Of a stretch of 64,000 nt of DNA, positions 1 through 64,000 are shown one piece after another. The notes under the pieces are model-generated. The model was not told where the DNA came from. It saw nothing but the letters and a program-made list of their open reading frames with translations, and made no database searches. The position numbers were made by a program, and so were the translations under genes. The stretch's first letter is position 1, and each line of letters opens with the position of its first letter. The DNA is taken from assembly GCF_017798165.1 (NCBI RefSeq), contig NZ_CP059068.1:2356001-2420000 (forward strand), in the 5' to 3' direction. Source of the DNA: Rhodoferax sp. AJA081-3. GTDB lineage: Bacteria > Pseudomonadota > Gammaproteobacteria > Burkholderiales > Burkholderiaceae_C.

Positions 1-333
1 AATGCTGGCCAAGCCACCCAAACCGCCACCACACTGGGTACGACCAATGCGACCGCATCGGCCGAGTTGGCAATTCTCGATGCCGACCTCATGACCATGA
101 CCAGCATCCGCGCGACCTGGGGTGCCTCACAGAATCGCTTTGAGCAGGTCATTGCCAATCTGCGTGTCGCGGCGGAAAACTCTGCGGCGTCTCGCGGACG
201 CATCATGGATGCCGACTACGCTAAAGAGACAGCCAACCTGTCCCGAGCAACCGTGCTGCAACAGGCCGGAACCGCCATGGTGGCGCAGGCCAACCAGATG
301 CCACAAAGCGTATTGGCCCTGCTGCGCCAGTAA
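1..333 (+). CDS. fliC: Flagellin, C-terminal part (5' end outside the window)
   Basis: The reading frame is open from base 1 and ends at 333, so only the last 110 or so residues are present. They show the flagellin C-terminal D0/D1 helical signature: a run reading NRFEQVIANLRVAAENSAASRGRI in pieces, then an IMDADYAKETANL stretch, and an end in SVLALLRQ. This coiled coil packs in the filament core and is exported by the flagellar type III system. The gene lies upstream of flhDC in the same orientation, separated by 404 bp. The promoter is outside the window. The family call is secure; the symbol is by homology only and there may be paralogues. Confidence 0.93.
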   Translation, partial: NAGQATQTATTLGTTNATASAELAILDADLMTMTSIRATWGASQNRFEQVIANLRVAAENSAASRGRIMDADYAKETANLSRATVLQQAGTAMVAQANQMPQSVLALLRQ

Positions 334-481
334 GCCGGTTGACCCCACTACCCCACCGACACGTCCCCGTGCCGGCAAGGGAAGCACGTTGACGGGTTTA
401 CGCCAACGGACATCTATATATAGATACGGACTGAAAGTTGAGAGTGCGCACCTGCAGCAAACCCTGCACGTTCTGCCACGC

Positions 482-508
482 TCAAGTTGTATCGGCGCAT
501 GCCGATAT
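482..508 (+). promoter_or_regulatory. Sigma28-like promoter pointing to flhD
   Basis: TCAAGTTG (482-489), an 11-base spacer, then GCCGATAT (501-508). This matches the FliA pattern TMAAGTTT-N11-GCCGATAA at 6 of 8 and 7 of 8 positions. The -10 box is one arm of an inverted repeat, TATCGGC-GCAT-GCCGATA. The site lies 230 bp upstream of the flhD start and downstream of the flagellin gene. Use in vivo is an inference. Confidence 0.5.
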
Positions 509-597
509 GGATGCAAGACGCTTGACGAAAACCACTCTCCGCACGCTACACGGTATGGCCTGCAGAACGACCGGTTTCGGCTCGCCTTCTTACAGCC

Positions 598-616
598 TGT
601 AGGGCAACTTCCTACA
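598..616 (+). other. Small hairpin in the flhD leader region
   Basis: TGTAGG (598-603) and CCTACA (611-616) form a 6-bp stem with a 7-base loop. No T-run follows, so it does not look like an intrinsic terminator. It may be a leader structure in a long flhDC transcript, or chance. Confidence 0.3.
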
Positions 617-737
617 TACACTGCGCGCTTTCACTACAGTCGGATTAGCCTTTGTCCGATTTAAGTTTCTGGCACTCCAGCCCAGAATTGGCTCCATGGT
701 GATTCACACGAATTGCCGCTCATACCAGGAGCCAAAA

Positions 738-1064
738 ATGACCAACGAACAACTGCTGAACGAAATTCGTGAAGCCAACATGACCTACTTGATGTTGGCG
801 CAAAACCTGATCCGCCAGGACAAACCCGAGGCACTCTTCCGCCTGGGCATGTCGGAAGAATCCGCCGACCTGATTGGCGCCTTGTCCCCCGCGCAGATCA
901 TGAAAATTGCCTCGGGCAATATGTTGCTGTGCCGCTTCCGGGTAGATGACGATATGGTCTGGAACCTGTTGACCAACCACTCCGTCAACAAGGTGGACAA
1001 CGACGCAACGACCAAGCTGCATGCCAGCATCCTGATGGCCGGCCGTTACGCCGAAACCATGTAA
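738..1064 (+). CDS. flhD: Flagellar master regulator subunit FlhD
   Basis: This 108-residue protein is all FlhD: an N-terminal EQLLNEIREANMTYLMLAQ helix, an RLGMSEESADLIGALSP segment and a C-terminal helical end. FlhD joins FlhC as a heterohexamer that activates class II flagellar promoters with sigma70. A start at 696 would add 14 residues; the ATG at 738 is preferred because AGGAG at 727-731 lies six bases before it and the product then begins MTNEQLL like the family. It is followed 28 bp later by flhC, so the two are surely cotranscribed. A sigma28-like site upstream suggests feedback from FliA. Confidence 0.95.
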   Translation: MTNEQLLNEIREANMTYLMLAQNLIRQDKPEALFRLGMSEESADLIGALSPAQIMKIASGNMLLCRFRVDDDMVWNLLTNHSVNKVDNDATTKLHASILMAGRYAETM

Positions 1065-1092
1065 GCCACCCCCCATTTTCCGGAGCAAGACC

Positions 1093-1629
1093 ATGGCCAC
1101 CAAAAGCGTTTTGAACGATTCCAAGCAAGTTGAACGTGCCGTTGCACTCATCCAGTTGGGCGCACGCCTTCAAGTATTGGAAAGCGAAACCGACCTGTCT
1201 TATGAGCGACTGCTCCGGCTCTACAAAGAGGTGGCCGGTCGTTCGCCCAGCAAGGGACAACTCCCGTTTTCCACCGAGTGGTTTTTGACCTGGCAGCCCA
1301 ATATTCATGCGTCCCTGTTCCAGAACACCTACGAATACCTGACCAAGGTGTGCGCCATGGACGACATTGACGCCATCATGAAGGCCTACCGCCTGTACAG
1401 CGAACAAATTTCAGCCTGCGCAGTGGAGCCGCTGTTGTCTGTCACACGGGCCTGGCGCCTGGTCAAGTTCATTGACAACAACATGCTGTCCATGACCAAG
1501 TGCTGCAAGTGCGGAGGCCACTTTGTCAGCGAAGCCTATGAGAACAGCCGGCACTTCGAGTGTGGTTTGTGCACACCACCCGCCCGGGCGGGCAAGGGCG
1601 CGGCAGCAGGCGGGATACTGCTGCACTAA
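1093..1629 (+). CDS. flhC: Flagellar master regulator subunit FlhC
   Basis: This 178-residue protein matches FlhC along its length. The zinc site is visible as C137-C138-x-C140 followed by C157-x2-C160. FlhC is the DNA-contacting partner in the FlhD4C2 activator of class II flagellar genes (flhBA, fliA, flgB and others). The last 15 residues are rich in Gly and Ala and look variable. The stop codon abuts a copy of the dispersed GGGGGCTA repeat (1629-1688), which separates flhC from motA. The start ATG follows a GGAGCAAGACC ribosome-binding stretch. Confidence 0.95.
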   Translation: MATKSVLNDSKQVERAVALIQLGARLQVLESETDLSYERLLRLYKEVAGRSPSKGQLPFSTEWFLTWQPNIHASLFQNTYEYLTKVCAMDDIDAIMKAYRLYSEQISACAVEPLLSVTRAWRLVKFIDNNMLSMTKCCKCGGHFVSEAYENSRHFECGLCTPPARAGKGAAAGGILLH

Positions 1630-1688
1630 TTGCTACTATATTCATAGCTAATCAGTGAGCAAACTCGGGGGCTAGAGGCCAATTTGAC
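1629..1688 (+). repeat. Dispersed GGGGGCTA repeat, copy 1 (intergenic)
   Basis: An AT-rich arm with GCTAC...ATAGCT symmetry is followed by a variable stretch, then CTCGGGGGCTAGAGGCC and AATTTGAC. The same plan recurs at 16624, 26110, 31563, 44908, 46652, 61326 and 63881, always reading this way on the + strand. This copy starts at the last base of the flhC stop codon. Confidence 0.75.
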
Positions 1689-1738
1689 CAATACCGCCCC
1701 CGCCAGCCACGGTGGCTGCGCACATTGCTTCAAATTTC

Positions 1739-1765
1739 TCAAGCACATTTGGGTAGCGCCGATAT
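1739..1765 (+). promoter_or_regulatory. Putative sigma28 promoter of motAB
   Basis: TCAAGCAC (1739-1746), 11 bases, then GCCGATAT (1758-1765). The -10 box is identical to the one upstream of flhD and matches the FliA consensus at 7 of 8 positions; the -35 box keeps the TCAAG core. It lies 72 bp before the motA start, as expected for a class III operon. Confidence 0.6.
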
Positions 1766-1837
1766 GATAGTGACAGGCCCTCAAAAGCCCGTCTGTTCAA
1801 CCCTTGAAGCCCCGGGCTTCCCTGTCACAATGCCCCT

Positions 1838-2698
1838 ATGCTTGTAATCGTCGGCTGGCTTGTCATCCTGGTGTGCGTCTTTGGCGTGTACATCGTTCAC
1901 GGTGGAAACATCATGGTGATTTTGAAGGCGCTGCCGTTTGAAATGATCACGATTGGTGGCGCCACCCTTGGTGCGTTTGTGGCCAACAACCAGATGAAGG
2001 TGATCAAAGCCACCTTGAAGGGTTTGGGCGAGTGTTTCAAAGGCAGCAAATACACCAAAGCCCGCTACATGGAGTTGATGGCACTGCTGTTTGACATCCT
2101 CCAAAAGGCCAGAAAAGAAGGCCTGATGGCGATCGAAAAAGACGTCGAAGAGCCACACGAATCCGAGCTGTTCAAAAAATACCCCACCGTCGGCCATGAC
2201 CACCACGTCGTGGAGTTCATCACCGACTATTTGCGCATGATGGTGTCCGGCAACCTCAACGCCCATGAGATCGAGTCCCTGATGGACAACGAAATCGAAA
2301 CCCACCACCACGAAGCCCATGCCGCCGTTGCCGCCATCCAGCGCATTGCGGGCGGTCTCCCCGCGTTTGGTATCGTGGCCGCGGTGCTGGGGGTCGTCAA
2401 CACCATGGGTTCCGTCGGTCAGCCGCCGGCCGTATTGGGGGGCATGATTGGCTCCGCCCTGGTGGGAACCTTCCTGGGCATTTTGCTGGCCTATGCGTTT
2501 GCGGAACCACTGGCCGGCGTGCTGGAGCAAAAGGTTGATGAGGGCGGCAAAGAACTGCAGTGCATCAAGACCACCCTGCTGGCCAGCATGCAGGGGTACA
2601 ACCCCTCTACGGCCATAGAGTTTGGTCGAAAAGTCCTCTACTCCACCGAGCGCCCCACGTTTGTCGAACTGGAGAGTTATGTGAAGGGCAAGAAGTAA
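1838..2698 (+). CDS. motA: Flagellar stator protein MotA
   Basis: This 286-residue protein has four membrane segments (about residues 1-20, 30-50, 170-190 and 200-225) and a large cytoplasmic loop with the torque-generating charged face. The conserved GGLPAFGIVAAVLGVVNTMG run and the two-proline segment before helix 4 are present. MotA and MotB form the proton-driven stator that turns the rotor through FliG. motB follows 18 bp downstream. A sigma28-like promoter lies at 1739-1765. Length is normal for the family (E. coli 295). Confidence 0.96.
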   Translation: MLVIVGWLVILVCVFGVYIVHGGNIMVILKALPFEMITIGGATLGAFVANNQMKVIKATLKGLGECFKGSKYTKARYMELMALLFDILQKARKEGLMAIEKDVEEPHESELFKKYPTVGHDHHVVEFITDYLRMMVSGNLNAHEIESLMDNEIETHHHEAHAAVAAIQRIAGGLPAFGIVAAVLGVVNTMGSVGQPPAVLGGMIGSALVGTFLGILLAYAFAEPLAGVLEQKVDEGGKELQCIKTTLLASMQGYNPSTAIEFGRKVLYSTERPTFVELESYVKGKK

Positions 2699-2716
2699 GA
2701 CCATGGACACCTGAGC

Positions 2717-3631
2717 ATGGCAGGAGACGCCAAAAAGCTTCAACCCATCATCATCAAGCGGGTCAAAAAAGGGGGCCACGCTGCGCACGGTGGCGCCTGG
2801 AAGATCGCTTACGCCGACTTCGTGACGGCCATGATGGCGTTTTTTCTGCTCATGTGGCTGCTGGGCAGCACATCAGAAGGTGACAAGAAAGGCATTTCTG
2901 ATTACTTTCAGTCGCCCATGAAAGTCGCCCTGCAGGGTGGCAGTGGCGCAGGCGCCAGCAGCAGTGTGATCAACGGCGGTGGCAGCGACCTGACGCAGAC
3001 CACTGGACAGGCCCGGCGGGGCGACGGCGCAGACAAACGGGCCAAAAAGATGTCCGGTGAACTCAAGAAGGCCGAAGTCGCCAGGCGCGACGCCCAAAAA
3101 CTCGCCGAACTCAGCGCCAAGATTGCAGGCGCCATCTCCAACAACCCCAAAATGGCAGAGTTCGCGTCGCAGATCCGCCTGGAAATCACACCCGATGGCC
3201 TCCTCATTCAGATTGTGGACGACCAGAAACGCCCCATGTTTGACAGCGGAAGTGCCGCGCTAAAACCCTATATGCGTGACATTCTGCGCGAAATAGGAAC
3301 CGCCCTGCTGGACGTGGAAAACAAGATCAGCCTGGACGGCCACACCGACCGCAGCGCCTATGGCAACGCGGGCCGGGGTTACAGCAACTGGGAACTGTCG
3401 GCCGACCGCGCCAATGCCTCGCGGCGGGAGCTGGCGGACGCTGGCATGCCCGAGGAAAAATTGGCGCGTGTCGTTGGCATGGCATCCAGCCTGCTGCTGG
3501 ATGCGGACAATCCGCTGAGCCCCAGCAACCGCCGTATCAGTATTTTGGTCATGACAAAAGAAGCTGAAGAAAGGCTTCTGGGTGGTCTGCGGGTTTCAGC
3601 CGACGCAGCGGACGAAGTTGAAACGCCGTGA
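2717..3631 (+). CDS. motB: Flagellar stator protein MotB
   Basis: This 304-residue protein has a basic N-terminus, one membrane helix with the proton-carrying Asp (D34 in YADFVTAMMAF), a linker and an OmpA-like peptidoglycan-binding domain (about residues 150-265, with SLDGHTD and NWELSADRAN motifs). It anchors the MotA/MotB stator to the cell wall. The start ATG at 2717 gives the usual MAGDAKK-like basic beginning. The C-terminal tail past the OmpA fold is variable. It is followed by a 91-bp gap and cheY rather than the expected cheA. Confidence 0.96.
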   Translation: MAGDAKKLQPIIIKRVKKGGHAAHGGAWKIAYADFVTAMMAFFLLMWLLGSTSEGDKKGISDYFQSPMKVALQGGSGAGASSSVINGGGSDLTQTTGQARRGDGADKRAKKMSGELKKAEVARRDAQKLAELSAKIAGAISNNPKMAEFASQIRLEITPDGLLIQIVDDQKRPMFDSGSAALKPYMRDILREIGTALLDVENKISLDGHTDRSAYGNAGRGYSNWELSADRANASRRELADAGMPEEKLARVVGMASSLLLDADNPLSPSNRRISILVMTKEAEERLLGGLRVSADAADEVETP

Positions 3632-3665
3632 GTGCACGGGCTTGCGTAACCAACCCATTGATTCC

Positions 3666-3703
3666 ATGCAAAATTCGGTGATACTTAGCAATATGCAAAA
3701 TTC
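3666..3703 (+). promoter_or_regulatory. Two 11-bp direct repeats before cheY
   Basis: ATGCAAAATTC occurs at 3666-3676 and again at 3693-3703, 27 bp apart, within the 91-bp motB-cheY gap. A weak sigma70-like pair (TTGATT 3658-3663 and GATACT 3680-3685) overlaps the first copy. This could be an operator for separate control of cheY. No regulator is identified. Confidence 0.35.
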
Positions 3704-3722
3704 ACCCGGGAAAGGGTAATCC

Positions 3723-4112
3723 ATGTCAAAAGAACTGCGCTTTTTAGTCGTCGATGACTTCTCCACCATGCGACGCATCGTGCGCAATCTACTCAAAGAG
3801 AGCGGGTTTGTTGATGCGGACGAGGCAGAAGATGGAGTTGTCGCCCTGCAGAAACTTCGCAGCTCGACTTTCGATTTCGTCGTGAGCGACATCAACATGC
3901 CCAATATGAACGGCTTTCAGTTGCTCGGCGAAATCAAGAAAGATGACAAGCTCAAGCACATTCCCGTACTCATGGTGACGGCAGAAGCCCGTAAAGAAGA
4001 TATTGTGCTGGCAGCGCAACAAGGTGCAGCTGGTTACATCGTCAAACCCTTCACCAAGGCAACGCTGGAAGACAAGGTCAACCACATCCTGACCAAAACC
4101 GGATTGAAATAG
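3723..4112 (+). CDS. cheY: Chemotaxis response regulator CheY
   Basis: This single-domain receiver of 129 residues has all active-site residues: D11, D12, phosphorylated D56, T86, Y105 and K108. Phospho-CheY binds FliM and makes the motor reverse. Close similarity to enterobacterial CheY, including the [13 protein letters not shown] end, supports the name. It stands alone here: no cheA, cheW, cheZ or receptor gene is next to it, so those must lie elsewhere. A repeat pair upstream and a strong hairpin downstream (4142-4169) suggest it is its own transcription unit. Confidence 0.95.
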
Positions 4113-4141
4113 TCCGGTCACTCCAGGGGCCAGCCCCCGCA

Positions 4142-4169
4142 AATAAGCAGGTGTATCTACCTGCTTATT
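4142..4169 (+). terminator. Perfect 11-bp hairpin between cheY and flhB
   Basis: AATAAGCAGGT (4142-4152) pairs perfectly with ACCTGCTTATT (4159-4169) around a 6-base loop. Only a weak T-rich tail (CCTTTAGTT) follows, so termination may be partial. It probably separates the mot-che unit from the flhBAF-fliA unit. Confidence 0.55.
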
Positions 4170-4224
4170 GACCTTTAGTTCCGTAAGTCCCTTAGGACAA
4201 TGGTGGCAACTACAGAGCCCCACC

Positions 4225-5379
4225 ATGGAACAAGGCAGTCAAGATCGCAACCTACCGGCCTCCGAGCGCAAGCTCAAAAAAGCACGGGATGACGGTCAGG
4301 TTGGTCGCTCAGAAGACCTCTCCCACCTTGCAGTCCTGGGCGCTGGCGCCGTCAGCGTCATGGTTCTCGCGCCCATACTGTTCGACCGCTTGCAGCACAG
4401 CATGGGCAAGCAGTTGTCCTTTGACGCATCGACGGTCAAACAAACCGGCGCCATGCTGACCCGCTTGTCCGACGCAACCAGCATAGGTGTTGCTGGAAGC
4501 GCAGCGTTTGCCGGCATCATCACGGCGGCGGCCATTCTTGCTGCGGTTTCGTCGGGTGGCTGGGTGAACAGCCTGAAGCCATTGATGCCTGACTTCAGCA
4601 GGCTGAATCCCTTGGCCGGCTTCGGCAAACTGTTTGCCAAGAAGAAGTTGCTGACGGTGCTGAAGATGGCGGTCATGACCAGCATTCTTTTTGCCGTCGC
4701 TGCGCTTTTTTTAAGCTCTGGGTTTCAAACGGTTTCCGCCCTGATACTGCAGCCCTCCAGCATGGCCATTCGACACCTGACCGAATGGCTCACCAGCGGC
4801 ATGGGCCTCTTGTTATTGGTGGTACTGATGGCGGCGTTGATAGACGTACCCCTGCAAGCCTTTCTGCACAAGGACGAAATGAAGATGTCCCACCAGGAAG
4901 TCAAACAGGAAGGAAAAGAGTCGGACGGCAACCCCCAGATCAAGGCCAAGATTCGCCAACGCCAACGCGAGATGGCACAAAAGAATAGCGTCAACGCGGT
5001 TCCCAAAGCCGATTTTGTCGTCATGAACCCCACCCACTTTGCCGTTGCCATCCGCTACGACGAAAAAACCATGGGTGCGCCACAGGTCGTGTCCAAAGGC
5101 ACTGACCTTCTGGCCATGAAAATTCGGGATGTTGCCAAACACCACGCCATTCCCGTCTTGCAGTCCCCCATGCTGGCCCGTGCCTTGTACGCCAATTCGG
5201 AATTGAACCAGGACATTCCCTCTAGTTTGTATACAGCAGTGGCCCAAGTCTTGGCCTACGTCTACCGGCTGCGGGCCGCCATGCGGGGTGACGGCCCCAG
5301 CCCCGGTGAGCTCAACCACCCCTTCGTTCCTCCTGAGCTTGATCCGCTTACCAAACCAGCCAAGGCGACCGCGGCATGA
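4225..5379 (+). CDS. flhB: Flagellar type III export switch protein FlhB
   Basis: This 384-residue protein has a charged N-terminus (ERKLKKARDDGQVGRSEDL), four membrane segments (about residues 40-215) and the cytoplasmic autocleavage domain with the NPTH site at N268-H271. Cleavage between N and P switches export from rod-hook to filament substrates. An in-frame start at 4168 would add 19 residues unlike the family; the ATG at 4225 is preferred. The stop overlaps the flhA start by four bases. The tail has proline-rich sequence typical of betaproteobacteria. Confidence 0.95.
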   Translation: MEQGSQDRNLPASERKLKKARDDGQVGRSEDLSHLAVLGAGAVSVMVLAPILFDRLQHSMGKQLSFDASTVKQTGAMLTRLSDATSIGVAGSAAFAGIITAAAILAAVSSGGWVNSLKPLMPDFSRLNPLAGFGKLFAKKKLLTVLKMAVMTSILFAVAALFLSSGFQTVSALILQPSSMAIRHLTEWLTSGMGLLLLVVLMAALIDVPLQAFLHKDEMKMSHQEVKQEGKESDGNPQIKAKIRQRQREMAQKNSVNAVPKADFVVMNPTHFAVAIRYDEKTMGAPQVVSKGTDLLAMKIRDVAKHHAIPVLQSPMLARALYANSELNQDIPSSLYTAVAQVLAYVYRLRAAMRGDGPSPGELNHPFVPPELDPLTKPAKATAA

Positions 5380-7457
5380 ACACCTATCTCAAGTCCCTGC
5401 AGCAATGGTTTGGCACCAACACCACGGTGATACAGGGGGCGTCCGCCCCCATGCTGGTTGTGGCCATTTTGGCCATGATGGTGTTGCCACTGCCACCGCT
5501 GTTACTGGACGTATTTTTTACGATCAATATTGCCGTGGCGCTCATGGTCATGATGGTGGCCGCCTACATGATCCGCCCGCTGGACTTCGCCGCATTCCCC
5601 TCCGTTCTGTTGCTCACGACGCTGATGCGACTGTCGCTCAATGTGGCCTCCACGCGCGTGGTGTTGCTGGAGGGCCACACAGGTCCAGGCGCCGCAGGTG
5701 CGGTGATTGAGGCTTTTGGCCACTTCCTGATTGGTGGCAACTTTGCGGTCGGTCTGATCGTCTTCGCCATCCTGGTGGTCATCAACTTTGTGGTGGTCAC
5801 CAAAGGCTCCGAGCGTATTGCCGAAGTCTCTGCCCGCTTTACCCTGGATGCCATGCCCGGCAAACAGATGGCTGTGGATGCCGATCTGAACGCAGGGCTG
5901 ATAGACGAGAAAGAAGCCAAACGTCGGCGCGCAGAGGTCGGCGAAGAGGCCGAGTTTTTTGGCTCCATGGACGGTGCTTCCAAGTTTGTCCGCGGCGATG
6001 CGATTGCGGGCATTCTCATTCTGCTGATCAATATCTTCGGCGGTTTCGCCATTGGCATCTTGCAGCACAACCTGACGGCATCCCAGGCCGCCAACAGCTA
6101 CATCCTGCTTGCGGTTGGTGATGCCCTGGTTGCCCAGATCCCAGGTCTGCTGATTTCCGTCGCGGCGGCCATGGTGGTGTCGCGCGTAGGCAAAGAGCAC
6201 GACATCGGCAAACAAATCGTGGGCCAGATGTTTGTCTCACCCAAGGTATTGGGGATTACAGCAACGATCATGTTCATTCTGGGCGTGATCCCCAACATGC
6301 CCCACTTTGTGTTTCTGACCATTTCGGCCGTACTGGCCTATGGCGCCTGGGTACTGGCGCACAAACCGCCACCGGTCGATCCACAAGCCTTGGTCGCTCC
6401 GGTGGCAACGGATGGCGAGGCATCGTGGGACGACCTGCAACCCGTCGACCAATTGGGTCTGGAGCTGGGTTACCGGCTCATCGCCCTGGTCGACAAGACA
6501 CGCCAGGGAGACCTGTTGACCCGTATCAAGGGCGTGCGCAGAAAGTTTGCGCAAGAGGTCGGTTTTCTGCCCCCGCCCGTCCATGTGCGTGACAACCTGG
6601 AGCTCAAGCCCAGTGGCTACCGCATCACCCTACGTGGCGTCATCGTGGGCGAAGGTGAGGCCTTCCCCGGCATGTTTCTGGCGATCAACCCGGGCGGCAT
6701 CACCACCCCCTTGATCGGCACCGCAACAACCGACCCCGCATTTGGATTGCCCGCGCACTGGATCGACGAACAGCAGAAGGAAACTGCGCAAATGGTCGGC
6801 TTTACCGTGGTTGATTCCGAGACTGTGATGGCTACACATTTGTCACACTTGATGCAGGTTCAGGCCTCCAAATTACTCAGCCGCACAGAGACCCAACAAC
6901 TCGTGGAACACGTTGCCAAACTGGCCCCTAAACTGATTGAAGAAGTGGTCCCCAAAATGGTTTCCGTCGCCGTATTTCAGAAAGTGTTGCAGCTGCTGCT
7001 AGACGAATCGGTGCACATCCGCGACATCAGGACCATCATCGAGTCGATTGCCGAACATGCCAGCAGCACCACAGACCCGGCCGAGCTGGCCAAGCGGGTA
7101 CGTGTGGCGCTGTCGCCGGCCATCGTCCAACAAATCTACGGTCCCGTACGCGAGCTCAATGTCATTGCTATCGACCCAGGTCTGGAGCGCTTGTTGGTCC
7201 AGGCCCTGGGCAATGCCGCGGGCCCTGCATTGGACCCTGGCGTCGCCGACATGCTGACACGCAGCGCGGCAGAAACAGCCATGAAGCAGGAAGAAGTGGG
7301 CGTACCCGCCTGCTTGCTGGTACCCGACCAGATCCGCAGTGCCATCGCCCGCTTGGTCAGGCGCGTAGCGCCCCGGCTGCAAGTACTGGCCCACAGTGAG
7401 ATTCCAGAAACCCACACGATCCGCATCGGTCCGATCCTCAGAGGCGCAACACCATGA
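5376..7457 (+). CDS. flhA: Flagellar export gate protein FlhA
   Basis: This 693-residue protein has about eight N-terminal membrane helices, the conserved LLTTLMRLSLNVASTR cytoplasmic loop region (FHIPEP family) and a C-terminal cytoplasmic ring domain from about residue 340. FlhA uses the proton gradient to drive export and docks chaperone-substrate complexes. It starts inside the flhB stop (ATGA) and overlaps flhF by four bases, so flhB-flhA-flhF are translationally coupled. Length is normal (about 690). Confidence 0.96.
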   Translation: MNTYLKSLQQWFGTNTTVIQGASAPMLVVAILAMMVLPLPPLLLDVFFTINIAVALMVMMVAAYMIRPLDFAAFPSVLLLTTLMRLSLNVASTRVVLLEGHTGPGAAGAVIEAFGHFLIGGNFAVGLIVFAILVVINFVVVTKGSERIAEVSARFTLDAMPGKQMAVDADLNAGLIDEKEAKRRRAEVGEEAEFFGSMDGASKFVRGDAIAGILILLINIFGGFAIGILQHNLTASQAANSYILLAVGDALVAQIPGLLISVAAAMVVSRVGKEHDIGKQIVGQMFVSPKVLGITATIMFILGVIPNMPHFVFLTISAVLAYGAWVLAHKPPPVDPQALVAPVATDGEASWDDLQPVDQLGLELGYRLIALVDKTRQGDLLTRIKGVRRKFAQEVGFLPPPVHVRDNLELKPSGYRITLRGVIVGEGEAFPGMFLAINPGGITTPLIGTATTDPAFGLPAHWIDEQQKETAQMVGFTVVDSETVMATHLSHLMQVQASKLLSRTETQQLVEHVAKLAPKLIEEVVPKMVSVAVFQKVLQLLLDESVHIRDIRTIIESIAEHASSTTDPAELAKRVRVALSPAIVQQIYGPVRELNVIAIDPGLERLLVQALGNAAGPALDPGVADMLTRSAAETAMKQEEVGVPACLLVPDQIRSAIARLVRRVAPRLQVLAHSEIPETHTIRIGPILRGATP

Positions 7458-8872
7458 ACATCCAACGCTTTACTGCACCGACTTCCCGTGAGGCGCTTGC
7501 CAAAGCGCGCATGGCCTTTGGTGACGGCACACTGATCTTGTCCAACCGCCCCACCGAAAATGGCGTGGAGGTGGTTGCCACTGCAGAAGACACACTGGCC
7601 GCCCTGGACCAGATGCCCGGCAACCCCATTTCCAAAGTGGGGGGAAGCCCTGCACGCAATAACAGACCCGCGCCGCAAGACGTGGCGACCAAGGTCGAAG
7701 ACGACGCCGCGCAACTGAGCATGAGCACGCTGTCCTTTCAGGACTATGTGCGTGAACGGATGCTGCGCAAGCGCCACGAGACCGGCACAACCAACAGTGC
7801 AGAGGTATTTGCACCGCAGCCGCAGGAGCGGCCACGCGCAGCAACTACGGCCGAACGCCCAATGGTCCGCAAAGAACCTGTCCGCAAGCCACAGGCGACA
7901 GTCGCCACGCCCTCTGCCGCCATGCCCCAAGGCATCGTCGATGAGTTGCACGCCATGAAGGAGATGATGGAGGACCGGTTCAACACGCTGGCCTGGCTGG
8001 GCCAGGCGCGCCAGAATCCGATCCAGGCCAACCTGATGCTCAAGCTCATCCGCTCGGGTTACTCGCCCAATCTCTCCCGCACCATCCTGGAGCGGATGCC
8101 GGAAGAGATGAGCGCCTCTGAATCGGTTCACTGGGTCATGGACGTGCTGGAGCGCAACCTCAGGACTGACTCCGAAAGCACCTCGCTGAATGAAGAAGGC
8201 GGCGTTTTTGCACTGATCGGTGCAACCGGCGTTGGCAAGACCACCACAACGGCCAAGCTGGCTGGCCTGTGCGCCCGTACGCACGGTGCCGCAAGCGTAG
8301 GACTGATAACCCTGGACACCTACCGCGTCGGCGCCCACGAACAATTGCGGGCTTACGGAAAAATGCTGGGGGTGGTCGCGCACCTGGCGCATGACCGCGT
8401 CGCCCTGCAAGACCTGCTGGGCTTGTTGTCCAACAAGAAAATGGTGTTGATCGACACCACCGGTCTGGCACCGCGTGACCCCCGTAAACACGAGATGATG
8501 GAACTGCTCGATTTGCCCAGCGTGAAACGCCTCTTGGTGTTGAACGCCGGCAGCCACGGAGACACGCTGGATGAAGCCGTTGCCGCGTTCAAACCCGTGG
8601 GCACTCAACAAGCCATCTTCTCCAAAACCGACGAAGCCGTCAAACTCGGCCCCGCCATCGATGCGGCCATCCGCAACCAGTTGATGTTGCGCGGAATAAC
8701 AACCGGCCAACGGGTGCCCGAAGATTGGGAGGCAGCCAACGCGGCCAAACTGGTCCGGCAATCCATGCGTACCGTGGGCATTTCAGCCTACGACCCCAAA
8801 GTAAGCGACCTGGGTTTCTACTTCGGGCAACCGTCCGCCCAATCTCTTGCCAAGGGGCGCATGGATGCTTGA
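7454..8872 (+). CDS. flhF: SRP-type GTPase FlhF
   Basis: This 472-residue protein has a variable basic N-terminal region (about 1-210, the B domain), a helical N domain and a G domain with the P-loop GATGVGKT at G256-T263. DTYRVGAHEQL and a DTTGLAPRD G3 motif follow. FlhF places and starts flagella at the pole, normally restrained by FlhG. An N-terminal MNIQRFTAPTSREAL sequence is characteristic. It overlaps flhA upstream and the flhG-like gene downstream. A polar flagellum is therefore likely. Confidence 0.94.
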   Translation: MNIQRFTAPTSREALAKARMAFGDGTLILSNRPTENGVEVVATAEDTLAALDQMPGNPISKVGGSPARNNRPAPQDVATKVEDDAAQLSMSTLSFQDYVRERMLRKRHETGTTNSAEVFAPQPQERPRAATTAERPMVRKEPVRKPQATVATPSAAMPQGIVDELHAMKEMMEDRFNTLAWLGQARQNPIQANLMLKLIRSGYSPNLSRTILERMPEEMSASESVHWVMDVLERNLRTDSESTSLNEEGGVFALIGATGVGKTTTTAKLAGLCARTHGAASVGLITLDTYRVGAHEQLRAYGKMLGVVAHLAHDRVALQDLLGLLSNKKMVLIDTTGLAPRDPRKHEMMELLDLPSVKRLLVLNAGSHGDTLDEAVAAFKPVGTQQAIFSKTDEAVKLGPAIDAAIRNQLMLRGITTGQRVPEDWEAANAAKLVRQSMRTVGISAYDPKVSDLGFYFGQPSAQSLAKGRMDA

Positions 8873-9671
8873 CCATTACGCCAACCAGGCGTCCGGCTTG
8901 CTGGGCTTGGGTTGCCAGCCGGGGCCGAAACTGATTGCCATGGTCAGCCACGGCGACGAGCATGCCGAATTGCCCCTGCTGTGGCAGCTGTGTTTGTCTA
9001 TGGTGCAGCTCGGTTACTCCATCACCGTATTGGATGGAACAACGGCCGAGTCCGACACCAACCCCGGCCTGGAACAACTGCTGGACAACACACATTGGTC
9101 CGACGATGGCGCCAGTGGCATTCCAGCCTGGACCGTCATGCCTTCGGCCCATGGCTTGCGCGCCCTGTGCGGCACTCCCGACGCGCACACCCGTGGCCTG
9201 CACCACCTGCGCAAGGTGGTTCCGCCCGAAGGTGTACTGGCGCTGTATTGCCAGGCAGAGTGGATGACAACACTGCTGGGCGAGTGCCAGACGGAGCCCT
9301 TGCTTGCCGTGTCGTCCACGCGCGCATCCTTGTTGAGCAGTTATGCTGCACTCAAACGGCTGTTGATAACTGGCAAACTTAGGCCTACCATCATCCATAT
9401 GCTGCAAGACACCAACCGCCATGCCTCCAGTACAACCGCAGACACGTTGTCCGGCTTGCGTGCCTGTGCAGAGCGGTTTCTGGGGTACGAATGCAAAACT
9501 TTAACCATGCGTGAGCCACGCCATGATTCACAACACAGCGCGGAAATGCAAAGCCTGGCCCTGCGCCTGCTCGAAAATGCGATGACACTGGACGCAAAAG
9601 ATGCGCCAACCGGTGGCCTACACCGTCTGGCACCGCTGCGCCGTTTTGACCACTTTGCGGAGAGGCATTGA
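8865..9671 (+). CDS. Degenerate FlhG/FleN-like protein without Walker A
   Basis: This 268-residue product lies exactly where flhG belongs, between flhF and fliA. Its N-terminus keeps the MinD/FlhG layout: a KLIAMVS strand, an LCLSMVQLGYSITVLDG helix-strand pair and a C-terminal helical part (RACAERFLGYE). However, the segment that should read GKGGVGKT reads SHGDEHAELPLL, so the nucleotide-binding P-loop and deviant lysine are absent. FlhG normally is an ATPase that limits flagellar number by stimulating FlhF and binding FleQ. Here it could act only as a nucleotide-independent partner. The ATG at 8865 sits behind AAGGGG and overlaps flhF by eight bases; an upstream TTG at 8847 is less likely. 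Confidence 0.7.
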   Translation: MLDHYANQASGLLGLGCQPGPKLIAMVSHGDEHAELPLLWQLCLSMVQLGYSITVLDGTTAESDTNPGLEQLLDNTHWSDDGASGIPAWTVMPSAHGLRALCGTPDAHTRGLHHLRKVVPPEGVLALYCQAEWMTTLLGECQTEPLLAVSSTRASLLSSYAALKRLLITGKLRPTIIHMLQDTNRHASSTTADTLSGLRACAERFLGYECKTLTMREPRHDSQHSAEMQSLALRLLENAMTLDAKDAPTGGLHRLAPLRRFDHFAERH

Positions 9672-10387
9672 TGTACACCGAGAAGGGGCAATTGGACCGG
9701 TCTGCGCTGATCAAGCAGTACCAACCTCTGGTACGGCGGTTGGCACATTACATGATGGCCAAGCTGCCTGCCAGCGTCGAGGTGGATGACCTGATACAGG
9801 TCGGCCTCATTGGTCTGGCAGATGCGCTGTCCCGGTACGAGTCCGCCCAAGGTGTGCAGTTTGAAACGTTTGCCACCCAACGCATCCGAGGTGCCATGCT
9901 GGACGAATTGCGCGGCAATGACTGGATGTCACGCGGCTCGCGCAAGAGCCAAAAAGAGATCGAGACCACCATGCGGCGCCTGGAACACCGCCTGGGTCGC
10001 AGTCCTATTGAGTCTGAAATTGCAAGCGAGATGGGTATGAGTCTGGTGGACTACCAGAGCCTGCTGGGCAAAGTGCGCGGCACCCAGTTGGTGTATCTGG
10101 AGGACATGTCGCGCAATGGGGAAGAAGACGATAGCTTCCTGGACCGCCATGTGGCGGACAGTGAAGCAGACCCCATGAACATGCTGCGGGACCACCGCCT
10201 GCGGGAATCATTGGTTGCCGCCATCAAGAGTTTGCCTGAGCGCGAGCAATACATCATGAGCATGTATTACGAGCAGGATATGAATCTGAAGGAAATCGCT
10301 GCAGTCCTGGACGTGACCGAGTCCCGCATCTGCCAGCTGCACAGCCAGTCAATTGCCCGTCTCCGGGCAAAAATGCGTTCACATTGA
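9671..10387 (+). CDS. fliA: Flagellar sigma factor FliA (sigma28)
   Basis: This 238-residue sigma factor has region 2 (VEVDDLIQVGLIGLADALSRYE and FETFATQRIRGAMLDELR), region 3 (EIETTMRRLEHRLGRSPIESEIA) and region 4 with a helix-turn-helix (LKEIAAVLDVTESRICQLHSQ). It drives late genes from TMAAG-N11-GCCGATAA promoters, three of which are proposed in this window. The ATG at 9671 overlaps the stop of the preceding gene by one base. The anti-sigma gene flgM lies 470 bp away on the other strand. Confidence 0.96.
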   Translation: MYTEKGQLDRSALIKQYQPLVRRLAHYMMAKLPASVEVDDLIQVGLIGLADALSRYESAQGVQFETFATQRIRGAMLDELRGNDWMSRGSRKSQKEIETTMRRLEHRLGRSPIESEIASEMGMSLVDYQSLLGKVRGTQLVYLEDMSRNGEEDDSFLDRHVADSEADPMNMLRDHRLRESLVAAIKSLPEREQYIMSMYYEQDMNLKEIAAVLDVTESRICQLHSQSIARLRAKMRSH

Positions 10388-10405
10388 TTGGTTTTTCGCG
10401 CAATC

Positions 10406-10421
10406 CCCACCACGCGGTGGG
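10406..10421. terminator. Weak hairpin between convergent fliA and flgN
   Basis: CCCACC (10406-10411) and GGTGGG (10416-10421) form a 6-bp GC-rich stem with a 4-base loop in the 46-bp gap between two converging genes. No T-run follows on either strand, so its strength as a terminator is uncertain. Confidence 0.35.
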
Positions 10422-10433
10422 TGGGAGACAGGC

Positions 10434-10814
10434 TCAGGCAGCGAGGACCGAAAATGCGCCGGATTGGCGTACGGGTTGACCATAAGCGCCGCTTCCCGCA
10501 TAGGTCGCTTTGTCTCGGGTAGCAGGCACCACAATCTCCAGTGCACGGTCTACGTAGGCCATATGGCGCAGCAGATTCTCACGCAGGTTGGCAATGCCAG
10601 TCGCCAAAACCTGGACTCTGCGGCGTTGACGGGGTTGCTTGAACTGCGCCAAACCTTTTCCACCGGTCACTTGCAGCAAGTCCACCGCCAAGCGCTGCAG
10701 TGCAGCACTACCGGACTGCAATGCGTCGGGGCGCCCTTCTACCAAGCTTGCGGACAGGGCGTTGAGCTGGGATTCAAGAAGATCGAGTTGGGTATCCAGG
10801 GAAGAATTTTGCAT
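10434..10814 (-). CDS. flgN: Flagellar export chaperone FlgN
   Basis: This 126-residue helical protein follows flgM with a 44-bp gap, the standard flgMN order. FlgN guards the hook-filament junction proteins FlgK and FlgL before export and affects FlgM translation. Sequence is weakly conserved in this family: an N-terminal helix starting MQNSSLDTQLDLLESQLNAL, leucine-rich heptads and a disordered Gly/Ala tail fit. The call depends partly on position. It should be expressed from the sigma28 promoter at 11228-11254. Confidence 0.8.
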   Translation of the reverse strand: MQNSSLDTQLDLLESQLNALSASLVEGRPDALQSGSAALQRLAVDLLQVTGGKGLAQFKQPRQRRRVQVLATGIANLRENLLRHMAYVDRALEIVVPATRDKATYAGSGAYGQPVRQSGAFSVLAA

Positions 10815-10858
10815 TTTGGGGCCTTTGCATTAAAAAAGTGCGCGGGCCCCAAACGAAC

Positions 10859-11185
10859 TCAACGGGAGGTTCGGTTGAGCATTTCCTGCGCGTTGGTCAA
10901 AAGTTTGTCGGCAATGGCTTCCGGGTTGACCACGTAGGACCCGTCCTCGATGGCCGCACGAACGGACGCTACCTTTTGCGTATCGATGTCCGCACCCTCG
11001 TTCCGACCGGACTTCTCCAGCCCCCGGGCCAAAGTAGACACCGTTACAGCCACACCGGCAGACCGCGTGCTTTGCGTCGCTCCGCTGGAAGCGGTGGCAC
11101 TGGCGTTTTGACCCGCCTTTTGTGCCGTTGCAGCATTGCCGAGCTGAGTCTGAATCGAGTTGTCTGGTGTTTGACCGATTTTCAT
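10859..11185 (-). CDS. flgM: Anti-sigma28 factor FlgM
   Basis: This 108-residue protein starts MKIGQTPD, has a low-complexity Ser/Ala/Thr middle and ends with the sigma-binding helices (VASVRAAIEDGSYVVNPEAIADKLL). FlgM holds FliA inactive until it is exported through the finished hook. An upstream ATG at 11203 would add six residues (MVLENP); the ATG at 11185 is chosen because the product then begins MKI like other FlgMs. A near-perfect sigma28 promoter lies 43-69 bp upstream. Confidence 0.92.
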   Translation of the reverse strand: MKIGQTPDNSIQTQLGNAATAQKAGQNASATASSGATQSTRSAGVAVTVSTLARGLEKSGRNEGADIDTQKVASVRAAIEDGSYVVNPEAIADKLLTNAQEMLNRTSR

Positions 11186-11227
11186 AGGGTTCTCCAAAAC
11201 CACGGAATATGTAGTCTCGTGCGATAG

Positions 11228-11254
11228 TTATCGGCCGCATCATGACTGACTTTA
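11228..11254 (-). promoter_or_regulatory. Sigma28 promoter of flgMN
   Basis: Read on the minus strand: TAAAGTCA (11254-11247), exactly 11 bases, then GCCGATAA (11235-11228). The -10 box matches the FliA consensus at all 8 positions and the -35 box at 6 of 8. It points to flgM, 43 bp away, and is the clearest promoter in the window. Confidence 0.88.
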
Positions 11255-11290
11255 GAGAAATTTGCATAGAAAAAAGGTGGCAATTGTGGT

Positions 11291-12034
11291 CTATAGGTCG
11301 ATCTTTACTGTTTTTGTATCCAGCACCGTGCCAGAGGACACCCGCCCGTTCTCCATGCGAACCCTGGCAACCTGCCCCACCACCCCTGCTGACAAAGCCT
11401 GCCCTTCGGCGGAAACCTGAAAACCGGCGCCCTGCGCGACCACCCGAACCTGGGCACCCGCCTGAAACACCTGCGCGGGTCTGACCATGCCTTGCCGCAG
11501 GGTCTGGCCCGTCATCAACGCGCGGGTGGCAATCTGTCCGACCCACAAGGCCTTGTCCCGGACGACGGGGCTGTTTTCCTCGGCCCAGTTCACTTCGGCC
11601 TCCACCACATCGTCTTCCGTTAGTGCACTCCCAGCGGCCACCTGTCCTTTGATCACCCAGGCGTTGCCATAGGCATTCACGGTCACCGGCAAAGACACAT
11701 TCCAACGGCTCATGCCATCCACGCAGCGCAAACCCACACGGGTGCGCCCCCATAAACGGGCGCCAGGTGGCAGATACGGCTCGACATTCCCGCAGGGGGC
11801 CAGCTTCAGCCGGCTGTCCAGATTCCCCAGTTTGACCTCCATGCGCAGCGCAGTAGCGCCTGCCGGTTGGGCCGCAGCGGTGGCATCGCGCAACCAGTCC
11901 TGCGCCACAGCCTGAACCTCGGGTGCTGACGCGCCCTGCGCCAGCGCGGGGTTTGCGGCCATGGTCAGCCCCAACACGGACACCGCCGCCACTGGAAGCC
12001 ACACGGCGCGCAGCTGACTCAAAAGACTAAACAT
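11291..12034 (-). CDS. flgA: P-ring assembly chaperone FlgA
   Basis: This 247-residue exported protein has a signal peptide (about 1-32, ending NPALAQG) and the FlgA SAF/beta-clip C-terminal domain (GQTLRQGMVRPAQVFQAGAQV in pieces). FlgA helps FlgI polymerise into the P-ring in the periplasm. Two cysteines around the LKLAPCGNVEP and VGLRCVDG segments fit the conserved disulfide. It is divergent from flgB and has a good GGAGGA ribosome binding site before its start. Confidence 0.93.
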   Translation of the reverse strand: MFSLLSQLRAVWLPVAAVSVLGLTMAANPALAQGASAPEVQAVAQDWLRDATAAAQPAGATALRMEVKLGNLDSRLKLAPCGNVEPYLPPGARLWGRTRVGLRCVDGMSRWNVSLPVTVNAYGNAWVIKGQVAAGSALTEDDVVEAEVNWAEENSPVVRDKALWVGQIATRALMTGQTLRQGMVRPAQVFQAGAQVRVVAQGAGFQVSAEGQALSAGVVGQVARVRMENGRVSSGTVLDTKTVKIDL

Positions 12035-12130
12035 GGCATTCCTCCAAACGCGTCAGCCGGTTGAAACCACCAGCCGGACACTAAGCATGGGAAAACCAAC
12101 TATAGAGAGCAGAGGCAACCACAAACCCCT

Positions 12131-12180
12131 CAAATGACCGGCTTTAGCCCCCGTATTCCACCGCTAAAAAATTAAAGGTT
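12131..12180 (-). repeat. Degenerate GGGGGCTA repeat copy on the minus strand
   Basis: Read on the minus strand this stretch gives TTTTTTAGCGG, then AATACGGGGGCTAAAGCCGG and TCATTTG. That matches the 3' half of the dispersed repeat; the 5' arm is not clear. It is the only copy seen in the opposite orientation and lies in the flgA-flgB divergent promoter region. Confidence 0.45.
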
Positions 12181-12207
12181 TTCCCATAATTGCCCAACGC
12201 CGAACAA

Positions 12208-12250
12208 CCTGGTCCATCCAGGGGGTTCGTAAACCCATTCGGAGGTGATC
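12208..12250 (+). promoter_or_regulatory. Leader hairpins and perfect Shine-Dalgarno of flgB
   Basis: Two small adjacent hairpins occur: CCTGG-N5-CCAGG (12208-12222) and GGGTT-CGTA-AACCC (12223-12236). They are followed by GGAGGTGATC (12241-12250), which is fully complementary to the usual 3' end of 16S rRNA, one base before the flgB ATG. The site suggests very strong translation initiation for the first gene of the long flg operon. Confidence 0.6.
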
Positions 12251-12251
12251 A

Positions 12252-12674
12252 ATGTTTGCCAATCTAACCAGCACACTGGACTTTCACTCCAACGCGCTGG
12301 TCCTGCGCGCCGAACGGCAGCGTGTGATTGCCAGCAACATTGCCAATGCCGACACGCCGGGGTACGCCGGGCGCGATATCAACTTCAAAGAGGCATTAAC
12401 CGCAGCGAATGGGGCAGCCCCGGCATCCTCTGCTCCGCGACAAGCCACGGGTTCCGGCAATCCGCGCCACATTCCACTGCAGGCCAGCACCACAAGCCTG
12501 GACGCAACGGCCCTGCGCTACACCACCCAGAGCCAACCGGCCATGGACGGCAACAGTGTGGACATGGACCGCGAACGCGCCAATTTTGTCGACAACTCGG
12601 TCCGCTACGAAGCGACCCTGCGCTTTATTAACGGCCAGTCCAAGACTTTATTGAGTGCCATACAAGGACAGTAG
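12252..12674 (+). CDS. flgB: Proximal rod protein FlgB
   Basis: This 140-residue rod protein has the N-terminal rod motif (RQRVIASNIANADTPGYAGRDINF) and a helical C-terminus (NFVDNSVRYEATLRFINGQ). It forms the rod part nearest the MS-ring and is exported by the type III gate. It is the first gene of the flgBCDEFGHIJKL operon, with a perfect ribosome binding site at 12241-12250. flgC follows 11 bp later. Length is normal. Confidence 0.95.
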   Translation: MFANLTSTLDFHSNALVLRAERQRVIASNIANADTPGYAGRDINFKEALTAANGAAPASSAPRQATGSGNPRHIPLQASTTSLDATALRYTTQSQPAMDGNSVDMDRERANFVDNSVRYEATLRFINGQSKTLLSAIQGQ

Positions 12675-12685
12675 GGAGCTAAACC

Positions 12686-13090
12686 ATGTCCATGTTTTCC
12701 ATTTTCAACGTGTCGGGCAGCGCCATCAGCGCACAGTCCCAGCGCCTCAATGTGGTGGCCAGCAACCTGGCCAACGCCGATGCGGTCGCAGGCCCCGACG
12801 GCCAGGGTTACAAGAGTCGGCAGGTGGTGTTTGAGACCACACCCATGGGCGCGGATGCGTCGTCTGGCGTGCGGGTCAACAGCATCCGTGAGAGCAACGA
12901 GCCCATGAAACGGGTCCACAACCCGGCGCACCCTTCAGCAGACGCCGATGGTTATGTAACCCAGTCCAACGTCAACCCCGTGGAGGAGATGGTCAACATG
13001 ATCTCCGCCTCGCGCTCGTACCAGAACAACGTCGAGGTGATGAACACCGCCAAAACGCTACTGCTCAAAACCCTGCAAATGGGTCAATGA
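12686..13090 (+). CDS. flgC: Proximal rod protein FlgC
   Basis: This 134-residue rod protein carries the N-terminal FNVSGSAISAQSQRLNVVAS and NLANADAVAGPDGQGY motifs and the C-terminal NPVEEMVNMISASRSYQNNV coiled coil shared by flagellar axial proteins. It stacks on FlgB in the rod. It lies 11 bp after flgB and 17 bp before the preferred flgD start. Confidence 0.95.
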   Translation: MSMFSIFNVSGSAISAQSQRLNVVASNLANADAVAGPDGQGYKSRQVVFETTPMGADASSGVRVNSIRESNEPMKRVHNPAHPSADADGYVTQSNVNPVEEMVNMISASRSYQNNVEVMNTAKTLLLKTLQMGQ

Positions 13091-13107
13091 GCCAAGGAGA
13101 TTCCCAC

Positions 13108-13758
13108 ATGGTAAGCAGCGTCACCAACACCCCCAGCGCCATACCCGGTGCAACCGCCAAGACGGCCGGCCAGACATCGGCCGATGCACAACAGGACCGC
13201 TTTTTGAAGTTGCTGGTTGCGCAGTTGAACAACCAGGACCCCATGAACCCCATGGACAACGCCCAGATGACCAGCCAGATGGCACAGATCAACACCGTCT
13301 CGGGCATCCAGCAGTTGAACGAAACCATGAAGTCCATGGCCGGTCAGTTCACGTCCATGCAGGTGATGCAAAGCGCAAACATGATTGGCCACGGCGTCAT
13401 GCTGCAGAGCAATACCTTGTCGATTGACGCTGGCAAGGCCCGTGGCGCCATTGACCTGGAAGGCACTGCCTCCAGCGTCAGTGTGCAGATCCTGAGCCCC
13501 GGCGGGCAGGTGCTGGACACCATCAACCTGGGCTCCAAGGCAGCCGGTCGCCACAGCTTTGAGTGGGACGCCTCCAGCTACAACGGCACCGCCAACCCCA
13601 CGTTCAAAGTGGTTGCCACCAACGGCAAGACCAACGTGGCGTCCACTGCACTGGCACAGGACACCGTCACCTCCATTGGCACCGGCAGCGGCGGCATGAG
13701 CATCCAGCTCAAAGGCCGCGAAGCCGTAGGGTACGACGCCATTCAGGCCATTTTGTAG
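13108..13758 (+). CDS. flgD: Hook cap protein FlgD
   Basis: This 216-residue protein has the FlgD N-terminal signature (QQDRFLKLLVAQLNNQDPM) and a C-terminal FlgD Ig/tudor-like domain. It caps the growing hook and directs FlgE assembly. The frame extends to an ATG at 13087 inside the flgC stop, but AAGGAG at 13093-13098 with a 9-base spacing favours the ATG at 13108. An alternative start at 13087 would add seven residues. Confidence 0.93.
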   Translation: MVSSVTNTPSAIPGATAKTAGQTSADAQQDRFLKLLVAQLNNQDPMNPMDNAQMTSQMAQINTVSGIQQLNETMKSMAGQFTSMQVMQSANMIGHGVMLQSNTLSIDAGKARGAIDLEGTASSVSVQILSPGGQVLDTINLGSKAAGRHSFEWDASSYNGTANPTFKVVATNGKTNVASTALAQDTVTSIGTGSGGMSIQLKGREAVGYDAIQAIL

Positions 13759-13804
13759 ACACCACCCCGAACGCAACCCCTCCCAGCTACCCAAGGAATA
13801 CACC

Positions 13805-15034
13805 ATGAGCTTCCAAACCGGCCTTTCGGGCTTGAACTCTTCCGCCAAGAACCTCGACGTGATTGGCAACAACATCGCCAACTCCAACACGGTGGGCTAC
13901 AAGTCATCCCGCGCGGAGTTTGCGGCCATCGTTGCGTCCTCCATTGGCCCCAGCGGTGGTGGTGGTGCGGGTGGCGGTATCGGCGTGGAGGTGGCGACTG
14001 TCTCGCAGCAGTTCTCCCAGGGCACGGTCAACATCACGGGGAACAACCTGGACGTGGCGATCAATGGCGGTGGATTCTTCCAATTGACGCTGACAGATGG
14101 CAGCCCAGCCTATACCCGTGACGGCCAGTTCAAACTCGACCAAGACGGCAACATGATCACCAACTCGGGCGCCAGCGTGATGGGTTTTCCGACCGACGTC
14201 AACGGAACCCCGACCAGCACCACCACATCACCCATGGTCATTCCGGCGGGCGCACCCATTCCAGCCCAGGTCACGAGTGAAATCTCCGCAGCCTTCAACC
14301 TGGATGCACGTGCGGTTATTGCGGCATCTGCCGTGCCGCCCACGCCCTACACCACCTACGGAACCTCCTTGAACGCCTTTGACCCGCAAGGTGTAGAAAT
14401 TCCCGTCCGGCTGTATTTCATCAAGACGGCGGCTGACGCCTGGGATGTCTACGATGGCGACCCTGCCGGTGTACCAACACCCGGCACCAACCTGGGTGCC
14501 CTCACCTTTGACAACGCCGGCAACCTGCTCACGCCAGCGGCACCAGCCGAACTCAATATCACGCTGACCTCCAGCAACCCGAACATTGCGCCGTTTGTGG
14601 TCCCCATCGACTTCGGTTCGGCTACCCAGTATGGAACCGCCTTTGCCGTGTCCGACCTGACGCAGGACGGCTACACCGCGGGCACACTGACCGGTGTGTC
14701 CATCAGTGAGCAAGGTGTCATCACCACCCGCTACTCCAATGGCCAAAGCCAGGCGACCGGTCAGCTGGCCCTGGCGGAGTTCCGCAATGTGCAGGGCCTG
14801 AAACCCGTAGGCCAGGGCAACTGGGTGGAAACCAATACCTCGGGCCAGCCCATCCAGGGCAACCCCGGCCAGGGCAACTTCGGCACCATCAACTCCGGCG
14901 CACTGGAGTCTTCCAACGTGGACCTAACCGCTGAACTGGTGGCCATGATGACCGCCCAGCGCGACTACCAGGCCAACGCACAGACCATCAAAACGCAGGA
15001 CACGGTGTTGCAGACACTGGTGAATTTGCGCTAA
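13805..15034 (+). CDS. flgE: Flagellar hook protein FlgE
   Basis: This 409-residue axial protein starts SFQTGLSGLNSSAKNLDVIG, has the NNIANSNTVGYK motif, the hook middle domains (about 150-310) and the C-terminal LTAELVAMMTAQRDYQANAQ coiled coil. It polymerises into the flexible hook. A Gly-rich loop (GGGGAGGGIG) at about residues 56-66 is longer than in enterics. It is exported after the rod and before the FlhB switch. Confidence 0.96.
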   Translation: MSFQTGLSGLNSSAKNLDVIGNNIANSNTVGYKSSRAEFAAIVASSIGPSGGGGAGGGIGVEVATVSQQFSQGTVNITGNNLDVAINGGGFFQLTLTDGSPAYTRDGQFKLDQDGNMITNSGASVMGFPTDVNGTPTSTTTSPMVIPAGAPIPAQVTSEISAAFNLDARAVIAASAVPPTPYTTYGTSLNAFDPQGVEIPVRLYFIKTAADAWDVYDGDPAGVPTPGTNLGALTFDNAGNLLTPAAPAELNITLTSSNPNIAPFVVPIDFGSATQYGTAFAVSDLTQDGYTAGTLTGVSISEQGVITTRYSNGQSQATGQLALAEFRNVQGLKPVGQGNWVETNTSGQPIQGNPGQGNFGTINSGALESSNVDLTAELVAMMTAQRDYQANAQTIKTQDTVLQTLVNLR

Positions 15035-15060
15035 CCACCGCTTAACGGAGCCACCCCACC

Positions 15061-15801
15061 ATGGACCGCCTCATCTACACCGCGATGTCGGGCGCCAACG
15101 CGGCCGCAAGTCGCCAGGCCGTCCTGTCCAACAACCTGGCCAACGCCTCCACCAACGGGTTTCGGGCCGAGTTATCCACCTACCGCGCCGTACCCCTGCA
15201 GGGCGAAGGCGCCACCACACGCGTCTTCGCGGTGGAAGCCACTGCTGGCCATCTGGACCGGCCAGGCCCCGCCATGCGCACGGACCGCAGCCTGGACGTG
15301 ATGGCCAATGGCAACAGCTGGTTTGCCGTGCAATCATTGGACGGCACCGAGGCTTACACCCGCAATGGCCACCTGGAAGTTTCCACCGACGGCACGGTTG
15401 TTTCCGGCATCGGGCTGCCGGTCCTCTCCAACGGCGGCGCGCCCATGACCGCACCGGCGGGCTCCACGCTATCTATTGGCAACGATGGCACGGTTACCGC
15501 CAAAGTGGGCAACCAGCCGGCCAATGGCATAGGCCGGCTGAAGATGGTCACGCCCAACGGCGACGATCCGATCCGGCGGGGGGCCGACGGTTTGTTTCGC
15601 GCCAACTCGGGTGACCCACTGCCCAACGACGACAACGCCAAACTGCAGACCGGCGTGCTGGAAGGATCCAACGTCAACCCCATCGAAACCATGGTGGGCA
15701 TGATCCAAACAGCGCGCCAGTTTGAGACCCAGATGCGCCTGCTGCAAACCGCTGAATCCAACGACCGCTCCGCCGGCCAGTTGTTAGGCCTGCAAGGTTG
15801 A
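15061..15801 (+). CDS. flgF: Proximal rod protein FlgF
   Basis: This 246-residue rod protein begins MDRLIYTAMSGANAA and keeps the SNNLANASTNGFRAEL motif, the SWFAVQ and AYTRNGHLEV strands, and the C-terminal NPIETMVGMIQTARQFETQM helix. It forms part of the proximal rod between FlgC and FlgG. It follows flgE by 26 bp and precedes flgG by 38 bp. Confidence 0.95.
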   Translation: MDRLIYTAMSGANAAASRQAVLSNNLANASTNGFRAELSTYRAVPLQGEGATTRVFAVEATAGHLDRPGPAMRTDRSLDVMANGNSWFAVQSLDGTEAYTRNGHLEVSTDGTVVSGIGLPVLSNGGAPMTAPAGSTLSIGNDGTVTAKVGNQPANGIGRLKMVTPNGDDPIRRGADGLFRANSGDPLPNDDNAKLQTGVLEGSNVNPIETMVGMIQTARQFETQMRLLQTAESNDRSAGQLLGLQG

Positions 15802-15839
15802 TGCGCCCGCGCAGCCAACCACACCACTAGGAAGCTGAC

Positions 15840-16622
15840 ATGATCAACTCACTCTGGATATCCAAAACCGGCATGGAAGCCCAGCAAATGCAGCTGGACG
15901 TCATTTCCAACAACCTGGCCAACGTCTCCACCAACGGTTTCAAAAAATCGCACGCGGTGTTTGAAGACCTGATGTACCAGAACCTGCGCCAGGTGGGGAC
16001 CAACACCTCGGAGCAATCCACGTTGCCCACCGGTTTGCAAGTGGGTTTGGGTGTGCGTGCGGTGGCCACCAGTCGCAGTTTTGCGCAGGGTAATCTGCAG
16101 CAGACCAGCAACAACCTGGACATCGCCATCCAGGGCAACGGTTTCTTCCAGCTCACCATGCCCGATGGCACCATTGGCTACACCCGCGATGGCGCCTTCC
16201 AGATCGACAACCAGGGCCGCATGGTCAACTCGGGTGGTCTGCCGCTGAGCGGCGGCATCACCGTGCCGGCCAATGCAACCGCCATCAGCGTGTCGCCCGA
16301 TGGCACGGTGTCGGCCAGCATCCCTGGCAGCACCGCACCCCAAAATATCGGCACCATTGCCCTGGCCAGTTTCATCAACCCGCCGGGCCTGGAGCCCAAG
16401 GGCCAGAACATTTACGCGGAAAGCGCCGCGTCGGGGCAACCCAATGCGGGCACCGCGGGTGCCAATGGCCTGGGGACGCTGATGCAGGGTTTTGTGGAGA
16501 CCTCCAACGTCAACGTGGTGCAGGAGCTGGTCACCATGATCCAGACCCAGCGCGCCTACGAAATGAATTCCAAAGCCATCCAGACATCCGACCAGATGTT
16601 GCAAAAGCTCGGTCAATTGTGA
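15840..16622 (+). CDS. flgG: Distal rod protein FlgG
   Basis: This 260-residue protein is strongly conserved: MINSLWISKTGMEAQQMQLD at the start, NNLANVSTNGFKKS, and the end VVQELVTMIQTQRAYEMNSK. FlgG makes the distal rod that passes through the P and L rings. Its stop overlaps a possible GTG for flgH and runs up to a copy of the dispersed repeat at 16624. Confidence 0.96.
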   Translation: MINSLWISKTGMEAQQMQLDVISNNLANVSTNGFKKSHAVFEDLMYQNLRQVGTNTSEQSTLPTGLQVGLGVRAVATSRSFAQGNLQQTSNNLDIAIQGNGFFQLTMPDGTIGYTRDGAFQIDNQGRMVNSGGLPLSGGITVPANATAISVSPDGTVSASIPGSTAPQNIGTIALASFINPPGLEPKGQNIYAESAASGQPNAGTAGANGLGTLMQGFVETSNVNVVQELVTMIQTQRAYEMNSKAIQTSDQMLQKLGQL

Positions 16623-16623
16623 G

Positions 16624-16682
16624 GTTTGCTATGAAAACAAGAGCTACCAAGGCAATCAATACGGGGGCTACAGGCCGTTTTT
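16624..16682 (+). repeat. Dispersed GGGGGCTA repeat, copy 2 (start of flgH)
   Basis: The copy reads TTTGCTATG at its start, then AAGAGCTACC and ATACGGGGGCTACAGGCC. It begins two bases after the flgG stop and contains the flgH start codon and the codons for its first 17 or so residues. The orientation is the same as the other main copies. Confidence 0.7.
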
Positions 16683-17347
16683 GTGCTTCATTATTGGCCG
16701 TACTGGCCTTGACGGCCTGCCAACAAATTCCCCAAAAGGTGGTAGTGGACTTCGCCGAACCCAAGGTGGGCCAAATGCCCATGGCCACTCCAGCCGCGGC
16801 GCGTCCGGCGACCGGCAGCCTGTTCCAGACCGCGGGTTACCGCCCCGGTTTCGAAGACCGGCGCGCACGCGCCATTGGCGACACGGTCACCGTGCAGATT
16901 GTCGAAAACGTGACGGCCAGCCAAAAGTCGACCTCGACCGTCAACCGCACCAGCGCTATTGACTCCAGCGTATCGGCCCTGCCCTTCAACAGCCTGGAAG
17001 CCCTGGGCAAACTGGGCATAGGTGCCAGTACCAACAATGCCTTCTCGGGCAAGGGCGGCACGGAAAGTGCCAACACGTTTGCTGGCTCTATCACCGCCAC
17101 CGTTATCGAAGTCCAGCCCAATGGCCACTTGGTCGTGGCGGGTGAAAAACAGATTGGTGTCAACCAGAATGTGGACGTGTTGCGCTTCTCCGGCACGATT
17201 GACCCACGGCTGGTGCAACCGGGCAGCGTGATCAGCTCCACCCAGGTCGCCAATGTACGGGTCGAATCCCGGGGCCGCGGCACGCAGGGTGAGGCACAGA
17301 CAGTTGGCTGGCTTTCCCGGTTCTTTTTAAGCTTTCAGCCTTTCTAA
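16631..17347 (+). CDS. flgH: L-ring lipoprotein FlgH
   Basis: This 238-residue lipoprotein has a signal ending LALTA-C30 (lipobox LTAC) and the FlgH core (GDTVTVQIVENVTASQKST, GHLVVAGEKQIGVNQ, LRFSGTIDP). It builds the outer-membrane L-ring. The ATG at 16631 is chosen; a GTG at 16619 would add four residues. Residues 1-17 are encoded by a copy of the dispersed repeat, so the n-region of the signal peptide (KTRATKAINTGATGRF) is repeat-derived. This is unusual and may mean the ancestral start was replaced. Confidence 0.94.
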   Translation: MKTRATKAINTGATGRFCASLLAVLALTACQQIPQKVVVDFAEPKVGQMPMATPAAARPATGSLFQTAGYRPGFEDRRARAIGDTVTVQIVENVTASQKSTSTVNRTSAIDSSVSALPFNSLEALGKLGIGASTNNAFSGKGGTESANTFAGSITATVIEVQPNGHLVVAGEKQIGVNQNVDVLRFSGTIDPRLVQPGSVISSTQVANVRVESRGRGTQGEAQTVGWLSRFFLSFQPF

Positions 17348-17376
17348 AGTTATCCAGAATAGTGCCGAGGGGTAAG

Positions 17377-17392
17377 AGATCCACCCGGATCT
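17377..17392 (+). other. Small hairpin between flgH and flgI
   Basis: AGATCC-ACCC-GGATCT forms a perfect 6-bp stem in the 66-bp gap between two genes of the operon. No T-run follows. It could be an mRNA processing or stability element, or chance. Confidence 0.3.
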
Positions 17393-17413
17393 GCCCACCA
17401 ACCAACTCCGCAC

Positions 17414-18583
17414 ATGACACCCTGGACCCAACCGGTAAACACCAACAGCCCCCGGCTATGGGGCTCATTGCGTCTGGTGTTCTCCCTGGTACTTTGCCTG
17501 GTACTCGGTCTGGGTATGGCCACCGCAAGCCATGCCATGCGTATCAAGGAAGTGGCCAGCGTAGAGGGCGTGCGCAGCAACCAGTTGACCGGTTTTGGCC
17601 TCGTTGTGGGCCTGGACGGCACCGGCGACCAGACCACCCAAATGCCCTACACCACCCAGGGCCTGGCCAACTACCTGCAGCAAATGGGCATCACGCTGAC
17701 CGCCACCACGCTGGCACAACTGCAGATGAAAAATGTGGCCGCCGTGCTGGTCACCGCACAGTTGCCCCCCTTTGCCCGCCCCGGACAAATGCTGGATGTC
17801 AATGTATCTTCGGTCGGCAATGCCAAATCTTTAAAAGGCGGCACACTGATCACCTCCCCGCTCAAGGGCGCGGACGGTGAAATCTACGCCCTGGCACAGG
17901 GCAACCTGATTGTTGCGGGTGCCGGCGCCGCAGCGGGTGGCAGCAAGGTCACCGTCAACCACCTGAGTGCCGGTCGCATTCCCGATGGTGCCCAGGTCGA
18001 GCGCGTGGTGCCCACGGCTTTGCAGGAAGGCTCCACCGTGAACCTGAGCCTGCGGGCCAGTGATTTCCAGACGGCCCGCAAGGTAGCGTCGGCCATCAAC
18101 AGCAAGTTTGGTCCCGACGTGGCGCAGGCGCTGGACGGCCGCACCGTCCAGGTCAAGGCCCCCATGAACCCCAACGACCGCATCAGCTTCTTGGCCGAAA
18201 TGGAAGAGCTGCCAGTGCAGAACTCGGTCGCCGCCGCCAAGGTCATCATCAATGCGCGCACGGGCTCGGTTGTGCTCAACCAGGCCGTGTCTCTGGGCGC
18301 CTGCGCCATTGCCCACGGTAACCTATCCATCAGCATTTCGTCCACCCCTGTCATCAGCCAGCCCAATGCTTTGTCTACCGGGGGCCAAACCGTGGTGGCC
18401 GAAAAAGCCAATATCGAAATCAAACAGGACGCGGGCAAACTCATCCAGTTACCCGCAGCGGCCCAATTGGCCGATGTGGTCAAGGCACTCAACTCGCTAG
18501 GGGCAACGCCCCAGGATCTGTTGGCTATTCTGCAGGCCATCAAGTCGGCTGGCGCACTGAATGCGGAGCTGGAGGTCATCTAA
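17414..18583 (+). CDS. flgI: P-ring protein FlgI
   Basis: This 389-residue exported protein has a long signal peptide (about 1-41, ending ATASHA) and then the highly conserved MRIKEVASVEGVRSNQLTGF mature start. GLVVGLDGTGDQ and the C-terminal QLPAAAQLADVVKALNSLGA follow. It forms the periplasmic P-ring with the help of FlgA. The n-region of the signal is long (about 18 residues), so a start further in cannot be ruled out. flgJ starts one base after its stop. Confidence 0.95.
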   Translation: MTPWTQPVNTNSPRLWGSLRLVFSLVLCLVLGLGMATASHAMRIKEVASVEGVRSNQLTGFGLVVGLDGTGDQTTQMPYTTQGLANYLQQMGITLTATTLAQLQMKNVAAVLVTAQLPPFARPGQMLDVNVSSVGNAKSLKGGTLITSPLKGADGEIYALAQGNLIVAGAGAAAGGSKVTVNHLSAGRIPDGAQVERVVPTALQEGSTVNLSLRASDFQTARKVASAINSKFGPDVAQALDGRTVQVKAPMNPNDRISFLAEMEELPVQNSVAAAKVIINARTGSVVLNQAVSLGACAIAHGNLSISISSTPVISQPNALSTGGQTVVAEKANIEIKQDAGKLIQLPAAAQLADVVKALNSLGATPQDLLAILQAIKSAGALNAELEVI

Positions 18584-18584
18584 C

Positions 18585-19505
18585 ATGGGCTACGGATCCA
18601 TCTCACCCTCCACCGCGCAGTCACTGGCGGCCGATGCCCAGTCGCTGGGCAACCTGAAGATGGAGGCTGGCAAAAACACACCCGCCGCCATCAAGGAAAC
18701 CGCCAAACAATTCGAGTCCCTCTTTATGCGCGAGCTGATGAAAAGCATGCGCGAAGCCACCATGAAATCGGGCCTGCTGGACAGCGCCGGTGGCGACCTG
18801 GGCACCGATCTGCTGGACCAGCAGTTCGCCGTGCAGATGTCGGGCCAGCCCGGCGGCTTGTCGGACATGATTGCGCTGCAGTTGACCCGCCAGATGGCCG
18901 GTGCTTCCAAAGACGGAGCACCCGGCGTCGCGGGCACAACACCCACCGCAGCGGGTGCGACCAAGACCACCAGGTCCAGCCTTCCACCCGTATCCGCATC
19001 AACCATCGGCAAGACAACACGCGCCCCGACCGAGAGCCAGTCCAACTTTGTGCAACAACATTCCCAGGTTGCCCATGAAGTGGAAAAGGCAACCGGCATA
19101 CCCGCCAACTTCATGCTGGGTCAGGCCGGGCACGAGACCGGCTGGGGCCGGTTCGAAATCAAACACAAGGGCGGGGCAACGTCCCATAATCTCTTTGGTA
19201 TCAAGGCCGGTGCCGGCTGGACCGGCAAGGTAGCCGAGGTGACCACCACCGAGTTTGTCAACGGTGTCGCGCAAAAGGGCAAGGCACGTTTTCGGGCCTA
19301 TGACTCCTATGCCGACGCGTTCAAGGACTACGCACGCATGATCTCCGAGAGCCCCCGTTACGCCAAGGTCATGGAGCAATCCCACTCGGCACACGGCTTT
19401 GCCAGTGGCCTGCAGAAGGCCGGCTACGCCACCGACCCGGACTATGCGGCCAAACTGAGCCGCGCCATCAACACCACGCTGCAAATCCGGCGCGCACAGG
19501 CCTAA
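18585..19505 (+). CDS. flgJ: Rod cap and muramidase FlgJ
   Basis: This 306-residue protein has two domains. The N-terminal rod-cap part (about 1-110) contains AKQFESLFMRELMKSMREA. The C-terminal glucosaminidase part (about 150-300) has the GHETGWG motif with catalytic Glu at E184 and the LFGIKAG and AYDSYADAFKDYA motifs. It opens the peptidoglycan for the rod. A Thr/Pro/Ala-rich linker joins them. The ATG at 18585 is chosen over an in-frame start at 18561 inside flgI. Confidence 0.95.
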   Translation: MGYGSISPSTAQSLAADAQSLGNLKMEAGKNTPAAIKETAKQFESLFMRELMKSMREATMKSGLLDSAGGDLGTDLLDQQFAVQMSGQPGGLSDMIALQLTRQMAGASKDGAPGVAGTTPTAAGATKTTRSSLPPVSASTIGKTTRAPTESQSNFVQQHSQVAHEVEKATGIPANFMLGQAGHETGWGRFEIKHKGGATSHNLFGIKAGAGWTGKVAEVTTTEFVNGVAQKGKARFRAYDSYADAFKDYARMISESPRYAKVMEQSHSAHGFASGLQKAGYATDPDYAAKLSRAINTTLQIRRAQA

Positions 19506-19520
19506 AGCCGGGAGAGCACC

Positions 19521-21539
19521 ATGGGCAGCTTACTCAACATCGGATCCCGCGCACTGCAGGCCAACCAGGCCGCCTTGCAGACCGCTGGCAACAACATTGC
19601 CAATGTCAATGTGCCAGGGTATTCACGCCAGAAGGTGGTGCTGAACACGGTTCCGGGTCAGTTCTCCAGCGCAGGCTACGTGGGCCAGGGCGTAACGGTT
19701 CAGACCATACAGCGCAATTTCAGTGAGTTCCTGACCCGCCAATCCAGAATTGCAGCTTCTGCGCAGTCGGCCGACACCACACGCTCGGACAAACTGCGCC
19801 AGCTCGAAGCGGTGTTCCAGGGCGGGGCACAGGGCCTGGGCGCCTCCATCAACGACATGCTGAACGCCTTTTCAGACGTTGCCAGCGCCCCCACCGACAT
19901 GACCGCCCGCACGGTGGTGCTGACACGCATTGACGAAACGGCCTCCCGCATGCGCGCGGCGTCCCAGCAACTGGACGATCTGCAGACCGGTGTCACCCAG
20001 GAACTGGCACAAAAAATCACGAACATCAACAGCCTGGCCACCAGCATTGCCGCCGTCAACGAGCAGATCGCCCGGACCAATGGCACCGGCCAGCCGCCCA
20101 ATGACCTGCTGGACCGCCGCGACCAGTTGATCAAGGAGCTCAATCAATACGTGCAAACCACGTCCATCGCCGCGGATGACGGCACGGTGGGCCTCTACAT
20201 CGCCGGCAGCCAGGAACTGGTGCTCGGGACCAACGCTTCTACCGTGGCCCTGGTCAGTGACGACTTTGGCGACACCCGCAGCAGCAAACTGGCCATCATG
20301 CGTGCTGGCGTGCCAAACACCTTGGACGAAAACATGCTGGGCGGCGGTGAGGTATCGGGCCTGCTGCGCTTTCAAAACAACGATTTGAACGAAGGCCGCA
20401 ACCTGCTGGGCCGCCTGACGCTGGCCACCACTGGCGCCATGAACGACCAACACAAGCTGGGCCTGGACCTGAATGGCAATGTGGGCGGCGACCTGTTCAG
20501 CCCCATCGTTCTGGGCACCAGCAACGTGTTTGAGCCCAAGGCACCAGCAGCGCTCAATACCGGCTCCATGAGTGGTGCGGCAGCTCCCACGCTGTCTGTG
20601 TCGGACAGGACCCAACTCGTGGCGTCCGACTACGAAATGCAGTTCTCTGGCGGCACCTTCACCATCACCCGCCGTTCGGACGGCGCCGTGTTTACCCAGG
20701 CGCAGGTGCCACCAGGGCCTACCGCCGGTCCGGACGTGATTGCCGAAATAGACGGCCTGCAAATCCACAATCCCCTGGGTGGCGCCGCCAACCCGGGCGA
20801 CCGCTTCCTGTTCAAACCATTCAGCACGTCTGCCAGCAACATCAGCAGCATGTTTTCTACTCCCCGTGCCTTGGCCGTGGCAAGCCCGGTGGCTGCCACC
20901 ATGGGCACGGCCAATGCCGGAAGCCTGCAACAGATCTCGGTCAGTGCACGCAGCAACCCCATTTCACCCGCAGCCCTGGGCGTCGTGTTGACCTTTTCCA
21001 ATTCCAACACCTACTCCCGCAGTGACGGGATGGTCAATCCGTTCCCTACCCGTTTCGACGGGTCGCCCAACCCGCTGTTTGGCACCACCGACTTCGAATA
21101 CATCCCCGGTCAAACCATTGAAGCCACGCCCGGTGTCTCTCCACCCGCTGAATGGTCTTTGACGTTGCAAGGCACACCGGCTGCGGGCGACACGGTGACT
21201 GTCAACACCAACTTGTTCCCCACCCTGTCGTCGGGCAATGCCACGGCCATGATGAACCTGCGCGATGTCGCCATGTTTGATGGTGCCGCGCTGACAGACG
21301 GCTACGCCGGTCTGATCTCGCAAATTGGCATCCGCACACAAAGCGCCGAGTACGCGGCACTGGTGTCCTCGTCCATTGCGACCAATGTGGAACGGGACCG
21401 CGCGGGTGTATCTGGCGTCAATCTGGATGAAGAGGCAGCCAGCCTGCTGCAGTTCCAGCAGGCCTACCAGGCCTCCGCCAAAATGATACAAGTGGCGCAG
21501 AGTATTTTTGACACCCTGATTCAGAATCTGGGTCGCTAA
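19521..21539 (+). CDS. flgK: Hook-filament junction protein FlgK
   Basis: This 672-residue axial protein begins SLLNIGSRALQANQAALQ with NNIANVNVPGYSRQKV and ends EEAASLLQFQQAYQASAKMI. It is the first hook-associated protein and links hook to filament. It is longer than E. coli FlgK (547), the extra length lying in the variable middle (about 330-560). FlgN is the expected chaperone. It follows flgJ by 15 bp. Confidence 0.95.
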   Translation: MGSLLNIGSRALQANQAALQTAGNNIANVNVPGYSRQKVVLNTVPGQFSSAGYVGQGVTVQTIQRNFSEFLTRQSRIAASAQSADTTRSDKLRQLEAVFQGGAQGLGASINDMLNAFSDVASAPTDMTARTVVLTRIDETASRMRAASQQLDDLQTGVTQELAQKITNINSLATSIAAVNEQIARTNGTGQPPNDLLDRRDQLIKELNQYVQTTSIAADDGTVGLYIAGSQELVLGTNASTVALVSDDFGDTRSSKLAIMRAGVPNTLDENMLGGGEVSGLLRFQNNDLNEGRNLLGRLTLATTGAMNDQHKLGLDLNGNVGGDLFSPIVLGTSNVFEPKAPAALNTGSMSGAAAPTLSVSDRTQLVASDYEMQFSGGTFTITRRSDGAVFTQAQVPPGPTAGPDVIAEIDGLQIHNPLGGAANPGDRFLFKPFSTSASNISSMFSTPRALAVASPVAATMGTANAGSLQQISVSARSNPISPAALGVVLTFSNSNTYSRSDGMVNPFPTRFDGSPNPLFGTTDFEYIPGQTIEATPGVSPPAEWSLTLQGTPAAGDTVTVNTNLFPTLSSGNATAMMNLRDVAMFDGAALTDGYAGLISQIGIRTQSAEYAALVSSSIATNVERDRAGVSGVNLDEEAASLLQFQQAYQASAKMIQVAQSIFDTLIQNLGR

Positions 21540-21564
21540 GGGCCTTTGATTTAGGAGGCATGAC

Positions 21565-22833
21565 ATGGCTAACTTTGTAAGACTCGGGTCCGCCAATGCG
21601 TACGACACCGCGTTGTCCAACATCATGAGCCGCCAGACGGCCCTGGCCAACCTGCAGGAAAACCTGACATCGGGCAAACGCGTAGTGCGCGCCAGTGACG
21701 ACCCCACCGGTGCGGCACAGGCCGAACGCGCCATCACCCGCTTGGCCCGCATCCAGACCGACCAGCGTGCACTGGAATCGCAGCGCGCGTCCATCGCCCA
21801 GGCCGAAGCCACGCTGGGCGATGTCAACACCGCACTGCAAAGCTTCCGTGAACTGGCGGCCACCGCAGGCAATGCCTCACACTCCGCACAAGAACGCCAG
21901 GCCATTGCCAACGAGTTGAAGGGTTACCGCGACCAGATCTTCGCCATGGCCAACCGGCAGGACACCAATGGCCTGCCCCTGTTCAGCGCCCTGGGCAGCG
22001 CCCTGGCCCCCTTTGTAGGGCCGCAGGGTTTGCCGCAGGACTACACCTTTGCCGGCCAACCCGGCCAAGTGGCCAGCAACGAGGTGTCCATACCCTACAC
22101 ACTGGATGGTGACCGCGCCTTCATGAACATGCCAGGGCGCGATGGCGTGTTCAACGTGACGCTGACCACAGTGGCCGGCGCTCCGCACGAACTCCGCAGC
22201 AGTGGGGTCACCCTGGTACAACCGCTGCCCGCTGCGCCCTCGGGTTTGTCGTCCAACTCTTCTTATGCCATCACCATCACGGGGGTGGACACCACCAGCG
22301 TTCCCGGCACGACCACCGTGACCTATGACATTTCTGAGACCCCCAATGTCACCGGCCCCTTCAGCGGTTCGTCCAGCTACCCCAGCAACACACCGGCCAA
22401 TATTGCGGTCACCGCCATCCCCGGCCTATCCATCAATGTGCGCGGTGCACCCGTGGTGGGCGACGTGTTGACGCTGGACCCACGGCCCAGCATCTTCAGT
22501 GTGCTGGACGACGCCATCCGCGACATCGGCAATGCGCCCAACAGCAATGCATCCATGCAGGCCGTGGGCCAGGCTTTGCACAATGTAGACATCGGCATGT
22601 CGCGTATATCGGCCGTGCGCGGCCAGGCGGGTGATTTGTTGAACCGCGCAGACCGCATCTCGAACAACCAGGAGAAACGCAGCATCCAGGTCGAAGGCGA
22701 CCGCTCCCGTGCGGAAGACCTGGACATGATCAAAGGCGTGTCTGACTTTCAAAACCAGCAGACGGGTTACCAGGCGGCGCTGCAGTCCTACGCCCAGGTG
22801 CAAAAGCTGTCGCTCTTCAACTTCATCAGTTGA
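21565..22833 (+). CDS. flgL: Hook-filament junction protein FlgL
   Basis: This 422-residue protein has the flagellin-like N-terminus (LSNIMSRQTALANLQENLTSGKRV split over two helices, then DDPTGAAQAERA) and the C-terminal GVSDFQNQQTGYQAALQSYA helix. It is the second junction protein, bridging FlgK and flagellin. It has an AGGAGG ribosome binding site and lies 25 bp after flgK. It is the last structural gene of the operon. Confidence 0.95.
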   Translation: MANFVRLGSANAYDTALSNIMSRQTALANLQENLTSGKRVVRASDDPTGAAQAERAITRLARIQTDQRALESQRASIAQAEATLGDVNTALQSFRELAATAGNASHSAQERQAIANELKGYRDQIFAMANRQDTNGLPLFSALGSALAPFVGPQGLPQDYTFAGQPGQVASNEVSIPYTLDGDRAFMNMPGRDGVFNVTLTTVAGAPHELRSSGVTLVQPLPAAPSGLSSNSSYAITITGVDTTSVPGTTTVTYDISETPNVTGPFSGSSSYPSNTPANIAVTAIPGLSINVRGAPVVGDVLTLDPRPSIFSVLDDAIRDIGNAPNSNASMQAVGQALHNVDIGMSRISAVRGQAGDLLNRADRISNNQEKRSIQVEGDRSRAEDLDMIKGVSDFQNQQTGYQAALQSYAQVQKLSLFNFIS

Positions 22834-22860
22834 GGCCGCTATCCCCGGCCGGTTGACGCC

Positions 22861-24057
22861 ATGACTCCATCGGTTCTGGGCAGCGTCACCCTCGGATACG
22901 AACTGCTCTGGAACCAGAAACGCCGCTGCTGCGGTGTGCGCCTGTTTGTAGACAGCCCGGTCAGCAGCACCCTGGACGCCCGCCATTTGCTTGCCGCGCT
23001 GGCCGAGCTGTGGCCCGACACGGCCCCCAACCTGCTGCTGCAGGTGCGCGACCCTTCCTTGCTGGCGGGCCTGCTGGCGCTCACCCCGCCGCGCAGCCTG
23101 TGGCTGGAGTTGACGGACACACAACTGGCCAACACCACGCTGGCCAACAGCGCACGCCAGGCACATGCCCGCGGGCTGCCCCTGGTCTGGAGCGGGGAAG
23201 CAGGCCATGCGCCAAGCGCCAACATGGCGAAGATTTTCCACAAGACCCTGCGCGCACTGACACCCCACCAGGCCCTGGCCGCCCTGCGCACGTCACAGCA
23301 ACCCGGCGCACCAAGCCCGGTCGTCGCGGGCAGCATTTATGAGGGACTGGCCAGCCCGGCGTTGCTGGAACATTCACTGGACCGCCAGGGCGCATGGGCC
23401 GTAGCCGGCTGGCCCGTGGACGAAATTTTGCATGCCTACCGGCTCAAACAAATTCAACCCTCGCGCCAGTTGCTGCGCGGCCTGGTGGCAGCCATAGAAG
23501 CCGATGAATCACTGGATGTGCTGGAGCACCGCATGGGGGAAGAGCCGCTGCTGGTCTACCGCTTTCTGCGGTATGCCAACTCTGCCCACCTGGGCGCCCG
23601 CTGCGAGGTCACCACCGTGCGCCAGGGCCTGATGGTTATGGGTTACAGCAAGCTGCGCAACTGGCTGCTGGAGCAGACGCAGCAGGCCAGTACGGACGCC
23701 AACCTGGACCCGATACGCTGCGCCATGGTGCTGCGCGCCCGCATCATGGAGCACCTGTCCGAAGCCGGCCTGGAAGACGCGCTGCGCAGCGAAGTTTTCC
23801 TGTGTGGCGTGTTGTCGCAGCTTGATCTGCTGCTGGGCGAACCCCTGGGCGCCGCCATCCACCGCCTGCCACTGCCCGGGCGTATTGCCTCTGCGGTGGT
23901 TGGAGACAGTGGCCCCTACGCGCCGTGGCTGGCCGTGGCCAGCGCGCTGGAATCCAGCAACACGCGCATGGTGCGCGAGGTGTGCCGGGCGCACAAGATG
24001 CCGGCGGATATGGTGAACCGGGCGCTGCTGCGCACGCTGGCAAAGGTTGGCGGTTAG
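22861..24057 (+). CDS. HDOD-domain protein with degenerate EAL-like N-terminus
   Basis: This 398-residue protein follows flgL by 27 bp and is probably cotranscribed. Residues about 195-390 form an HDOD domain (a catalytically dead HD relative): LLRGLVAAIEADESLDVLEHRM, EEPLLVYRFLRYANSA and the helical remainder. The first 185 or so residues resemble the outer part of an EAL domain (LGYELLWNQ and GVRLFVD) as in YuxH-type proteins, but no EAL or other metal-binding motif is seen. Such proteins act as regulatory scaffolds in c-di-GMP and motility signalling. Its place after flgL suggests a flagellar or motility role; the exact job is unknown. Confidence 0.78.
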   Translation: MTPSVLGSVTLGYELLWNQKRRCCGVRLFVDSPVSSTLDARHLLAALAELWPDTAPNLLLQVRDPSLLAGLLALTPPRSLWLELTDTQLANTTLANSARQAHARGLPLVWSGEAGHAPSANMAKIFHKTLRALTPHQALAALRTSQQPGAPSPVVAGSIYEGLASPALLEHSLDRQGAWAVAGWPVDEILHAYRLKQIQPSRQLLRGLVAAIEADESLDVLEHRMGEEPLLVYRFLRYANSAHLGARCEVTTVRQGLMVMGYSKLRNWLLEQTQQASTDANLDPIRCAMVLRARIMEHLSEAGLEDALRSEVFLCGVLSQLDLLLGEPLGAAIHRLPLPGRIASAVVGDSGPYAPWLAVASALESSNTRMVREVCRAHKMPADMVNRALLRTLAKVGG

Positions 24058-24554
24058 ACCTGAACCCAACGGCGGGCGTCTTTCAGCAACAAGAGAAGCT
24101 GATCCGGGCGCAATGGTGACGCCTCAAAACCGAACCGCAGGTAAAAGCGTGCCGCGTCCGCGTCCAGCGGGTGAGTCAGCAGCGCGCGAATGCCAGCTTG
24201 TTCGGCAATCAACAGCGTGCGTCGAATCGCGTCTTGCAACATGCCAATACCTACGCCATGTCCTTGCGCCTGTTGTGCTACAGCCAGGCGCGCCAAGATC
24301 ACAACGGGAACCGGGTATTGGCCCATGCCTTTGCGGATGCGCTCGGGAGCCTCCAAGGTATCGACTTGGCCTACCGTCAGGCTGAAATAACCAACCACCC
24401 CGTCATCGTGCGCCACCACAAAGGTCTTGGCAGAACCGCTGGCCTGGGATTGGCGTGCGTAGCGTGTGAGCCACTCATTGAGGCTTGGTTTTCCACAATC
24501 GAAACTGTCGAGACGGTGCAAGGCCTGTAACGGAACGGGAGCCCCGAACGTCAT
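24054..24554 (-). CDS. TacT-like GNAT toxin (aminoacyl-tRNA acetyltransferase family)
   Basis: This 166-residue GNAT enzyme matches the TacT/AtaT toxin class: an N-terminal FDCGKPSLNEWL motif, VGYFSLTVGQV strands, a VVILARLAV strand, the acetyl-CoA loop QAQGHGVG (about 95-102) and a catalytic Tyr near Y138 (ARFYLRFGF). These toxins acetylate charged tRNAs and stop translation. It overlaps the antitoxin gene by four bases (ATGA). It converges on the HDOD gene, with which it overlaps by four bases at the 3' end. Confidence 0.82.
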   Translation of the reverse strand: MTFGAPVPLQALHRLDSFDCGKPSLNEWLTRYARQSQASGSAKTFVVAHDDGVVGYFSLTVGQVDTLEAPERIRKGMGQYPVPVVILARLAVAQQAQGHGVGIGMLQDAIRRTLLIAEQAGIRALLTHPLDADAARFYLRFGFEASPLRPDQLLLLLKDARRWVQV

Positions 24555-24868
24555 GGTTTATCCCAGGGCGCCTTGTGCGAAAACAGGTCTTTCAGGCCTG
24601 GGTTGTCCTGCGCGGGCCTATCCAGCAAATCCATTAGCGCCTGGTATTGGCTACCGGACACCATGAACAACCGCTGGTCCAATAGGGTTTGTTCGGCCGC
24701 CAAACAAGCACTGTCCAGAATGAAGTCTGTCAGGGATTTGTGGGCCACCTCGGCGGCGCGGCGCAATATGGCCTCTTGCTGGTCCGTGGCGCGCAAACCC
24801 AAGCGGGCCGATCGCGCTGCATTGGCGGAACGTGCCGAAGGCGTATGGGGGGCGACTGCTGAAGTCAT
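24551..24868 (-). CDS. TacA-like DUF1778 antitoxin
   Basis: This 105-residue protein has an RHH-type N-terminal region (RSARLGLRATDQQEAILRRA), the typical KSLTDFILDSACLAAEQTLLDQR helix and a C-terminal toxin-neutralising tail (QYQALMDLLDRPAQDNPGLKDLF). It is the expected partner of the GNAT toxin just downstream, and should autoregulate the operon through the inverted repeat at 24901-24920. The order antitoxin then toxin is standard. Confidence 0.85.
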   Translation of the reverse strand: MTSAVAPHTPSARSANAARSARLGLRATDQQEAILRRAAEVAHKSLTDFILDSACLAAEQTLLDQRLFMVSGSQYQALMDLLDRPAQDNPGLKDLFSHKAPWDKP

Positions 24869-24900
24869 GGTTGCACCTGGATTGTGTTGCTTGGTTGTCA

Positions 24901-24920
24901 GTCATGTTAGTACAAATGAC
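24901..24920 (-). promoter_or_regulatory. Inverted repeat upstream of the toxin-antitoxin operon
   Basis: GTCAT (24901-24905) and ATGAC (24916-24920) flank a 10-base spacer, 33 bp upstream of the antitoxin start. On the minus strand a weak TTGTGT-N17-TAACAT promoter overlaps it. This is a plausible site for autoregulation by the RHH antitoxin. Confidence 0.4.
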
Positions 24921-24952
24921 ACACAAACACAATGTCTGTGGGTCGATTGCGT

Positions 24953-26386
24953 CTACTGCTCCGCCCGCAACCTCTCAAACGTATCCCAAAACTGCGCATC
25001 CTGCGTCGTCGCAAAGTTGACACGCATCAGCGTGCTGGGCTGGCGTTCGGCGTGGAACAAGGCGCCGGGGGCGAGCAGATAACCCTCGTCCAGCATGCGC
25101 TGCGACAACACGTCGGTGTCCACCCCGGTTTCGACCCAGCCAAACAAACCCGCTGGTGGCGTGGCAAAGCTGCAGCCGTGGGCGAGCGCCAGCTTGACGC
25201 TGCGGGCGCGGGCCTGGTCCAGCCGGGTACGGATGCGTTCGGCGTGGCGGCGCAGCTGGCCCTGGTCTATGCACCAGGCCAAGGCCTTTTCCAGTAGCGC
25301 CGGTGTGGTCAGCGTGGCCAGCAGCTTGGTGTCCACAAAAGCCTCCACCAGCGAGGCCGGCGCGGCCAGAAAACCCACGCGCCAGCCCGGCGCCAGTATC
25401 TTGGCAAAGCCACTGACATAAATGGTGCGTTGCAGGCCGTCGAGCGCACACAGGCGCGTGGCGTGGTCAGGGGCGATGTGGCTGTAGGTGTCGTCCTCGA
25501 CGATGTGGAAGTTGTGCGTATTGGCCAGTTGCAGCACCCGGTGCGCGCTGCCGGGCGTCAGGCAATAGCCGGTGGGATTGTGGAACACGCTGACGCTGAC
25601 AAACAGCTTGGGCGCATGCAGTTCGCAGTAACGCGCCATCACATCCAGGTCTGGCCCGTCCGCGCGGCGGGGTACCGGCAAGATGCGTATGCCCAGTGCT
25701 GCCAGGCGGGCGAATTCGATGGCCCAGCCGGGCTCCTCCACCATCACATAGTCGCCGGCGCGCAGCAGGGTGCGGCTCACAATATCCAGCGCGTGGGTAG
25801 CGCCCACGGTGGTGACGATCTGGCCGGGCGCTGCGTGCACGTTGTAGGCCACCAGCTTTTGCGACAGGGCCTGGCGCAGACCGCTGTCGCCCGCCGGCTC
25901 CCCGTACTGCAGCGAGAAAGATTGCAGCGAACGGGTGCTGGTGACCTTGCGCACGGCGGCGGGCATAAACGTGGTCTCCAGCCAGTCCGACGGGAACACC
26001 CCCATGCCGGGTTGCGGCTTGTCCGAGCTGCCGTGGAACATGCCGCGTATCAGCGCGGTGGCGTTCACCGGCACGTGCTGCGCCTGAAAACCACCCCGTG
26101 GGCGCATAGGCACTACAAAATCAATAGCACCACTATCAGCACCATCAGGGGCTACAGCCATTTCCCGTACATAGAAACCCTTGTTCTTGCGGGCTTCCAC
26201 CAGCCCCTGGGCCAACAACTGGTCATAGGCGGCCACCACGGTGGACGGGCTCACGCCCTGCTGCTGCGCACACTGGCGCACCGAGGGCAGGCGCGCACCG
26301 GGCGCCAGCAGCCGGGTGCGGATGCGCTCAGCAAAACGGGTGCACAGCTGCTCGGTCAGTGACTGGGATGCGGTCTTCATCAACAT
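24953..26386 (-). CDS. MocR-type regulator: GntR wHTH fused to aminotransferase
   Basis: This 477-residue protein has a GntR winged helix (about 8-75, LPSVRQCAQQQGVSPSTVVAAYDQL) joined to a fold-type I aminotransferase-like domain (about 105-475) with the PLP lysine at K329 (SGFAKILAPGWR). MocR proteins use PLP and an amine ligand to regulate a neighbouring gene, here probably the divergent lysE-type exporter. The linker (about 74-92) is encoded by a copy of the dispersed repeat. An ATG two codons inside (26380) is possible. The nested inverted repeats at 26455-26511 are the probable operator. Confidence 0.88.
   Translation of the reverse strand: MLMKTASQSLTEQLCTRFAERIRTRLLAPGARLPSVRQCAQQQGVSPSTVVAAYDQLLAQGLVEARKNKGFYVREMAVAPDGADSGAIDFVVPMRPRGGFQAQHVPVNATALIRGMFHGSSDKPQPGMGVFPSDWLETTFMPAAVRKVTSTRSLQSFSLQYGEPAGDSGLRQALSQKLVAYNVHAAPGQIVTTVGATHALDIVSRTLLRAGDYVMVEEPGWAIEFARLAALGIRILPVPRRADGPDLDVMARYCELHAPKLFVSVSVFHNPTGYCLTPGSAHRVLQLANTHNFHIVEDDTYSHIAPDHATRLCALDGLQRTIYVSGFAKILAPGWRVGFLAAPASLVEAFVDTKLLATLTTPALLEKALAWCIDQGQLRRHAERIRTRLDQARARSVKLALAHGCSFATPPAGLFGWVETGVDTDVLSQRMLDEGYLLAPGALFHAERQPSTLMRVNFATTQDAQFWDTFERLRAEQ
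26110..26166 (+). repeat. Dispersed GGGGGCTA repeat, copy 3 (inside the MocR gene)
   Basis: CACTACAAAATCAATAGCACC, split over the arm, precedes ATCAGGGGCTACAGCCATTT. It reads on the + strand, so it is antisense to its host gene, and it encodes the linker between the DNA-binding and aminotransferase-like domains in frame. It is somewhat diverged from the others. Confidence 0.6.
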
Positions 26387-26454
26387 GGTGCGGGCCTCGT
26401 CGTCCGATAGGTGGCAAGGGGCAGGCCACCGGCGGTGTGCGCCTGTGTTGCCCC

Positions 26455-26511
26455 AATCAACAATACAGTTTCAGCGAATGACCTTGAAACTGTACTGGTA
26501 GTGTGTTGATT
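26455..26511. promoter_or_regulatory. Nested inverted repeats in the mocR-lysE divergent promoter
   Basis: An inner perfect 10-bp repeat, TACAGTTTCA (26464-26473) and TGAAACTGTA (26485-26494), lies within an outer perfect 8-bp pair, AATCAACA (26455-26462) and TGTTGATT (26504-26511). The centres differ by four bases. This is the likely operator for the MocR regulator and controls the exporter. Confidence 0.6.
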
Positions 26512-26531
26512 TCAACTATAAAGTCTGTTGC

Positions 26532-27143
26532 ATGACTTGGCAAGAATTCACGGCACTACTGGTACTGGCCACGGCGATGAGCTTCTCGCCCGGCCCCAAC
26601 ACCACGCTGGCCACCGCACTGGCAGCCAATGGCGGCCTGCGCCGCGCCATGCCCTTTGTCTGCGCCGTGCCGCTGGGCTGGAGCGCGCTGCTAATGCTCT
26701 GCGCACTGGGTCTGGGGGCCCTGGTGCTGGCCGTGCCGCTCTTGAGCTGGGCGGTCAAGATTGTGGGCGTGGCCTACCTACTGTGGCTGGCCTTCAAACT
26801 GAGCCAGTCGCGCCAACTGGGCGAGGCCGACGCGGCGCGGCTGCAGGTGGGCTTCTGGCAAGGTGTGGCGCTGCAGTTTGTCAACATCAAGGCCTGGATG
26901 CTGGCCCTGGCCATTGTGGGTGGCTGGATCGCCGGGCGCGCTGACCCCGGCCAGCGCCTGGCGGTGGTGGTGCCGACCATGCTGGTCTTCGCCTTTGCCA
27001 GCAATTTGCTGTACGCCACGCTGGGCTCCCTGTTGCGGGACTGGCTGCGCGGCCCACTGGGCAGCGGCAAGCGCCTGCTGGCCTTCAACCGCGTGATGGC
27101 CGTTGTGCTGGTGGCCACCGCCCTGTGGATGCTGACCGTATGA
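26532..27143 (+). CDS. LysE/RhtB-family amino acid exporter
   Basis: This 203-residue membrane protein has about six helices and the LysE family motif near the N-terminus (AMSFSPGPNTTLATALAANGG). This family exports basic or neutral amino acids and related small molecules. It is divergent from the MocR-type regulator, a common pairing. Its stop overlaps the start of the next exporter gene (TATGA). The substrate cannot be named from sequence. Confidence 0.88.
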   Translation: MTWQEFTALLVLATAMSFSPGPNTTLATALAANGGLRRAMPFVCAVPLGWSALLMLCALGLGALVLAVPLLSWAVKIVGVAYLLWLAFKLSQSRQLGEADAARLQVGFWQGVALQFVNIKAWMLALAIVGGWIAGRADPGQRLAVVVPTMLVFAFASNLLYATLGSLLRDWLRGPLGSGKRLLAFNRVMAVVLVATALWMLTV

Positions 27144-28084
27144 CAACCACCACCATGGCTAACCAACGCCAGATCAACCAGGGCCTGTGGCTGGGCCTGC
27201 TGGGCATCGCCATCTTTTCGGTAACGCTGCCCATGACCCGTATGGCGGTGGGCACGGCCGAAGCCCCGCAGATGTCGGGCTTCTTTATTGCCATGGGCCG
27301 TGCGGTGGTGGCGGCCGCGCTGTCGGGTGCCTTTCTGCTGCTGACCCGCGCGCCCCTGCCGCGCCGCGAAGACTGGCTGCCGCTGGCAATCACGGCGGGT
27401 GGTGTGGTGTTTGGCTTCCCCCTTTTCACGTCCTTCGCCATGCGGTATGTAGAGGCCACACACGCCAGCGTCATCATTGGTGTGCTACCGCTGGCCACTG
27501 CCGCCGTGGGCGCACTGCTGCACCGCCAGCGCCCGTCCTTGGGCTTTTGGTTGTGCGCGGCGCTGGGCAGTGCGCTGGTGGCGGTGTTTGCGGTGATGCG
27601 CGGCAGTGCATCCGCAGCCGGTGCCGCGTCGGGTGGTATGTCCGTGCACGGCGCAGACCTGCTCTTGGTGGCCGCCGTGTTGTGCGCTGCAGTGGGTTAC
27701 GGCTACGGCGCACGCCTGTCGCACCACATGAAGGCCGAGCATGTGATTTGCTGGGCCCTGGTGATCGCCCTGCCCCTGACGCTGCCGCTGTCGGCCTACC
27801 ACTGGCCCACCGCGCCTTTGCACAGCAGCGCCTGGTGGGGCTTTGCCTATGTGGCCGTGTTTTCGATGTGGCTGGGCTTTTTCGCCTGGTACCGCGGGCT
27901 GGCTTTGGGTGGCACGGTGCGGGTCAGCCAGGTGCAGCTGGTGCAACCCTTTTTGAGCATGCTGGTAGCTGTACCGCTGCTGGGTGAGAAGCTGGATGCA
28001 GTGACGCTGGGCTTTGGCCTGGCCGTGATTGCCACTGTGTTTTTTGGCAAGAAGATGCCGGTTTCTCAGCGGGTGGCGGCGTGA
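27140..28084 (+). CDS. DMT-superfamily (EamA) exporter
   Basis: This 314-residue protein has ten predicted helices in two EamA halves (about 20-150 and 170-305), with the usual LGEKLDAVTLGFGLAVIATV end. It starts at the ATG at 27140, overlapping the upstream stop by four bases; an earlier in-frame codon at 27125 is less likely. EamA transporters move metabolites outward; the pairing with LysE and nearby aminotransferase and PhzF genes suggests amino-acid-like substrates. Confidence 0.87.
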   Translation: MTTTTMANQRQINQGLWLGLLGIAIFSVTLPMTRMAVGTAEAPQMSGFFIAMGRAVVAAALSGAFLLLTRAPLPRREDWLPLAITAGGVVFGFPLFTSFAMRYVEATHASVIIGVLPLATAAVGALLHRQRPSLGFWLCAALGSALVAVFAVMRGSASAAGAASGGMSVHGADLLLVAAVLCAAVGYGYGARLSHHMKAEHVICWALVIALPLTLPLSAYHWPTAPLHSSAWWGFAYVAVFSMWLGFFAWYRGLALGGTVRVSQVQLVQPFLSMLVAVPLLGEKLDAVTLGFGLAVIATVFFGKKMPVSQRVAA

Positions 28085-28120
28085 AGACCATGGAGACATG
28101 TACGCCGTTGTTACCTGCCT

Positions 28121-28194
28121 GCCGGGGTGGGCAAGGCCGAGGCCCTCATGGTGCGGGTACGCACAAATCGGGCCTCGGCCTTACCCACCCTGGC
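28121..28194 (+). repeat. Long hairpin A with shared 24-nt tip
   Basis: Arms of 25 nt (28121-28145 and 28170-28194) pair at 23 of 25 positions, plus one G-U. The tip is 24 nt (28146-28169) and contains GTGCG-GGTA-CGCAC. The tip is the exact reverse complement of the tip of hairpin B, while the stems are unrelated. It lies 36 bp after the DMT gene. No T-run follows. Confidence 0.85.
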
Positions 28195-28245
28195 GAGTAC
28201 AGTGGATGGGTTCTCCACCCATTGCGCGCCTCCATTCTTTCCAGC

Positions 28246-28319
28246 AAGGGATTGCGGTATGCCGGTGTCCGATTTGTGCGTACCCGCACCATGAGGACAC
28301 CGGCATACCGCAATCCCTT
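28246..28319 (+). repeat. Long hairpin B with the same tip inverted
   Basis: Arms of 25 nt (28246-28270 and 28295-28319) pair perfectly. The 24-nt tip (28271-28294) is the exact reverse complement of hairpin A's tip (28146-28169). The stem sequence differs from A. The spacer between the hairpins is 51 nt and itself has a small palindrome. Confidence 0.85.
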
Positions 28320-28407
28320 ACCCCCACAAAACTGAACGTGCAGTGCCCCCAATCACTGCACCAAAGCGCAAAATCTATCCCTTAACCAAAAAACGAGGCA
28401 ACCCGAG

Positions 28408-29613
28408 ATGAAACCCAACGACCTCCCAACCAACACCCCCTGGACCATGGCTCGCCGCGCCGCGCGCATGAACCCCTCCGTGATCCGCGAGATCCTCAAG
28501 GTCACCGAGAAGCCCGGCATCATCAGTTTTGCAGGCGGCCTGCCCTCCAGCAAGACATTTCCGGTCAGTGAGTTCACCGCAGCCTGCACCCAGGTGCTGA
28601 CCCACGACGCACAAGCCGCACTGCAATACGCCGCCAGCGAAGGTTTTGCCCCGCTGCGCGAAATGGTCGCCGCCCGCCTGCCGTGGAACGTGGACCCGGC
28701 ACAGATTTTGATCACCACTGGCTCACAACAAGGCCTGGATCTGGTCGCCAAAATCTTGATCGACGCCGACAGCCGCGTGCTGGTCGAAACGCCCACCTAC
28801 CTGGGCGCATTGCAGGCTTTCACACCCATGGAACCCGAAGTGGTCAGCGTGGCCAGTGACGACGAAGGTGTGGACGTTGCCGACCTGGCGAGCAAGGTTG
28901 GCACCGGCGCCAGCAAGGCCCGTTTCCTCTACGTGTTGCCCAATTTCCAGAACCCCACTGGCCGCACCATGAGCGAGGCGCGCCGCGCCGCGCTGGTGGC
29001 CAAGGCCGCCGAACTGGGCCTGCCACTGATTGAAGACAACCCCTACGGCGACCTGTGGTTTGACAAAGAGCCACCTGCTCCGCTGACATCACGCAACCCC
29101 GAAGGCTGCATCTACCTGGGCTCGTTCTCCAAGGTGCTGGCACCCGGTTTGCGCCTGGGCTTTATCGTGGCGCCAAAAGGCATCTACTCCAAGCTGTTGC
29201 AGGCCAAGCAGGCCGCCGACCTGCACAGCCCGGGCTTCAACCAGCGCATGATTGCCGAGGTGATGAAGGACGGTTTCCTGGACCGCCACATCCCCACCAT
29301 CCGCGCGCTGTACAAGTCGCAACGCGACGCAATGCTGGAAGCATTGAAGAAAGACATGCCCAGCGACGTGACCTGGAATTCACCCGACGGCGGCATGTTC
29401 CTGTGGGCACGTTTGCCCGAAGGCATGAGCGCCCAAGAGCTGCTGCCCAAGGCCGTGGACAAGGGTGTGGCCTTTGTACCCGGCGCAGCGTTCTACAACG
29501 ACCATGCAGACCCGCGCACCATGCGCCTGTCCTTCGTCACGCCCAATGTGGACGAAATCCGCACTGGCGTAGCCGCGCTGGCCGCCGCCATCCGCGAACA
29601 CCGGGCTGGTTGA
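28408..29613 (+). CDS. PLP-dependent aminotransferase (2-aminoadipate/valine-pyruvate type)
   Basis: This 401-residue fold-type I aminotransferase has ITTGSQQGLDLVAKIL, the PNFQNPTG motif, the DNPYGDL segment and the PLP lysine at K242 (GSFSKVLAPGLRLG). It resembles LysN-type multi-substrate aminotransferases without the GntR domain. It could make or degrade branched-chain, aromatic or aminoadipate amino acids. The GST gene follows four bp later, so the two are one unit. Confidence 0.88.
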   Translation: MKPNDLPTNTPWTMARRAARMNPSVIREILKVTEKPGIISFAGGLPSSKTFPVSEFTAACTQVLTHDAQAALQYAASEGFAPLREMVAARLPWNVDPAQILITTGSQQGLDLVAKILIDADSRVLVETPTYLGALQAFTPMEPEVVSVASDDEGVDVADLASKVGTGASKARFLYVLPNFQNPTGRTMSEARRAALVAKAAELGLPLIEDNPYGDLWFDKEPPAPLTSRNPEGCIYLGSFSKVLAPGLRLGFIVAPKGIYSKLLQAKQAADLHSPGFNQRMIAEVMKDGFLDRHIPTIRALYKSQRDAMLEALKKDMPSDVTWNSPDGGMFLWARLPEGMSAQELLPKAVDKGVAFVPGAAFYNDHADPRTMRLSFVTPNVDEIRTGVAALAAAIREHRAG

Positions 29614-29617
29614 AGCC

Positions 29618-30292
29618 ATGGCGGACGACACCACCATTCGCCTGTGGGGCCGCATCAGCTCGCTGAATGTGCGCAAGGCCGTGTGGGCCGCGCAGGAGTT
29701 GGGGCTGGACTTCCAGCGCACCGATGCCGGCGCAGCCTACGGCGTGACGACCACGCCGGAGTACCAGAGCAAAAATCCGAATGGCCTGGTGCCGCTGCTG
29801 GAGATTGGGGACTTCACGCTGTGGGAGTCCAACACCATCGTGCGTTACCTGTGTGCGCGTTACAGCAACACCGAACACAACTTCTATCCGGCTGAACTGG
29901 AGCCCCGCTTCGATGCCGAGCGCTGGATGGACTGGCAACAAACCACGTTCAACCGCGCCGGTGGCCCGGCCTTCCTCCAGCTGGTGCGCACGGCGGCTGA
30001 AGCGCGCAATGCCGACGTGATACAGCAATCTGTGTCTGCAACCGAGCCCCTGTTGGCGCTGCTGGACAAGCATCTGCAAAGCCACGCCTATATGGGTGGC
30101 GACAGCTTTGGCATGGCCGATATTCCGCTGGGCTGCGAGATGCACCGCTGGTGGGGCATGCGCACCGCGCAGTTCGACGCCTATGGTGTGACCCGCCAGG
30201 AGCTGCAGGCCTTCCCCAACGTGCAGCGCTGGTTTGGCCAGCTGCAGCAACGCCCCGCCAGCCGCGGCGTTTTGGATGTAACCCTGAGCTGA
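29618..30292 (+). CDS. Glutathione S-transferase family protein
   Basis: This 224-residue protein has an N-terminal thioredoxin-like domain (about 1-85, with SSLNVRKAVWAAQELGL and the glutathione-binding NPNGLVPLLE and LWESNTIVRYL) and a C-terminal helical domain. A serine at the usual active-site position (S14 or S15) suggests a theta/beta-like enzyme. It conjugates or removes glutathione from electrophiles. It lies four bp after the aminotransferase gene. Confidence 0.88.
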   Translation: MADDTTIRLWGRISSLNVRKAVWAAQELGLDFQRTDAGAAYGVTTTPEYQSKNPNGLVPLLEIGDFTLWESNTIVRYLCARYSNTEHNFYPAELEPRFDAERWMDWQQTTFNRAGGPAFLQLVRTAAEARNADVIQQSVSATEPLLALLDKHLQSHAYMGGDSFGMADIPLGCEMHRWWGMRTAQFDAYGVTRQELQAFPNVQRWFGQLQQRPASRGVLDVTLS

Positions 30293-30298
30293 CATGTT

Positions 30299-30372
30299 GC
30301 CCCCACGCTCCGCCGCTTCGCGGGTCGCTGCCCCCCAAGGGGGCCTTCGCGCCTTGGGGCGGCCCGGCGGCA
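30299..30372. repeat. GC-rich intergenic repeat with terminator-like stem
   Basis: The stretch CCCCCACGCTCCGCC followed by TCGCTGCCCCCCAAGGGGGC and a CCCCAAGG...CCTTGGGG stem forms hairpins between the GST and PhzF genes. A related copy lies inverted at 51779-51831 after priA. It resembles a repeat common between genes in this family of bacteria and may act as a bidirectional terminator. Confidence 0.6.
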
Positions 30373-30395
30373 CTCATCCATCGAAATAAATTTCT

Positions 30396-31364
30396 ATGCA
30401 ACAACGCCCCTTCAAACAAGTTGACGTATTCACCGCCCAGGCCTACCGGGGCAACCCGCTGGCCGTGGTGCTGGATGGCACGGGCCTGAGCACCGAGGAC
30501 ATGCAGCAGTTCGCCCGCTGGACCAATTTGTCCGAGACCACCTTCCTGCTGCCGCCCACACCCGAAGCGGCTGCCGAAGGTGCGGACTACCAGGTGCGCA
30601 TCTTCACGCCCGGCTACGAAATGCCCTTTGCTGGCCACCCAACGCTGGGCAGCTGCCATGCCTGGCTGGAGCACGGTGGCGTGCCGAAAACGCCAGGTCT
30701 GGTGGTGCAGCAATGCAAGGTGGGCCTGATCCGCATCAACCAGGCCGGTGGCCGCCCCGCCTTTGCCGCACCGGCGCTGAAGCGCAGCGACGCCACGCCT
30801 GAACTGGTGGCCGCGCTGGCCGACGCGCTGGGTCTGCCGCTGGCCCACATCGTGGCCAGCCAGCATCTGAACAACGGCCCCACCCACTTTGGCATCTTGG
30901 TCGATGACCTGACGGTGTTGCTGGGCCTAAGCCCGGACGCCGTGCAACTCAACACCGTGCTCAGCGGTGCTGGCATCAGCGGTGTGGGTGTTGCCATGGT
31001 GCAGCCCGCAGACGATGCGGCGGGGCCTGGCACCGCTTTGATTGGCCGCTCCAACCGCGAGGCACGCGCCTTTGTCGGTGGTGGTGGCACAAGCAGTTCG
31101 GCCGCGGTAGACGAACCCACGGTCGAAGTACGTTTCTTCTTCGACCACGGCAAAGGCGTGGGTGAAGACCCGGTCACCGGCAGCTTCAACGCCAGCCTGG
31201 CGCAGTGGTTGATCGCCACCCGCCATGCACCCGCGCAGTACGTGGCCGCGCAAGGCACCTGCCTGGGCGTGTTGGGCCGTGTGCATATCCGCCAGGACGC
31301 GGATGGACAGGTCTGGGTGGGTGGCGACGCTGTCACCTGCATCAACGGCAGCGTGCTGCTGTAG
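30396..31364 (+). CDS. PhzF-family isomerase-like protein
   Basis: This 322-residue protein has the family start KQVDVFTAQAYRGNPLAVVL, the conserved Glu in NLSETTF (E47) and the MPFAGHPTLGS motif. The C-terminal half repeats the diaminopimelate-epimerase-like fold, including the EDPVTGS motif. PhzF proteins isomerise small acids; most outside phenazine clusters have unknown substrates. There is no phenazine cluster here. The next gene starts 24 bp later. Confidence 0.9.
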   Translation: MQQRPFKQVDVFTAQAYRGNPLAVVLDGTGLSTEDMQQFARWTNLSETTFLLPPTPEAAAEGADYQVRIFTPGYEMPFAGHPTLGSCHAWLEHGGVPKTPGLVVQQCKVGLIRINQAGGRPAFAAPALKRSDATPELVAALADALGLPLAHIVASQHLNNGPTHFGILVDDLTVLLGLSPDAVQLNTVLSGAGISGVGVAMVQPADDAAGPGTALIGRSNREARAFVGGGGTSSSAAVDEPTVEVRFFFDHGKGVGEDPVTGSFNASLAQWLIATRHAPAQYVAAQGTCLGVLGRVHIRQDADGQVWVGGDAVTCINGSVLL

Positions 31365-31387
31365 CCAGGGCAGCGGTCGGTCAGCGG

Positions 31388-32068
31388 ATGGCTTGCATCG
31401 ACCACCTCGTGGTGATGGCCTCCAACCTGGCGCAGGGCGTGGCCTGGTGTGAGGCCACGCTGGGCGTCACACCCGGGCGCGGTGGTGAACACCCGCTGAT
31501 GGGCACCCACAATCGCCTGCTGAAAATAGCCACCGCAGAACACCGCACGGCCTATCTGGAAATAATCGCTATCAATCCGATAGCAATACCATCAATAAAT
31601 ACGGGGGCTAGACGCTGGTTTGACATGGATTACCCAGCGCTGCAGGCCCACGTGGCCCAGCACGGGCCCCAACTCACACACTTTGTCGCCGGCGTGCCGG
31701 ACATCACCGCGGCCGTGGCTGCGCTGGCCGCGCAGGGCCTGGACCGGGGCGCGATTGTGCAGGCCTCCCGCACCACGCCCAGTGGCCTGCTGCAGTGGCA
31801 GATCAGCGTGCGGGCAGACGGCCAACGCCTGTTCGATGGCTGCCTGCCTACGCTGATCCAATGGGGCACCACCCACCCTACCGATGCCATGTCCGACAGC
31901 GGCGTGGCGCTGCTGGGTCTGCAGGTGCAGCATCCACAGGCTGCAACATTGGCCAGCGCCTACAACACCCTGGGGCTGTCCGACCGGGTTACACCCGCCC
32001 CGGGTCCCGCGCGCCTGAGCGCCCGCCTGCAAACGCCCAAGGGGCTTGTCGAGATCCACACACCCTGA
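31388..32068 (+). CDS. VOC/glyoxalase-like domain protein
   Basis: This 226-residue protein has the VOC-like beta-alpha start ACIDHLVVMASNLAQGVAW and a conserved YLEIIAI strand. Similar proteins are annotated as glyoxalase-like. The reaction is unknown. The ATG at 31388 gives the family start; the frame is open earlier but lacks family sequence. Residues about 59-79 come from a copy of the dispersed repeat, which lengthens a loop (PIAIPSINTGARRWFD) that is usually shorter and proline-rich. Confidence 0.78.
   Translation: MACIDHLVVMASNLAQGVAWCEATLGVTPGRGGEHPLMGTHNRLLKIATAEHRTAYLEIIAINPIAIPSINTGARRWFDMDYPALQAHVAQHGPQLTHFVAGVPDITAAVAALAAQGLDRGAIVQASRTTPSGLLQWQISVRADGQRLFDGCLPTLIQWGTTHPTDAMSDSGVALLGLQVQHPQAATLASAYNTLGLSDRVTPAPGPARLSARLQTPKGLVEIHTP
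31563..31624 (+). repeat. Dispersed GGGGGCTA repeat, copy 4 (inside the VOC gene)
   Basis: TCGCTATCAATCCGATAGC followed by AATACGGGGGCTAGACGC and TTTGAC. The copy is in frame with its gene and in the same direction. Its symmetry arm (GCTATC...GATAGC) is well kept. Confidence 0.75.
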
Positions 32069-32103
32069 GTCTGCCCATCCTCGGCGGGCCTTGACGCTGG
32101 GGG

Positions 32104-32135
32104 TTGGCACCCTGGGGTTGCAACCGTGGTGCCAA
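32104..32135. other. Nested palindromes after the VOC gene
   Basis: TTGGCACC (32104-32111) and GGTGCCAA (32128-32135) flank the perfect palindrome GGTTGCAACC (32116-32125). This lies in the 119-bp gap before the next gene and could be a terminator-like structure or an operator. No T-run is present. Confidence 0.4.
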
Positions 32136-32187
32136 GGCCCAGAAGGTGATATACCCGCGTCATTGTTCTTGAAACAAGGAGACGGTG

Positions 32188-32910
32188 ATGAGAATGCGTG
32201 GCAAATGCGTGGGTCTGTCGGCTCTGGCCGGGTTGGCCCTGGCGGGGCCGGCCCTGGCGGCCGGATTGAGCCTGGTCCCTGGAGCGGCGGTGTATGACGC
32301 CGACGGTTTTGTCAGAATTTCGGGCGAGATTCAGAACAACACCGGCAAAACGGTGTGCACCCCCCAGGTGGATGTGTTCCTGAAAGACGCCGCGGGCAAA
32401 CCCATCACGGTCACGTCTGTTCTGACCGAGACCAAAAGAGGCTTGCAGCAGGAGCCCACCGACGGTGTGCTCTCTACACGCCACTGGCTGCCCAACGGCG
32501 AGGTGGCGGTGTTTACCTACCTGCGCGACGTGAAAAAGCTGGGTGGTGCAAAACCGACCCAGCATGTGCTGGCCTTGTCCGCCCGCGCATGTGAAGGGGC
32601 CTTGCCAAAAATCACCGTGGAGGGATTCAAGGACACGGTTGACTCCGTCGGTTCCCACGCCGTGTCGGGTACGCTGCGCAATACAGGCAGTGTGCCCTGC
32701 CGCTCGCCCAAAATTGTGCTGGGCTTTTATGGGACCGACGGCACACTGATCGAGACCAACTACATTGAGCCAGACGCGACCTTCCAAAAACAGCTGGCCC
32801 CGGGAAAAAGCGTCGCGTTTTCACGAGACGCGATGGCGTCGCCCGATTGGCAAAAGCCGGTCAAGTTCAGCTTCAAGTACTGGGGCGATTGCGCTTCACA
32901 CGAACCCTGA
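32188..32910 (+). CDS. Exported protein of unknown function
   Basis: This 240-residue protein has a signal peptide (about 1-23, ALAGPALAAG) and two repeated beta-sandwich-like halves, each starting with an ISGEIQNNTGKTVCTPQVDV or VSGTLRNTGSVPCRSPKIVL type strand. The pattern resembles FxLYD-type Ig-like domains. Cysteines are placed in pairs and may form disulfides. AAGGAG at 32176-32181 supports the ATG at 32188. No function can be given; it is followed 12 bp later by another exported protein. Confidence 0.6.
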   Translation: MRMRGKCVGLSALAGLALAGPALAAGLSLVPGAAVYDADGFVRISGEIQNNTGKTVCTPQVDVFLKDAAGKPITVTSVLTETKRGLQQEPTDGVLSTRHWLPNGEVAVFTYLRDVKKLGGAKPTQHVLALSARACEGALPKITVEGFKDTVDSVGSHAVSGTLRNTGSVPCRSPKIVLGFYGTDGTLIETNYIEPDATFQKQLAPGKSVAFSRDAMASPDWQKPVKFSFKYWGDCASHEP

Positions 32911-32922
32911 TGTAGCCGGCGC

Positions 32923-33336
32923 ATGAAGCGTTTATATGCCGCAGCATGGCTGGCAACGGGTCTGCTCACATCTACCGGGGTTACAGCCTTGACACCCTTG
33001 AGCCCCCACTTGACACCTCAGTCCCATCAGGAACTGACCGCCCGGTTGACCGAACTGGGCTTTCCGCAAGTGGGGCACAACAGCGTCGTGATCGCGTTGA
33101 CACAGGCTCTGGGCTTCAAGGCGGAGTCCAAAACCTATGACTACCACGAGCGCCATGCCCATCTTCCCCGCGTACAGGTGCACGTCACGCCGGATTCCGC
33201 GGGCTGTGCCGTTGTTGCATTGCAGGCGAACTACCAACTGCCCCAACCGGGGAGTGTTCAACTCCAGGGGCTGTATTGCCTGAGCGGCATGGGCCAGTGG
33301 CAGGCCAGACAGCAGGTGCTTACGCCCGCCCCTTGA
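32923..33336 (+). CDS. Small exported protein of unknown function
   Basis: This 137-residue protein has a signal peptide (about 1-22, LLTSTGVTAL) and a mature part with two cysteines (CAVVALQANYQL and LYCLSGMG), which could form a disulfide. No family was recognised. It lies 12 bp after the previous exported protein and is probably cotranscribed. It ends 11 bp before the convergent propeller gene. Confidence 0.5.
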   Translation: MKRLYAAAWLATGLLTSTGVTALTPLSPHLTPQSHQELTARLTELGFPQVGHNSVVIALTQALGFKAESKTYDYHERHAHLPRVQVHVTPDSAGCAVVALQANYQLPQPGSVQLQGLYCLSGMGQWQARQQVLTPAP

Positions 33337-33347
33337 GGGCAAACAGC

Positions 33348-35147
33348 TCAGGGCATGTGGATGGTGCCCAGTGCGCCGACGATGAGCAGTTGTCCTTTGT
33401 CCCCCCGCCCTATGCCCATCAGCTGGGCAGGTCCGCTTTTCTTCTTCACCCAGGCAGCACCTTCCTTGGCGATCACCGCGCCTTCGCGGCCCGCAGCCAC
33501 CCAGCTCTGCCCGACACGGGCAACCGCCAGCAACCCGTAGCCTATGCCACTAGGGGTGGCACGCCAGGCCAAACCGTCATATTCGAAAACTGCGCCCGTT
33601 TCGCCCACGGCGACGGCCTGCCCGCTGCCATCCACCGCGATGGCGTTGAGTGCGGGCTGCGCCGCAAGGGGCATGGGCGTCCAGCGCCCATCGGTGTGGG
33701 CCAACACGCTGCCCCACTCGCCCACCACCATGGTGCTGGACGCGTTGCCATGCACGCCGCGCAGGTTGCGCTGGGTGCCACTGGTCTGCTGTGCCCAGCG
33801 TTTGCCGTCGAAATGCAGGATGGTGCCCGCGTCGCCTACCGCATAGATATCGGTGGGTGAGCGCCCCCAAACAGAGCGCAGGGGCGACGCAACCGGCGAA
33901 GCCATAGCGGACCAGGCTTGACCGTTCCACTGCAGGATGGTCCCCTTGTCGCCCACCGCCACCTTGAAGTCCGGCGCGGCACACCATAGCCCATACAGGT
34001 GATGCTGCGAGCCGCTGGGCACCGCCAGCCACCGGCCGTCCTGCTGGCGCAGGACGGTGCCATCACTGCCCACCGCCCAGGGGGCTTGTCCACCAGGGTT
34101 GCAGATGCTGTAAAGGCTTGCGCGGGTGGTGATAGGCAACAGGGGGGCTGCTTCGGCGCTGTATCGCAGCACAATGCCCCGCATCGCCACCGCGTACAGC
34201 GTGGAAGCCTCGGGCGCCCCCCAAATGCCAGTGAGTAGGCGCCCGTCATGGCCGTCCATGGCATGCCAGCGTGTGCCATCAAACCGCAGAATGGTGCGGT
34301 TGCCGATGGCATACACCTCTTTGCCGGAGCGGCCCCACAGGCCGCTCAGCATCTGTTCGGTTCCGCTGTTCATGGGCGTCCAGGTGCGCCCGTCATACCG
34401 CAGCAGGGTGCCCGCTTCACCGGCGGCAAACACCTGGTCTGGTCCGGTGCCCCAGACCGCCCACAAATTCTGTTGTGTGCCGCTGTGCATGGGGGTCCAT
34501 CGCCGTCCGTCGAAATGCAGGATGGTTCCGCGGGTTCCCACGGCGTAGACGTTGTGGCCACTGGTACCCCACACGCCACCCATCCACGGCCCGCCCGAGC
34601 CTTTGTCACCCGCACCCGGCTGGCCGGCCTGAAGTTCCCAGCGCTTGCCGTTGAAATGCAGGATGGTGCCGTTGTAGCCGACCACAAACACGTCTTGCTC
34701 CGACGTGCCCCAGACGCCGTAGAAACGGTCTTTGTAGGGCGGGTTCAGCGCTTGCCAGGTTTTGCCATCCCCCTTTAACACCGTGCCCTGGCTGCCCACC
34801 GCAAACAGTGGCCCGCCCGGCAGGCCCCAGATGCCGAACAAGCTGGACGACGTGCCGCTGTCCATGGGCTTCCAGGACTGCCCATCGAAATGCTGGATGC
34901 GGCCCGATTCACCCACGGCGAACACCGCACGTTCGTTGCGCCCCCAGACCGCATGCAGGCTGAAGCCCGGTGCCGTCATGGCATGCCAGGCTGGAGATGG
35001 ATTTGCAACCGGGGGACTGGCCATGGCGGTAGGTTCCATGAGGATCAAAAACAGGCTCAACAGCCAGGCGAACGAAGACAACAGCAATTGGGCGCGTCCC
35101 ACCCGCAATGCGGTGAGACGCGCACGGATAGGGGGAAAGAACTTCAT
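33348..35147 (-). CDS. Exported protein of 14 propeller-like repeats
   Basis: This 599-residue protein begins with a signal-like segment (basic n-region, then LLLSSFAWLLSLFLILM) and consists of about 14 repeats of 38-42 residues, each of the type VWGxSxxDVYAVGxxGTILHFDGxRW. The repeat resembles BNR/YCF48-like blades; 14 repeats fit two seven-bladed propellers or one large sheet. The role is unknown, perhaps extracellular binding or assembly. The ATG at 35147 is chosen over a TTG at 35210 because it gives a normal signal peptide. It converges on two small exported protein genes. Confidence 0.72.
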   Translation of the reverse strand: MKFFPPIRARLTALRVGRAQLLLSSFAWLLSLFLILMEPTAMASPPVANPSPAWHAMTAPGFSLHAVWGRNERAVFAVGESGRIQHFDGQSWKPMDSGTSSSLFGIWGLPGGPLFAVGSQGTVLKGDGKTWQALNPPYKDRFYGVWGTSEQDVFVVGYNGTILHFNGKRWELQAGQPGAGDKGSGGPWMGGVWGTSGHNVYAVGTRGTILHFDGRRWTPMHSGTQQNLWAVWGTGPDQVFAAGEAGTLLRYDGRTWTPMNSGTEQMLSGLWGRSGKEVYAIGNRTILRFDGTRWHAMDGHDGRLLTGIWGAPEASTLYAVAMRGIVLRYSAEAAPLLPITTRASLYSICNPGGQAPWAVGSDGTVLRQQDGRWLAVPSGSQHHLYGLWCAAPDFKVAVGDKGTILQWNGQAWSAMASPVASPLRSVWGRSPTDIYAVGDAGTILHFDGKRWAQQTSGTQRNLRGVHGNASSTMVVGEWGSVLAHTDGRWTPMPLAAQPALNAIAVDGSGQAVAVGETGAVFEYDGLAWRATPSGIGYGLLAVARVGQSWVAAGREGAVIAKEGAAWVKKKSGPAQLMGIGRGDKGQLLIVGALGTIHMP

Positions 35148-35202
35148 GAAAAGTCTCAAGCTCAGCCTCACGTTGCGCGCAACCGCAGCATACCAAGACA
35201 CA

Positions 35203-36600
35203 CTAGCCAATGGCAGGAAGTGTTAGCGCGGCACGCAGGCCGCCCAGTGGTGAATCCAGCAGCGCCACCTGGCCGCCATAGAGCCGTGCCAGATCGTCCA
35301 CGATGGCCAGACCCAACCCCGAGCCCGGCACCTGCTCATCGGCGCGCACTCCGCGGCGCAGTACCGCATCACGCTGCTCGGCTTCCAGCCCGGGTCCATC
35401 ATCGTCTAGCGTGATGGTGAGCAGGTCGCCATCGGCGTGGGCACGCACCTCGACCCGGTGCGCCGCCCATTTGCAGGCGTTGTCCAACAGGTTTCCCAGC
35501 ATTTCCTGCAGGTCCTGCGCCTCGCCGCGAAACGCCAGCGCAGGGTGCCAGGGCTGCAGCACGGTGATTGTGATGTCGCGCTGCGCATGGATGCGCTGCA
35601 TGGCCCGCACCAAGCCCTCCACCACTGGCAGCAGCACGGTCCGAGCACCCGGCACGCGTGTGGCGGCCGCGGCTTGGGCACGGGTCAGGTGGTAATCGAC
35701 CTGGCGACGCGCAACCACGGTCTGCTCCAAGACCAGACGTGCCAAGTCCGGGTCTTTGGACGCGCTGGCCTGGGCCGCATTGGCCAGCACACTCAACGGT
35801 GTCTTCAGGGCGTGGGCCAGGTTGCCCGCATGGGTGCGGGCACGCTCCACAACCGCCGCGTTGTGGGCCAGCACGGTGTTGAACTCTGCAACCAGCGGCA
35901 TCACCTCGACCGGAAAATCACCATCCAGTCGCTGCGCATCGCCCGCGCGCACCCGGGTGAGCGCCGTGCGCAGCGCACGCAGGGGCGCAAGTCCGACCGA
36001 CACCTGCACTACCGCGGCCAACGCCAGCACCGCGCCCAGCACACCCAGCGCGAGCCATAGCGCCGCCTGGAACTGCCCCACGGGTTCGGCCACCAGGTCG
36101 GCATCCGCAGCCACCAGAAGGCGCAAGTTGCGGGGTGCGCCATCGGGGCGGTCATTGATCTGCACACTGCGCTCGACCAAGCCCAAGGGCTTGCCCTTGG
36201 GACCCGCCACCTGGTGGACATGGATATCCCCCACCTGCAGATTGTCCACCGGCGCTAGCAGCACCACATCCCACAGAGACCGCGACCGCAGCAAGGCCCT
36301 TTCCGCGCCAACACCCTGCGCGGCGGCGTCCACCTGCCAGTAGTAACCGGAATACGGCCGACCAAAACGCGGATCGCTGAGTGGCATCGCCACACTAACC
36401 CCGCCCTGGGCGTTCACCGCGATGTGGGCGGTCAGCTGGTCCAGATGGGTGCGCAATTCGGCTTGAAACTGCGTGTCCACATGCTGGCGAAACAGGGTAC
36501 CCAGCCCCCAGCCCGCCACCACAATGGTGACCACCACCCCCAGCAGCGTACCCACCAGCAGACGGATGCGCAGGGAGCGGCGCCAGGCAGACCGTGTCAT
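35203..36600 (-). CDS. Two-component sensor histidine kinase (OmpR-type partner)
   Basis: This 465-residue kinase has two membrane helices (about 18-38 and 178-200) around a periplasmic sensor of about 140 residues, a HAMP-like segment, the H box HALKTPL with H263, and an ATPase domain (NLLDNACKWA, DDDGPGL, GSGLGLAI). The chosen ATG at 36600 lies 13 bp after the regulator stop; a GTG at 36627 would overlap it. It belongs to a QseC/TctE-like group. The operon order PepSY, regulator, kinase suggests sensing of redox or envelope state. Confidence 0.88.
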   Translation of the reverse strand: MTRSAWRRSLRIRLLVGTLLGVVVTIVVAGWGLGTLFRQHVDTQFQAELRTHLDQLTAHIAVNAQGGVSVAMPLSDPRFGRPYSGYYWQVDAAAQGVGAERALLRSRSLWDVVLLAPVDNLQVGDIHVHQVAGPKGKPLGLVERSVQINDRPDGAPRNLRLLVAADADLVAEPVGQFQAALWLALGVLGAVLALAAVVQVSVGLAPLRALRTALTRVRAGDAQRLDGDFPVEVMPLVAEFNTVLAHNAAVVERARTHAGNLAHALKTPLSVLANAAQASASKDPDLARLVLEQTVVARRQVDYHLTRAQAAAATRVPGARTVLLPVVEGLVRAMQRIHAQRDITITVLQPWHPALAFRGEAQDLQEMLGNLLDNACKWAAHRVEVRAHADGDLLTITLDDDGPGLEAEQRDAVLRRGVRADEQVPGSGLGLAIVDDLARLYGGQVALLDSPLGGLRAALTLPAIG

Positions 36601-36613
36601 GGGCAGACAACCA

Positions 36614-37276
36614 TCAGGTGCCCGCACTCAGGCGGTAGCCCAGACCGCGCACGGTGGCGATCAAACCCGGCGGCAGTTTCTTGCGCAGGCGGGCGATAAA
36701 GACTTCAACCGTGTTGGAGTCCCGCTCAAAATCCTGGGCATAAATGTGCTCCACCAGGTCGCTGCGCGACACCACCTCGTCGCGGTGGTGCATCAGATAG
36801 GCCAGCACCCGAAACTCGTGGCTGGTGAGCACCAGGGTCTGGCCATCCACCACGGCGCGGCCGTTGCGAATATCCATGCTCAAGGGACCGCACACCAGTT
36901 CTGCACTGGCATGGCCACCGGCGCGGCGTATAAGGCCGCGCAGGCGGGCCAGCAACTCTTCCATGTGGAAGGGTTTGGTCATGTAGTCGTCGGCACCGGC
37001 ATCGATGCCAGAGACCTTTTCCGCCCAGCCGTCCCGGGCGGTCAGTATCAACACCGGCATGGTGCGCCCGGCGGCACGCCATTTGCGCAGCACCGTGGTG
37101 CCGTCCATCTGCGGCAGGCCCAGGTCCAGTACTACCGCGTCATAGGGTTCGGTGTCGCCCAGAAAATGGGCATCCACCCCATTGCTGGCCACATCTACCG
37201 CATAACCGGCATCGCGCACGCCCTGCGCCAGTTGGGCCTGCAGCGTGGGTTCGTCTTCGACCACCAGGATGCGCAT
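36614..37276 (-). CDS. OmpR/PhoB-family response regulator
   Basis: This 220-residue regulator has a receiver domain with phosphorylated D51 (VVLDLGLPQ) and a MTKPFHMEEL lysine motif, and a winged-helix output domain (about 125-220, HEFRVLAYLMHHRDEVV, VEVFIARLRKKL). It probably binds the 11-bp spaced half-sites at 37661-37698 to control the divergent cytochrome operon. The ATG overlaps the PepSY stop by one base (TGATG). Confidence 0.92.
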   Translation of the reverse strand: MRILVVEDEPTLQAQLAQGVRDAGYAVDVASNGVDAHFLGDTEPYDAVVLDLGLPQMDGTTVLRKWRAAGRTMPVLILTARDGWAEKVSGIDAGADDYMTKPFHMEELLARLRGLIRRAGGHASAELVCGPLSMDIRNGRAVVDGQTLVLTSHEFRVLAYLMHHRDEVVSRSDLVEHIYAQDFERDSNTVEVFIARLRKKLPPGLIATVRGLGYRLSAGT

Positions 37277-37632
37277 CAACGTTCCTGCGCCGGCGGCCGA
37301 CTGCGTGTTTGGTTGACCAGCACGCTGCCATCGCGCGCATCCAGTTTGAGTTTGACCAGGGCGCCGCCTGTGCGCAAGACCTTGATCTCGTAGATCCAAC
37401 GCTCCCGGCCGCCCACGCGCTCGCGCTCCAGCTCCACGTCCATGACCTGGCCGGGAAAGTCGCGCTCCACCCGTTCCAGAATGGTCTTGAGGGGCAAGAC
37501 CTCACCGGCCTCCAGCGCCTTGCGGGCCCGTTCGTGGTCCTCCCGGTCGGCATGGGCCGCGCCACTGCCAGCCAGCAGGGCCAGGCTCAGCGGCAATGCA
37601 ATCCAGCGCAGGGGGAAGAGGAGTTGTGGCAT
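37276..37632 (-). CDS. Exported PepSY-domain protein
   Basis: This 118-residue protein has a signal peptide (about 1-28, LLAGSGAAHA) and a PepSY domain (about 30-105, ARKALEAGEVLPLKTILERV and RWIYEIKVLRTGGALVKLKL). PepSY proteins modulate periplasmic activities and often sit with two-component systems and cytochrome genes. It is the first gene of the regulator-kinase operon and starts 117 bp from the divergent cytochrome gene. Confidence 0.88.
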   Translation of the reverse strand: MPQLLFPLRWIALPLSLALLAGSGAAHADREDHERARKALEAGEVLPLKTILERVERDFPGQVMDVELERERVGGRERWIYEIKVLRTGGALVKLKLDARDGSVLVNQTRSRPPAQER

Positions 37633-37660
37633 CAGACTGGTGTTTATAGCCCCGTGAATC

Positions 37661-37698
37661 TGAACGGCAGATGAACGCGGAATTCAGGTGCTGTTCAG
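37661..37698. promoter_or_regulatory. Four-half-site array between the two redox operons
   Basis: TGAAC occurs at 37661 and 37672, then TTCAG at 37683 and 37694; all steps are exactly 11 bp, one helical turn. TTCAG is the approximate complement of TGAA, so the array is two direct pairs facing each other. The layout fits tandem binding by OmpR/PhoB-type dimers such as the neighbouring regulator. It lies in the 116-bp divergent gap. Confidence 0.55.
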
Positions 37699-37748
37699 TT
37701 GCCCCCGAGCATAGTCGCTCCCGTATCCACTGTTTGAACGGGCACACC

Positions 37749-38171
37749 ATGCGAATGACACGAACCCTCCCCTACCTGCTGGCCGCTATGGCCCTGCTCT
37801 TTTCTGCCGCCAGCCAGGCCGGCGTGCGCGAAGACCAGCTGGCCGCCTATGCCAGCGCCGCAAAGGCAGCAAACGCCGGCTTCGCCGGCTTCTCTGCCGA
37901 GCGGGGCAAAACCCTGCACACCCAAAACTTCAGCGGTGGCAAACCCGACACCCCCGCCTGCACGGCCTGCCACGGCAAAGATCCGCGCGGCAGCGGCCGT
38001 ACACCCACTGGCAAGGCCATCGACGCGGTGGCGGTTTCGGTCACGCCGACCCGTTACACCGATCCCGCCAAGGTGGAGAAATGGTTCAAGCGCAATTGCA
38101 CCGAGGTGCTGGGCCGCGTGTGCACCCCGCAGGAAAAGGGTGATTGGCTGACCTACATGCTGGGGCAATGA
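37749..38171 (+). CDS. SHP-type cytochrome c (DUF1924)
   Basis: This 140-residue exported protein has a signal peptide (about 1-24) and one heme site C71-T-A-C74-H75. The C-terminal stretch KRNCTEVLGRVCTPQEKGDW carries an Asn (N116) flanked by two cysteines (C117 and C125). That fits the sphaeroides heme protein, where an Asn ligates the heme and is displaced on reduction or when oxygen or NO binds. The frame begins upstream, but the ATG at 37749 gives a normal signal peptide. It starts the shp-dhc-cytochrome operon. Confidence 0.85.
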   Translation: MRMTRTLPYLLAAMALLFSAASQAGVREDQLAAYASAAKAANAGFAGFSAERGKTLHTQNFSGGKPDTPACTACHGKDPRGSGRTPTGKAIDAVAVSVTPTRYTDPAKVEKWFKRNCTEVLGRVCTPQEKGDWLTYMLGQ

Positions 38172-38662
38172 TGAACATCCGCTACCGCCCTATCCTTCTG
38201 GTTCTGCTGGTGCTGGTCTTTTCGGCGCTGATTTTTGGCCGCGCCCGCGCGGGCGGCGACCATTACTTTGCACCCGTGGCCCATGCAACCGTCAAGGCCG
38301 AGTGTGGCAGCTGCCATCTGGCGTATGCGCCGTCCATGCTGCCTGCCCGCTCCTGGACCCACATGATGACCAACCTGGACAAACACTTCGGTGACGACGC
38401 CTCGGTCGACCCCAAACTGGCTGCCGAAATCACCGCCTACCTGGTGGCCAATGCGGGCGACCAGGGTGGGCAGCGTTATGGCGCCAAGTTGTTGCGGGGC
38501 GTATCACCCACCAGCACACCCCAACGCATCACCGAGCTGCCCAGATGGGTCAAGGAACACCGCGAGGTGTCTGCCCAGGAGTGGAAACACAAAGACGTGC
38601 GCTCAAAAGCCAACTGCACGGCCTGCCACACCCGGGCCGAACTTGGCTACTACGACGAATAG
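38168..38662 (+). CDS. Diheme cytochrome c (DHC type)
   Basis: This 164-residue protein has an N-terminal membrane anchor or signal (about 8-28) and two heme-binding sites, CGSCH at 46-50 and CTACH at 150-154. DHC-type proteins exchange electrons with SHP. It overlaps the SHP gene by four bases (an alternative ATG lies one codon in), indicating coupled translation. The next gene follows 15 bp later. Confidence 0.88.
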   Translation: MMNIRYRPILLVLLVLVFSALIFGRARAGGDHYFAPVAHATVKAECGSCHLAYAPSMLPARSWTHMMTNLDKHFGDDASVDPKLAAEITAYLVANAGDQGGQRYGAKLLRGVSPTSTPQRITELPRWVKEHREVSAQEWKHKDVRSKANCTACHTRAELGYYDE

Positions 38663-38677
38663 AAACGGAACACCACC

Positions 38678-39985
38678 ATGAAAGCCCTCATCGCTATGCT
38701 GCTGGCCCTGGTCGGCCTTGCCTGGGGCTGGGACCTGGCGCAGGCCGTGCCTGCCACCGGTACCCATCCGCTGTGGGTGGCGCGCCAGGCGCTGCTGACG
38801 CTGAGCGGCTTTTTGTCGATAGCGTTGATGTCGCTGACCATGTTGCTTGCCACGCGGCCAACCTGGCTGGAGACGCCGCTGGGTGGCATGGACCGCATCT
38901 ACCGCACGCACAAGTGGGCAGGCATTCTGGCCGTGGTGTTTGCCGCATTGCATTGGTTGATCGAGATGTCCAGCGACATCCTCAAAGCCACCATTGGCCG
39001 CGCGGGCCGCGTGCCAAAAGAGTCTTTCACCGGGTTCCTGGAAGTGCTGCGCGACCTGGCGGGAGACATGGGTGAGTGGGCCATCTACGCACTGCTGGCC
39101 ATGCTGGTGGTCACGCTGTGGAAGCGGTTCCCGTACCGCAGCTGGCGGGTACTGCACAAGGCCATGCCGGTGATCTATCTGATGCTGGCTTTTCATGCCG
39201 CCTTGTTGGCACCACAAGCCTACTGGCAACAACCCGCCGGTGTGGGGCTGGCGCTGCTGCTGGCAACCGGTGTGTATGGCGCCGTCCGCTCACTACTGGG
39301 CAGCATTGGCCGCAGCCGCAAAGCCACGGGACACATTGTCGCCATTGAGCACCCGTCCAGCGACGTCACCACCGTGCGTTGCCAACTGGACCGCGCTTGG
39401 CGCGGCCACCGGCCGGGGCAGTTTGCCTTCGTGCGTTTCGACGACGGCGAGGGCGCGCACCCTTTCACCATTGCCAGTGCGGACCGGGGTGACAACACCG
39501 TCAGCTTCCAGATCAAGGCGCTGGGCGACTACACCGGCACACTGGCGCAACACCTGCGCATGGGCCAAACCGTGCAGGTGGAGGGGCCTTATGGCCGCTT
39601 TGAGCTGGCCCGGCGCAACCCCAAGGCGCGCCAGATCTGGATCGCCGGCGGTATTGGTGTGACGCCATTTCTGGCGTGGCTCGAATCACTGCAGACCCAT
39701 CCTGAACAGGCCCCTACCGCCGATTTGCATTACTGCACGCGCGACCAGCAGGGCGACCCGTTTGTGCCACACCTGCAGACCCTGTGTGCAACCCTGCCCA
39801 CCATCCGGCTGCACATCCACAGCGCCCGCCAGGGTGCCACGCTGAAAGCCGAGGCGCTGCAGGGTGCGCAGCGGGCGGAGATCTGGTTCTGCGGCCCCAG
39901 CGGGTTGGCGGCATCGTTGCAACAGGGGTTGCGGGGTCTGGGTATGCGTGCACGCTTCCACCAGGAAGCCTTTGCGATGCGTTGA
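38678..39985 (+). CDS. Ferric-reductase-like membrane flavocytochrome
   Basis: This 435-residue protein has about six membrane helices (residues 1-215) with paired histidines for heme b (THKWAGILAVVFAALHW, RVLHKAM and LAFHAALL), an FAD-binding domain (HRPGQFAFVRF and HPFTIAS) and an NAD(P)-binding domain (WIAGGIGVTPFLAW). It resembles the NOX/FRE family. With SHP and DHC it probably forms an electron-transfer chain from NAD(P)H across the membrane. The substrate is uncertain (oxygen, NO, or metal). Confidence 0.87.
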   Translation: MKALIAMLLALVGLAWGWDLAQAVPATGTHPLWVARQALLTLSGFLSIALMSLTMLLATRPTWLETPLGGMDRIYRTHKWAGILAVVFAALHWLIEMSSDILKATIGRAGRVPKESFTGFLEVLRDLAGDMGEWAIYALLAMLVVTLWKRFPYRSWRVLHKAMPVIYLMLAFHAALLAPQAYWQQPAGVGLALLLATGVYGAVRSLLGSIGRSRKATGHIVAIEHPSSDVTTVRCQLDRAWRGHRPGQFAFVRFDDGEGAHPFTIASADRGDNTVSFQIKALGDYTGTLAQHLRMGQTVQVEGPYGRFELARRNPKARQIWIAGGIGVTPFLAWLESLQTHPEQAPTADLHYCTRDQQGDPFVPHLQTLCATLPTIRLHIHSARQGATLKAEALQGAQRAEIWFCGPSGLAASLQQGLRGLGMRARFHQEAFAMR

Positions 39986-40052
39986 CGAAAGGACGCCACA
40001 GCTGTCGCCCCAATGACAAGAGAAAGCAGGCCCCTTGCCTTAGATTCCCTCC

Positions 40053-40721
40053 ATGGGAAAACTCTATCTGGTACGACACGGACAGGCGTCTTTTGGCGCC
40101 GCCGACTATGACAACCTGAGCGAACTCGGCCACAAGCAGAGTGTTCGCCTGGGTGAATACTTTGCCTCCAAAGGCAGGCGTTTTGACGCGGTGCTGACCG
40201 GCACGCTCAAGCGCCACGCACAGACCTATGCCGGCATCGCCCAGGGCGCGGGCATGGACCTGCAGCCCACGCTGTGGCCGGGCCTGAATGAATACGAGGC
40301 CGATGCGGTGATCGCCGCCATCCACCCCGCCCCCCTGGAGCCGCCGACCACACCCGAGTCCTACAAGCTGCACTTTCGCCTGCTGCGTGATGGCCTGACC
40401 CAATGGATGAATGGTGTGCTGACGCCCAAGGGCATGCCAACCTACGACGCCTTTGTTGCCGGTGTGACCAGCGCGCTGGACCATGTGCGCAAACAGCACA
40501 CCGGTGATGTGTTGCTGGTCAGCAGCGGCGGGCCCATCTCCACGGCCATGGGCCATATCCTGGGGACCTTGCCAGAGAAGACCATCGAACTCAACATGCA
40601 GATACGCAACAGCGCCGTGACCGAATTTTTGTTCACGCCCAAGCGCCACCTGCTGCTGAGCTTCAATTCCCTGGCCCATCTGGACGGCGCAGAATACGCG
40701 CCATGGATCACTTACTCCTGA
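40053..40721 (+). CDS. Histidine phosphatase family protein
   Basis: This 222-residue protein has the RHG motif at R8-H9-G10 (LVRHGQASFGA), the phosphohistidine residue H9 and a second-half SSGGPISTAMGH segment. It is a branch of the phosphoglycerate mutase-like superfamily with phosphatase activity on unknown substrates. It lies 67 bp after the flavocytochrome gene; a sequence check of the gap shows no obvious terminator. It converges on an orphan kinase gene. Confidence 0.85.
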   Translation: MGKLYLVRHGQASFGAADYDNLSELGHKQSVRLGEYFASKGRRFDAVLTGTLKRHAQTYAGIAQGAGMDLQPTLWPGLNEYEADAVIAAIHPAPLEPPTTPESYKLHFRLLRDGLTQWMNGVLTPKGMPTYDAFVAGVTSALDHVRKQHTGDVLLVSSGGPISTAMGHILGTLPEKTIELNMQIRNSAVTEFLFTPKRHLLLSFNSLAHLDGAEYAPWITYS

Positions 40722-40748
40722 GCGCCTGGTGCTGGTAACCAGCAGAGG

Positions 40749-41993
40749 CTAAACAGCCAGCTGGATTTCCACCACCGTGTTGCCGGGCACGCTGGTGATA
40801 CGCAACTGCGCCTTGATGGCCAGTGCACGCTCGCGCATGGTGGCCAGGCCATTGCGGGTGCTGGATGTGGGATCAAATCCACAGCCGTCGTCTATCAGCC
40901 GTACAAAAACCTGCCCGGTACCCTCCGGCGCATGGCCTTCGACCCGCAACACGTGTGCTTTGGCATGCTGCAGCACGTTGGACAGGGCTTCGAACAGCAT
41001 GAACTGCAGCTCACTCATGGCACTGGCGTCCAGGTTTTCACAGACGGGCAGCAGGTCCACATCCCATTGCAGCTCGATGCCCATGCCGGCAAAACGCGGC
41101 CCCATGCGGTAGCGCATATTGGCCAGCAGGGCCGTCACATCGCCCGGTGCCAGGTGGATGGCGTCTATGGACAGCTTGAGGTGGTCCAGCCCGTCGCGCA
41201 GGGTTTGCAGCACCTCGTTGCGTGCTATGACATGGCCGGTGCCCTCCATCTGCAATTGCCGCATGGCCGAGCTGATGTGGGCACCCACGCCATCGTGCAT
41301 ATTGCGCAGGATGCGCCCGCGCTCGGCCGTGCGCTCCTGGGCGCGGGCCAGATGCTCCAGGGTCTTGCGGCTGTCCAACACCTCCTGCACGGCCGCGCTG
41401 CTGATGTGGTCAAAGGTCAGCGCGAACAAAAACAGCACCGACACCAAACCGCCCGTACACACCATGTTGAAGGCGGTGGTGTACTCCTGTTGGTAGAGTA
41501 GCGGAAACTGGTAGCCCAGCAGACTGGCCACCCCATAACCCACCGAGATCGCAACACACACCAAAAACCAGACCAGGGCATCTACCCCATACCCCAGCAG
41601 CAACACCGCCGCCACCGGTATCAGCGTAAACCAGGGCAGCACCGGCGAATGCAGGCCGCCAGAGAAAAAACTGCAGCCCATCACCGCCACAAACACCACA
41701 TTGGCCATGTACCAGTTGACGCTGGGGCGCAGCTTGCCACTGGCGCGAAAGTAGAACAAGGCGATAAACAGGAACACGATGCCAGCGGACATCAGCAGCG
41801 CACCCACGGCAAAACCGATGGCCAGCGAGGTGAACACGTACACCAACGAAAACACCGCGTTGATCAGGCAGATGTAGACAAACATGCGGCTGGCGCTCAG
41901 CGTGCGTTCGTCCAGCGCGGCCTGGTGCGGAATGAACCAGGCCACCAGGCGGTCCATGTGCTCCACGCTTGCTTTGCTGAGGGCCGTATGCAT
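40749..41993 (-). CDS. Orphan sensor kinase (NarL-type partner absent)
   Basis: This 414-residue protein has six membrane helices (about 35-195), a HisKA_3-like dimerisation segment with H233 (NMHDGVGAHISSAM) and a C-terminal ATPase domain (FEALSNVLQHAKAH, DDGCGFD, NGLATMRERA). Such kinases pair with NarL/LuxR-type regulators, but none is encoded next to it. A creatininase-family gene lies 17 bp upstream in the same direction. Confidence 0.8.
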   Translation of the reverse strand: MHTALSKASVEHMDRLVAWFIPHQAALDERTLSASRMFVYICLINAVFSLVYVFTSLAIGFAVGALLMSAGIVFLFIALFYFRASGKLRPSVNWYMANVVFVAVMGCSFFSGGLHSPVLPWFTLIPVAAVLLLGYGVDALVWFLVCVAISVGYGVASLLGYQFPLLYQQEYTTAFNMVCTGGLVSVLFLFALTFDHISSAAVQEVLDSRKTLEHLARAQERTAERGRILRNMHDGVGAHISSAMRQLQMEGTGHVIARNEVLQTLRDGLDHLKLSIDAIHLAPGDVTALLANMRYRMGPRFAGMGIELQWDVDLLPVCENLDASAMSELQFMLFEALSNVLQHAKAHVLRVEGHAPEGTGQVFVRLIDDGCGFDPTSSTRNGLATMRERALAIKAQLRITSVPGNTVVEIQLAV

Positions 41994-42010
41994 GGCAGAC
42001 CGCTGCGTGG

Positions 42011-42883
42011 CTAGGCTGTGTGGTCCGTGAGTGTGCCCAGGGGCAGCTGGTGCAGTTCGGCCAGCAGGCGGGCCAGTGCGCGGCCGGCCGCATCCAGCAC
42101 GGCACGCCCCTTGTCGGCTGTGGCATGGGCCGCATTGCCCACGGCACCGTGCGGGTTGTAATCCTGCATCTGCCAGCCCAGCTTGGCGCTTTTGCCGTTG
42201 CCCAAAATGGTGAACTTTTGCGCACGGTCTTCCGAGGTGGAGGCAAAGTTTTGTGCCTGCGCCATGTCCACCAGCTGCGGCGCCAGCGCCAGCATCATCG
42301 AGGTCTCGATGTCACCGGCATGGATGCCAAAGCGGTGCTCGTGGGCGCTGAAGAGGGCATTCACATCCTCACCCTGCGGCCCCAAGAGCGGCAGACCGAA
42401 CCAGTTCACGCTGTAGACCAGCATGCCCAGACGGGCGCGCAGGTCGCGGGCCACGATGTCCATCACACCCACCTGGCCGCCATGGGAATTGAGCAACACC
42501 AGCTTCTTGATACCGCTGGCGGCCACACTTTCACCAATATCGGTCCACAGGCGAATCGTGGTTTCGGCCTTCAGTGTCAGCGTGCCGGCAAAACGGGCGT
42601 GCTCGGGGCTCAGGCCCACGGCCTGGGTCGGCAAAAAGAGGGCTGGAACATCGGCAGCCAGATGGGGCAACGCGGCGCTGACGACACCATCGACCAGCGC
42701 GCTGTCCACTTTCAGTGGCAGGTGGGGCCCGTGCTGCTCGGTGGCGGCCACCGGCAACACCGCAATCAGCTGCGCCAAAGCACCGCTGGCCTTGCACCGG
42801 GCAAAGTCCTTCGTGCTCCAGTCGGCCCAGTAGCGGGATGGCGACGCAGTGGGCAAGGCGGAGGTGGCGGAAGCTTCGGGCAT
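42011..42883 (-). CDS. Creatininase-family amidohydrolase
   Basis: This 290-residue protein has the metal-binding pattern E49-x-H51-x2-H54 (ATEQHGPHLPLKVD) and D60, the NSHGGQVG loop and the DIETSMMLAL segment. The family includes creatinine amidohydrolase, MftE and FAPy deformylase. A role in riboflavin-related or creatinine-like degradation cannot be settled. The gene is divergent from the DUF167 gene, which is now cut off from it by an IS. Confidence 0.85.
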   Translation of the reverse strand: MPEASATSALPTASPSRYWADWSTKDFARCKASGALAQLIAVLPVAATEQHGPHLPLKVDSALVDGVVSAALPHLAADVPALFLPTQAVGLSPEHARFAGTLTLKAETTIRLWTDIGESVAASGIKKLVLLNSHGGQVGVMDIVARDLRARLGMLVYSVNWFGLPLLGPQGEDVNALFSAHEHRFGIHAGDIETSMMLALAPQLVDMAQAQNFASTSEDRAQKFTILGNGKSAKLGWQMQDYNPHGAVGNAAHATADKGRAVLDAAGRALARLLAELHQLPLGTLTDHTA

Positions 42884-42969
42884 GTGTGTGGCGAAAGGGG
42901 CAGTCCAACGGAGCAGCCATGGTAACGCGCTATGGTGTCAAAAACCACCGCAGTATCATGCCGCCATGA

Positions 42970-44432
42970 GAGCCTGTCAGAAATTTTGTGTGCGAGGCAT
43001 AACATGTCAACAAGGAGCATGAATGCCAAGCAAGACAAAGAGCGCCACGGTGGCGGACAACGCAACACAACTTCAAATCCCAGCCGAGTTGCTGGACCAA
43101 CTGGTGACCGGCCCCATGACAGCCGGTCAAGTCCAGGGACTGTTTGACCAGTTCAAAAAGGCCGTGCTGGAGCGGGCACTGGCTGGAGAAATGAGCCATC
43201 ACCTGGGCTACGCGCCGGGCAAGGCCAAACCCGAGGGAGCGCCTGCAAACCACCGCAACGGCAAAAGCGCTAAGACGGTACTGACCGATGCAGGAGCCCT
43301 GCGCATTGACGTCCCGCGCGACCGGGAAGGCACGTTCGAACCCCAACTCATCGGCAAACACGAGCGCCGTTTCACCGGCTTTGACGACAAGATCATCGCC
43401 ATGTACGCGCGTGGCATGACCGTGCGCGAGATACAGGCGTTTTGAGCGAGATGTACTCGGTCGATGTATCGCCCGACCTCATCAGCCGCGTGACTGACGA
43501 AGTCATGAGCGAGGTGACAGCCTGGCAGAGCCGCCCATTGGAATCCATGTACCCGGTGGTGTTCTTCGATGCGCTGCGCGTCAAGATTCGTGAGGACGGG
43601 GTGGTGCGCTCCAAGGCCGTGTACTTGGCCCTGGGCGTGCTGGCCGATGGCAGCCGCGACATCCTGGGGATCTGGGTCGAGAACACCGAAGGGGCCAAAT
43701 TCTGGATGAAAGTGTTCAACGATTTGAAGACCCGAGGTGTGCAGGATATCCTGATTGCCGTCACCGACGGGCTCAAAGGCATGCCAGAGGCCCTGGGCGC
43801 GGTGTTCCCGGCCACGACACTGCAAACGTGCATCGTGCACCTGATACGCAACAGCCTGGACTTTGCCAGTTGGAAGGATCGCAAGGCGCTGGCTGCGGCC
43901 ATCAAACCCATCTACACGGCGGTGAGCGCAGAGGCAGCACAGGCTGAACTCGATGCATTTGAGGCAGGTCCCTGGGGCCAGAAGTTCCCCACCGTGGTGG
44001 GAGCCTGGCGCAGGGCTTGGGACAGAGTGATTCCCTTCTTTGCGTTCCCGCCCGAGGTACGCCGTGTGATCTACACGACCAATGCCATTGAGAGCGTAAA
44101 TGCCAGACTGCGCAAGATCATCAAGTCCAGAGGACACTTCCCCAGTGACGATGCGGCCACCAAGCTGATCTGGCTGGCACTGCGCAACATTACCGAGGAT
44201 TGGGGACGTGCGGCTAACCACTGGAAATCAGCCATGAACCAGTTTGCCATCCTCTACGGCGACAGGTTCACGCAGCCCACTCACGGGGGTGCAAAATGAA
44301 GGAGCTGAACCCTGCCACTCAGGGTTCTACCGGGGGGGGCCTCCGGCGGCCTGGCAGGGGCCTTAGTTTGAATAAAATTTACCCATCAGCTGATTTCTGA
44401 AACCGCCTCACACACAGAAATTCTGACACTCC
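42970..44432 (+). mobile_element. IS256-family insertion sequence
   Basis: This 1463-bp element has imperfect terminal inverted repeats: TGTCAGAAATTTTGTGTGCG onwards (42975-42998) matches the complement of 44405-44428 at 21 of 24 positions. It is flanked by a perfect 9-bp target duplication, CCGCCATGA (42961-42969 and 44433-44441). The duplicated target contains the ATG of the DUF167 gene, so the insertion landed on its start codon. Between the transposase stop and the right end, CCCTGCCA (44310-44317) and TGGCAGGG (44352-44359) can pair, in competition with a perfect AACCCTG-CAGGGTT hairpin (44308-44326). Confidence 0.88.
43023..44299 (+). pseudogene. IS256-type transposase, broken by a one-base frameshift
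   Basis: Two frames, 43023-43445 (140 aa) and 43442-44299 (285 aa), together give a full IS256 transposase. The first ends GMTVREIQAF and the second begins SEMYSVDVSPDL, which normally run on as QAFLSEMYS. The DDE residues are in the second part (FFDALRVKIRE, AVTDGLKG, NAIESVNARLR). A lost base near 43440-43443 explains the break. The sequence GCGTTTTGA is not a classic slippery heptamer, so a programmed shift is unlikely but not excluded. The start is preceded by AAGGAG. Confidence 0.85.
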
Positions 44433-44437
44433 CCGCC

Positions 44438-44752
44438 ATGACCCCAAGCCGCCCCCGCAATGCCACCGGCGACACGTTTTTTGCGTGGGATGGCGACACC
44501 CTCGTCGTCAACATTCTGGGCAAACCTGCCGCCAGCAAGGACGCCATTGGCAAACCCATGGGCACACAACTCAAGGTCAGCGTCACCGCCGCGCCCAAGG
44601 ACGGCAAAGCCACGGACCATATGGTTCGTTTCCTGGCCCCACTCTTTGGTGTGGCCGTGGCCGACATTGAAGTGGTGTTTGGCCAGGAAAGTATTCACAA
44701 GCAGCTGCGTATCAAGGCGCCCAAGAAGCTGCCGGCCGTCTTTTCAGTCTAG
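44438..44752 (+). CDS. DUF167/YggU-family protein
   Basis: This 104-residue protein matches the family core (LVVNILGKPAASKDAIGKPM, KLKVSVTAAP-type segment with KDGKA, a HKQLRIK end). Its function is unknown. The ATG lies within the target-site duplication of the IS, so the coding region is intact but its native upstream sequence was moved 1.5 kb away. Expression now depends on sequence in the IS end. Confidence 0.82.
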   Translation: MTPSRPRNATGDTFFAWDGDTLVVNILGKPAASKDAIGKPMGTQLKVSVTAAPKDGKATDHMVRFLAPLFGVAVADIEVVFGQESIHKQLRIKAPKKLPAVFSV

Positions 44753-44839
44753 TCTTGGTCGATGCCACAATGGCGTGCTGACCCGCGGTGTACCGCACCG
44801 CGGCGGAACTTTTAGGCTGCCACAAGCTCCCAAATTGCA

Positions 44840-47107
44840 ATGACCCACGCTTCTGTATCCCCGCCCAAGCGCCCTGGCGCACCCCGTTTGTCCTCCGTTC
44901 CCTTGCGAATTGCTATATTTTTTATAGCTGTATGCTCAATATTGACGGGGGCTAATGCCCAAATTCTCTTAAAGGGCACCGCCCAAACCGGCACCGTGTC
45001 GGCCGTTGTGCAAACCGAGCAGGTGCGCGCCGAACTGCTGGCCCATGCGCCCGATGGCATTGATCCCGGCAAAACGGTATGGCTGGGCCTGCAACTCAAA
45101 CACCTGCCGCACTGGCACACCTACTGGACCAATCCCGGCGACTCCGGCCTGCCCACTACCCTGCAATGGAACCTGCCAGCGGGCCTGACCGCCGGTGACA
45201 TTGCCTGGCCCACACCCCGGCGTATTCCGGTGGGCAGCATGGCCAACTTTGGGTACGAAGACACGGTGTTGCTGCCCGTGCCGCTGACCGTGGGCAAGGA
45301 TTTCAAACCCGGCGCCAACGGCATGCTGGAAGTGGGCCTGACCGCCAACTGGCTGGTCTGCCGCCAGGAATGTATTCCGCAGGAAGGCAAGTTTGTGCTG
45401 CAGGTGCCCGCCCAGGGCTCCACCGCAAGCCATGGCTCGGCCTTTGAAGCCAGCCGCGCCGCCAGCCCCCAGGCCCTGACCGGTTCTGCACAGGCCAAGC
45501 TGCAGGGTGATGCCATGGTGGTCAGCGTGAGCGGCCTGCCCGCCAGCTGGAGTGGCCGTGCGCTACAGGTTTTCCCGGAAACCGCGCATATTGTGGAGCC
45601 GGTCACCACGCCCCAAGCCAGCGACGCGGTGGGCACTGGCGCGGCCTCCGCCGGCACGCCGCCCACCCAGGCCTGGAGCAATGGTGTGTGGAGCGCCCAC
45701 TTCCCGCTGTCCACCCAACGCGAGTCCGCACCCGCCAACCTGCCCGTGGTGCTGGTGCTGGGCACAGAGAGCCTGCGCACCGTAGCCACCATCAGCGGAA
45801 CCTGGCCCGCAGTGGGGGCCACCACCCCGGTAGCCGCGGCCACTACCCCAGCCCTGCAACCGGTCACCGCGGATACGGGCGGCCTGGGCGCCTGGGGCCT
45901 GGCCCTGCTGGCAGCCGTGCTCGGTGGATTGATCCTGAATCTGATGCCCTGTGTGCTGCCGGTGCTGGCCATCAAGGTACTGGGTTTTGCACGCCACAGC
46001 GAACACAGCCGCGCCTCACAACGGGCCCAGGGCCTGGCCTACACGGCCGGTGTGGTGTTGTCATTTGTGGCCCTGGGCGCCCTGATGCTGGCTTTGCGCG
46101 CCAGTGGTGAACAACTGGGCTGGGGCTTTCACCTGCAGTCACCCGCCGTGCTGGCCGCACTGGCCACGCTGTTCACGCTGTTGGGCCTGAACCTGGCCGG
46201 TGTGTTTGAGATCGGTAGCCTCTTGCCCCACAGCGTTGCCAGCATGCAGGCCCGCCACCCGGTGGTGGACGCGTTTTTGTCCGGCGTGTTGGCCGTGGCC
46301 ATTGCGTCGCCCTGCACCGCGCCCTTCATGGGCGCCTCCTTGGGTTACGCCATCAGCCTGCCCGCTGCGCAGGCCCTGGGCATTTTTGCCGCGCTGGGCC
46401 TGGGCCTGGCCCTGCCCTTCCTGGCCGCTGCCTGGGTGCCCGCGGTCGGCAACTGGCTGCCCCGCCCTGGCGCGTGGATGGACACGCTGCGCCGCTTCAT
46501 GGCCTTTCCCATGCTGGCCACCGTGGTCTGGCTGGTCTGGGTGCTGGGCCATCTGAGTGGTGTCGACGGCGCGGGTGCCCTGCTGGCCCTGCTGCTGACC
46601 CTGAGCCTGCTGGTCTGGTCGCTGAACCTGGAGGGGCGCAGCCGGACCGTATTCGCTTCTATTTCAATAGCAGCACTGCTAGGTTTGACAGGGGCTATTG
46701 GCCCATTGGTCATAAAGACCGAGGACAACACAACGGCAAGCACCGGCGCCAGCAGCCTTGCATCCACTGCGTTATGGCAGGCCTGGGCACCCGGCAAGGT
46801 TGAGGCTGAGCTGGCCGCGGGCCGTCCGGTGTTTGTGGATTTCACGGCGGCCTGGTGCATCACCTGCCAGTACAACAAGAAGACTACCTTGGCCAATGCA
46901 GAGGTGCTCGCCGACATGCGCGCGCGCAACGTGACCCTGCTGCGCGCCGACTGGACACGCCGCGACCCCGCCATCACCGTGGCCCTGGAGGCCCTGGGCC
47001 GCAGCGGTGTGCCGGTCTATGTGCTGCACCAGGCCGGCAAGGCGCCGGTGGTGTTCTCCGAAATACTGGACGCCCAGGCGCTGCGCTCCGCGCTGGCAGC
47101 GCTTTAA
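44840..47107 (+). CDS. DsbD/ScsB-like thiol-disulfide interchange protein
   Basis: This 755-residue protein has a signal peptide (about 1-40), an N-terminal periplasmic domain (residues about 45-345), a DsbD-type membrane domain with eight or so helices (NLMPCVLPVLAIKVLGF with redox Cys, and SPCTAPFMGASLG), and a C-terminal thioredoxin domain with AAWCITCQYN. It would pass electrons from cytoplasmic thioredoxin to periplasmic partners. Two copies of the dispersed repeat lie within it: residues about 23-42 (signal-peptide core) and 605-622 (a membrane helix). Start by the ATG at 44840. Confidence 0.87.
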   Translation: MTHASVSPPKRPGAPRLSSVPLRIAIFFIAVCSILTGANAQILLKGTAQTGTVSAVVQTEQVRAELLAHAPDGIDPGKTVWLGLQLKHLPHWHTYWTNPGDSGLPTTLQWNLPAGLTAGDIAWPTPRRIPVGSMANFGYEDTVLLPVPLTVGKDFKPGANGMLEVGLTANWLVCRQECIPQEGKFVLQVPAQGSTASHGSAFEASRAASPQALTGSAQAKLQGDAMVVSVSGLPASWSGRALQVFPETAHIVEPVTTPQASDAVGTGAASAGTPPTQAWSNGVWSAHFPLSTQRESAPANLPVVLVLGTESLRTVATISGTWPAVGATTPVAAATTPALQPVTADTGGLGAWGLALLAAVLGGLILNLMPCVLPVLAIKVLGFARHSEHSRASQRAQGLAYTAGVVLSFVALGALMLALRASGEQLGWGFHLQSPAVLAALATLFTLLGLNLAGVFEIGSLLPHSVASMQARHPVVDAFLSGVLAVAIASPCTAPFMGASLGYAISLPAAQALGIFAALGLGLALPFLAAAWVPAVGNWLPRPGAWMDTLRRFMAFPMLATVVWLVWVLGHLSGVDGAGALLALLLTLSLLVWSLNLEGRSRTVFASISIAALLGLTGAIGPLVIKTEDNTTASTGASSLASTALWQAWAPGKVEAELAAGRPVFVDFTAAWCITCQYNKKTTLANAEVLADMRARNVTLLRADWTRRDPAITVALEALGRSGVPVYVLHQAGKAPVVFSEILDAQALRSALAAL
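44908..44965 (+). repeat. Dispersed GGGGGCTA repeat, copy 5 (signal peptide of DsbD-like)
   Basis: TTGCTATATTTTTTATAGC followed by TTGACGGGGGCTAATGCCC. In frame it encodes RIAIFFIAVCSILTGANAQI, the hydrophobic core and cleavage site of the signal peptide. The stem arm (GCTATA...TATAGC) is perfect. Confidence 0.75.
46652..46706 (+). repeat. Dispersed GGGGGCTA repeat, copy 6 (membrane helix of DsbD-like)
   Basis: TCGCTTCTATTTCAATAGC followed by TTGACAGGGGCTATTGGCCC. In frame it encodes most of VFASISIAALLGLTGAIGPL, the last membrane helix before the thioredoxin domain. It is more diverged than copy 5. Confidence 0.6.
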
Positions 47108-47116
47108 ACCGCCGCC

Positions 47117-47527
47117 ATGGACGCTGAAGCAGGCGACATCGCCCATATCCTGGCCCACTGCCGCACCGTGGCCGTGGTCGGCCTGTCGCCCAAGCCCCAC
47201 CGCGACAGTTTTGCCGTGAGCCGTTACATGCAGGCCCAGGGCTGGCGCATCGTGCCCATCAACCCCAATGCCAGCAACATCCTGGGCGAGACGGCCTACC
47301 CCACCTTGACAGAGGCGGCGCGCCACCACCGCATTGAGCTGGTGAACGTGTTTCGCAACAGCGCCGACGTGCCGCCGGTGGTGGACGAGGCGATTGCCGT
47401 TGGGGCGCAGGCGGTGTGGCTGCAGATGGGGGTGGTGCACGATGGTGCCGCCCAAGAGGCTCGCGACGCCGGGCTGCGTGTCGTGCAAAACAAGTGTTTG
47501 ATGGTGGAGCACAGGCGGCTTCTCTGA
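47117..47527 (+). CDS. CoA-binding (YccU-type) protein
   Basis: This 136-residue protein has a Rossmann fold with the CoA-binding family motifs (TVAVVGLSPKPHRDSFAVSRYM, YPTLTEA, LQMGVVHDGAAQEARDAGLRVVQNKC). It binds CoA or nucleotide cofactors; its role is unknown. It lies nine bp after the DsbD-like gene and is followed by a 468-bp gap. Confidence 0.87.
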   Translation: MDAEAGDIAHILAHCRTVAVVGLSPKPHRDSFAVSRYMQAQGWRIVPINPNASNILGETAYPTLTEAARHHRIELVNVFRNSADVPPVVDEAIAVGAQAVWLQMGVVHDGAAQEARDAGLRVVQNKCLMVEHRRLL

Positions 47528-47995
47528 AGTGGGATTTTTGGCGGTTGCGGGACCTCGCTTTTTTGACAGCCCACTCCCCCAGCCCCTCGCCCCGCCGGGC
47601 GAGGGGAGCCTTTTCAACAGCCGATTTTGGATAAGCGCTCCGGCTGCGACCTTACAGGCGCATTGGTGCGGTACTCCGCAGCGCGCGCCGTGTTTCTGAC
47701 GCGGCGGTCGTAGTCAACGGCGCTGTGCAGGCATGCCAACACTGGCCGCTGCGCGTGCCAGCGGCTCCGCGCAGACCCGGCGGCGACCACTACGACCGTT
47801 GGAACGCAGCCGAGGTGTCCAAGCCCGTAACGCGACCGCACTCGCGTAGCCCGTAGCCGGCGCGAACACCTCAAATCGGCTGTTAAAGGCTCCCCTCGCC
47901 CAGCGGGGCGAGGGGCTGGGGGAGTGGGTTGTTAAAAACCACGGCAGTGAACCAAGCACAAAGGTCAACGAACCAGTCCTGCGACAATCAGAACC
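47528..47995. other. 468-bp gap holding a large palindromic element
   Basis: No gene is seen. Almost all of it is the near-symmetric element at 47560-47938; the remainder is the start region of hemE. A long antisense frame crossing into hemE has no family character and is a shadow. Confidence 0.65.
47560..47938. repeat. 379-bp element with long inverted terminal repeats
   Basis: Arms of about 70 bp (47560-47630 and 47872-47938) are near-perfect reverse complements. Each arm contains a perfect 10-bp hairpin, CCCCTCGCCC-N4-GGGCGAGGGG (47583-47606 and 47892-47915). Inside, CGGCTGCG (47641-47648) pairs with CGCAGCCG (47805-47812), and GGTCGTAGT (47706-47714) with ACTACGACC (47789-47797). The outer and innermost pairs share a centre near 47750. 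It has no gene and may be a MITE-like element or a structured RNA. Confidence 0.7.
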
Positions 47996-49141
47996 ATGAC
48001 CGACACCACCTTCGCCAACCACCACAACCCCACCTTCCTGCAAGCCTGCCTGCGCCAGGCCACGGCCCACACCCCCGTCTGGCTGATGCGCCAGGCTGGA
48101 CGTTATTTGCCCGAATACCTGGCCACCCGGGTCAAGGCTGGCAACAGCTTCATGGGCCTGGCCACGAATGTGGACTACGCCACCGAAGTCACGCTGCAGC
48201 CGCTGGACCGTTACCCGCTGGACGCTGCCATTTTGTTCAGCGACATCCTGACCATTCCCGACGCCATGGGCCTGGGCCTGAGTTTTGGCGTGGGTGAGGG
48301 CCCGCGTTTTGCCCACCCCGTGCGGGATGAGGCCGCTGTTGCCAAGCTGGCCGTGCCCGACCTGGACAAACTGCGTTATGTGTTTGACGCCGTGTCCTCC
48401 ATCCGCAAGGCGCTGACCCGCCCCGATGGCAAAAGCCGCGTGCCACTGATCGGTTTCTCGGGCAGCCCGTGGACGCTGGCCTGTTACATGGTGGAAGGCG
48501 CGGGCTCCAGCGACTACCGCCTGGTCAAGACCATGCTGTACAGCCGCCCGGACCTGATGCACCGCATTCTGGCCACCAACGCGGACTCGGTGGCCGCTTA
48601 CCTGAATGCCCAGATCGACGCCGGCGCCCAGGCCGTGATGATTTTTGACAGCTGGGGCGGTGTGCTGGCCGACGGTGCCTTCCAGGAATTCAGCCTGGCC
48701 TATACGGCACGGGTGCTGGCACAACTGAAAAAGACCCATACCGACGCCGCGGGCAACACCGTGACCATCCCCCGCATCGTGTTCACCAAGGGCGGTGGCC
48801 TGTGGCTGCAGGAGATGGCGGCGCTGGAATGCGAGGTGCTGGGCCTGGACTGGACCGTCAACCTGGGCAAGGCCCGCGCGGCCATCGGCGGTGTAGAGAA
48901 TGGCCCGGGCAAGGCGCTGCAGGGCAATATCGACCCCAATGTGTTGTTTGCCCAGCCAACCCAGATCGAGACCGAAGTGGCGCGTGTGCTGGACAGCTTT
49001 GGCACGCCCTACCAGGGCACGGGCACCGGCCCCACACACATTTTCAACCTGGGCCACGGCATCAGCCAGTACACCCCACCCGAACATGTGGCGGCGCTGG
49101 TGGACGCCGTGCACCGCCATTCCCGTGCTCTGCGGACCTGA
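47996..49141 (+). CDS. hemE: Uroporphyrinogen decarboxylase HemE
   Basis: This 381-residue enzyme turns uroporphyrinogen III into coproporphyrinogen III in heme synthesis. Conserved motifs are [15 protein letters not shown], the [12 protein letters not shown] strand, [22 protein letters not shown] and NLGHGI near the end. Length is a little above E. coli HemE (354), mainly through inserts at about 215-235. The start ATG at 47996 is the only good one. It is a monocistron between a palindromic element and the priA leader. Confidence 0.96.
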
Positions 49142-49251
49142 TCTTTCTGGCATAAGTTTCCTACCATTGATTGGAGCCAAAACCAAATCGGGCGATGGCA
49201 CTTATGCACAAAAATAGGGTGTGCCTGTGCGGACTATCCCGCATGGGGGCA

Positions 49252-49280
49252 ACAAGCGCTATGAAAGCAATAGCGCTTGT
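49252..49280 (+). repeat. Perfect 11-bp hairpin, truncated repeat copy
   Basis: ACAAGCGCTAT (49252-49262) pairs with ATAGCGCTTGT (49270-49280) around GAAAGCA. The GCTAT...ATAGC core is that of the arm of the dispersed repeat, but no GGGGGCTA block follows, so this is a truncated relative or an independent hairpin, perhaps a terminator for hemE. Confidence 0.5.
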
Positions 49281-49388
49281 AAGTTATTGATTCATAAGGA
49301 ATTCAAACTTTGCTTTTTTTCCGGGCATTCCAGCCAAAGCCTTGATTTTCAAGGCCTCGCGGGGTCTCAAGACAAGATATCAACAAAG

Positions 49389-49397
49389 TTATCCACA
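49389..49397 (+). promoter_or_regulatory. Single DnaA box upstream of priA
   Basis: TTATCCACA is a perfect consensus DnaA box, 131 bp before the priA start. It is alone, so it is not an origin; it could link priA expression to DnaA, or be chance. Confidence 0.35.
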
Positions 49398-49527
49398 GAA
49401 ACACTGGGTTAGGTGCAAAGTCTTTTCAAATCAAGCACTTAGCCCTGATTTCGCAAGTCAACATCAATAATTTCACTCAAGTGGCCTTTTGCACCATGCC
49501 CCACCGCGCAGCCGCCCGCCATCGCCC

Positions 49528-51741
49528 ATGAGCCACTGGTTGTGTGTGCTCGTCCAAACCCCGGCCCATGCCAGCCTGGGGTCGGTGCTGAGTTATAGAA
49601 GTGAGTCGCTACTAGCACCTGGCACGCTGGTGCGTGTGCCCTTGGGCAAGCGTGAAACCCTGGGGGTGGTGTGGGACGCGGATGCCGCACAGGCCACCGG
49701 TGAGCTCGATCCCGGCAAGGTGCGCGACGTGGCGGGGGTACTGGAAGGCATCACACCGCTAAGTGCCAACTGGCAACAATTGCTTACATTTACTGCACAG
49801 TATTACCAGCGCTCCATCGGTGAGGTGGCCCTGGCCGCCCTGCCCCCGCAGCTGCGGGAGCTGTCGCCCCAGCAAGTGCAGCGGCGATTGCAGCGCGTAC
49901 AGAAACCGCCGTCCGGTGCAACACCGGGGGTTGACACCGCCCTGCCCACGCTTAGCCCCGAGCAGGCCACGGTGGTGAGCCAGATCCAGTCCCAGGCCGG
50001 CCCTTTTCTGCTGTTTGGCGCCACTGGCAGCGGCAAGACCGAGGTGTACCTGCACAGCGTGCAAACCCTGCTGGCCAGCGAACCGCTATCCCAGGCCCTG
50101 GTCATGGTGCCCGAGATCAACCTGACGCCGCAGCTGGAGGCCCGTTTCAAGGCCCGTTTTGCACCGATCTATGGTGAGGACGCGGTCGTCTCCCTGCACA
50201 GTGGCATGACCAACCCGCAGCGGCTCAAGAGCTGGCTGGCGGCCCATAGCGGTACCGCGCGGATTGTGCTGGGCACCCGCATGGCGGTGTTTGCATCTAT
50301 GCCGCAGCTGCGCCTGGTCGTGGTCGACGAAGAACACGACCCCAGTTACAAAAGCAGCGAAGGCGCACGGTATTCGGCGCGTGACCTGGCGGTCTACCGC
50401 GGGCGGCTGGAAAGCGCCAAGGTGCTGCTGGGCTCGGCCACACCCTCGCTGGAGAGCTGGCACCACAGCCGCCCTGCGGCCGAGGGCGGGCGTTATGTGC
50501 GGCTGCACATGCCCAGCCGTATTGGTGCCCCGCCAGCTGCAACACCAGACGGTTCACCACCCACCGCGCGCCAAGCCATGCGCTCCACCGCCGCCACGCC
50601 CGACGGCCTGCCCCTGGTGCGCCGGGTGGACATGAACCACCAGCACCGCAACGCCGTGTTCTCCATCCCGCTGCTGGAGGCCATCAAGGAACGGGTGGCG
50701 CGTGGCGAACAAAGCATGGTGTTCCTGAACCGGCGCGGTTATGCCCCGGTGCTGCACTGCACCGACTGCGGCTGGAAGAGTGAATGCCCGCACTGCAGCG
50801 CCTTCCGCGTGTTCCACAAGATAGACCGCACCCTGCGCTGCCACCACTGCGGTTTTACCGAACGTGTGCCGCGCGCCTGCCCCACCTGTGGCAACCCCGA
50901 CATTGCGCCACTGGGCCGTGGCACCGAGCGGCTGGAAGAACATGTGGCCGAACTGCTGGCCGATGTGCGCAGGCCCAACACGGTCAGTGCAGAGTTTCCC
51001 GATGGTGAACCGGTGCGTGTGGCCCGCATCGACGCCGATACCACACGCCTCAAAGGCGAGTTGCAAAGCCAGCTGGCGGCCGTGCACGCCGGTGATGTGG
51101 ATGTGCTGGTCGGTACGCAAATGATTGCCAAGGGCCATGACTTTCGGCGCATCACGCTGGTGGCGGCCGTCAACCCAGATGGTGCGCTGTTCTCCAGCGA
51201 CTTCCGCGCACCGGAGCGCCTGTTCAGCCTGCTGATGCAAGCCGCGGGCCGCGCCGGGCGTGACGCCGCCCTGGGTGAACGCAGTGAGGTGTGGATACAG
51301 ACCTTTCAGCCCGCCCACCCTTTGTACGCGGCCCTCAAACGCCACGACTACCCCGGCTTTGCCACCCAGCAGCTACTGGAGCGCGAACAGGCCGGCCTGC
51401 CGCCCTTTACCGCCCAGGCCCTGGTACGCGCCGAGGCCCGCACACAGGAAGTGGCCCAGGCGTTTTTGAATGCCGCCAGCAGCGCGGCACGCAATGACAT
51501 GGCGCAGTGGGAAGGTTGGGCGCCGGTGCTGGACCAGATCACGCTGTACCCGGCCGTGCCCATGAGCATCCAGCGTGTGGCCAATATTGAACGCGCCCAG
51601 ATGCTGGTGGAAAGCCCGTCACGCGCGGCCCTGCAGCAATTCTTGACCGCCTGGCAAGCCGTGTTGCACGCCACGCGCCAGGGCCCAGACGGCAAGGGTC
51701 TGGTGCGTTGGGCCGTGGATGTGGACCCCCTGGCGATCTAG
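49528..51741 (+). CDS. priA: Primosomal replication protein PriA
   Basis: This 737-residue helicase restarts stalled forks. Walker A is GATGSGKT with K170-T171, Walker B/DEAH is DEEH at 267-270, and the zinc site shows CTDCGWKSECPHC, CHHCG and CPTCG. A 3'-DNA-binding domain begins the protein (WLCVLVQTPAHASLGSVLSY). The chosen ATG at 49528 fits the family; an in-frame codon at 49489 would add 13 residues. A Pro/Thr-rich insert (about 330-365) precedes the second helicase half. Confidence 0.95.
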   Translation: MSHWLCVLVQTPAHASLGSVLSYRSESLLAPGTLVRVPLGKRETLGVVWDADAAQATGELDPGKVRDVAGVLEGITPLSANWQQLLTFTAQYYQRSIGEVALAALPPQLRELSPQQVQRRLQRVQKPPSGATPGVDTALPTLSPEQATVVSQIQSQAGPFLLFGATGSGKTEVYLHSVQTLLASEPLSQALVMVPEINLTPQLEARFKARFAPIYGEDAVVSLHSGMTNPQRLKSWLAAHSGTARIVLGTRMAVFASMPQLRLVVVDEEHDPSYKSSEGARYSARDLAVYRGRLESAKVLLGSATPSLESWHHSRPAAEGGRYVRLHMPSRIGAPPAATPDGSPPTARQAMRSTAATPDGLPLVRRVDMNHQHRNAVFSIPLLEAIKERVARGEQSMVFLNRRGYAPVLHCTDCGWKSECPHCSAFRVFHKIDRTLRCHHCGFTERVPRACPTCGNPDIAPLGRGTERLEEHVAELLADVRRPNTVSAEFPDGEPVRVARIDADTTRLKGELQSQLAAVHAGDVDVLVGTQMIAKGHDFRRITLVAAVNPDGALFSSDFRAPERLFSLLMQAAGRAGRDAALGERSEVWIQTFQPAHPLYAALKRHDYPGFATQQLLEREQAGLPPFTAQALVRAEARTQEVAQAFLNAASSAARNDMAQWEGWAPVLDQITLYPAVPMSIQRVANIERAQMLVESPSRAALQQFLTAWQAVLHATRQGPDGKGLVRWAVDVDPLAI

Positions 51742-51747
51742 CAGAAT

Positions 51748-51831
51748 GTTTCACCGCAGGGCAGCCCCAAGGTGAAACGCGACCCCCTCGGGGGGCAGGG
51801 CGCTACACGCAGTGAGCAACCGTGGGGGCCA
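51748..51831. repeat. Hairpin and inverted copy of the GC-rich intergenic repeat
   Basis: GTTTCACC (51748-51755) and GGTGAAAC (51771-51778) form a perfect 8-bp stem between convergent priA and a kinase gene. It is followed by CCCCCTCGGGGGGCAGGG and further blocks (51779-51831), the reverse complement of the repeat family at 30299-30372. Together they probably end both transcripts. Confidence 0.55.
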
Positions 51832-51836
51832 TGCCT

Positions 51837-53423
51837 TTACATCTCGCTGTTGACACCGCTGGCAACCCGCGGAAACACCACGCGGATACGGCTGCCCGCG
51901 CCCGGTGTGCTGTGCACGGTGATTTGCCCTTCCAGAATGCGCGTCACGATGCCGTGCACGATGTTCATGCCCAGGCCGGTGCCGCCGCGGCCCATCTTGG
52001 TCGTGAAAAACGGGTCAAAAATACGTGCCCGAATATGGTCTTCCATGCCCAGGCCGTCGTCGGCGACGACCAGCTCCACGGTATCGGCATCAGCCGCACC
52101 GATGGACACCGAGATATTGCCGCCGGTCTTGCCGTCAAACGCGTGGATGGTGGCATTGATGACCAGATTGGTCAGCACCTGGCCATAACGCCCAGGGAAA
52201 CTGTCACACACCAGGCCTGGAGTGAGGTTCTTGGTGATGTGGCAACCCGATTTGCGCAGCATGGGTTGCAGCATGTTCAGGATTTCGGTACTCACTTCGG
52301 CCAGATCGAAGGCGCGGCGCTGGTCGCTGGTCTGGTCCACCGCGACCTGCTTGAAGTCCGAAATCAGATGTGCTGCACGCTGCAGGTTTTTCAGCGACAG
52401 GGCCAGCCCCTCATCGGCACGCGCAATAAACTGCTGCAGTGACGAGCGGCGCATGGAGCCGCTGTCCAGCTCGGTCTTCAGTTCCCCCAGTTCACCCTGG
52501 ATGGTGGAGGCCACGGTCAGGGCATTGCCGATGGGCGTATTGAGCTCATGCGCCACACCTGCCACCACGCGCCCTAAAGAGGCCAGTTTTTCGGTCTGGA
52601 TGATTTCCTCTTGCGCACGCTCCAAGGTCTGCAGCGTTTGCTCCAGGGACTCGGTGCGCTCGGCAACCCGCTGCTCCAGGTGTTCGTTGGCATCGGTCAA
52701 CTCCAGATTGCGGCTTTCCAGCTGGGCAATCAGGTGCAGCAACGCCAGGCGCGTGGCCTCCAGGCTGTCGGCCAGCGCACCCACTTCGTCCCGGAACACC
52801 GGCCGAATGGGTACATCCAACTGCCCTTTTTCCAGGCGGCCCGAGGCCCTGACCAACTCCTCCAACGGCCGCACCAGGCGCCAGTGCATCAACAGCAGAA
52901 TAAACAGCAAGGCACCCACCGATATTTGCGCCGCGTTGCGCAGGTACTGCAGGCGCACCTCATTCACCTTGCGCAGGTAACCCGCGGTGGACATTTGTAT
53001 GGTGAGCTTGCCCACCATGGTCTTGTTGCGTTCCACCACATGGGTGGTGGCGTCGACCAGCCGGGCGTCTTCGGCGCTGCGGGTTCGGGTGGCAAAGGGT
53101 GTGCCCTTGTCATCCCATATGGCGATGGAGACCACGTCGGGGTTCACAAATGCCGCCTCCATGATGGAGTTGGCCTGCTCGGCCTCAAACTGCCACAGGG
53201 GCTCACGCAGGGCCAGTGAGGTGAGGGTGCCCAGGTGGTTCATTTCGGTGCGGATCTGGGCAATGTGTTGTTCCCGCAGATCCGAGGTTTGCTCCACGTA
53301 CGACAGGAACGACGCCAGCAGAACCCCCAACACCACCGTCATCGCAATAGCCACCCGCAGGGAGCGCAGCCGCAGCAACAACTTGCGCAGGCGAACGGTG
53401 AGGGGCTCGGATATCCGCGTCAT
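51837..53423 (-). CDS. Sensor histidine kinase with HAMP domain
   Basis: This 528-residue kinase has a first membrane helix (about 24-44), a periplasmic sensor (about 50-160), a second helix (about 166-185), a HAMP domain, a coiled coil, the H box AHELNTPIGN with H292, and an ATPase domain (NLVINATIHAFDG, DDGLGME, GGTGLGMNIVHGI). The ATG at 53423 is chosen; a GTG at 53444 would add seven residues. It lies downstream of lytTR in the same direction, but no receiver is next to it except LytTR. Confidence 0.85.
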   Translation of the reverse strand: MTRISEPLTVRLRKLLLRLRSLRVAIAMTVVLGVLLASFLSYVEQTSDLREQHIAQIRTEMNHLGTLTSLALREPLWQFEAEQANSIMEAAFVNPDVVSIAIWDDKGTPFATRTRSAEDARLVDATTHVVERNKTMVGKLTIQMSTAGYLRKVNEVRLQYLRNAAQISVGALLFILLLMHWRLVRPLEELVRASGRLEKGQLDVPIRPVFRDEVGALADSLEATRLALLHLIAQLESRNLELTDANEHLEQRVAERTESLEQTLQTLERAQEEIIQTEKLASLGRVVAGVAHELNTPIGNALTVASTIQGELGELKTELDSGSMRRSSLQQFIARADEGLALSLKNLQRAAHLISDFKQVAVDQTSDQRRAFDLAEVSTEILNMLQPMLRKSGCHITKNLTPGLVCDSFPGRYGQVLTNLVINATIHAFDGKTGGNISVSIGAADADTVELVVADDGLGMEDHIRARIFDPFFTTKMGRGGTGLGMNIVHGIVTRILEGQITVHSTPGAGSRIRVVFPRVASGVNSEM

Positions 53424-53501
53424 GGAATGGGGTGTTTGCGCCACTGTAACGCATAGCGGCCTGACTAGGCCATGCCTACGGCGCAGGATGTCGCGGGCAC
53501 A

Positions 53502-54278
53502 TCACATTTGCCGGAACAGGTGGACAAAACTCCGGCTGACGGGCAAACATTCGGCGCTGCCCTTGATCTGTACTTCGCCCCCGTCATGCCCGCCGTGGCT
53601 GAACTGCTGAACCTGGTGCAGGTTGACAATGGCCGAGCGGTGGATTTGCACAAACCGCGACGGGTCCAGCTCATCAGCCAGCTCGCGTATGGTCTTGCGA
53701 ATCAGCGCCTCGCCGCCCTCCCAGACCACCAGCGTGTATTTGGTGTCCGACTTGATGTAGCGGATCTGCTCCACCGGTATCAGGCGCACCGTGCTGCCCA
53801 CCGAGGCCTTGATCCACTGCAGGTAATGCACGGGTGCCAGCTGGCCTTGCAGGTGGGCCGACAACTGGTCCAACACCTCCGCGGTCAGCGCTGTACTGCC
53901 AGCCGGGGGTGGTGTGGCCCAGCGCTGGCGCAGCCGCCGCACGGTTTCCTGCAGGCGTTCTGCATCCAGGGGTTTGACGATGTAGTCGATAGCCCCCTGG
54001 CGAAAGGCCTCTACGGCGTATTGCTCATGGGCGGTCACAAACACGATGTGGGCCCGCTGCCCTATACACCGGGCGGCTTCTATACCGTTCATGCCGGGCA
54101 TGTGAACGTCCAAAAAAGCGACCTGCGGCGCATGCTGGTCAAACAACTCCACGGCCTCACGGCCGTTTCGGGCCGTGGCCACGATGTCCAGCTCCGGCCA
54201 TATATCCGCCAACAAGGCAACCAGGCGGTCGCGCAGCAGCGGCTCGTCGTCTGCCACCAGGGCCGTTACGGACTTCAT
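53502..54278 (-). CDS. LytTR-type response regulator
   Basis: This 258-residue regulator has a receiver domain with phosphorylated D57 (VAFLDVHMPG) and a KPLD motif, and a C-terminal LytTR DNA-binding domain (about 150-258, YIKSDTKYTLVVWEGGEALI and FVQIHRSAIVNLHQV). It starts one base after the LytS stop, so it is coupled to that kinase. Targets are unknown; LytTR proteins often control surface or autolysis functions. Confidence 0.9.
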   Translation of the reverse strand: MKSVTALVADDEPLLRDRLVALLADIWPELDIVATARNGREAVELFDQHAPQVAFLDVHMPGMNGIEAARCIGQRAHIVFVTAHEQYAVEAFRQGAIDYIVKPLDAERLQETVRRLRQRWATPPPAGSTALTAEVLDQLSAHLQGQLAPVHYLQWIKASVGSTVRLIPVEQIRYIKSDTKYTLVVWEGGEALIRKTIRELADELDPSRFVQIHRSAIVNLHQVQQFSHGGHDGGEVQIKGSAECLPVSRSFVHLFRQM

Positions 54279-54279
54279 G

Positions 54280-55344
54280 TCACAACACACCTTCCAGAAT
54301 GATTTCGGCCTTGACGCCGTGGGGAACCTGCTCGCTCAGCTCCAGGCGGGCTGACGCACTGTAAAACGCCTGTAATCGGGCACGCAAGTTGGCCAGACCA
54401 ATACCCGGCTTCGCAGACTCCACCATGCCCTGCCCGGTGTCCGCCACCCACAGTCGCACACCGCGGGTGCCGTCAGACGGCCCGAAAGCCTGCGCCCCCA
54501 CATCGATACGGCCACCATCGCAGCTTGGGTCTATGCCGTGGTGTATGGCGTTTTCCACCAGGGTCAACAAAGCCATGGCCGGAAAACGCAGGCCGCGCAG
54601 GCTGGGGTCGATGTCCACGCTGAACTGCAGGCGGTCGGGCATACGCATCAACATCAGCTCCAGATAGGAGCGCACCAGATCGGCCTCCTGGCCCAGCGTG
54701 GCGCCCTCCTGGTGGAGTTGGGGCATGGTGGCCCGCAGGTAGGCAATCAGGCTCTTGAAGACCGGGCCGGCCTGGGGCGAACCACTTTCCACCAGGGCCT
54801 GCACATTGGCCAGGGTGTTGAACAAAAAGTGCGGCTCGATCTGGGCCTGCAGCAGGTGCAGACGCGCGTCGGTGGCCTGGCGCATCAGGGTTTCATGCTC
54901 CAGCGCAAACTGCAGGGCCTGGGCCCGTGCCTGGGCTTCGCGTTCACGCACCCTTGCTGCCAGCGTGACCGACAGGCCCACAATGGCGGCACAGATGGTC
55001 ACCCACCAGAACCCGACGACCCGGGGTCGGGAGTTGGTGAAGGCGTGCAGATCACCCTGCACCGACACCATGTGCACGATCAACGGCCCCAGCGGCGCTG
55101 CAGCACAAACGGCAAAGACCTGCACCAACCAGCGCGGCGCCCAGGTTTGCCGCCAGGCACCTGCCATTAGATAGGCACACAGCAGGATGGCAGACACCAG
55201 CGTGGTCTCCACCAGGATGGCCGCAAACGAGTCGCGGAACATCATCTTGAAAATCGGCGCCGCGATCAGGGCGCCCAAGGCCGCCACCTTCAGGGGCCGG
55301 GAATGCCGTTGCACAAAGCCGTGGATCAGGGAAATGGGATGCAT
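54280..55344 (-). CDS. LytS-type sensor kinase
   Basis: This 354-residue protein has four or so membrane helices (about 20-135), the phosphoacceptor H in QAQIEPHFLFNTLANVQAL (about H175) and a C-terminal ATPase domain (ALLTLVENAIHHGID, ADTGQGM, GIGLANLRARL). It is the first gene of the kinase-regulator pair. It lacks the 5TMR-LYT domain of Gram-positive LytS, which is typical of Gram-negative members. Confidence 0.88.
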   Translation of the reverse strand: MHPISLIHGFVQRHSRPLKVAALGALIAAPIFKMMFRDSFAAILVETTLVSAILLCAYLMAGAWRQTWAPRWLVQVFAVCAAAPLGPLIVHMVSVQGDLHAFTNSRPRVVGFWWVTICAAIVGLSVTLAARVREREAQARAQALQFALEHETLMRQATDARLHLLQAQIEPHFLFNTLANVQALVESGSPQAGPVFKSLIAYLRATMPQLHQEGATLGQEADLVRSYLELMLMRMPDRLQFSVDIDPSLRGLRFPAMALLTLVENAIHHGIDPSCDGGRIDVGAQAFGPSDGTRGVRLWVADTGQGMVESAKPGIGLANLRARLQAFYSASARLELSEQVPHGVKAEIILEGVL

Positions 55345-55454
55345 GCCCGGACCATACTAATCGACACCCCCAGGGTCAAGCCAGTGCGCCTGCCAGGTGC
55401 GACAGGGCGCGGGAATGGAGGGGTGAACGGCGAGGCCCAGGCCGAACCAGGTCT

Positions 55455-55808
55455 TCAGCGCAGGCCGCGCACGTAGCGTGCGCTATCGGCCGCAACTTCC
55501 GCGGCTGCCGCCTGGGACGCGTTGGTTGCCAACAGGCTGCGCAGTGTGGGCAGGGCAGACGGACCCGGCGAACGCAGGTCCCTGGCCCGCGGGGCGGCGG
55601 TGGGCAACACCGCCTGCTCCAGCTTGTCGGCCCAGGCCACCAGCTCCACGTGGCCGTCTTCCTGCGCGCTTTGCCGGGCAAAACGCACGATTTCGGTGGC
55701 GTATTCGGCGTTGTCCGCCATCCACTGCGTGTCGGTCACACGGCCGGTCTTGCGCCGCAACAGCACGTGCAAATGGGCGGCAATGGCGAGTTTTTCACTG
55801 GCAAGCAT
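55455..55808 (-). CDS. Small protein of unknown function
   Basis: This 117-residue, mostly helical, acidic protein was not assigned to a family. It has no signal peptide or membrane segment. AGGAGA lies seven bases before the ATG at 55808, which supports it as a gene; a TTG at 55814 is unlikely. It lies 14 bp after the amt gene in the same direction, so it is likely cotranscribed with amt. A role linked to ammonium transport is possible but only from position. Confidence 0.6.
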   Translation of the reverse strand: MLASEKLAIAAHLHVLLRRKTGRVTDTQWMADNAEYATEIVRFARQSAQEDGHVELVAWADKLEQAVLPTAAPRARDLRSPGPSALPTLRSLLATNASQAAAAEVAADSARYVRGLR

Positions 55809-55822
55809 GTGCAATCTCCTGT

Positions 55823-57148
55823 TCAGGTTCCCATGTGTTCACGGTGCTGGGTAATGTCCAGCCCCGTCTCTTCGGCGCCATCCTCCACGCGCAGGCCCAC
55901 CATCAGCTTGGTAAACCACAACACGGCCGCACTCATCACGGCGCTGTACACCACCACGGCGGCCACGCCCATCAGTTGCATCACAACGTCACCCTGCACG
56001 CCCGACACGGTCTTGCTGGCCAAGAGGCCGGTCATCAGCGCGCCGACGATGCCACCAATACCGTGCACGCCAAACACATCGAGTGAATCGTCGGCGTTGA
56101 GCAGGCGTTTGAGGCCGGTGGCCCCCCAGTAACAGGCCAAGCCCGCCACAGCACCGATCAAGAGCGCGGAAGCCGGTGTGACAAACCCCGCCGCCGGGGT
56201 GATGGCCACCAGACCCGCCACCAGGCCCGAGCACAGGCCCAGCAACGAGGGCCGCCCACGCAGCATCCATTCCCCCAGCATCCAGGTCATGGCACCGGCC
56301 GACGCCGCAATATGGGTGACGGCCATGGCCAGGCCGGCACGCCCGTCGGCCGCCACGGCCGAGCCAGCATTAAAGCCAAACCAGCCCACCCACAACAGGC
56401 CTGCGCCGGCCATGGTCAGGCCCAGGTTGAAGGGCTCAAACGATGCGCGCCCATAGCCCTTGCGCGCGCCCAGCATGTAGGCACACACCAGGCCCGAGAC
56501 ACCGGCGTTGATGTGCACCACGGCACCACCGGCAAAATCCAATACACCGCGTTGCGCCAGCCAGCCACCAGGCTCCCAGACCCAGTGCGCTATCGGTGCA
56601 TACACCAACACCGACCACAGCCCCACAAACCACAACAGTGCAGAGAAGCGCAGGCGCTCCACCACGGCACCCACAATCAAGGCCGCCGTGATGATGGCAA
56701 ACGTAAGCTGGTACATGGCGTAAACCGATTCCGGCACATTGGGCGCCACGTGGCTCACCGCCACTTTGCCTGCCTCTTTGATGTAGTCCAGTCCACTGAA
56801 CCACATCCGCATGTCACCGCCCAGCAGACCGTTGCCCGGTGTAAAGGCAAGCGAATACCCCACGGCAAACCACAACAAACTGACGAGCGCCGCAGCGGCA
56901 ACCACACTGGCCATGGTGTTGAGCACATTCTTCTTGCGCACCATGCCGCCATAAAACAGGGCAATGCCGGGCAGCGTCATCAGCAGCACCAGGGCTGTGC
57001 TGGTCATCATCCACGCGGTGTCGGCACCATTGATGCTGTCCTGTGCCACCAGGCTGGGCCGGGTCAGCGCTGCGGTGGTCTGTGCCCACGCGCCGCTGCT
57101 GAGGAAAAACGTAGAGGCGAGCAGGCCCTTCAGTCCGATTCGGTGCAT
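55823..57148 (-). CDS. amt: Ammonium transporter (Amt family)
   Basis: This 441-residue protein has a signal peptide (about 1-22) and eleven membrane helices. The pore motifs are seen: GMVRKKNVLNTM, YQLTFAIITAALIVGAV, and DFAGGAVVHINAGVSGLV with the first pore His. It moves ammonium across the membrane. An earlier in-frame start at 57208 would add 20 odd residues; the ATG at 57148 follows AAGGA and is preferred. No GlnK gene lies next to it, unlike the usual pair. A small unknown gene follows. Confidence 0.92.
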   Translation of the reverse strand: MHRIGLKGLLASTFFLSSGAWAQTTAALTRPSLVAQDSINGADTAWMMTSTALVLLMTLPGIALFYGGMVRKKNVLNTMASVVAAAALVSLLWFAVGYSLAFTPGNGLLGGDMRMWFSGLDYIKEAGKVAVSHVAPNVPESVYAMYQLTFAIITAALIVGAVVERLRFSALLWFVGLWSVLVYAPIAHWVWEPGGWLAQRGVLDFAGGAVVHINAGVSGLVCAYMLGARKGYGRASFEPFNLGLTMAGAGLLWVGWFGFNAGSAVAADGRAGLAMAVTHIAASAGAMTWMLGEWMLRGRPSLLGLCSGLVAGLVAITPAAGFVTPASALLIGAVAGLACYWGATGLKRLLNADDSLDVFGVHGIGGIVGALMTGLLASKTVSGVQGDVVMQLMGVAAVVVYSAVMSAAVLWFTKLMVGLRVEDGAEETGLDITQHREHMGT

Positions 57149-57256
57149 CTTGTTCCTTCGTGACGTCCAACACGGCGGCTGTACGCACAAGCCGTGCCAC
57201 ATCCACACGGCGGATGGGCGTCACCAGTTTGGTGCGAAAGTTGCTAGTGGTGGGGC

Positions 57257-60200
57257 ATGTTGTCCAAACTGTCCCAATGGCTGGGCCACTTGAGTGTGGG
57301 CCGCAAACTCACGCTAATCTACTTGCTGGATTTGACGGCCGTGATTTATGTGTCGGGCATCCTGATCCACGAGAAATACCTGGCCATTGACTTCGCACGC
57401 AAGGAAATCGTCGGCACAGCCTATACCGAGGTGGTGCGGCAAAACCTGATGGATGTCTTTTTGGACACCCGCAGCGCCACCCGCGACAGCGCAGCCACCC
57501 TGAGGCTGGAGGACGCGCGCCAACAACACGACGAGCGCCTGCACACCGAAGCCATGGCCAGCCGCTTCGCCGAAACGCTGAACAGCTTGCAGACCGCGAC
57601 CGCGCCCAACCAATCCGCCAGCGCGACAGGTGTACAACAGGGTGCCCTGCTGGCCCAGGGCCGCGACCTGCTGACCACCATTGGCAACCAGTCCAACCTG
57701 ATCCTGGACCCGGACCTGGACAGCTACTACGTGATGTCGCTGGCGGTGCTACGTTTCCCTGAGCTGCTGCAGGTGCTGCACGACGCCCACGATTTCATGC
57801 AGAACTGGGGATCACCCCAGACCGGCAAAAACCAGGCGGCGCAGTTGTTGACCCTGGTGGGCCGGCTGGACGCCGTGCTGACCGGCATGGAGTCCGACTA
57901 CGACCAGGCCTGGGCCGCCGGCTCGCCGCAACTGGCACAGGCCCTCAAGGCCAGCCGCACGGCACTGCACAGCCAGGCCCGTGGCTACCAGAACGCCCTG
58001 GAAGAAGCCGCCAACAAACCCGACACCGCCCACCTGATCACCCGCGCAGAGGGCGCCATGCATCAGGCCACGCTGGCGGCGCTGGACGAAGCCTGGCGTG
58101 TGGCGGTGGTCGAGCTCCATGCGCTGCTGAAAACCCGGGTGGAGCAGCTGTTTGCGCGCATGTGGCTGCACCTGGGCACGGCCCTGCTGCTTTTGGGCAG
58201 CATCCTGAGCCTGGTCTACCTGGTGGCCAGCCAGATTGCCCGCCCGCTGCAGGCACTGGCCAAGGTGGCCGACCAGGTGCGCCGTAGCGCCGACTACACC
58301 CACCGCGCGCACTGGACCAGCAGCGACGAGATTGGCAGCCTGGTTACCGCCTTCAATGACATGTTGGCCCAGTTGGACCGGGACCGCATCATCCAGCAGG
58401 AGCAGGCCGCGCTGGCCGGTGCCGCCCAGGCCCAGCGCGAGTTGGTCGAAGGCTTTCCCACACCCATGGTGGTGACCTCGGTGCCCGACCACGAGGTGCT
58501 GCACGCTAACGCCCCGGCCCTGGCCTGGTTGGGTGATATTCGGCGCGACCCGTGGGCGCCCGGCCTAGAACCCCATGTGCGGGCCCGCTTCTTCCAGCGC
58601 CTGGCAGACCATGGCACGGTCGATGAGTTCGAGGTGCGCTGGCTGGCTGGTGCCACACCGTCCTGGGCCGTGTTATCGGCACGCCGCCTGCAATATCAGG
58701 GGCGTGAGGCGGTGCTGACCGCCTTCACGCCCATCAACAAGCTCAAGCTGCTGGAGCAGCGGCTGGAGCTGTGGGCCAAGGTGTTTGAGGCGTCCAGCGA
58801 GAGCATCGTCATCATGAATGCGCAGCGCCAGGTCATCAGCGTCAACCAGTCATTCTGCCGCAGCACGTTTTACGACTTCCACGAAGTCATCGGCGCCGAT
58901 TTCGCCACCCTGGTAGACAGCCCCCAGGCTTTGCAGTGGATGCAACAACCCGAAAAAGATGCCTGGCAGGGCGAGGTGATGATGCGCCGCATGACCGGCG
59001 ACAGCTACCAGGCCTGGCTGATGGTGTCGGCCGTGTACAAGGGCTCGACCAGCGGCGAGGTGGTCAACTTCATCGCTACCTCCATCGACATCACCGACCG
59101 CAAGGCACACGAGGAGCGTATCCACTTTCTGGCCCACCACGATGTGTTGACCGAGCTGCCCAACCGCTCGTTGTGCCAGCAGCGCCTGGGCGAGGCGCTG
59201 ACCCAGGCGCGCAGCAGCGGTGAGAAGGTGGCCGTGCTCTTCATCGACCTGGACCGCTTCAAGACCATCAACGACACCTTGGGCCACCACATTGGTGACG
59301 GGCTGCTGCGCATCGTGGCGCGCCGCCTGAGCCAGGCCGTGCGCGCCGACGACACGGTCAGCCGCCTGGGTGGCGACGAGTTCGTCATCGTCATGCGCCA
59401 CGTGCGCGACCATGAGGAACTAGACGCCATGGTCAACCACCGCCTGATCCCCACCATACGCCAGACCGCCGTGGTGGAGGGCCACTCGATTGTTGTGTCG
59501 TGCAGCGTGGGGGTGGCGGTGTTCCCGGACGACGCGGCGAACCACGACGAGCTGATGCGCCGCGCCGACGCCGCCATGTACGAGGCCAAGGCCGCCGGGC
59601 GCGACATGGCGCGCTTCTTCTCCACCGAGACCGACCAGCGCTTGCTGGCCCGCCAGACGATGGAGGCCCAGCTGCGCATGGCACTGGAGCGGGGCGAGTT
59701 CAACCTGCACTACCAGCCCCGCCTGTGCGCCCGCACGCGGCGCATGCTGGGCGCCGAGGCCCTGCTGCGCTGGACCAACCCCGTGCTGGGCACCATATCG
59801 CCGGCCGAGTTCATCCCGCTGGCCGAAGAGACGGGGCTGATCAAATCCATTGGCCTGTGGGTGCTGGAAGAAGCTTGCCAGCAGTGGATGCAATTCCAGT
59901 CGCACGGTCTGTTTGAGCGCAAGCAGTTATCGGTCAACCTGTCGGCCGCCCAACTGGCCGACCCCGATCTGGTGGGCCAGCTGCAGCAGATTCTGGAACG
60001 CACACGGCTGCCCGCCGCACAGCTGGAACTGGAGCTGACCGAATCCCACCTGATGGACAACCCCAGCGCGGCGCAGGAGCAGGTATCGGCGCTGAAGGCG
60101 CTGGGTGTGCACATTGCGATTGACGACTTTGGCACGGGCTACTCCAGCCTGGCCTACCTCAAACGCTTCGAGATCGATATCCTGAAAGTGGACCAGTCCT

Positions 60201-60448
60201 TTGTGCGCGACATGCTGGACGACAGCGCCGATGCCGCCATCGTGCACGCCGTCATCGCGCTGGGCCACACCCTGGGCTTCAAGGTGGTGGCTGAAGGCGT
60301 GGAGAACCTGCCCACCGCCCAGACGTTGACGGCGCTGGGCTGCGACGAACTGCAGGGCTACTGCTTCAGCAGGCCACTGGCCGTGCCGGAGTTCCAGGAG
60401 TGGGTGCGCAACCATGGGGCGCCGGTGCAGCGCCGGCGGGGTGGCTGA
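57257..60448 (+). CDS. GGDEF-EAL protein with HAMP and PAS domains
   Basis: This 1063-residue protein has a membrane helix (about 16-38), a periplasmic sensor (about 45-300), a second helix, a HAMP domain (about 325-375), two PAS-like segments (about 395-500 and 510-625), a GGDEF domain with intact GGDEF at 705-709, and an EAL domain with intact EAL at 834-836. So it could both make and break c-di-GMP. It is divergent from amt by 108 bp. It probably links an external signal to motility or attachment. Confidence 0.9.
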   Translation: MLSKLSQWLGHLSVGRKLTLIYLLDLTAVIYVSGILIHEKYLAIDFARKEIVGTAYTEVVRQNLMDVFLDTRSATRDSAATLRLEDARQQHDERLHTEAMASRFAETLNSLQTATAPNQSASATGVQQGALLAQGRDLLTTIGNQSNLILDPDLDSYYVMSLAVLRFPELLQVLHDAHDFMQNWGSPQTGKNQAAQLLTLVGRLDAVLTGMESDYDQAWAAGSPQLAQALKASRTALHSQARGYQNALEEAANKPDTAHLITRAEGAMHQATLAALDEAWRVAVVELHALLKTRVEQLFARMWLHLGTALLLLGSILSLVYLVASQIARPLQALAKVADQVRRSADYTHRAHWTSSDEIGSLVTAFNDMLAQLDRDRIIQQEQAALAGAAQAQRELVEGFPTPMVVTSVPDHEVLHANAPALAWLGDIRRDPWAPGLEPHVRARFFQRLADHGTVDEFEVRWLAGATPSWAVLSARRLQYQGREAVLTAFTPINKLKLLEQRLELWAKVFEASSESIVIMNAQRQVISVNQSFCRSTFYDFHEVIGADFATLVDSPQALQWMQQPEKDAWQGEVMMRRMTGDSYQAWLMVSAVYKGSTSGEVVNFIATSIDITDRKAHEERIHFLAHHDVLTELPNRSLCQQRLGEALTQARSSGEKVAVLFIDLDRFKTINDTLGHHIGDGLLRIVARRLSQAVRADDTVSRLGGDEFVIVMRHVRDHEELDAMVNHRLIPTIRQTAVVEGHSIVVSCSVGVAVFPDDAANHDELMRRADAAMYEAKAAGRDMARFFSTETDQRLLARQTMEAQLRMALERGEFNLHYQPRLCARTRRMLGAEALLRWTNPVLGTISPAEFIPLAEETGLIKSIGLWVLEEACQQWMQFQSHGLFERKQLSVNLSAAQLADPDLVGQLQQILERTRLPAAQLELELTESHLMDNPSAAQEQVSALKALGVHIAIDDFGTGYSSLAYLKRFEIDILKVDQSFVRDMLDDSADAAIVHAVIALGHTLGFKVVAEGVENLPTAQTLTALGCDELQGYCFSRPLAVPEFQEWVRNHGAPVQRRRGG

Positions 60449-60453
60449 GGTTT

Positions 60454-61221
60454 TCAGTCCGCATACTTTTCGTACATGCTGGCCGCGCGCTTGGTGCGCA
60501 CTTCACCTAACCGCGTCCACAACAGCTCGGCCCGGGCCTTGTCGGCTTCGACGTATTGCCGGCTCAACATCAGGTAGTAGTCCCGCACCACGATGGGGGG
60601 CTCCAGCTTGACCACATTGCTGATGCTGTTGCGCCGCAGAAAGGCGTCGGCCGAGTCCTCCAGCGTGGCATAGGCCGATATACGCCCCAGCCTGAGCTTG
60701 GCAAAGTTCTGCTCGGTGCCGCGGCCGCCGTCGTCTACGGTCAGGCCCATTTTCTTGAGGTCTTCACCGATGGAGAAGCTGAAGTTGATGCCCACCGGCG
60801 CACGCCCGTTCGTCAATTGCGCGCCATCCCAGGCGACATCACTGGTCGCCATTTTGTAGAAGCTGTAGTTGTTGCTGGCGATGCGGCGTTGCCGGTCGGG
60901 CTTGCCCTGGTGCAGGGGGTACAGGCCATATTGCAGGCGCTCCTCCCGGTAAGAAAAGATGAAGGCACCGTCCAAACGGCCAGCCTGCATCTCCACCAGC
61001 AGCCGCTGCGCAGGCATGCGGACAAAACTCACCTTCACATCCGCCGCCGCAGCGGCTTCACGTATGAGTTCTACCGCAACACCCGGGGCCGGCGCCAACT
61101 GCTCGCCGTTGCCCATCTGGTAGGGGAAATTCTCCACGTCCGAAAAGCCCAGGCGCACCGGTTCGGCGGTGAAACCGTGCAACGAGACCGTCACCAAAAC
61201 AATGCCCAGCAGGATACGCAT
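60454..61221 (-). CDS. Periplasmic solute-binding protein (SBP_bac_3-like)
   Basis: This 255-residue protein has a signal peptide (about 1-19) and the fold of family 3 binding proteins (APGVAVELIREAAAAADVKV, MPAQRLLVEMQAGRLDGAF and SADAFLRRN). It has no ABC-transporter neighbours and starts no operon, so it may serve a sensor instead of transport. It converges with the GGDEF-EAL gene, six bp apart. The ligand is unknown. Confidence 0.8.
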   Translation of the reverse strand: MRILLGIVLVTVSLHGFTAEPVRLGFSDVENFPYQMGNGEQLAPAPGVAVELIREAAAAADVKVSFVRMPAQRLLVEMQAGRLDGAFIFSYREERLQYGLYPLHQGKPDRQRRIASNNYSFYKMATSDVAWDGAQLTNGRAPVGINFSFSIGEDLKKMGLTVDDGGRGTEQNFAKLRLGRISAYATLEDSADAFLRRNSISNVVKLEPPIVVRDYYLMLSRQYVEADKARAELLWTRLGEVRTKRAASMYEKYAD

Positions 61222-61325
61222 TCAGTGCCCCTTGAGATGGCACTCCCTGATTGGCCCAGCTTACGCCATTCGTTTGCTGCGCGCAACACAGTGCGCATGG
61301 GCTGCGCAGACCGTATGCCCCAGTG

Positions 61326-61385
61326 ATTGCTATAAAACATATAGCTACACATTCATATATCTCGGGGGCTACAGGCTCATTTGGC
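61326..61385 (+). repeat. Dispersed GGGGGCTA repeat, copy 7 (upstream of the cyclase gene)
   Basis: ATTGCTATAAAACATATAGC followed by TCTCGGGGGCTACAGGCTC and ATTTGGC. It ends about 30 bp before the cyclase start, so it forms much of the cyclase leader. The arm (GCTATA...TATAGC) is perfect. Confidence 0.75.
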
Positions 61386-61415
61386 TTAAGCCGTCGACTG
61401 GAGTACCATTTTCCG

Positions 61416-62831
61416 ATGAGCGCCACAGAAGCCCGGTTCGCGGTATTACGCCAGTCCGCCGATTCCTCGGTGGTGGCCGCTATCGAACAGTTGGTTGCCC
61501 AGGGGACGGATGCGGCGTTGAACCGCATCAACGTGCCGGCCTTGGCACACCAACGCGGCTGGGACGAAGAAGCCGCCATTGCCGCTTTTCTGCACGCCGC
61601 CCGGCTGGGCCTGTTTGACCTTTCCTGGAATGTACTGTGCCCCGGCTGCGGCGGCGTGTTGTCGTCCAACGCCACGCTGAAGACGGTGGACAGGCTCGCC
61701 TACTCCTGCGCACTGTGCGCCGCCGGTTACGAGCCCACGCTGGATGAGATGGTAGAGGTGGTCTTTACCGTCAACCCGCGTGTGCGGCACATTGCTGCCC
61801 ATGCCCCGCACCGGTTGCCCCAGTGGGACTACATGCGGCAAATTTTCTGGGGCTCGGGTTTCCGAATTCCCGACGGCGAGGCTTTCGACCAGTTGCTGCA
61901 AGACATCGTCATCGAGTCGGTCGAACTGCCTGCGGGCGAAAAAGCCTACCTGTCTGTGCAACTGCCAGCACAGTTTGTCATCGTGTTTGACCCGGTCACC
62001 CATTCCGCCCATTTTCTGGATGTGCAGGGTGAGCCCACCCGTGAACGCCAAAGCCTGGAGGTGGTGTTCAACAACGTACACGCCCCCACCGGCACCGTGA
62101 CCATGCGCCCGGGGCCACTGCGGCTGACGCTGGACAACCAGACCACCGAACGCACCCTGCCTGCGGTCTATATTGCAGGGGATGCCCTGCACCACCTGCT
62201 GGGCAACCGCGGGCCGTTTCTGACCGCCAAACGCCTGCTGACCAACCAGACCTTCCGCGACATCTACAAGGCCGAAACCCTGGACATCGACCAGCGGCTC
62301 AAGATCACCAGCCTCACCTTTTTGTTTACCGACCTGCGCGCGTCTACCGAGCTGTACGAGCGGGTGGGCGACCTGGTGGCCTATGACATGGTGCGCGCCC
62401 ACTTCCAGGTACTGAATGCCGTGGTGGCCGCCCAGGCCGGTGCCGTGGTCAAGACGATTGGCGATGCGGTGATGGCCACTTTTGCCAGCCCCGACCATGC
62501 CATGGCCGCCGCCCTGGGCATGCGCGAAGCCATGCGGATACTCAATGCCCAGAGCAGTGGGCGTGAAGACCTGGTGCTCAAAATTGGCCTGCACGAAGGC
62601 CCTTGCCTGGCCGTATCGCTGAACGACCGGCTGGATTACTTTGGTCAGGCCGTCAACATCGCTGCGCGGGTGCAGGGGCTGGCCACGTCCAGTTCCATCT
62701 TTGCAACCGAACCCGTGGTCGACTATCCCGGCGTGGCCAGCCTGCTGCAGGCGGCAGGCCTGACAGCGCAGGCGCAGAGCCACCAGTTGCGCGGCATTGC
62801 GAATGCGCTGACGGTGTTTGAGATTCCCTAA
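61416..62831 (+). CDS. Class III adenylate/guanylate cyclase with zinc-ribbon-like N-part
   Basis: This 471-residue protein ends in a class III cyclase domain (about 300-445) with the metal Asp in FLFTDLRAS and the second in KTIGDAVMATF. The N-terminal half (DUF5939-like) has C75-P-G-C78 and C98-x2-C101, a probable zinc ribbon. No membrane segment is seen, so it is cytoplasmic. The ATG at 61416 is used; an earlier in-frame codon lies within the repeat region. The product may be cAMP or cGMP. Confidence 0.85.
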   Translation: MSATEARFAVLRQSADSSVVAAIEQLVAQGTDAALNRINVPALAHQRGWDEEAAIAAFLHAARLGLFDLSWNVLCPGCGGVLSSNATLKTVDRLAYSCALCAAGYEPTLDEMVEVVFTVNPRVRHIAAHAPHRLPQWDYMRQIFWGSGFRIPDGEAFDQLLQDIVIESVELPAGEKAYLSVQLPAQFVIVFDPVTHSAHFLDVQGEPTRERQSLEVVFNNVHAPTGTVTMRPGPLRLTLDNQTTERTLPAVYIAGDALHHLLGNRGPFLTAKRLLTNQTFRDIYKAETLDIDQRLKITSLTFLFTDLRASTELYERVGDLVAYDMVRAHFQVLNAVVAAQAGAVVKTIGDAVMATFASPDHAMAAALGMREAMRILNAQSSGREDLVLKIGLHEGPCLAVSLNDRLDYFGQAVNIAARVQGLATSSSIFATEPVVDYPGVASLLQAAGLTAQAQSHQLRGIANALTVFEIP

Positions 62832-62852
62832 CGCTGCAGTGGGGCGCGCAGA

Positions 62853-63863
62853 TCAGGTCATTAAAGCCACTGCGCCTGCAAACGTAAAAAACGCCGCCGC
62901 GGTGGATACCAGGATGATGCGTGCAATACGCCCGTTGTCCGCCCCAAAACGCTCAGCCAGCAGCGACACGTTGCTGGCGCTGGGCAGGGCCGCCAGCAAC
63001 ACCAGCACGGTCAGCGCAAAACGGTCCATGTGCACGCCCATCTGAATGGCGCCCGCGCCCACCAGCAAGACCAGCAGCGGGTGCAAAAACAGCTTGATGG
63101 CGGCCACCGGCACCACTTCCATCCAATGCACGGCGTGGCTCTTGTCCTCCTTAGCCAACATCTGGGAGCGGGCCAGCACCGCGCCAATGGTGAACAGCGC
63201 CACCGGCGAGGCCGCATCCGCCAACAAACCCACGGTTTGCACCACGGGCTTGGGAAATTCCAACTGCAGGGCCGACACCAGCGCGCCCAGCAGAATGGAC
63301 CAGGGCATGGGGTTGGTGGCTACACCTTTGAGCGCATTTTTGGCCGCCTGCGCCGCCGATGCATCACCGGGGCCATGGCTACCCAGGCGTGACAGCGCTA
63401 TACACAGCGAGGTGGTGATCACCATGTCCACCAGGATGGTCACGATGGCTGGCCCGGCGGCCTTGGGGCCTAACAAGGCCACCAGCAGCGGCACCCCCAT
63501 AAAGCCGGTATTGGGAAAAGCCCCCACCAAGGCGCCAAAGGACGCGTCGTTCCAACCGATACGGCCGTGCCGCGTGACCGCCACCACAAAACCCACCATG
63601 ACCAGGGCACACAGCAGATAGGTCAGCGCCACACTGGGGTCCAGCAATTGCGCAATCGGCGTGGTGGCGCCAAAGCGGTACAACATGCAAGGCAGCGCAA
63701 AAAACAGCACAAAGGTGTTGAGACCCGGGATCGCGGCGATGGGCAACATGCCCCGGCGTGCGGCGATGAATCCGCACAAAACCAGGGCAAAGAAGGGGAA
63801 GGTGACGGTCAGGATTTGCAGCACGGTTTGATTGTCCGGTATTTCCGGTCGCCTCCCCAGCAT
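62853..63863 (-). CDS. AEC-family (auxin efflux carrier-like) transporter
   Basis: This 336-residue protein has ten predicted helices and the family FPNTGFMGVPLLVALLG and LPSASNVSLLAERFGAD motifs. It is a bacterial permease, often for malate or other carboxylates (MdcF-like), but the substrate is not certain. It converges with the cyclase gene, 21 bp apart. An internal start near residue 14 is possible. Confidence 0.87.
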   Translation of the reverse strand: MLGRRPEIPDNQTVLQILTVTFPFFALVLCGFIAARRGMLPIAAIPGLNTFVLFFALPCMLYRFGATTPIAQLLDPSVALTYLLCALVMVGFVVAVTRHGRIGWNDASFGALVGAFPNTGFMGVPLLVALLGPKAAGPAIVTILVDMVITTSLCIALSRLGSHGPGDASAAQAAKNALKGVATNPMPWSILLGALVSALQLEFPKPVVQTVGLLADAASPVALFTIGAVLARSQMLAKEDKSHAVHWMEVVPVAAIKLFLHPLLVLLVGAGAIQMGVHMDRFALTVLVLLAALPSASNVSLLAERFGADNGRIARIILVSTAAAFFTFAGAVALMT

Positions 63864-63880
63864 CTAGCCCTCAGCAGCCA

Positions 63881-63938
63881 AACTATCATTTAGATAGCGA
63901 TTCAGTCATATTCGACGGGGGCTAGGGGCCGATTTGAC
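63881..63938 (+). repeat. Dispersed GGGGGCTA repeat, copy 8 (near the right edge)
   Basis: AACTATCATTTAGATAGCG followed by TTCGACGGGGGCTAGGGGCC and GATTTGAC. It lies upstream of the minus-strand AEC gene, still in the + orientation, and is close to copy 1 in its 3' block. Confidence 0.75.
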
Positions 63939-64000
63939 ATACAAGCCCTCGGCCAGCCCACAAACGGGCCGCTGCGTGCCGCCGCCCACCCCAGCCGCAG

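Follow-up and report, generated by a model that had tools for sequence, protein, structure and literature searches.

The intergenic gap analysed here lies in a window of 64,000 nt (the whole stretch of DNA that was analysed), between a gene for an EamA-type transporter (27125-28084, + strand) and a gene for a class I/II aminotransferase (28408-29613, + strand). Both genes are on the same strand, and the 323-nt gap between them holds two hairpins, A (28121-28194) and B (28246-28319), which are the two longest inverted repeats listed in the window with arms at most 80 nt apart. On the + strand, hairpin A consists of a left arm (28121-28145), a tip, TCATGGTGCGGGTACGCACAAATC (28146-28169), and a right arm (28170-28194); hairpin B consists of a left arm (28246-28270), a tip (28271-28294) and a right arm (28295-28319). 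A sequence-only reading of this DNA had given the coordinates, the 25-nt arms and the 24-nt tips exactly, and was also correct that the tips are reverse complements at 24 of 24 positions and that the tip itself folds (GTGCG-GGTA-CGCAC). The arm pairing that it described is perfect in B, but A carries two mispairs (G28124/T28191 and C28132/A28183). The stems, which it called unrelated, are not entirely so: 7 of the 10 bases beside the tip are the same in A and B, so that an inverted match of 44 nt (86%) spans the tip and the inner stem.

The RNA fold of the A and B region has an energy of -142.9 kcal/mol, compared with -88.3 kcal/mol (sd 5.3) for shuffled sequences (z = -10.3; none of 200 shuffles was as good). 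DNA folds of A and B on both strands (n = 4) gave z-values from -9.4 to -13.0. The RNA fold also contains a small hairpin in the middle of the pair (28200-28224, + strand), in a region that is not conserved in the orthologues from two relatives (G051 and G022). An Rfam scan of window positions 27000-29500 returned nothing above the gathering score, the best match being mir-326 with 25.9 bits against a required 66.

The reading had asked whether the tip recurs between other arms. A search of its own genome (one contig of 5.17 Mb) for the central 20 nt of the tip, allowing up to three mismatches, found A and B only, yet relatives carry copies with different arms. A tip search of 198 genomes gave matches in 42, and ten other genomes of the genus that bear the tip or close variants between other arms were followed (G006, G014, G022, G032, G045, G051, G061, G077, G097 and G102); the matches in the remaining genomes of those 42 mostly had three mismatches. 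In the followed genomes, 30 of 50 tip matches make pairs, a + tip and then a - tip, 120-300 nt apart (manual count). Across 20 stretches of these genomes, inverted arms of at least 25 nt flank 30 of 36 tips and vary from copy to copy; of the six tips without such arms, one is truncated where its contig ends, and these stretches also contain four looser matches that are armless. An exact tip in an actinobacterial contig (L036) was set aside: it is absent from the parsed hairpins, and by our own estimate about this number of matches is expected by chance.

The tip sits in a wider core, CC-TCAT-R-(apical stem)-AAATC-GG, in which TCATR and AAATC face each other as a conserved internal loop below the apical stem-loop. 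A covariance model, R1, was built from 31 hairpins and scores A at 87.3 bits and B at 91.1 bits. Hairpin A has the TCAT strand on +, so that its supposedly functional GATTT...ATGA strand is -, and B has the GATTT...ATGA strand on +. At E <= 1, R1 gave 36 matches in the own genome, representing 32 places (four matches repeat a place on its opposite strand), all of which have the core or a variant of it (e.g. TCAG...AAGTC). The orientations of these matches look mixed by eye, and a replication-strand bias in this genome was provisionally set aside. Beyond this genome, 82 of 103 genus genomes were matched at E <= 0.01, and 56 of 399 family genomes, in 33 of 141 sampled genera, at E <= 1e-6. Because R1 is mostly structure, its weaker matches may be other hairpins. 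The best locus in each of 29 family genomes (L153-L181) shows CC-TCAT-R...AAATC-GG or a near form. The family of hairpins is thus widespread in the sampled genomes, and is apparently undescribed. Arms are 25-29 long in 130 of 145 hairpins and cores are 20-28 nt, many hairpins being single rather than paired. The apical stem-loop is variable (TGCGGGTACGCA, TGGGGTACCA, TGCCAAATGCGCA and others).

To quantify the pairing of the arms we used an ungapped alignment, A1, of 31 of 35 hairpins; the first hairpin of L045, both of L052 and that of L050 were left out, and two of these four pair badly. The pair adjoining the apical loop is G-C in some hairpins and C-G in others, and is often unpaired in the A1 set. 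Of 27 arm pairs in A1, 25 are altered on both sides. Over all 32 pairs, 89.8% of cells are in standard pairs, against 62.5% after shuffling and at most 43.4% when the partner is slid by 1-3 columns; doubly changed cells number 229 against 73 in shuffled alignments, and the covariation score is 0.599 against 0.140. All 35 hairpins together gave similar values (87.5% paired, 61.7% shuffled, 43.5% slid; 250 doubly changed cells against 81; score 0.565 against 0.142). Pairing that is kept while the stem sequence changes around a constant tip, as was noticed at the window locus, therefore holds family-wide.

Comparison of orthologous loci gave the same picture. At the window locus, both hairpins are present in the G051 and G022 orthologues, their stems altered by compensatory changes, and the middle is unrelated; the tip changes in these orthologues are common to both hairpins, with the exception of one base in G022. 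The pair is absent from this locus in G003, which is closer to the window genome, and in G075 and G043; hairpin presence is generally patchy among related genomes. We considered whether the arms might be copied from the target, as the otherwise empty G003 site retains, with changes, some 12 nt from the outer end of B's right arm. The neighbouring gene of G003 is 90% identical to that of the window, compared with 87% and 86% for the carriers G051 and G022, so that loss is simpler than a duplication of flanks. At a second locus, L089, just GGCCTCC is shared, most of it constant, and copying from the target was rejected there too. Some sites where relatives hold the present element are occupied by a different short hairpin, G(G)GACAGA...TCTGTCCC: L222, L244 (the L099 locus in G092 and G022) and L248 (the L116 locus in G051).

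The two tips of a pair resemble each other more than chance allows. In 43 distinct pairs, some of them orthologous, the tips are identical in 19 and one base apart in 13, while random tips are identical in 4.8% of cases. All 43 pairs are inverted (41 are +-, two are -+ and represent one locus in two genomes, and none is direct). At the L116 locus of the own genome, the G003 pair has a different apical tip in both hairpins, and the arms of one hairpin are homologous; the tips of a pair thus change together. Polymerase template switching reportedly gives rise to hairpins, maintains them and homogenises inverted repeats, according to the available parts of PMC8794818 and PMC8604942. Were it to act within each palindrome, it could keep the arms complementary, and between the inverted tips it could keep the tips alike, with no selection on structure at all. 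This would account for double changes that lack intermediates and for the concerted tip replacement at L116. As a whole explanation it appears quite improbable, as it leaves unexplained the conserved internal loop, the arm lengths (25-29 in 130 of 145 hairpins), the dispersal of the hairpins and the tip-relative mismatch bias of 286 to 32, the last two of which are described below.

Dispersal of the whole pair was seen in G245, a genome of a different genus in the same family. R1 gave 61 matches there, 58 of which were used and make 28 pairs, all +- and with a spacing of 153-155; 29 full pairs were parsed, every one + and then - (L264, with an indel in the core, was left out of the 29-copy comparison). 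Nine copies (L262-L270) are 69-91% identical to one another over ~200-265 bp, and their flanks are otherwise unrelated. Because ~240 bp are shared in unrelated flanks, the pair is the mobile unit in this genome. Similarity ends ~6 nt beyond the outer arms; some of the 29 pairs share more of their flanks, and two adjoin duplicated genes. The copies have their arms in common and differ in them by compensatory changes. A copying mechanism that duplicates the flanks around a core, which the sequence-only reading had raised, does not fit these copies, in which the arms are part of what moves. Inspection of the aligned copies by eye showed no target-site duplication; the empty sites are too diverged to give exact element ends, and one holds another hairpin. 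In the middles of most of L262-L270 there is a second inverted repeat, GGTAGCGCNCTACC, on the inner side of each hairpin, giving two hairpins per half in most copies. In L284 and L292, both ends are of one arm type, as if half-elements had been swapped between copies. By analogy with this related family, the probable mobile pair in the window, with 27-nt arms and ~6 nt at each end, would span 28113-28327 (unstranded), and we infer that this copy itself once moved. In another genome, G072, the contig folds back through a tip (L220, on C249), producing a chimeric hairpin and an apparent inverted duplication. The locus stops 1960 nt in, so that the contig seems to end there, and the fold-back is possibly an assembly artefact at the contig end, or else a real inverted duplication.

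The mismatches that remain in the arms are strongly asymmetric. On the GATTT...ATGA strand of 195 distinct hairpins, at arm positions 4-22 and with hairpins of fewer than 17 of 25 Watson-Crick pairs excluded, we counted G.T 213 times against A.C 24 times, G.A 57 against C.T 7, and G.G 16 against C.C 1; i.e. 286 mismatches of the first types against 32 of their mirror types. The bias is also present with one hairpin per cluster (74 clusters at 70% arm identity; G.T:A.C 73:7, G.A:C.T 17:2, G.G:C.C 9:1; 44 clusters against 2) and without G245 (160 hairpins; 170:23, 38:6 and 15:1, respectively). The outermost arm pair in G245 departs from the trend. For hairpins on either strand of the locus the bias is equal (75:12 and 78:12), as counted under an arm-end rule, shared with the energy comparison, that spares G.T and from which the 195-hairpin and position-wise counts are free. 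Because the bias tracks the orientation of the tip and not the strand of the locus, the direction of replication or transcription is insufficient on its own to explain it. A strand-biased mutation process could mimic the pattern; as an alternative, greater mutation of C on the GATTT strand would have to be biased alike for transitions and for transversions. A control set of 38 terminator-like hairpins, too small for power, gave G.T 3 against A.C 5 and G.A 6 against C.T 4. The window pair has no bias of its own, its two mispairs being one of each kind. Taken together, strand-specific folding is well supported, and the bias adds to the case for selection on structure, which was one of the options put forward from the window alone and is the best reading of the family.

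The bias also bears on the possibility that the hairpins are double-stranded or cruciform sites for a chromosome protein, e.g. an architectural one, and were spread by the host rather than selfishly. A cruciform folds both strands and so predicts no mismatch bias, and presence is patchy among related genomes; we regard such a site as highly improbable, even though chromosomes carry many copies and mobile genomes few. As to the latter, one viral contig matches one core pattern and none the other, and blastn of the window pair gave no plasmid and no phage matches, a weak search for a family with variable arms.

Whether the folded strand is DNA or RNA can be judged in part from which mismatches are tolerated. 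In 60 sampled hairpins, the DNA folding energy cost is 3.25 kcal/mol for G.A, 3.11 for G.T and 4.63 for C.T; the corresponding RNA costs are 6.47 for G.A, 2.08 for G.U and 5.59 for C.U. Better tolerance of G.A than of C.T, as counted here, is therefore expected from DNA energies and not from RNA energies. Over positions 4-22 the ratios are ~9 for G.T and ~8 for G.A. Over positions 8-22, there are 194 G.T against 12 A.C and 25 G.A against 7 C.T (p 0.002); G.T is thus clearly better tolerated than G.A away from the core, which is less DNA-like. The GATTT strand is the more stable one in 64 of 74 clusters by DNA energies and in 65 of 74 by RNA energies, and this preference alone cannot separate the two. 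In window hairpins A and B the TCAT strand is slightly more stable, opposite to the general trend. We consider it moderately supported that the selected form is DNA rather than RNA.

The genomic setting offers some support to an RNA role, in which the hairpins would be two-way terminators or stabilisers of 3' ends, one hairpin per direction, and could still be mobile. Genes called by a hexamer script around 103 hairpin groups, with redundant loci, place 50 groups between codirectional genes, 21 between convergent and 9 between divergent genes, with 13 inside genes and 10 undecided; most groups therefore adjoin a gene 3' end, the 50:21:9 split being that of the 80 intergenic groups for which both neighbours were called. 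The role would also fit with the other hairpins that take the same sites in some relatives, and with G.T being the best tolerated mispair, most clearly away from the core. Several observations argue against it, and we consider it unlikely, if still to be taken seriously. There is no T-run, the window flanks included: on the GATTT strand, the first 10 nt of the 3' flank are 7.6-8.1% T and those of the 5' flank 14.9-15.7% T, which is not what is found at a rho-independent terminator. Thirteen groups are within predicted genes, and uvrA of the own genome alone has four hairpins. The excess of G.A over C.T even at positions 8-22 (25:7, p 0.002) is unpredicted by RNA energies, and a transcript of an inverted pair contains one hairpin in the functional sense, not both. 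That the arms might simply be one duplicated terminator, which the earlier reading had named as its refutation, likewise fails on the missing T-run, the lack of direct pairs (0 of 43) and the groups inside genes (13 of 103).

Some further features of the setting were observed. The four uvrA hairpins are translated in frame and three yield GSSYG(K/E)PKSSPG; two of the four are an inverted pair within the gene. A very long UvrA-type ORF (2150 aa) with several in-frame hairpins is present in the own genome (L115:2267-8719), with a putative one in G061 (L121:1364-7993). For ~40-60 nt or more beyond each hairpin, T is scarce and A and C are abundant in the 3' flank of the GATTT strand.

No gene-bearing version of the element was found among the pairs examined, the cores of the 43 pairs being at most 295 nt apart. 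At L282 and L283, two pairs are 2.4-3.0 kb apart, and the ORFs between them look fasciclin-like and transporter-like by eye. The own genome has one Y1_Tnp gene, which is RAYT-like: it scores 78.2 bits against NCBIfam REP_Tyr_transpos (cut-off 80) and matches TnpArep (4er8) with E 5e-4. Y1_Tnp genes occur in 96 of 103 genus genomes by a Pfam search that missed at least one genome (G047) found by protein search, and a homologue of the own RAYT occurs in 364 of 399 family genomes. Hairpins are found in 56 of those 399, including one genome (G281) without a homologue at the cut-off. As the RAYT is near-universal, its co-occurrence with the hairpins tells little. None of 31 Y1_Tnp loci (~3 kb each, ~1.5 kb either side, from part of the genus genomes) had a hairpin nearby. 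With no linkage and no discriminating co-occurrence, this RAYT was rejected as the cognate enzyme.

These results have to be set against REPINs, to which the layout is close. The statement that no named family has this layout stands in that none was found in open PubMed Central papers, where no paper was found for the core strings, and none of the Burkholderiales names looked up occurs in PMC12306157 or PMC3733652; it needs qualifying in view of the excerpted text of PMC3116915. There, REPINs are inverted REP doublets with compensatory changes that are thought to be moved as ssDNA by a RAYT, and in the accessible part of PMC8266576, TnpAREP reads one strand of a REP hairpin with a bulge and a GTAG tag. 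As far as those portions of the two papers go, the present elements are alike in being small, non-coding, multicopy repeats, mostly in inverted doublets with compensatory changes, in which one DNA strand of the hairpin counts and internal mismatches matter. They are unlike in that the hairpins are ~78 nt, with a conserved internal loop near the tip and hypervariable arms.

Could the pair nonetheless be a genuine REPIN that depends on the near-universal RAYT of these genomes for its movement? The inverted doublets, singlets, preference for one strand and lack of genes are all published features (PMC3116915 and PMC8266576, in the parts available), and the score of the own RAYT (78.2 bits, cut-off 80) and its match to 4er8 (E 5e-4) agree with this. 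We think it rather unlikely. GTAG is not clearly present at the foot (in 6-15 of 195 hairpins, compared with 4.5-11.5 after shuffling), and GTAG, GGAG and CGTC show no clear enrichment within 15 nt of either foot in the 195 hairpins; no hairpin lies near the 31 Y1_Tnp loci, RAYT presence does not predict hairpins, and the ~78-nt hairpins have unconserved arms. A REP is a 20-50-nt palindrome with a GTAG or CGTC tag at its foot, and the arms here, mostly 25-29 bp long and enclosing a 20-28-nt core, differ from this. Inverted doublets, as in a REPIN, were found in 43 of 43 pairs and G245 pairs are all +-, but a linked cognate RAYT was not found (0 hairpins at 31 Y1_Tnp loci). Because the GTAG and RAYT-linkage features fail, we do not class the element as a REP or REPIN.

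Other systems are more distant. The ends of IS200/IS605 elements are recognised as ssDNA hairpins, and insertion makes no target duplication. The present end hairpins are instead mutually inverted, the middles are too short for a transposase gene, and no tnpA was found between hairpin ends among the pairs examined. Classical bacterial MITEs are short, gene-free and dispersed with inverted ends, and the present element is alike in each respect; however, only its tips (and, in G245, the inner repeat) are identical in inverted orientation, and the arms differ between the ends. Of the features of a MITE derived from a DDE transposon, inverted tips are present and no duplication was seen by eye, in comparisons without a clean empty site. 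Rickettsia palindromic elements are palindromic inserts that are found also in frame inside genes, while the present element, compared with them by description only, is mainly intergenic and often paired. Mitochondrial double-hairpin and other hairpin elements are mobile hairpins (PMC2800124 and others) of other genomes, and were also compared by description only. Intrastrand triplex motifs, on the basis of part of PMC4666352, were weighed as a further reading.

On balance, and with modest confidence, we favour the interpretation that A and B are the inverted ends of one old, REPIN-like element that is non-coding and non-autonomous, is under selection as a single folded strand (likelier DNA) and is moved in trans. 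The element would be ~200-250 bp long, each end being a ~78-nt hairpin with ~27-bp arms, a conserved 5 x 5 internal loop and, at the apex, a short stem-loop. What matters would be the GATTT...(C/T)ATGA strand folded on itself, more likely as ssDNA, with an internal loop in which tandem G.A/A.G pairs could arise. As the two ends face in opposite directions, each strand has a single functional hairpin, the one lying 3' in the pair. The core would presumably be retained for recognition; the arms need only keep the GATTT strand folded and so would drift via compensatory changes. Lacking genes, the element may be copied in trans, most likely by an ssDNA enzyme of the HUH/Y1 type, as proposed for REPINs; this kind of enzyme, and the cause of the tip matching, are what we infer. 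Conversion between the inverted tips, or joint recognition, might account for the likeness of the tips within a pair.

A broader interpretation, which we offer tentatively as a possibility that may well not hold, is that these hairpins represent a new class of bacterial mobile DNA that is set by shape and not by sequence: an ssDNA hairpin read via its tandem-G.A loop, with arms free to evolve. If this were true, selection on DNA secondary structure would be visible in genomes as a mismatch signature of DNA type, and apical tips would be swapped in concert between the two ends. Because nothing but the fold and a short loop is conserved, repeat finders based on sequence would tend to miss such elements. 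If the favoured interpretation of a REPIN-like element is correct, a mobile element has gone unnoticed in many genomes of one bacterial family, and its arms are a record of selection for a single-strand fold. The mismatch test used here (G.T, G.A and G.G against their mirror types) may help to separate DNA-level from RNA-level hairpins elsewhere, and may reveal whether the near-universal single RAYT genes have a substrate.
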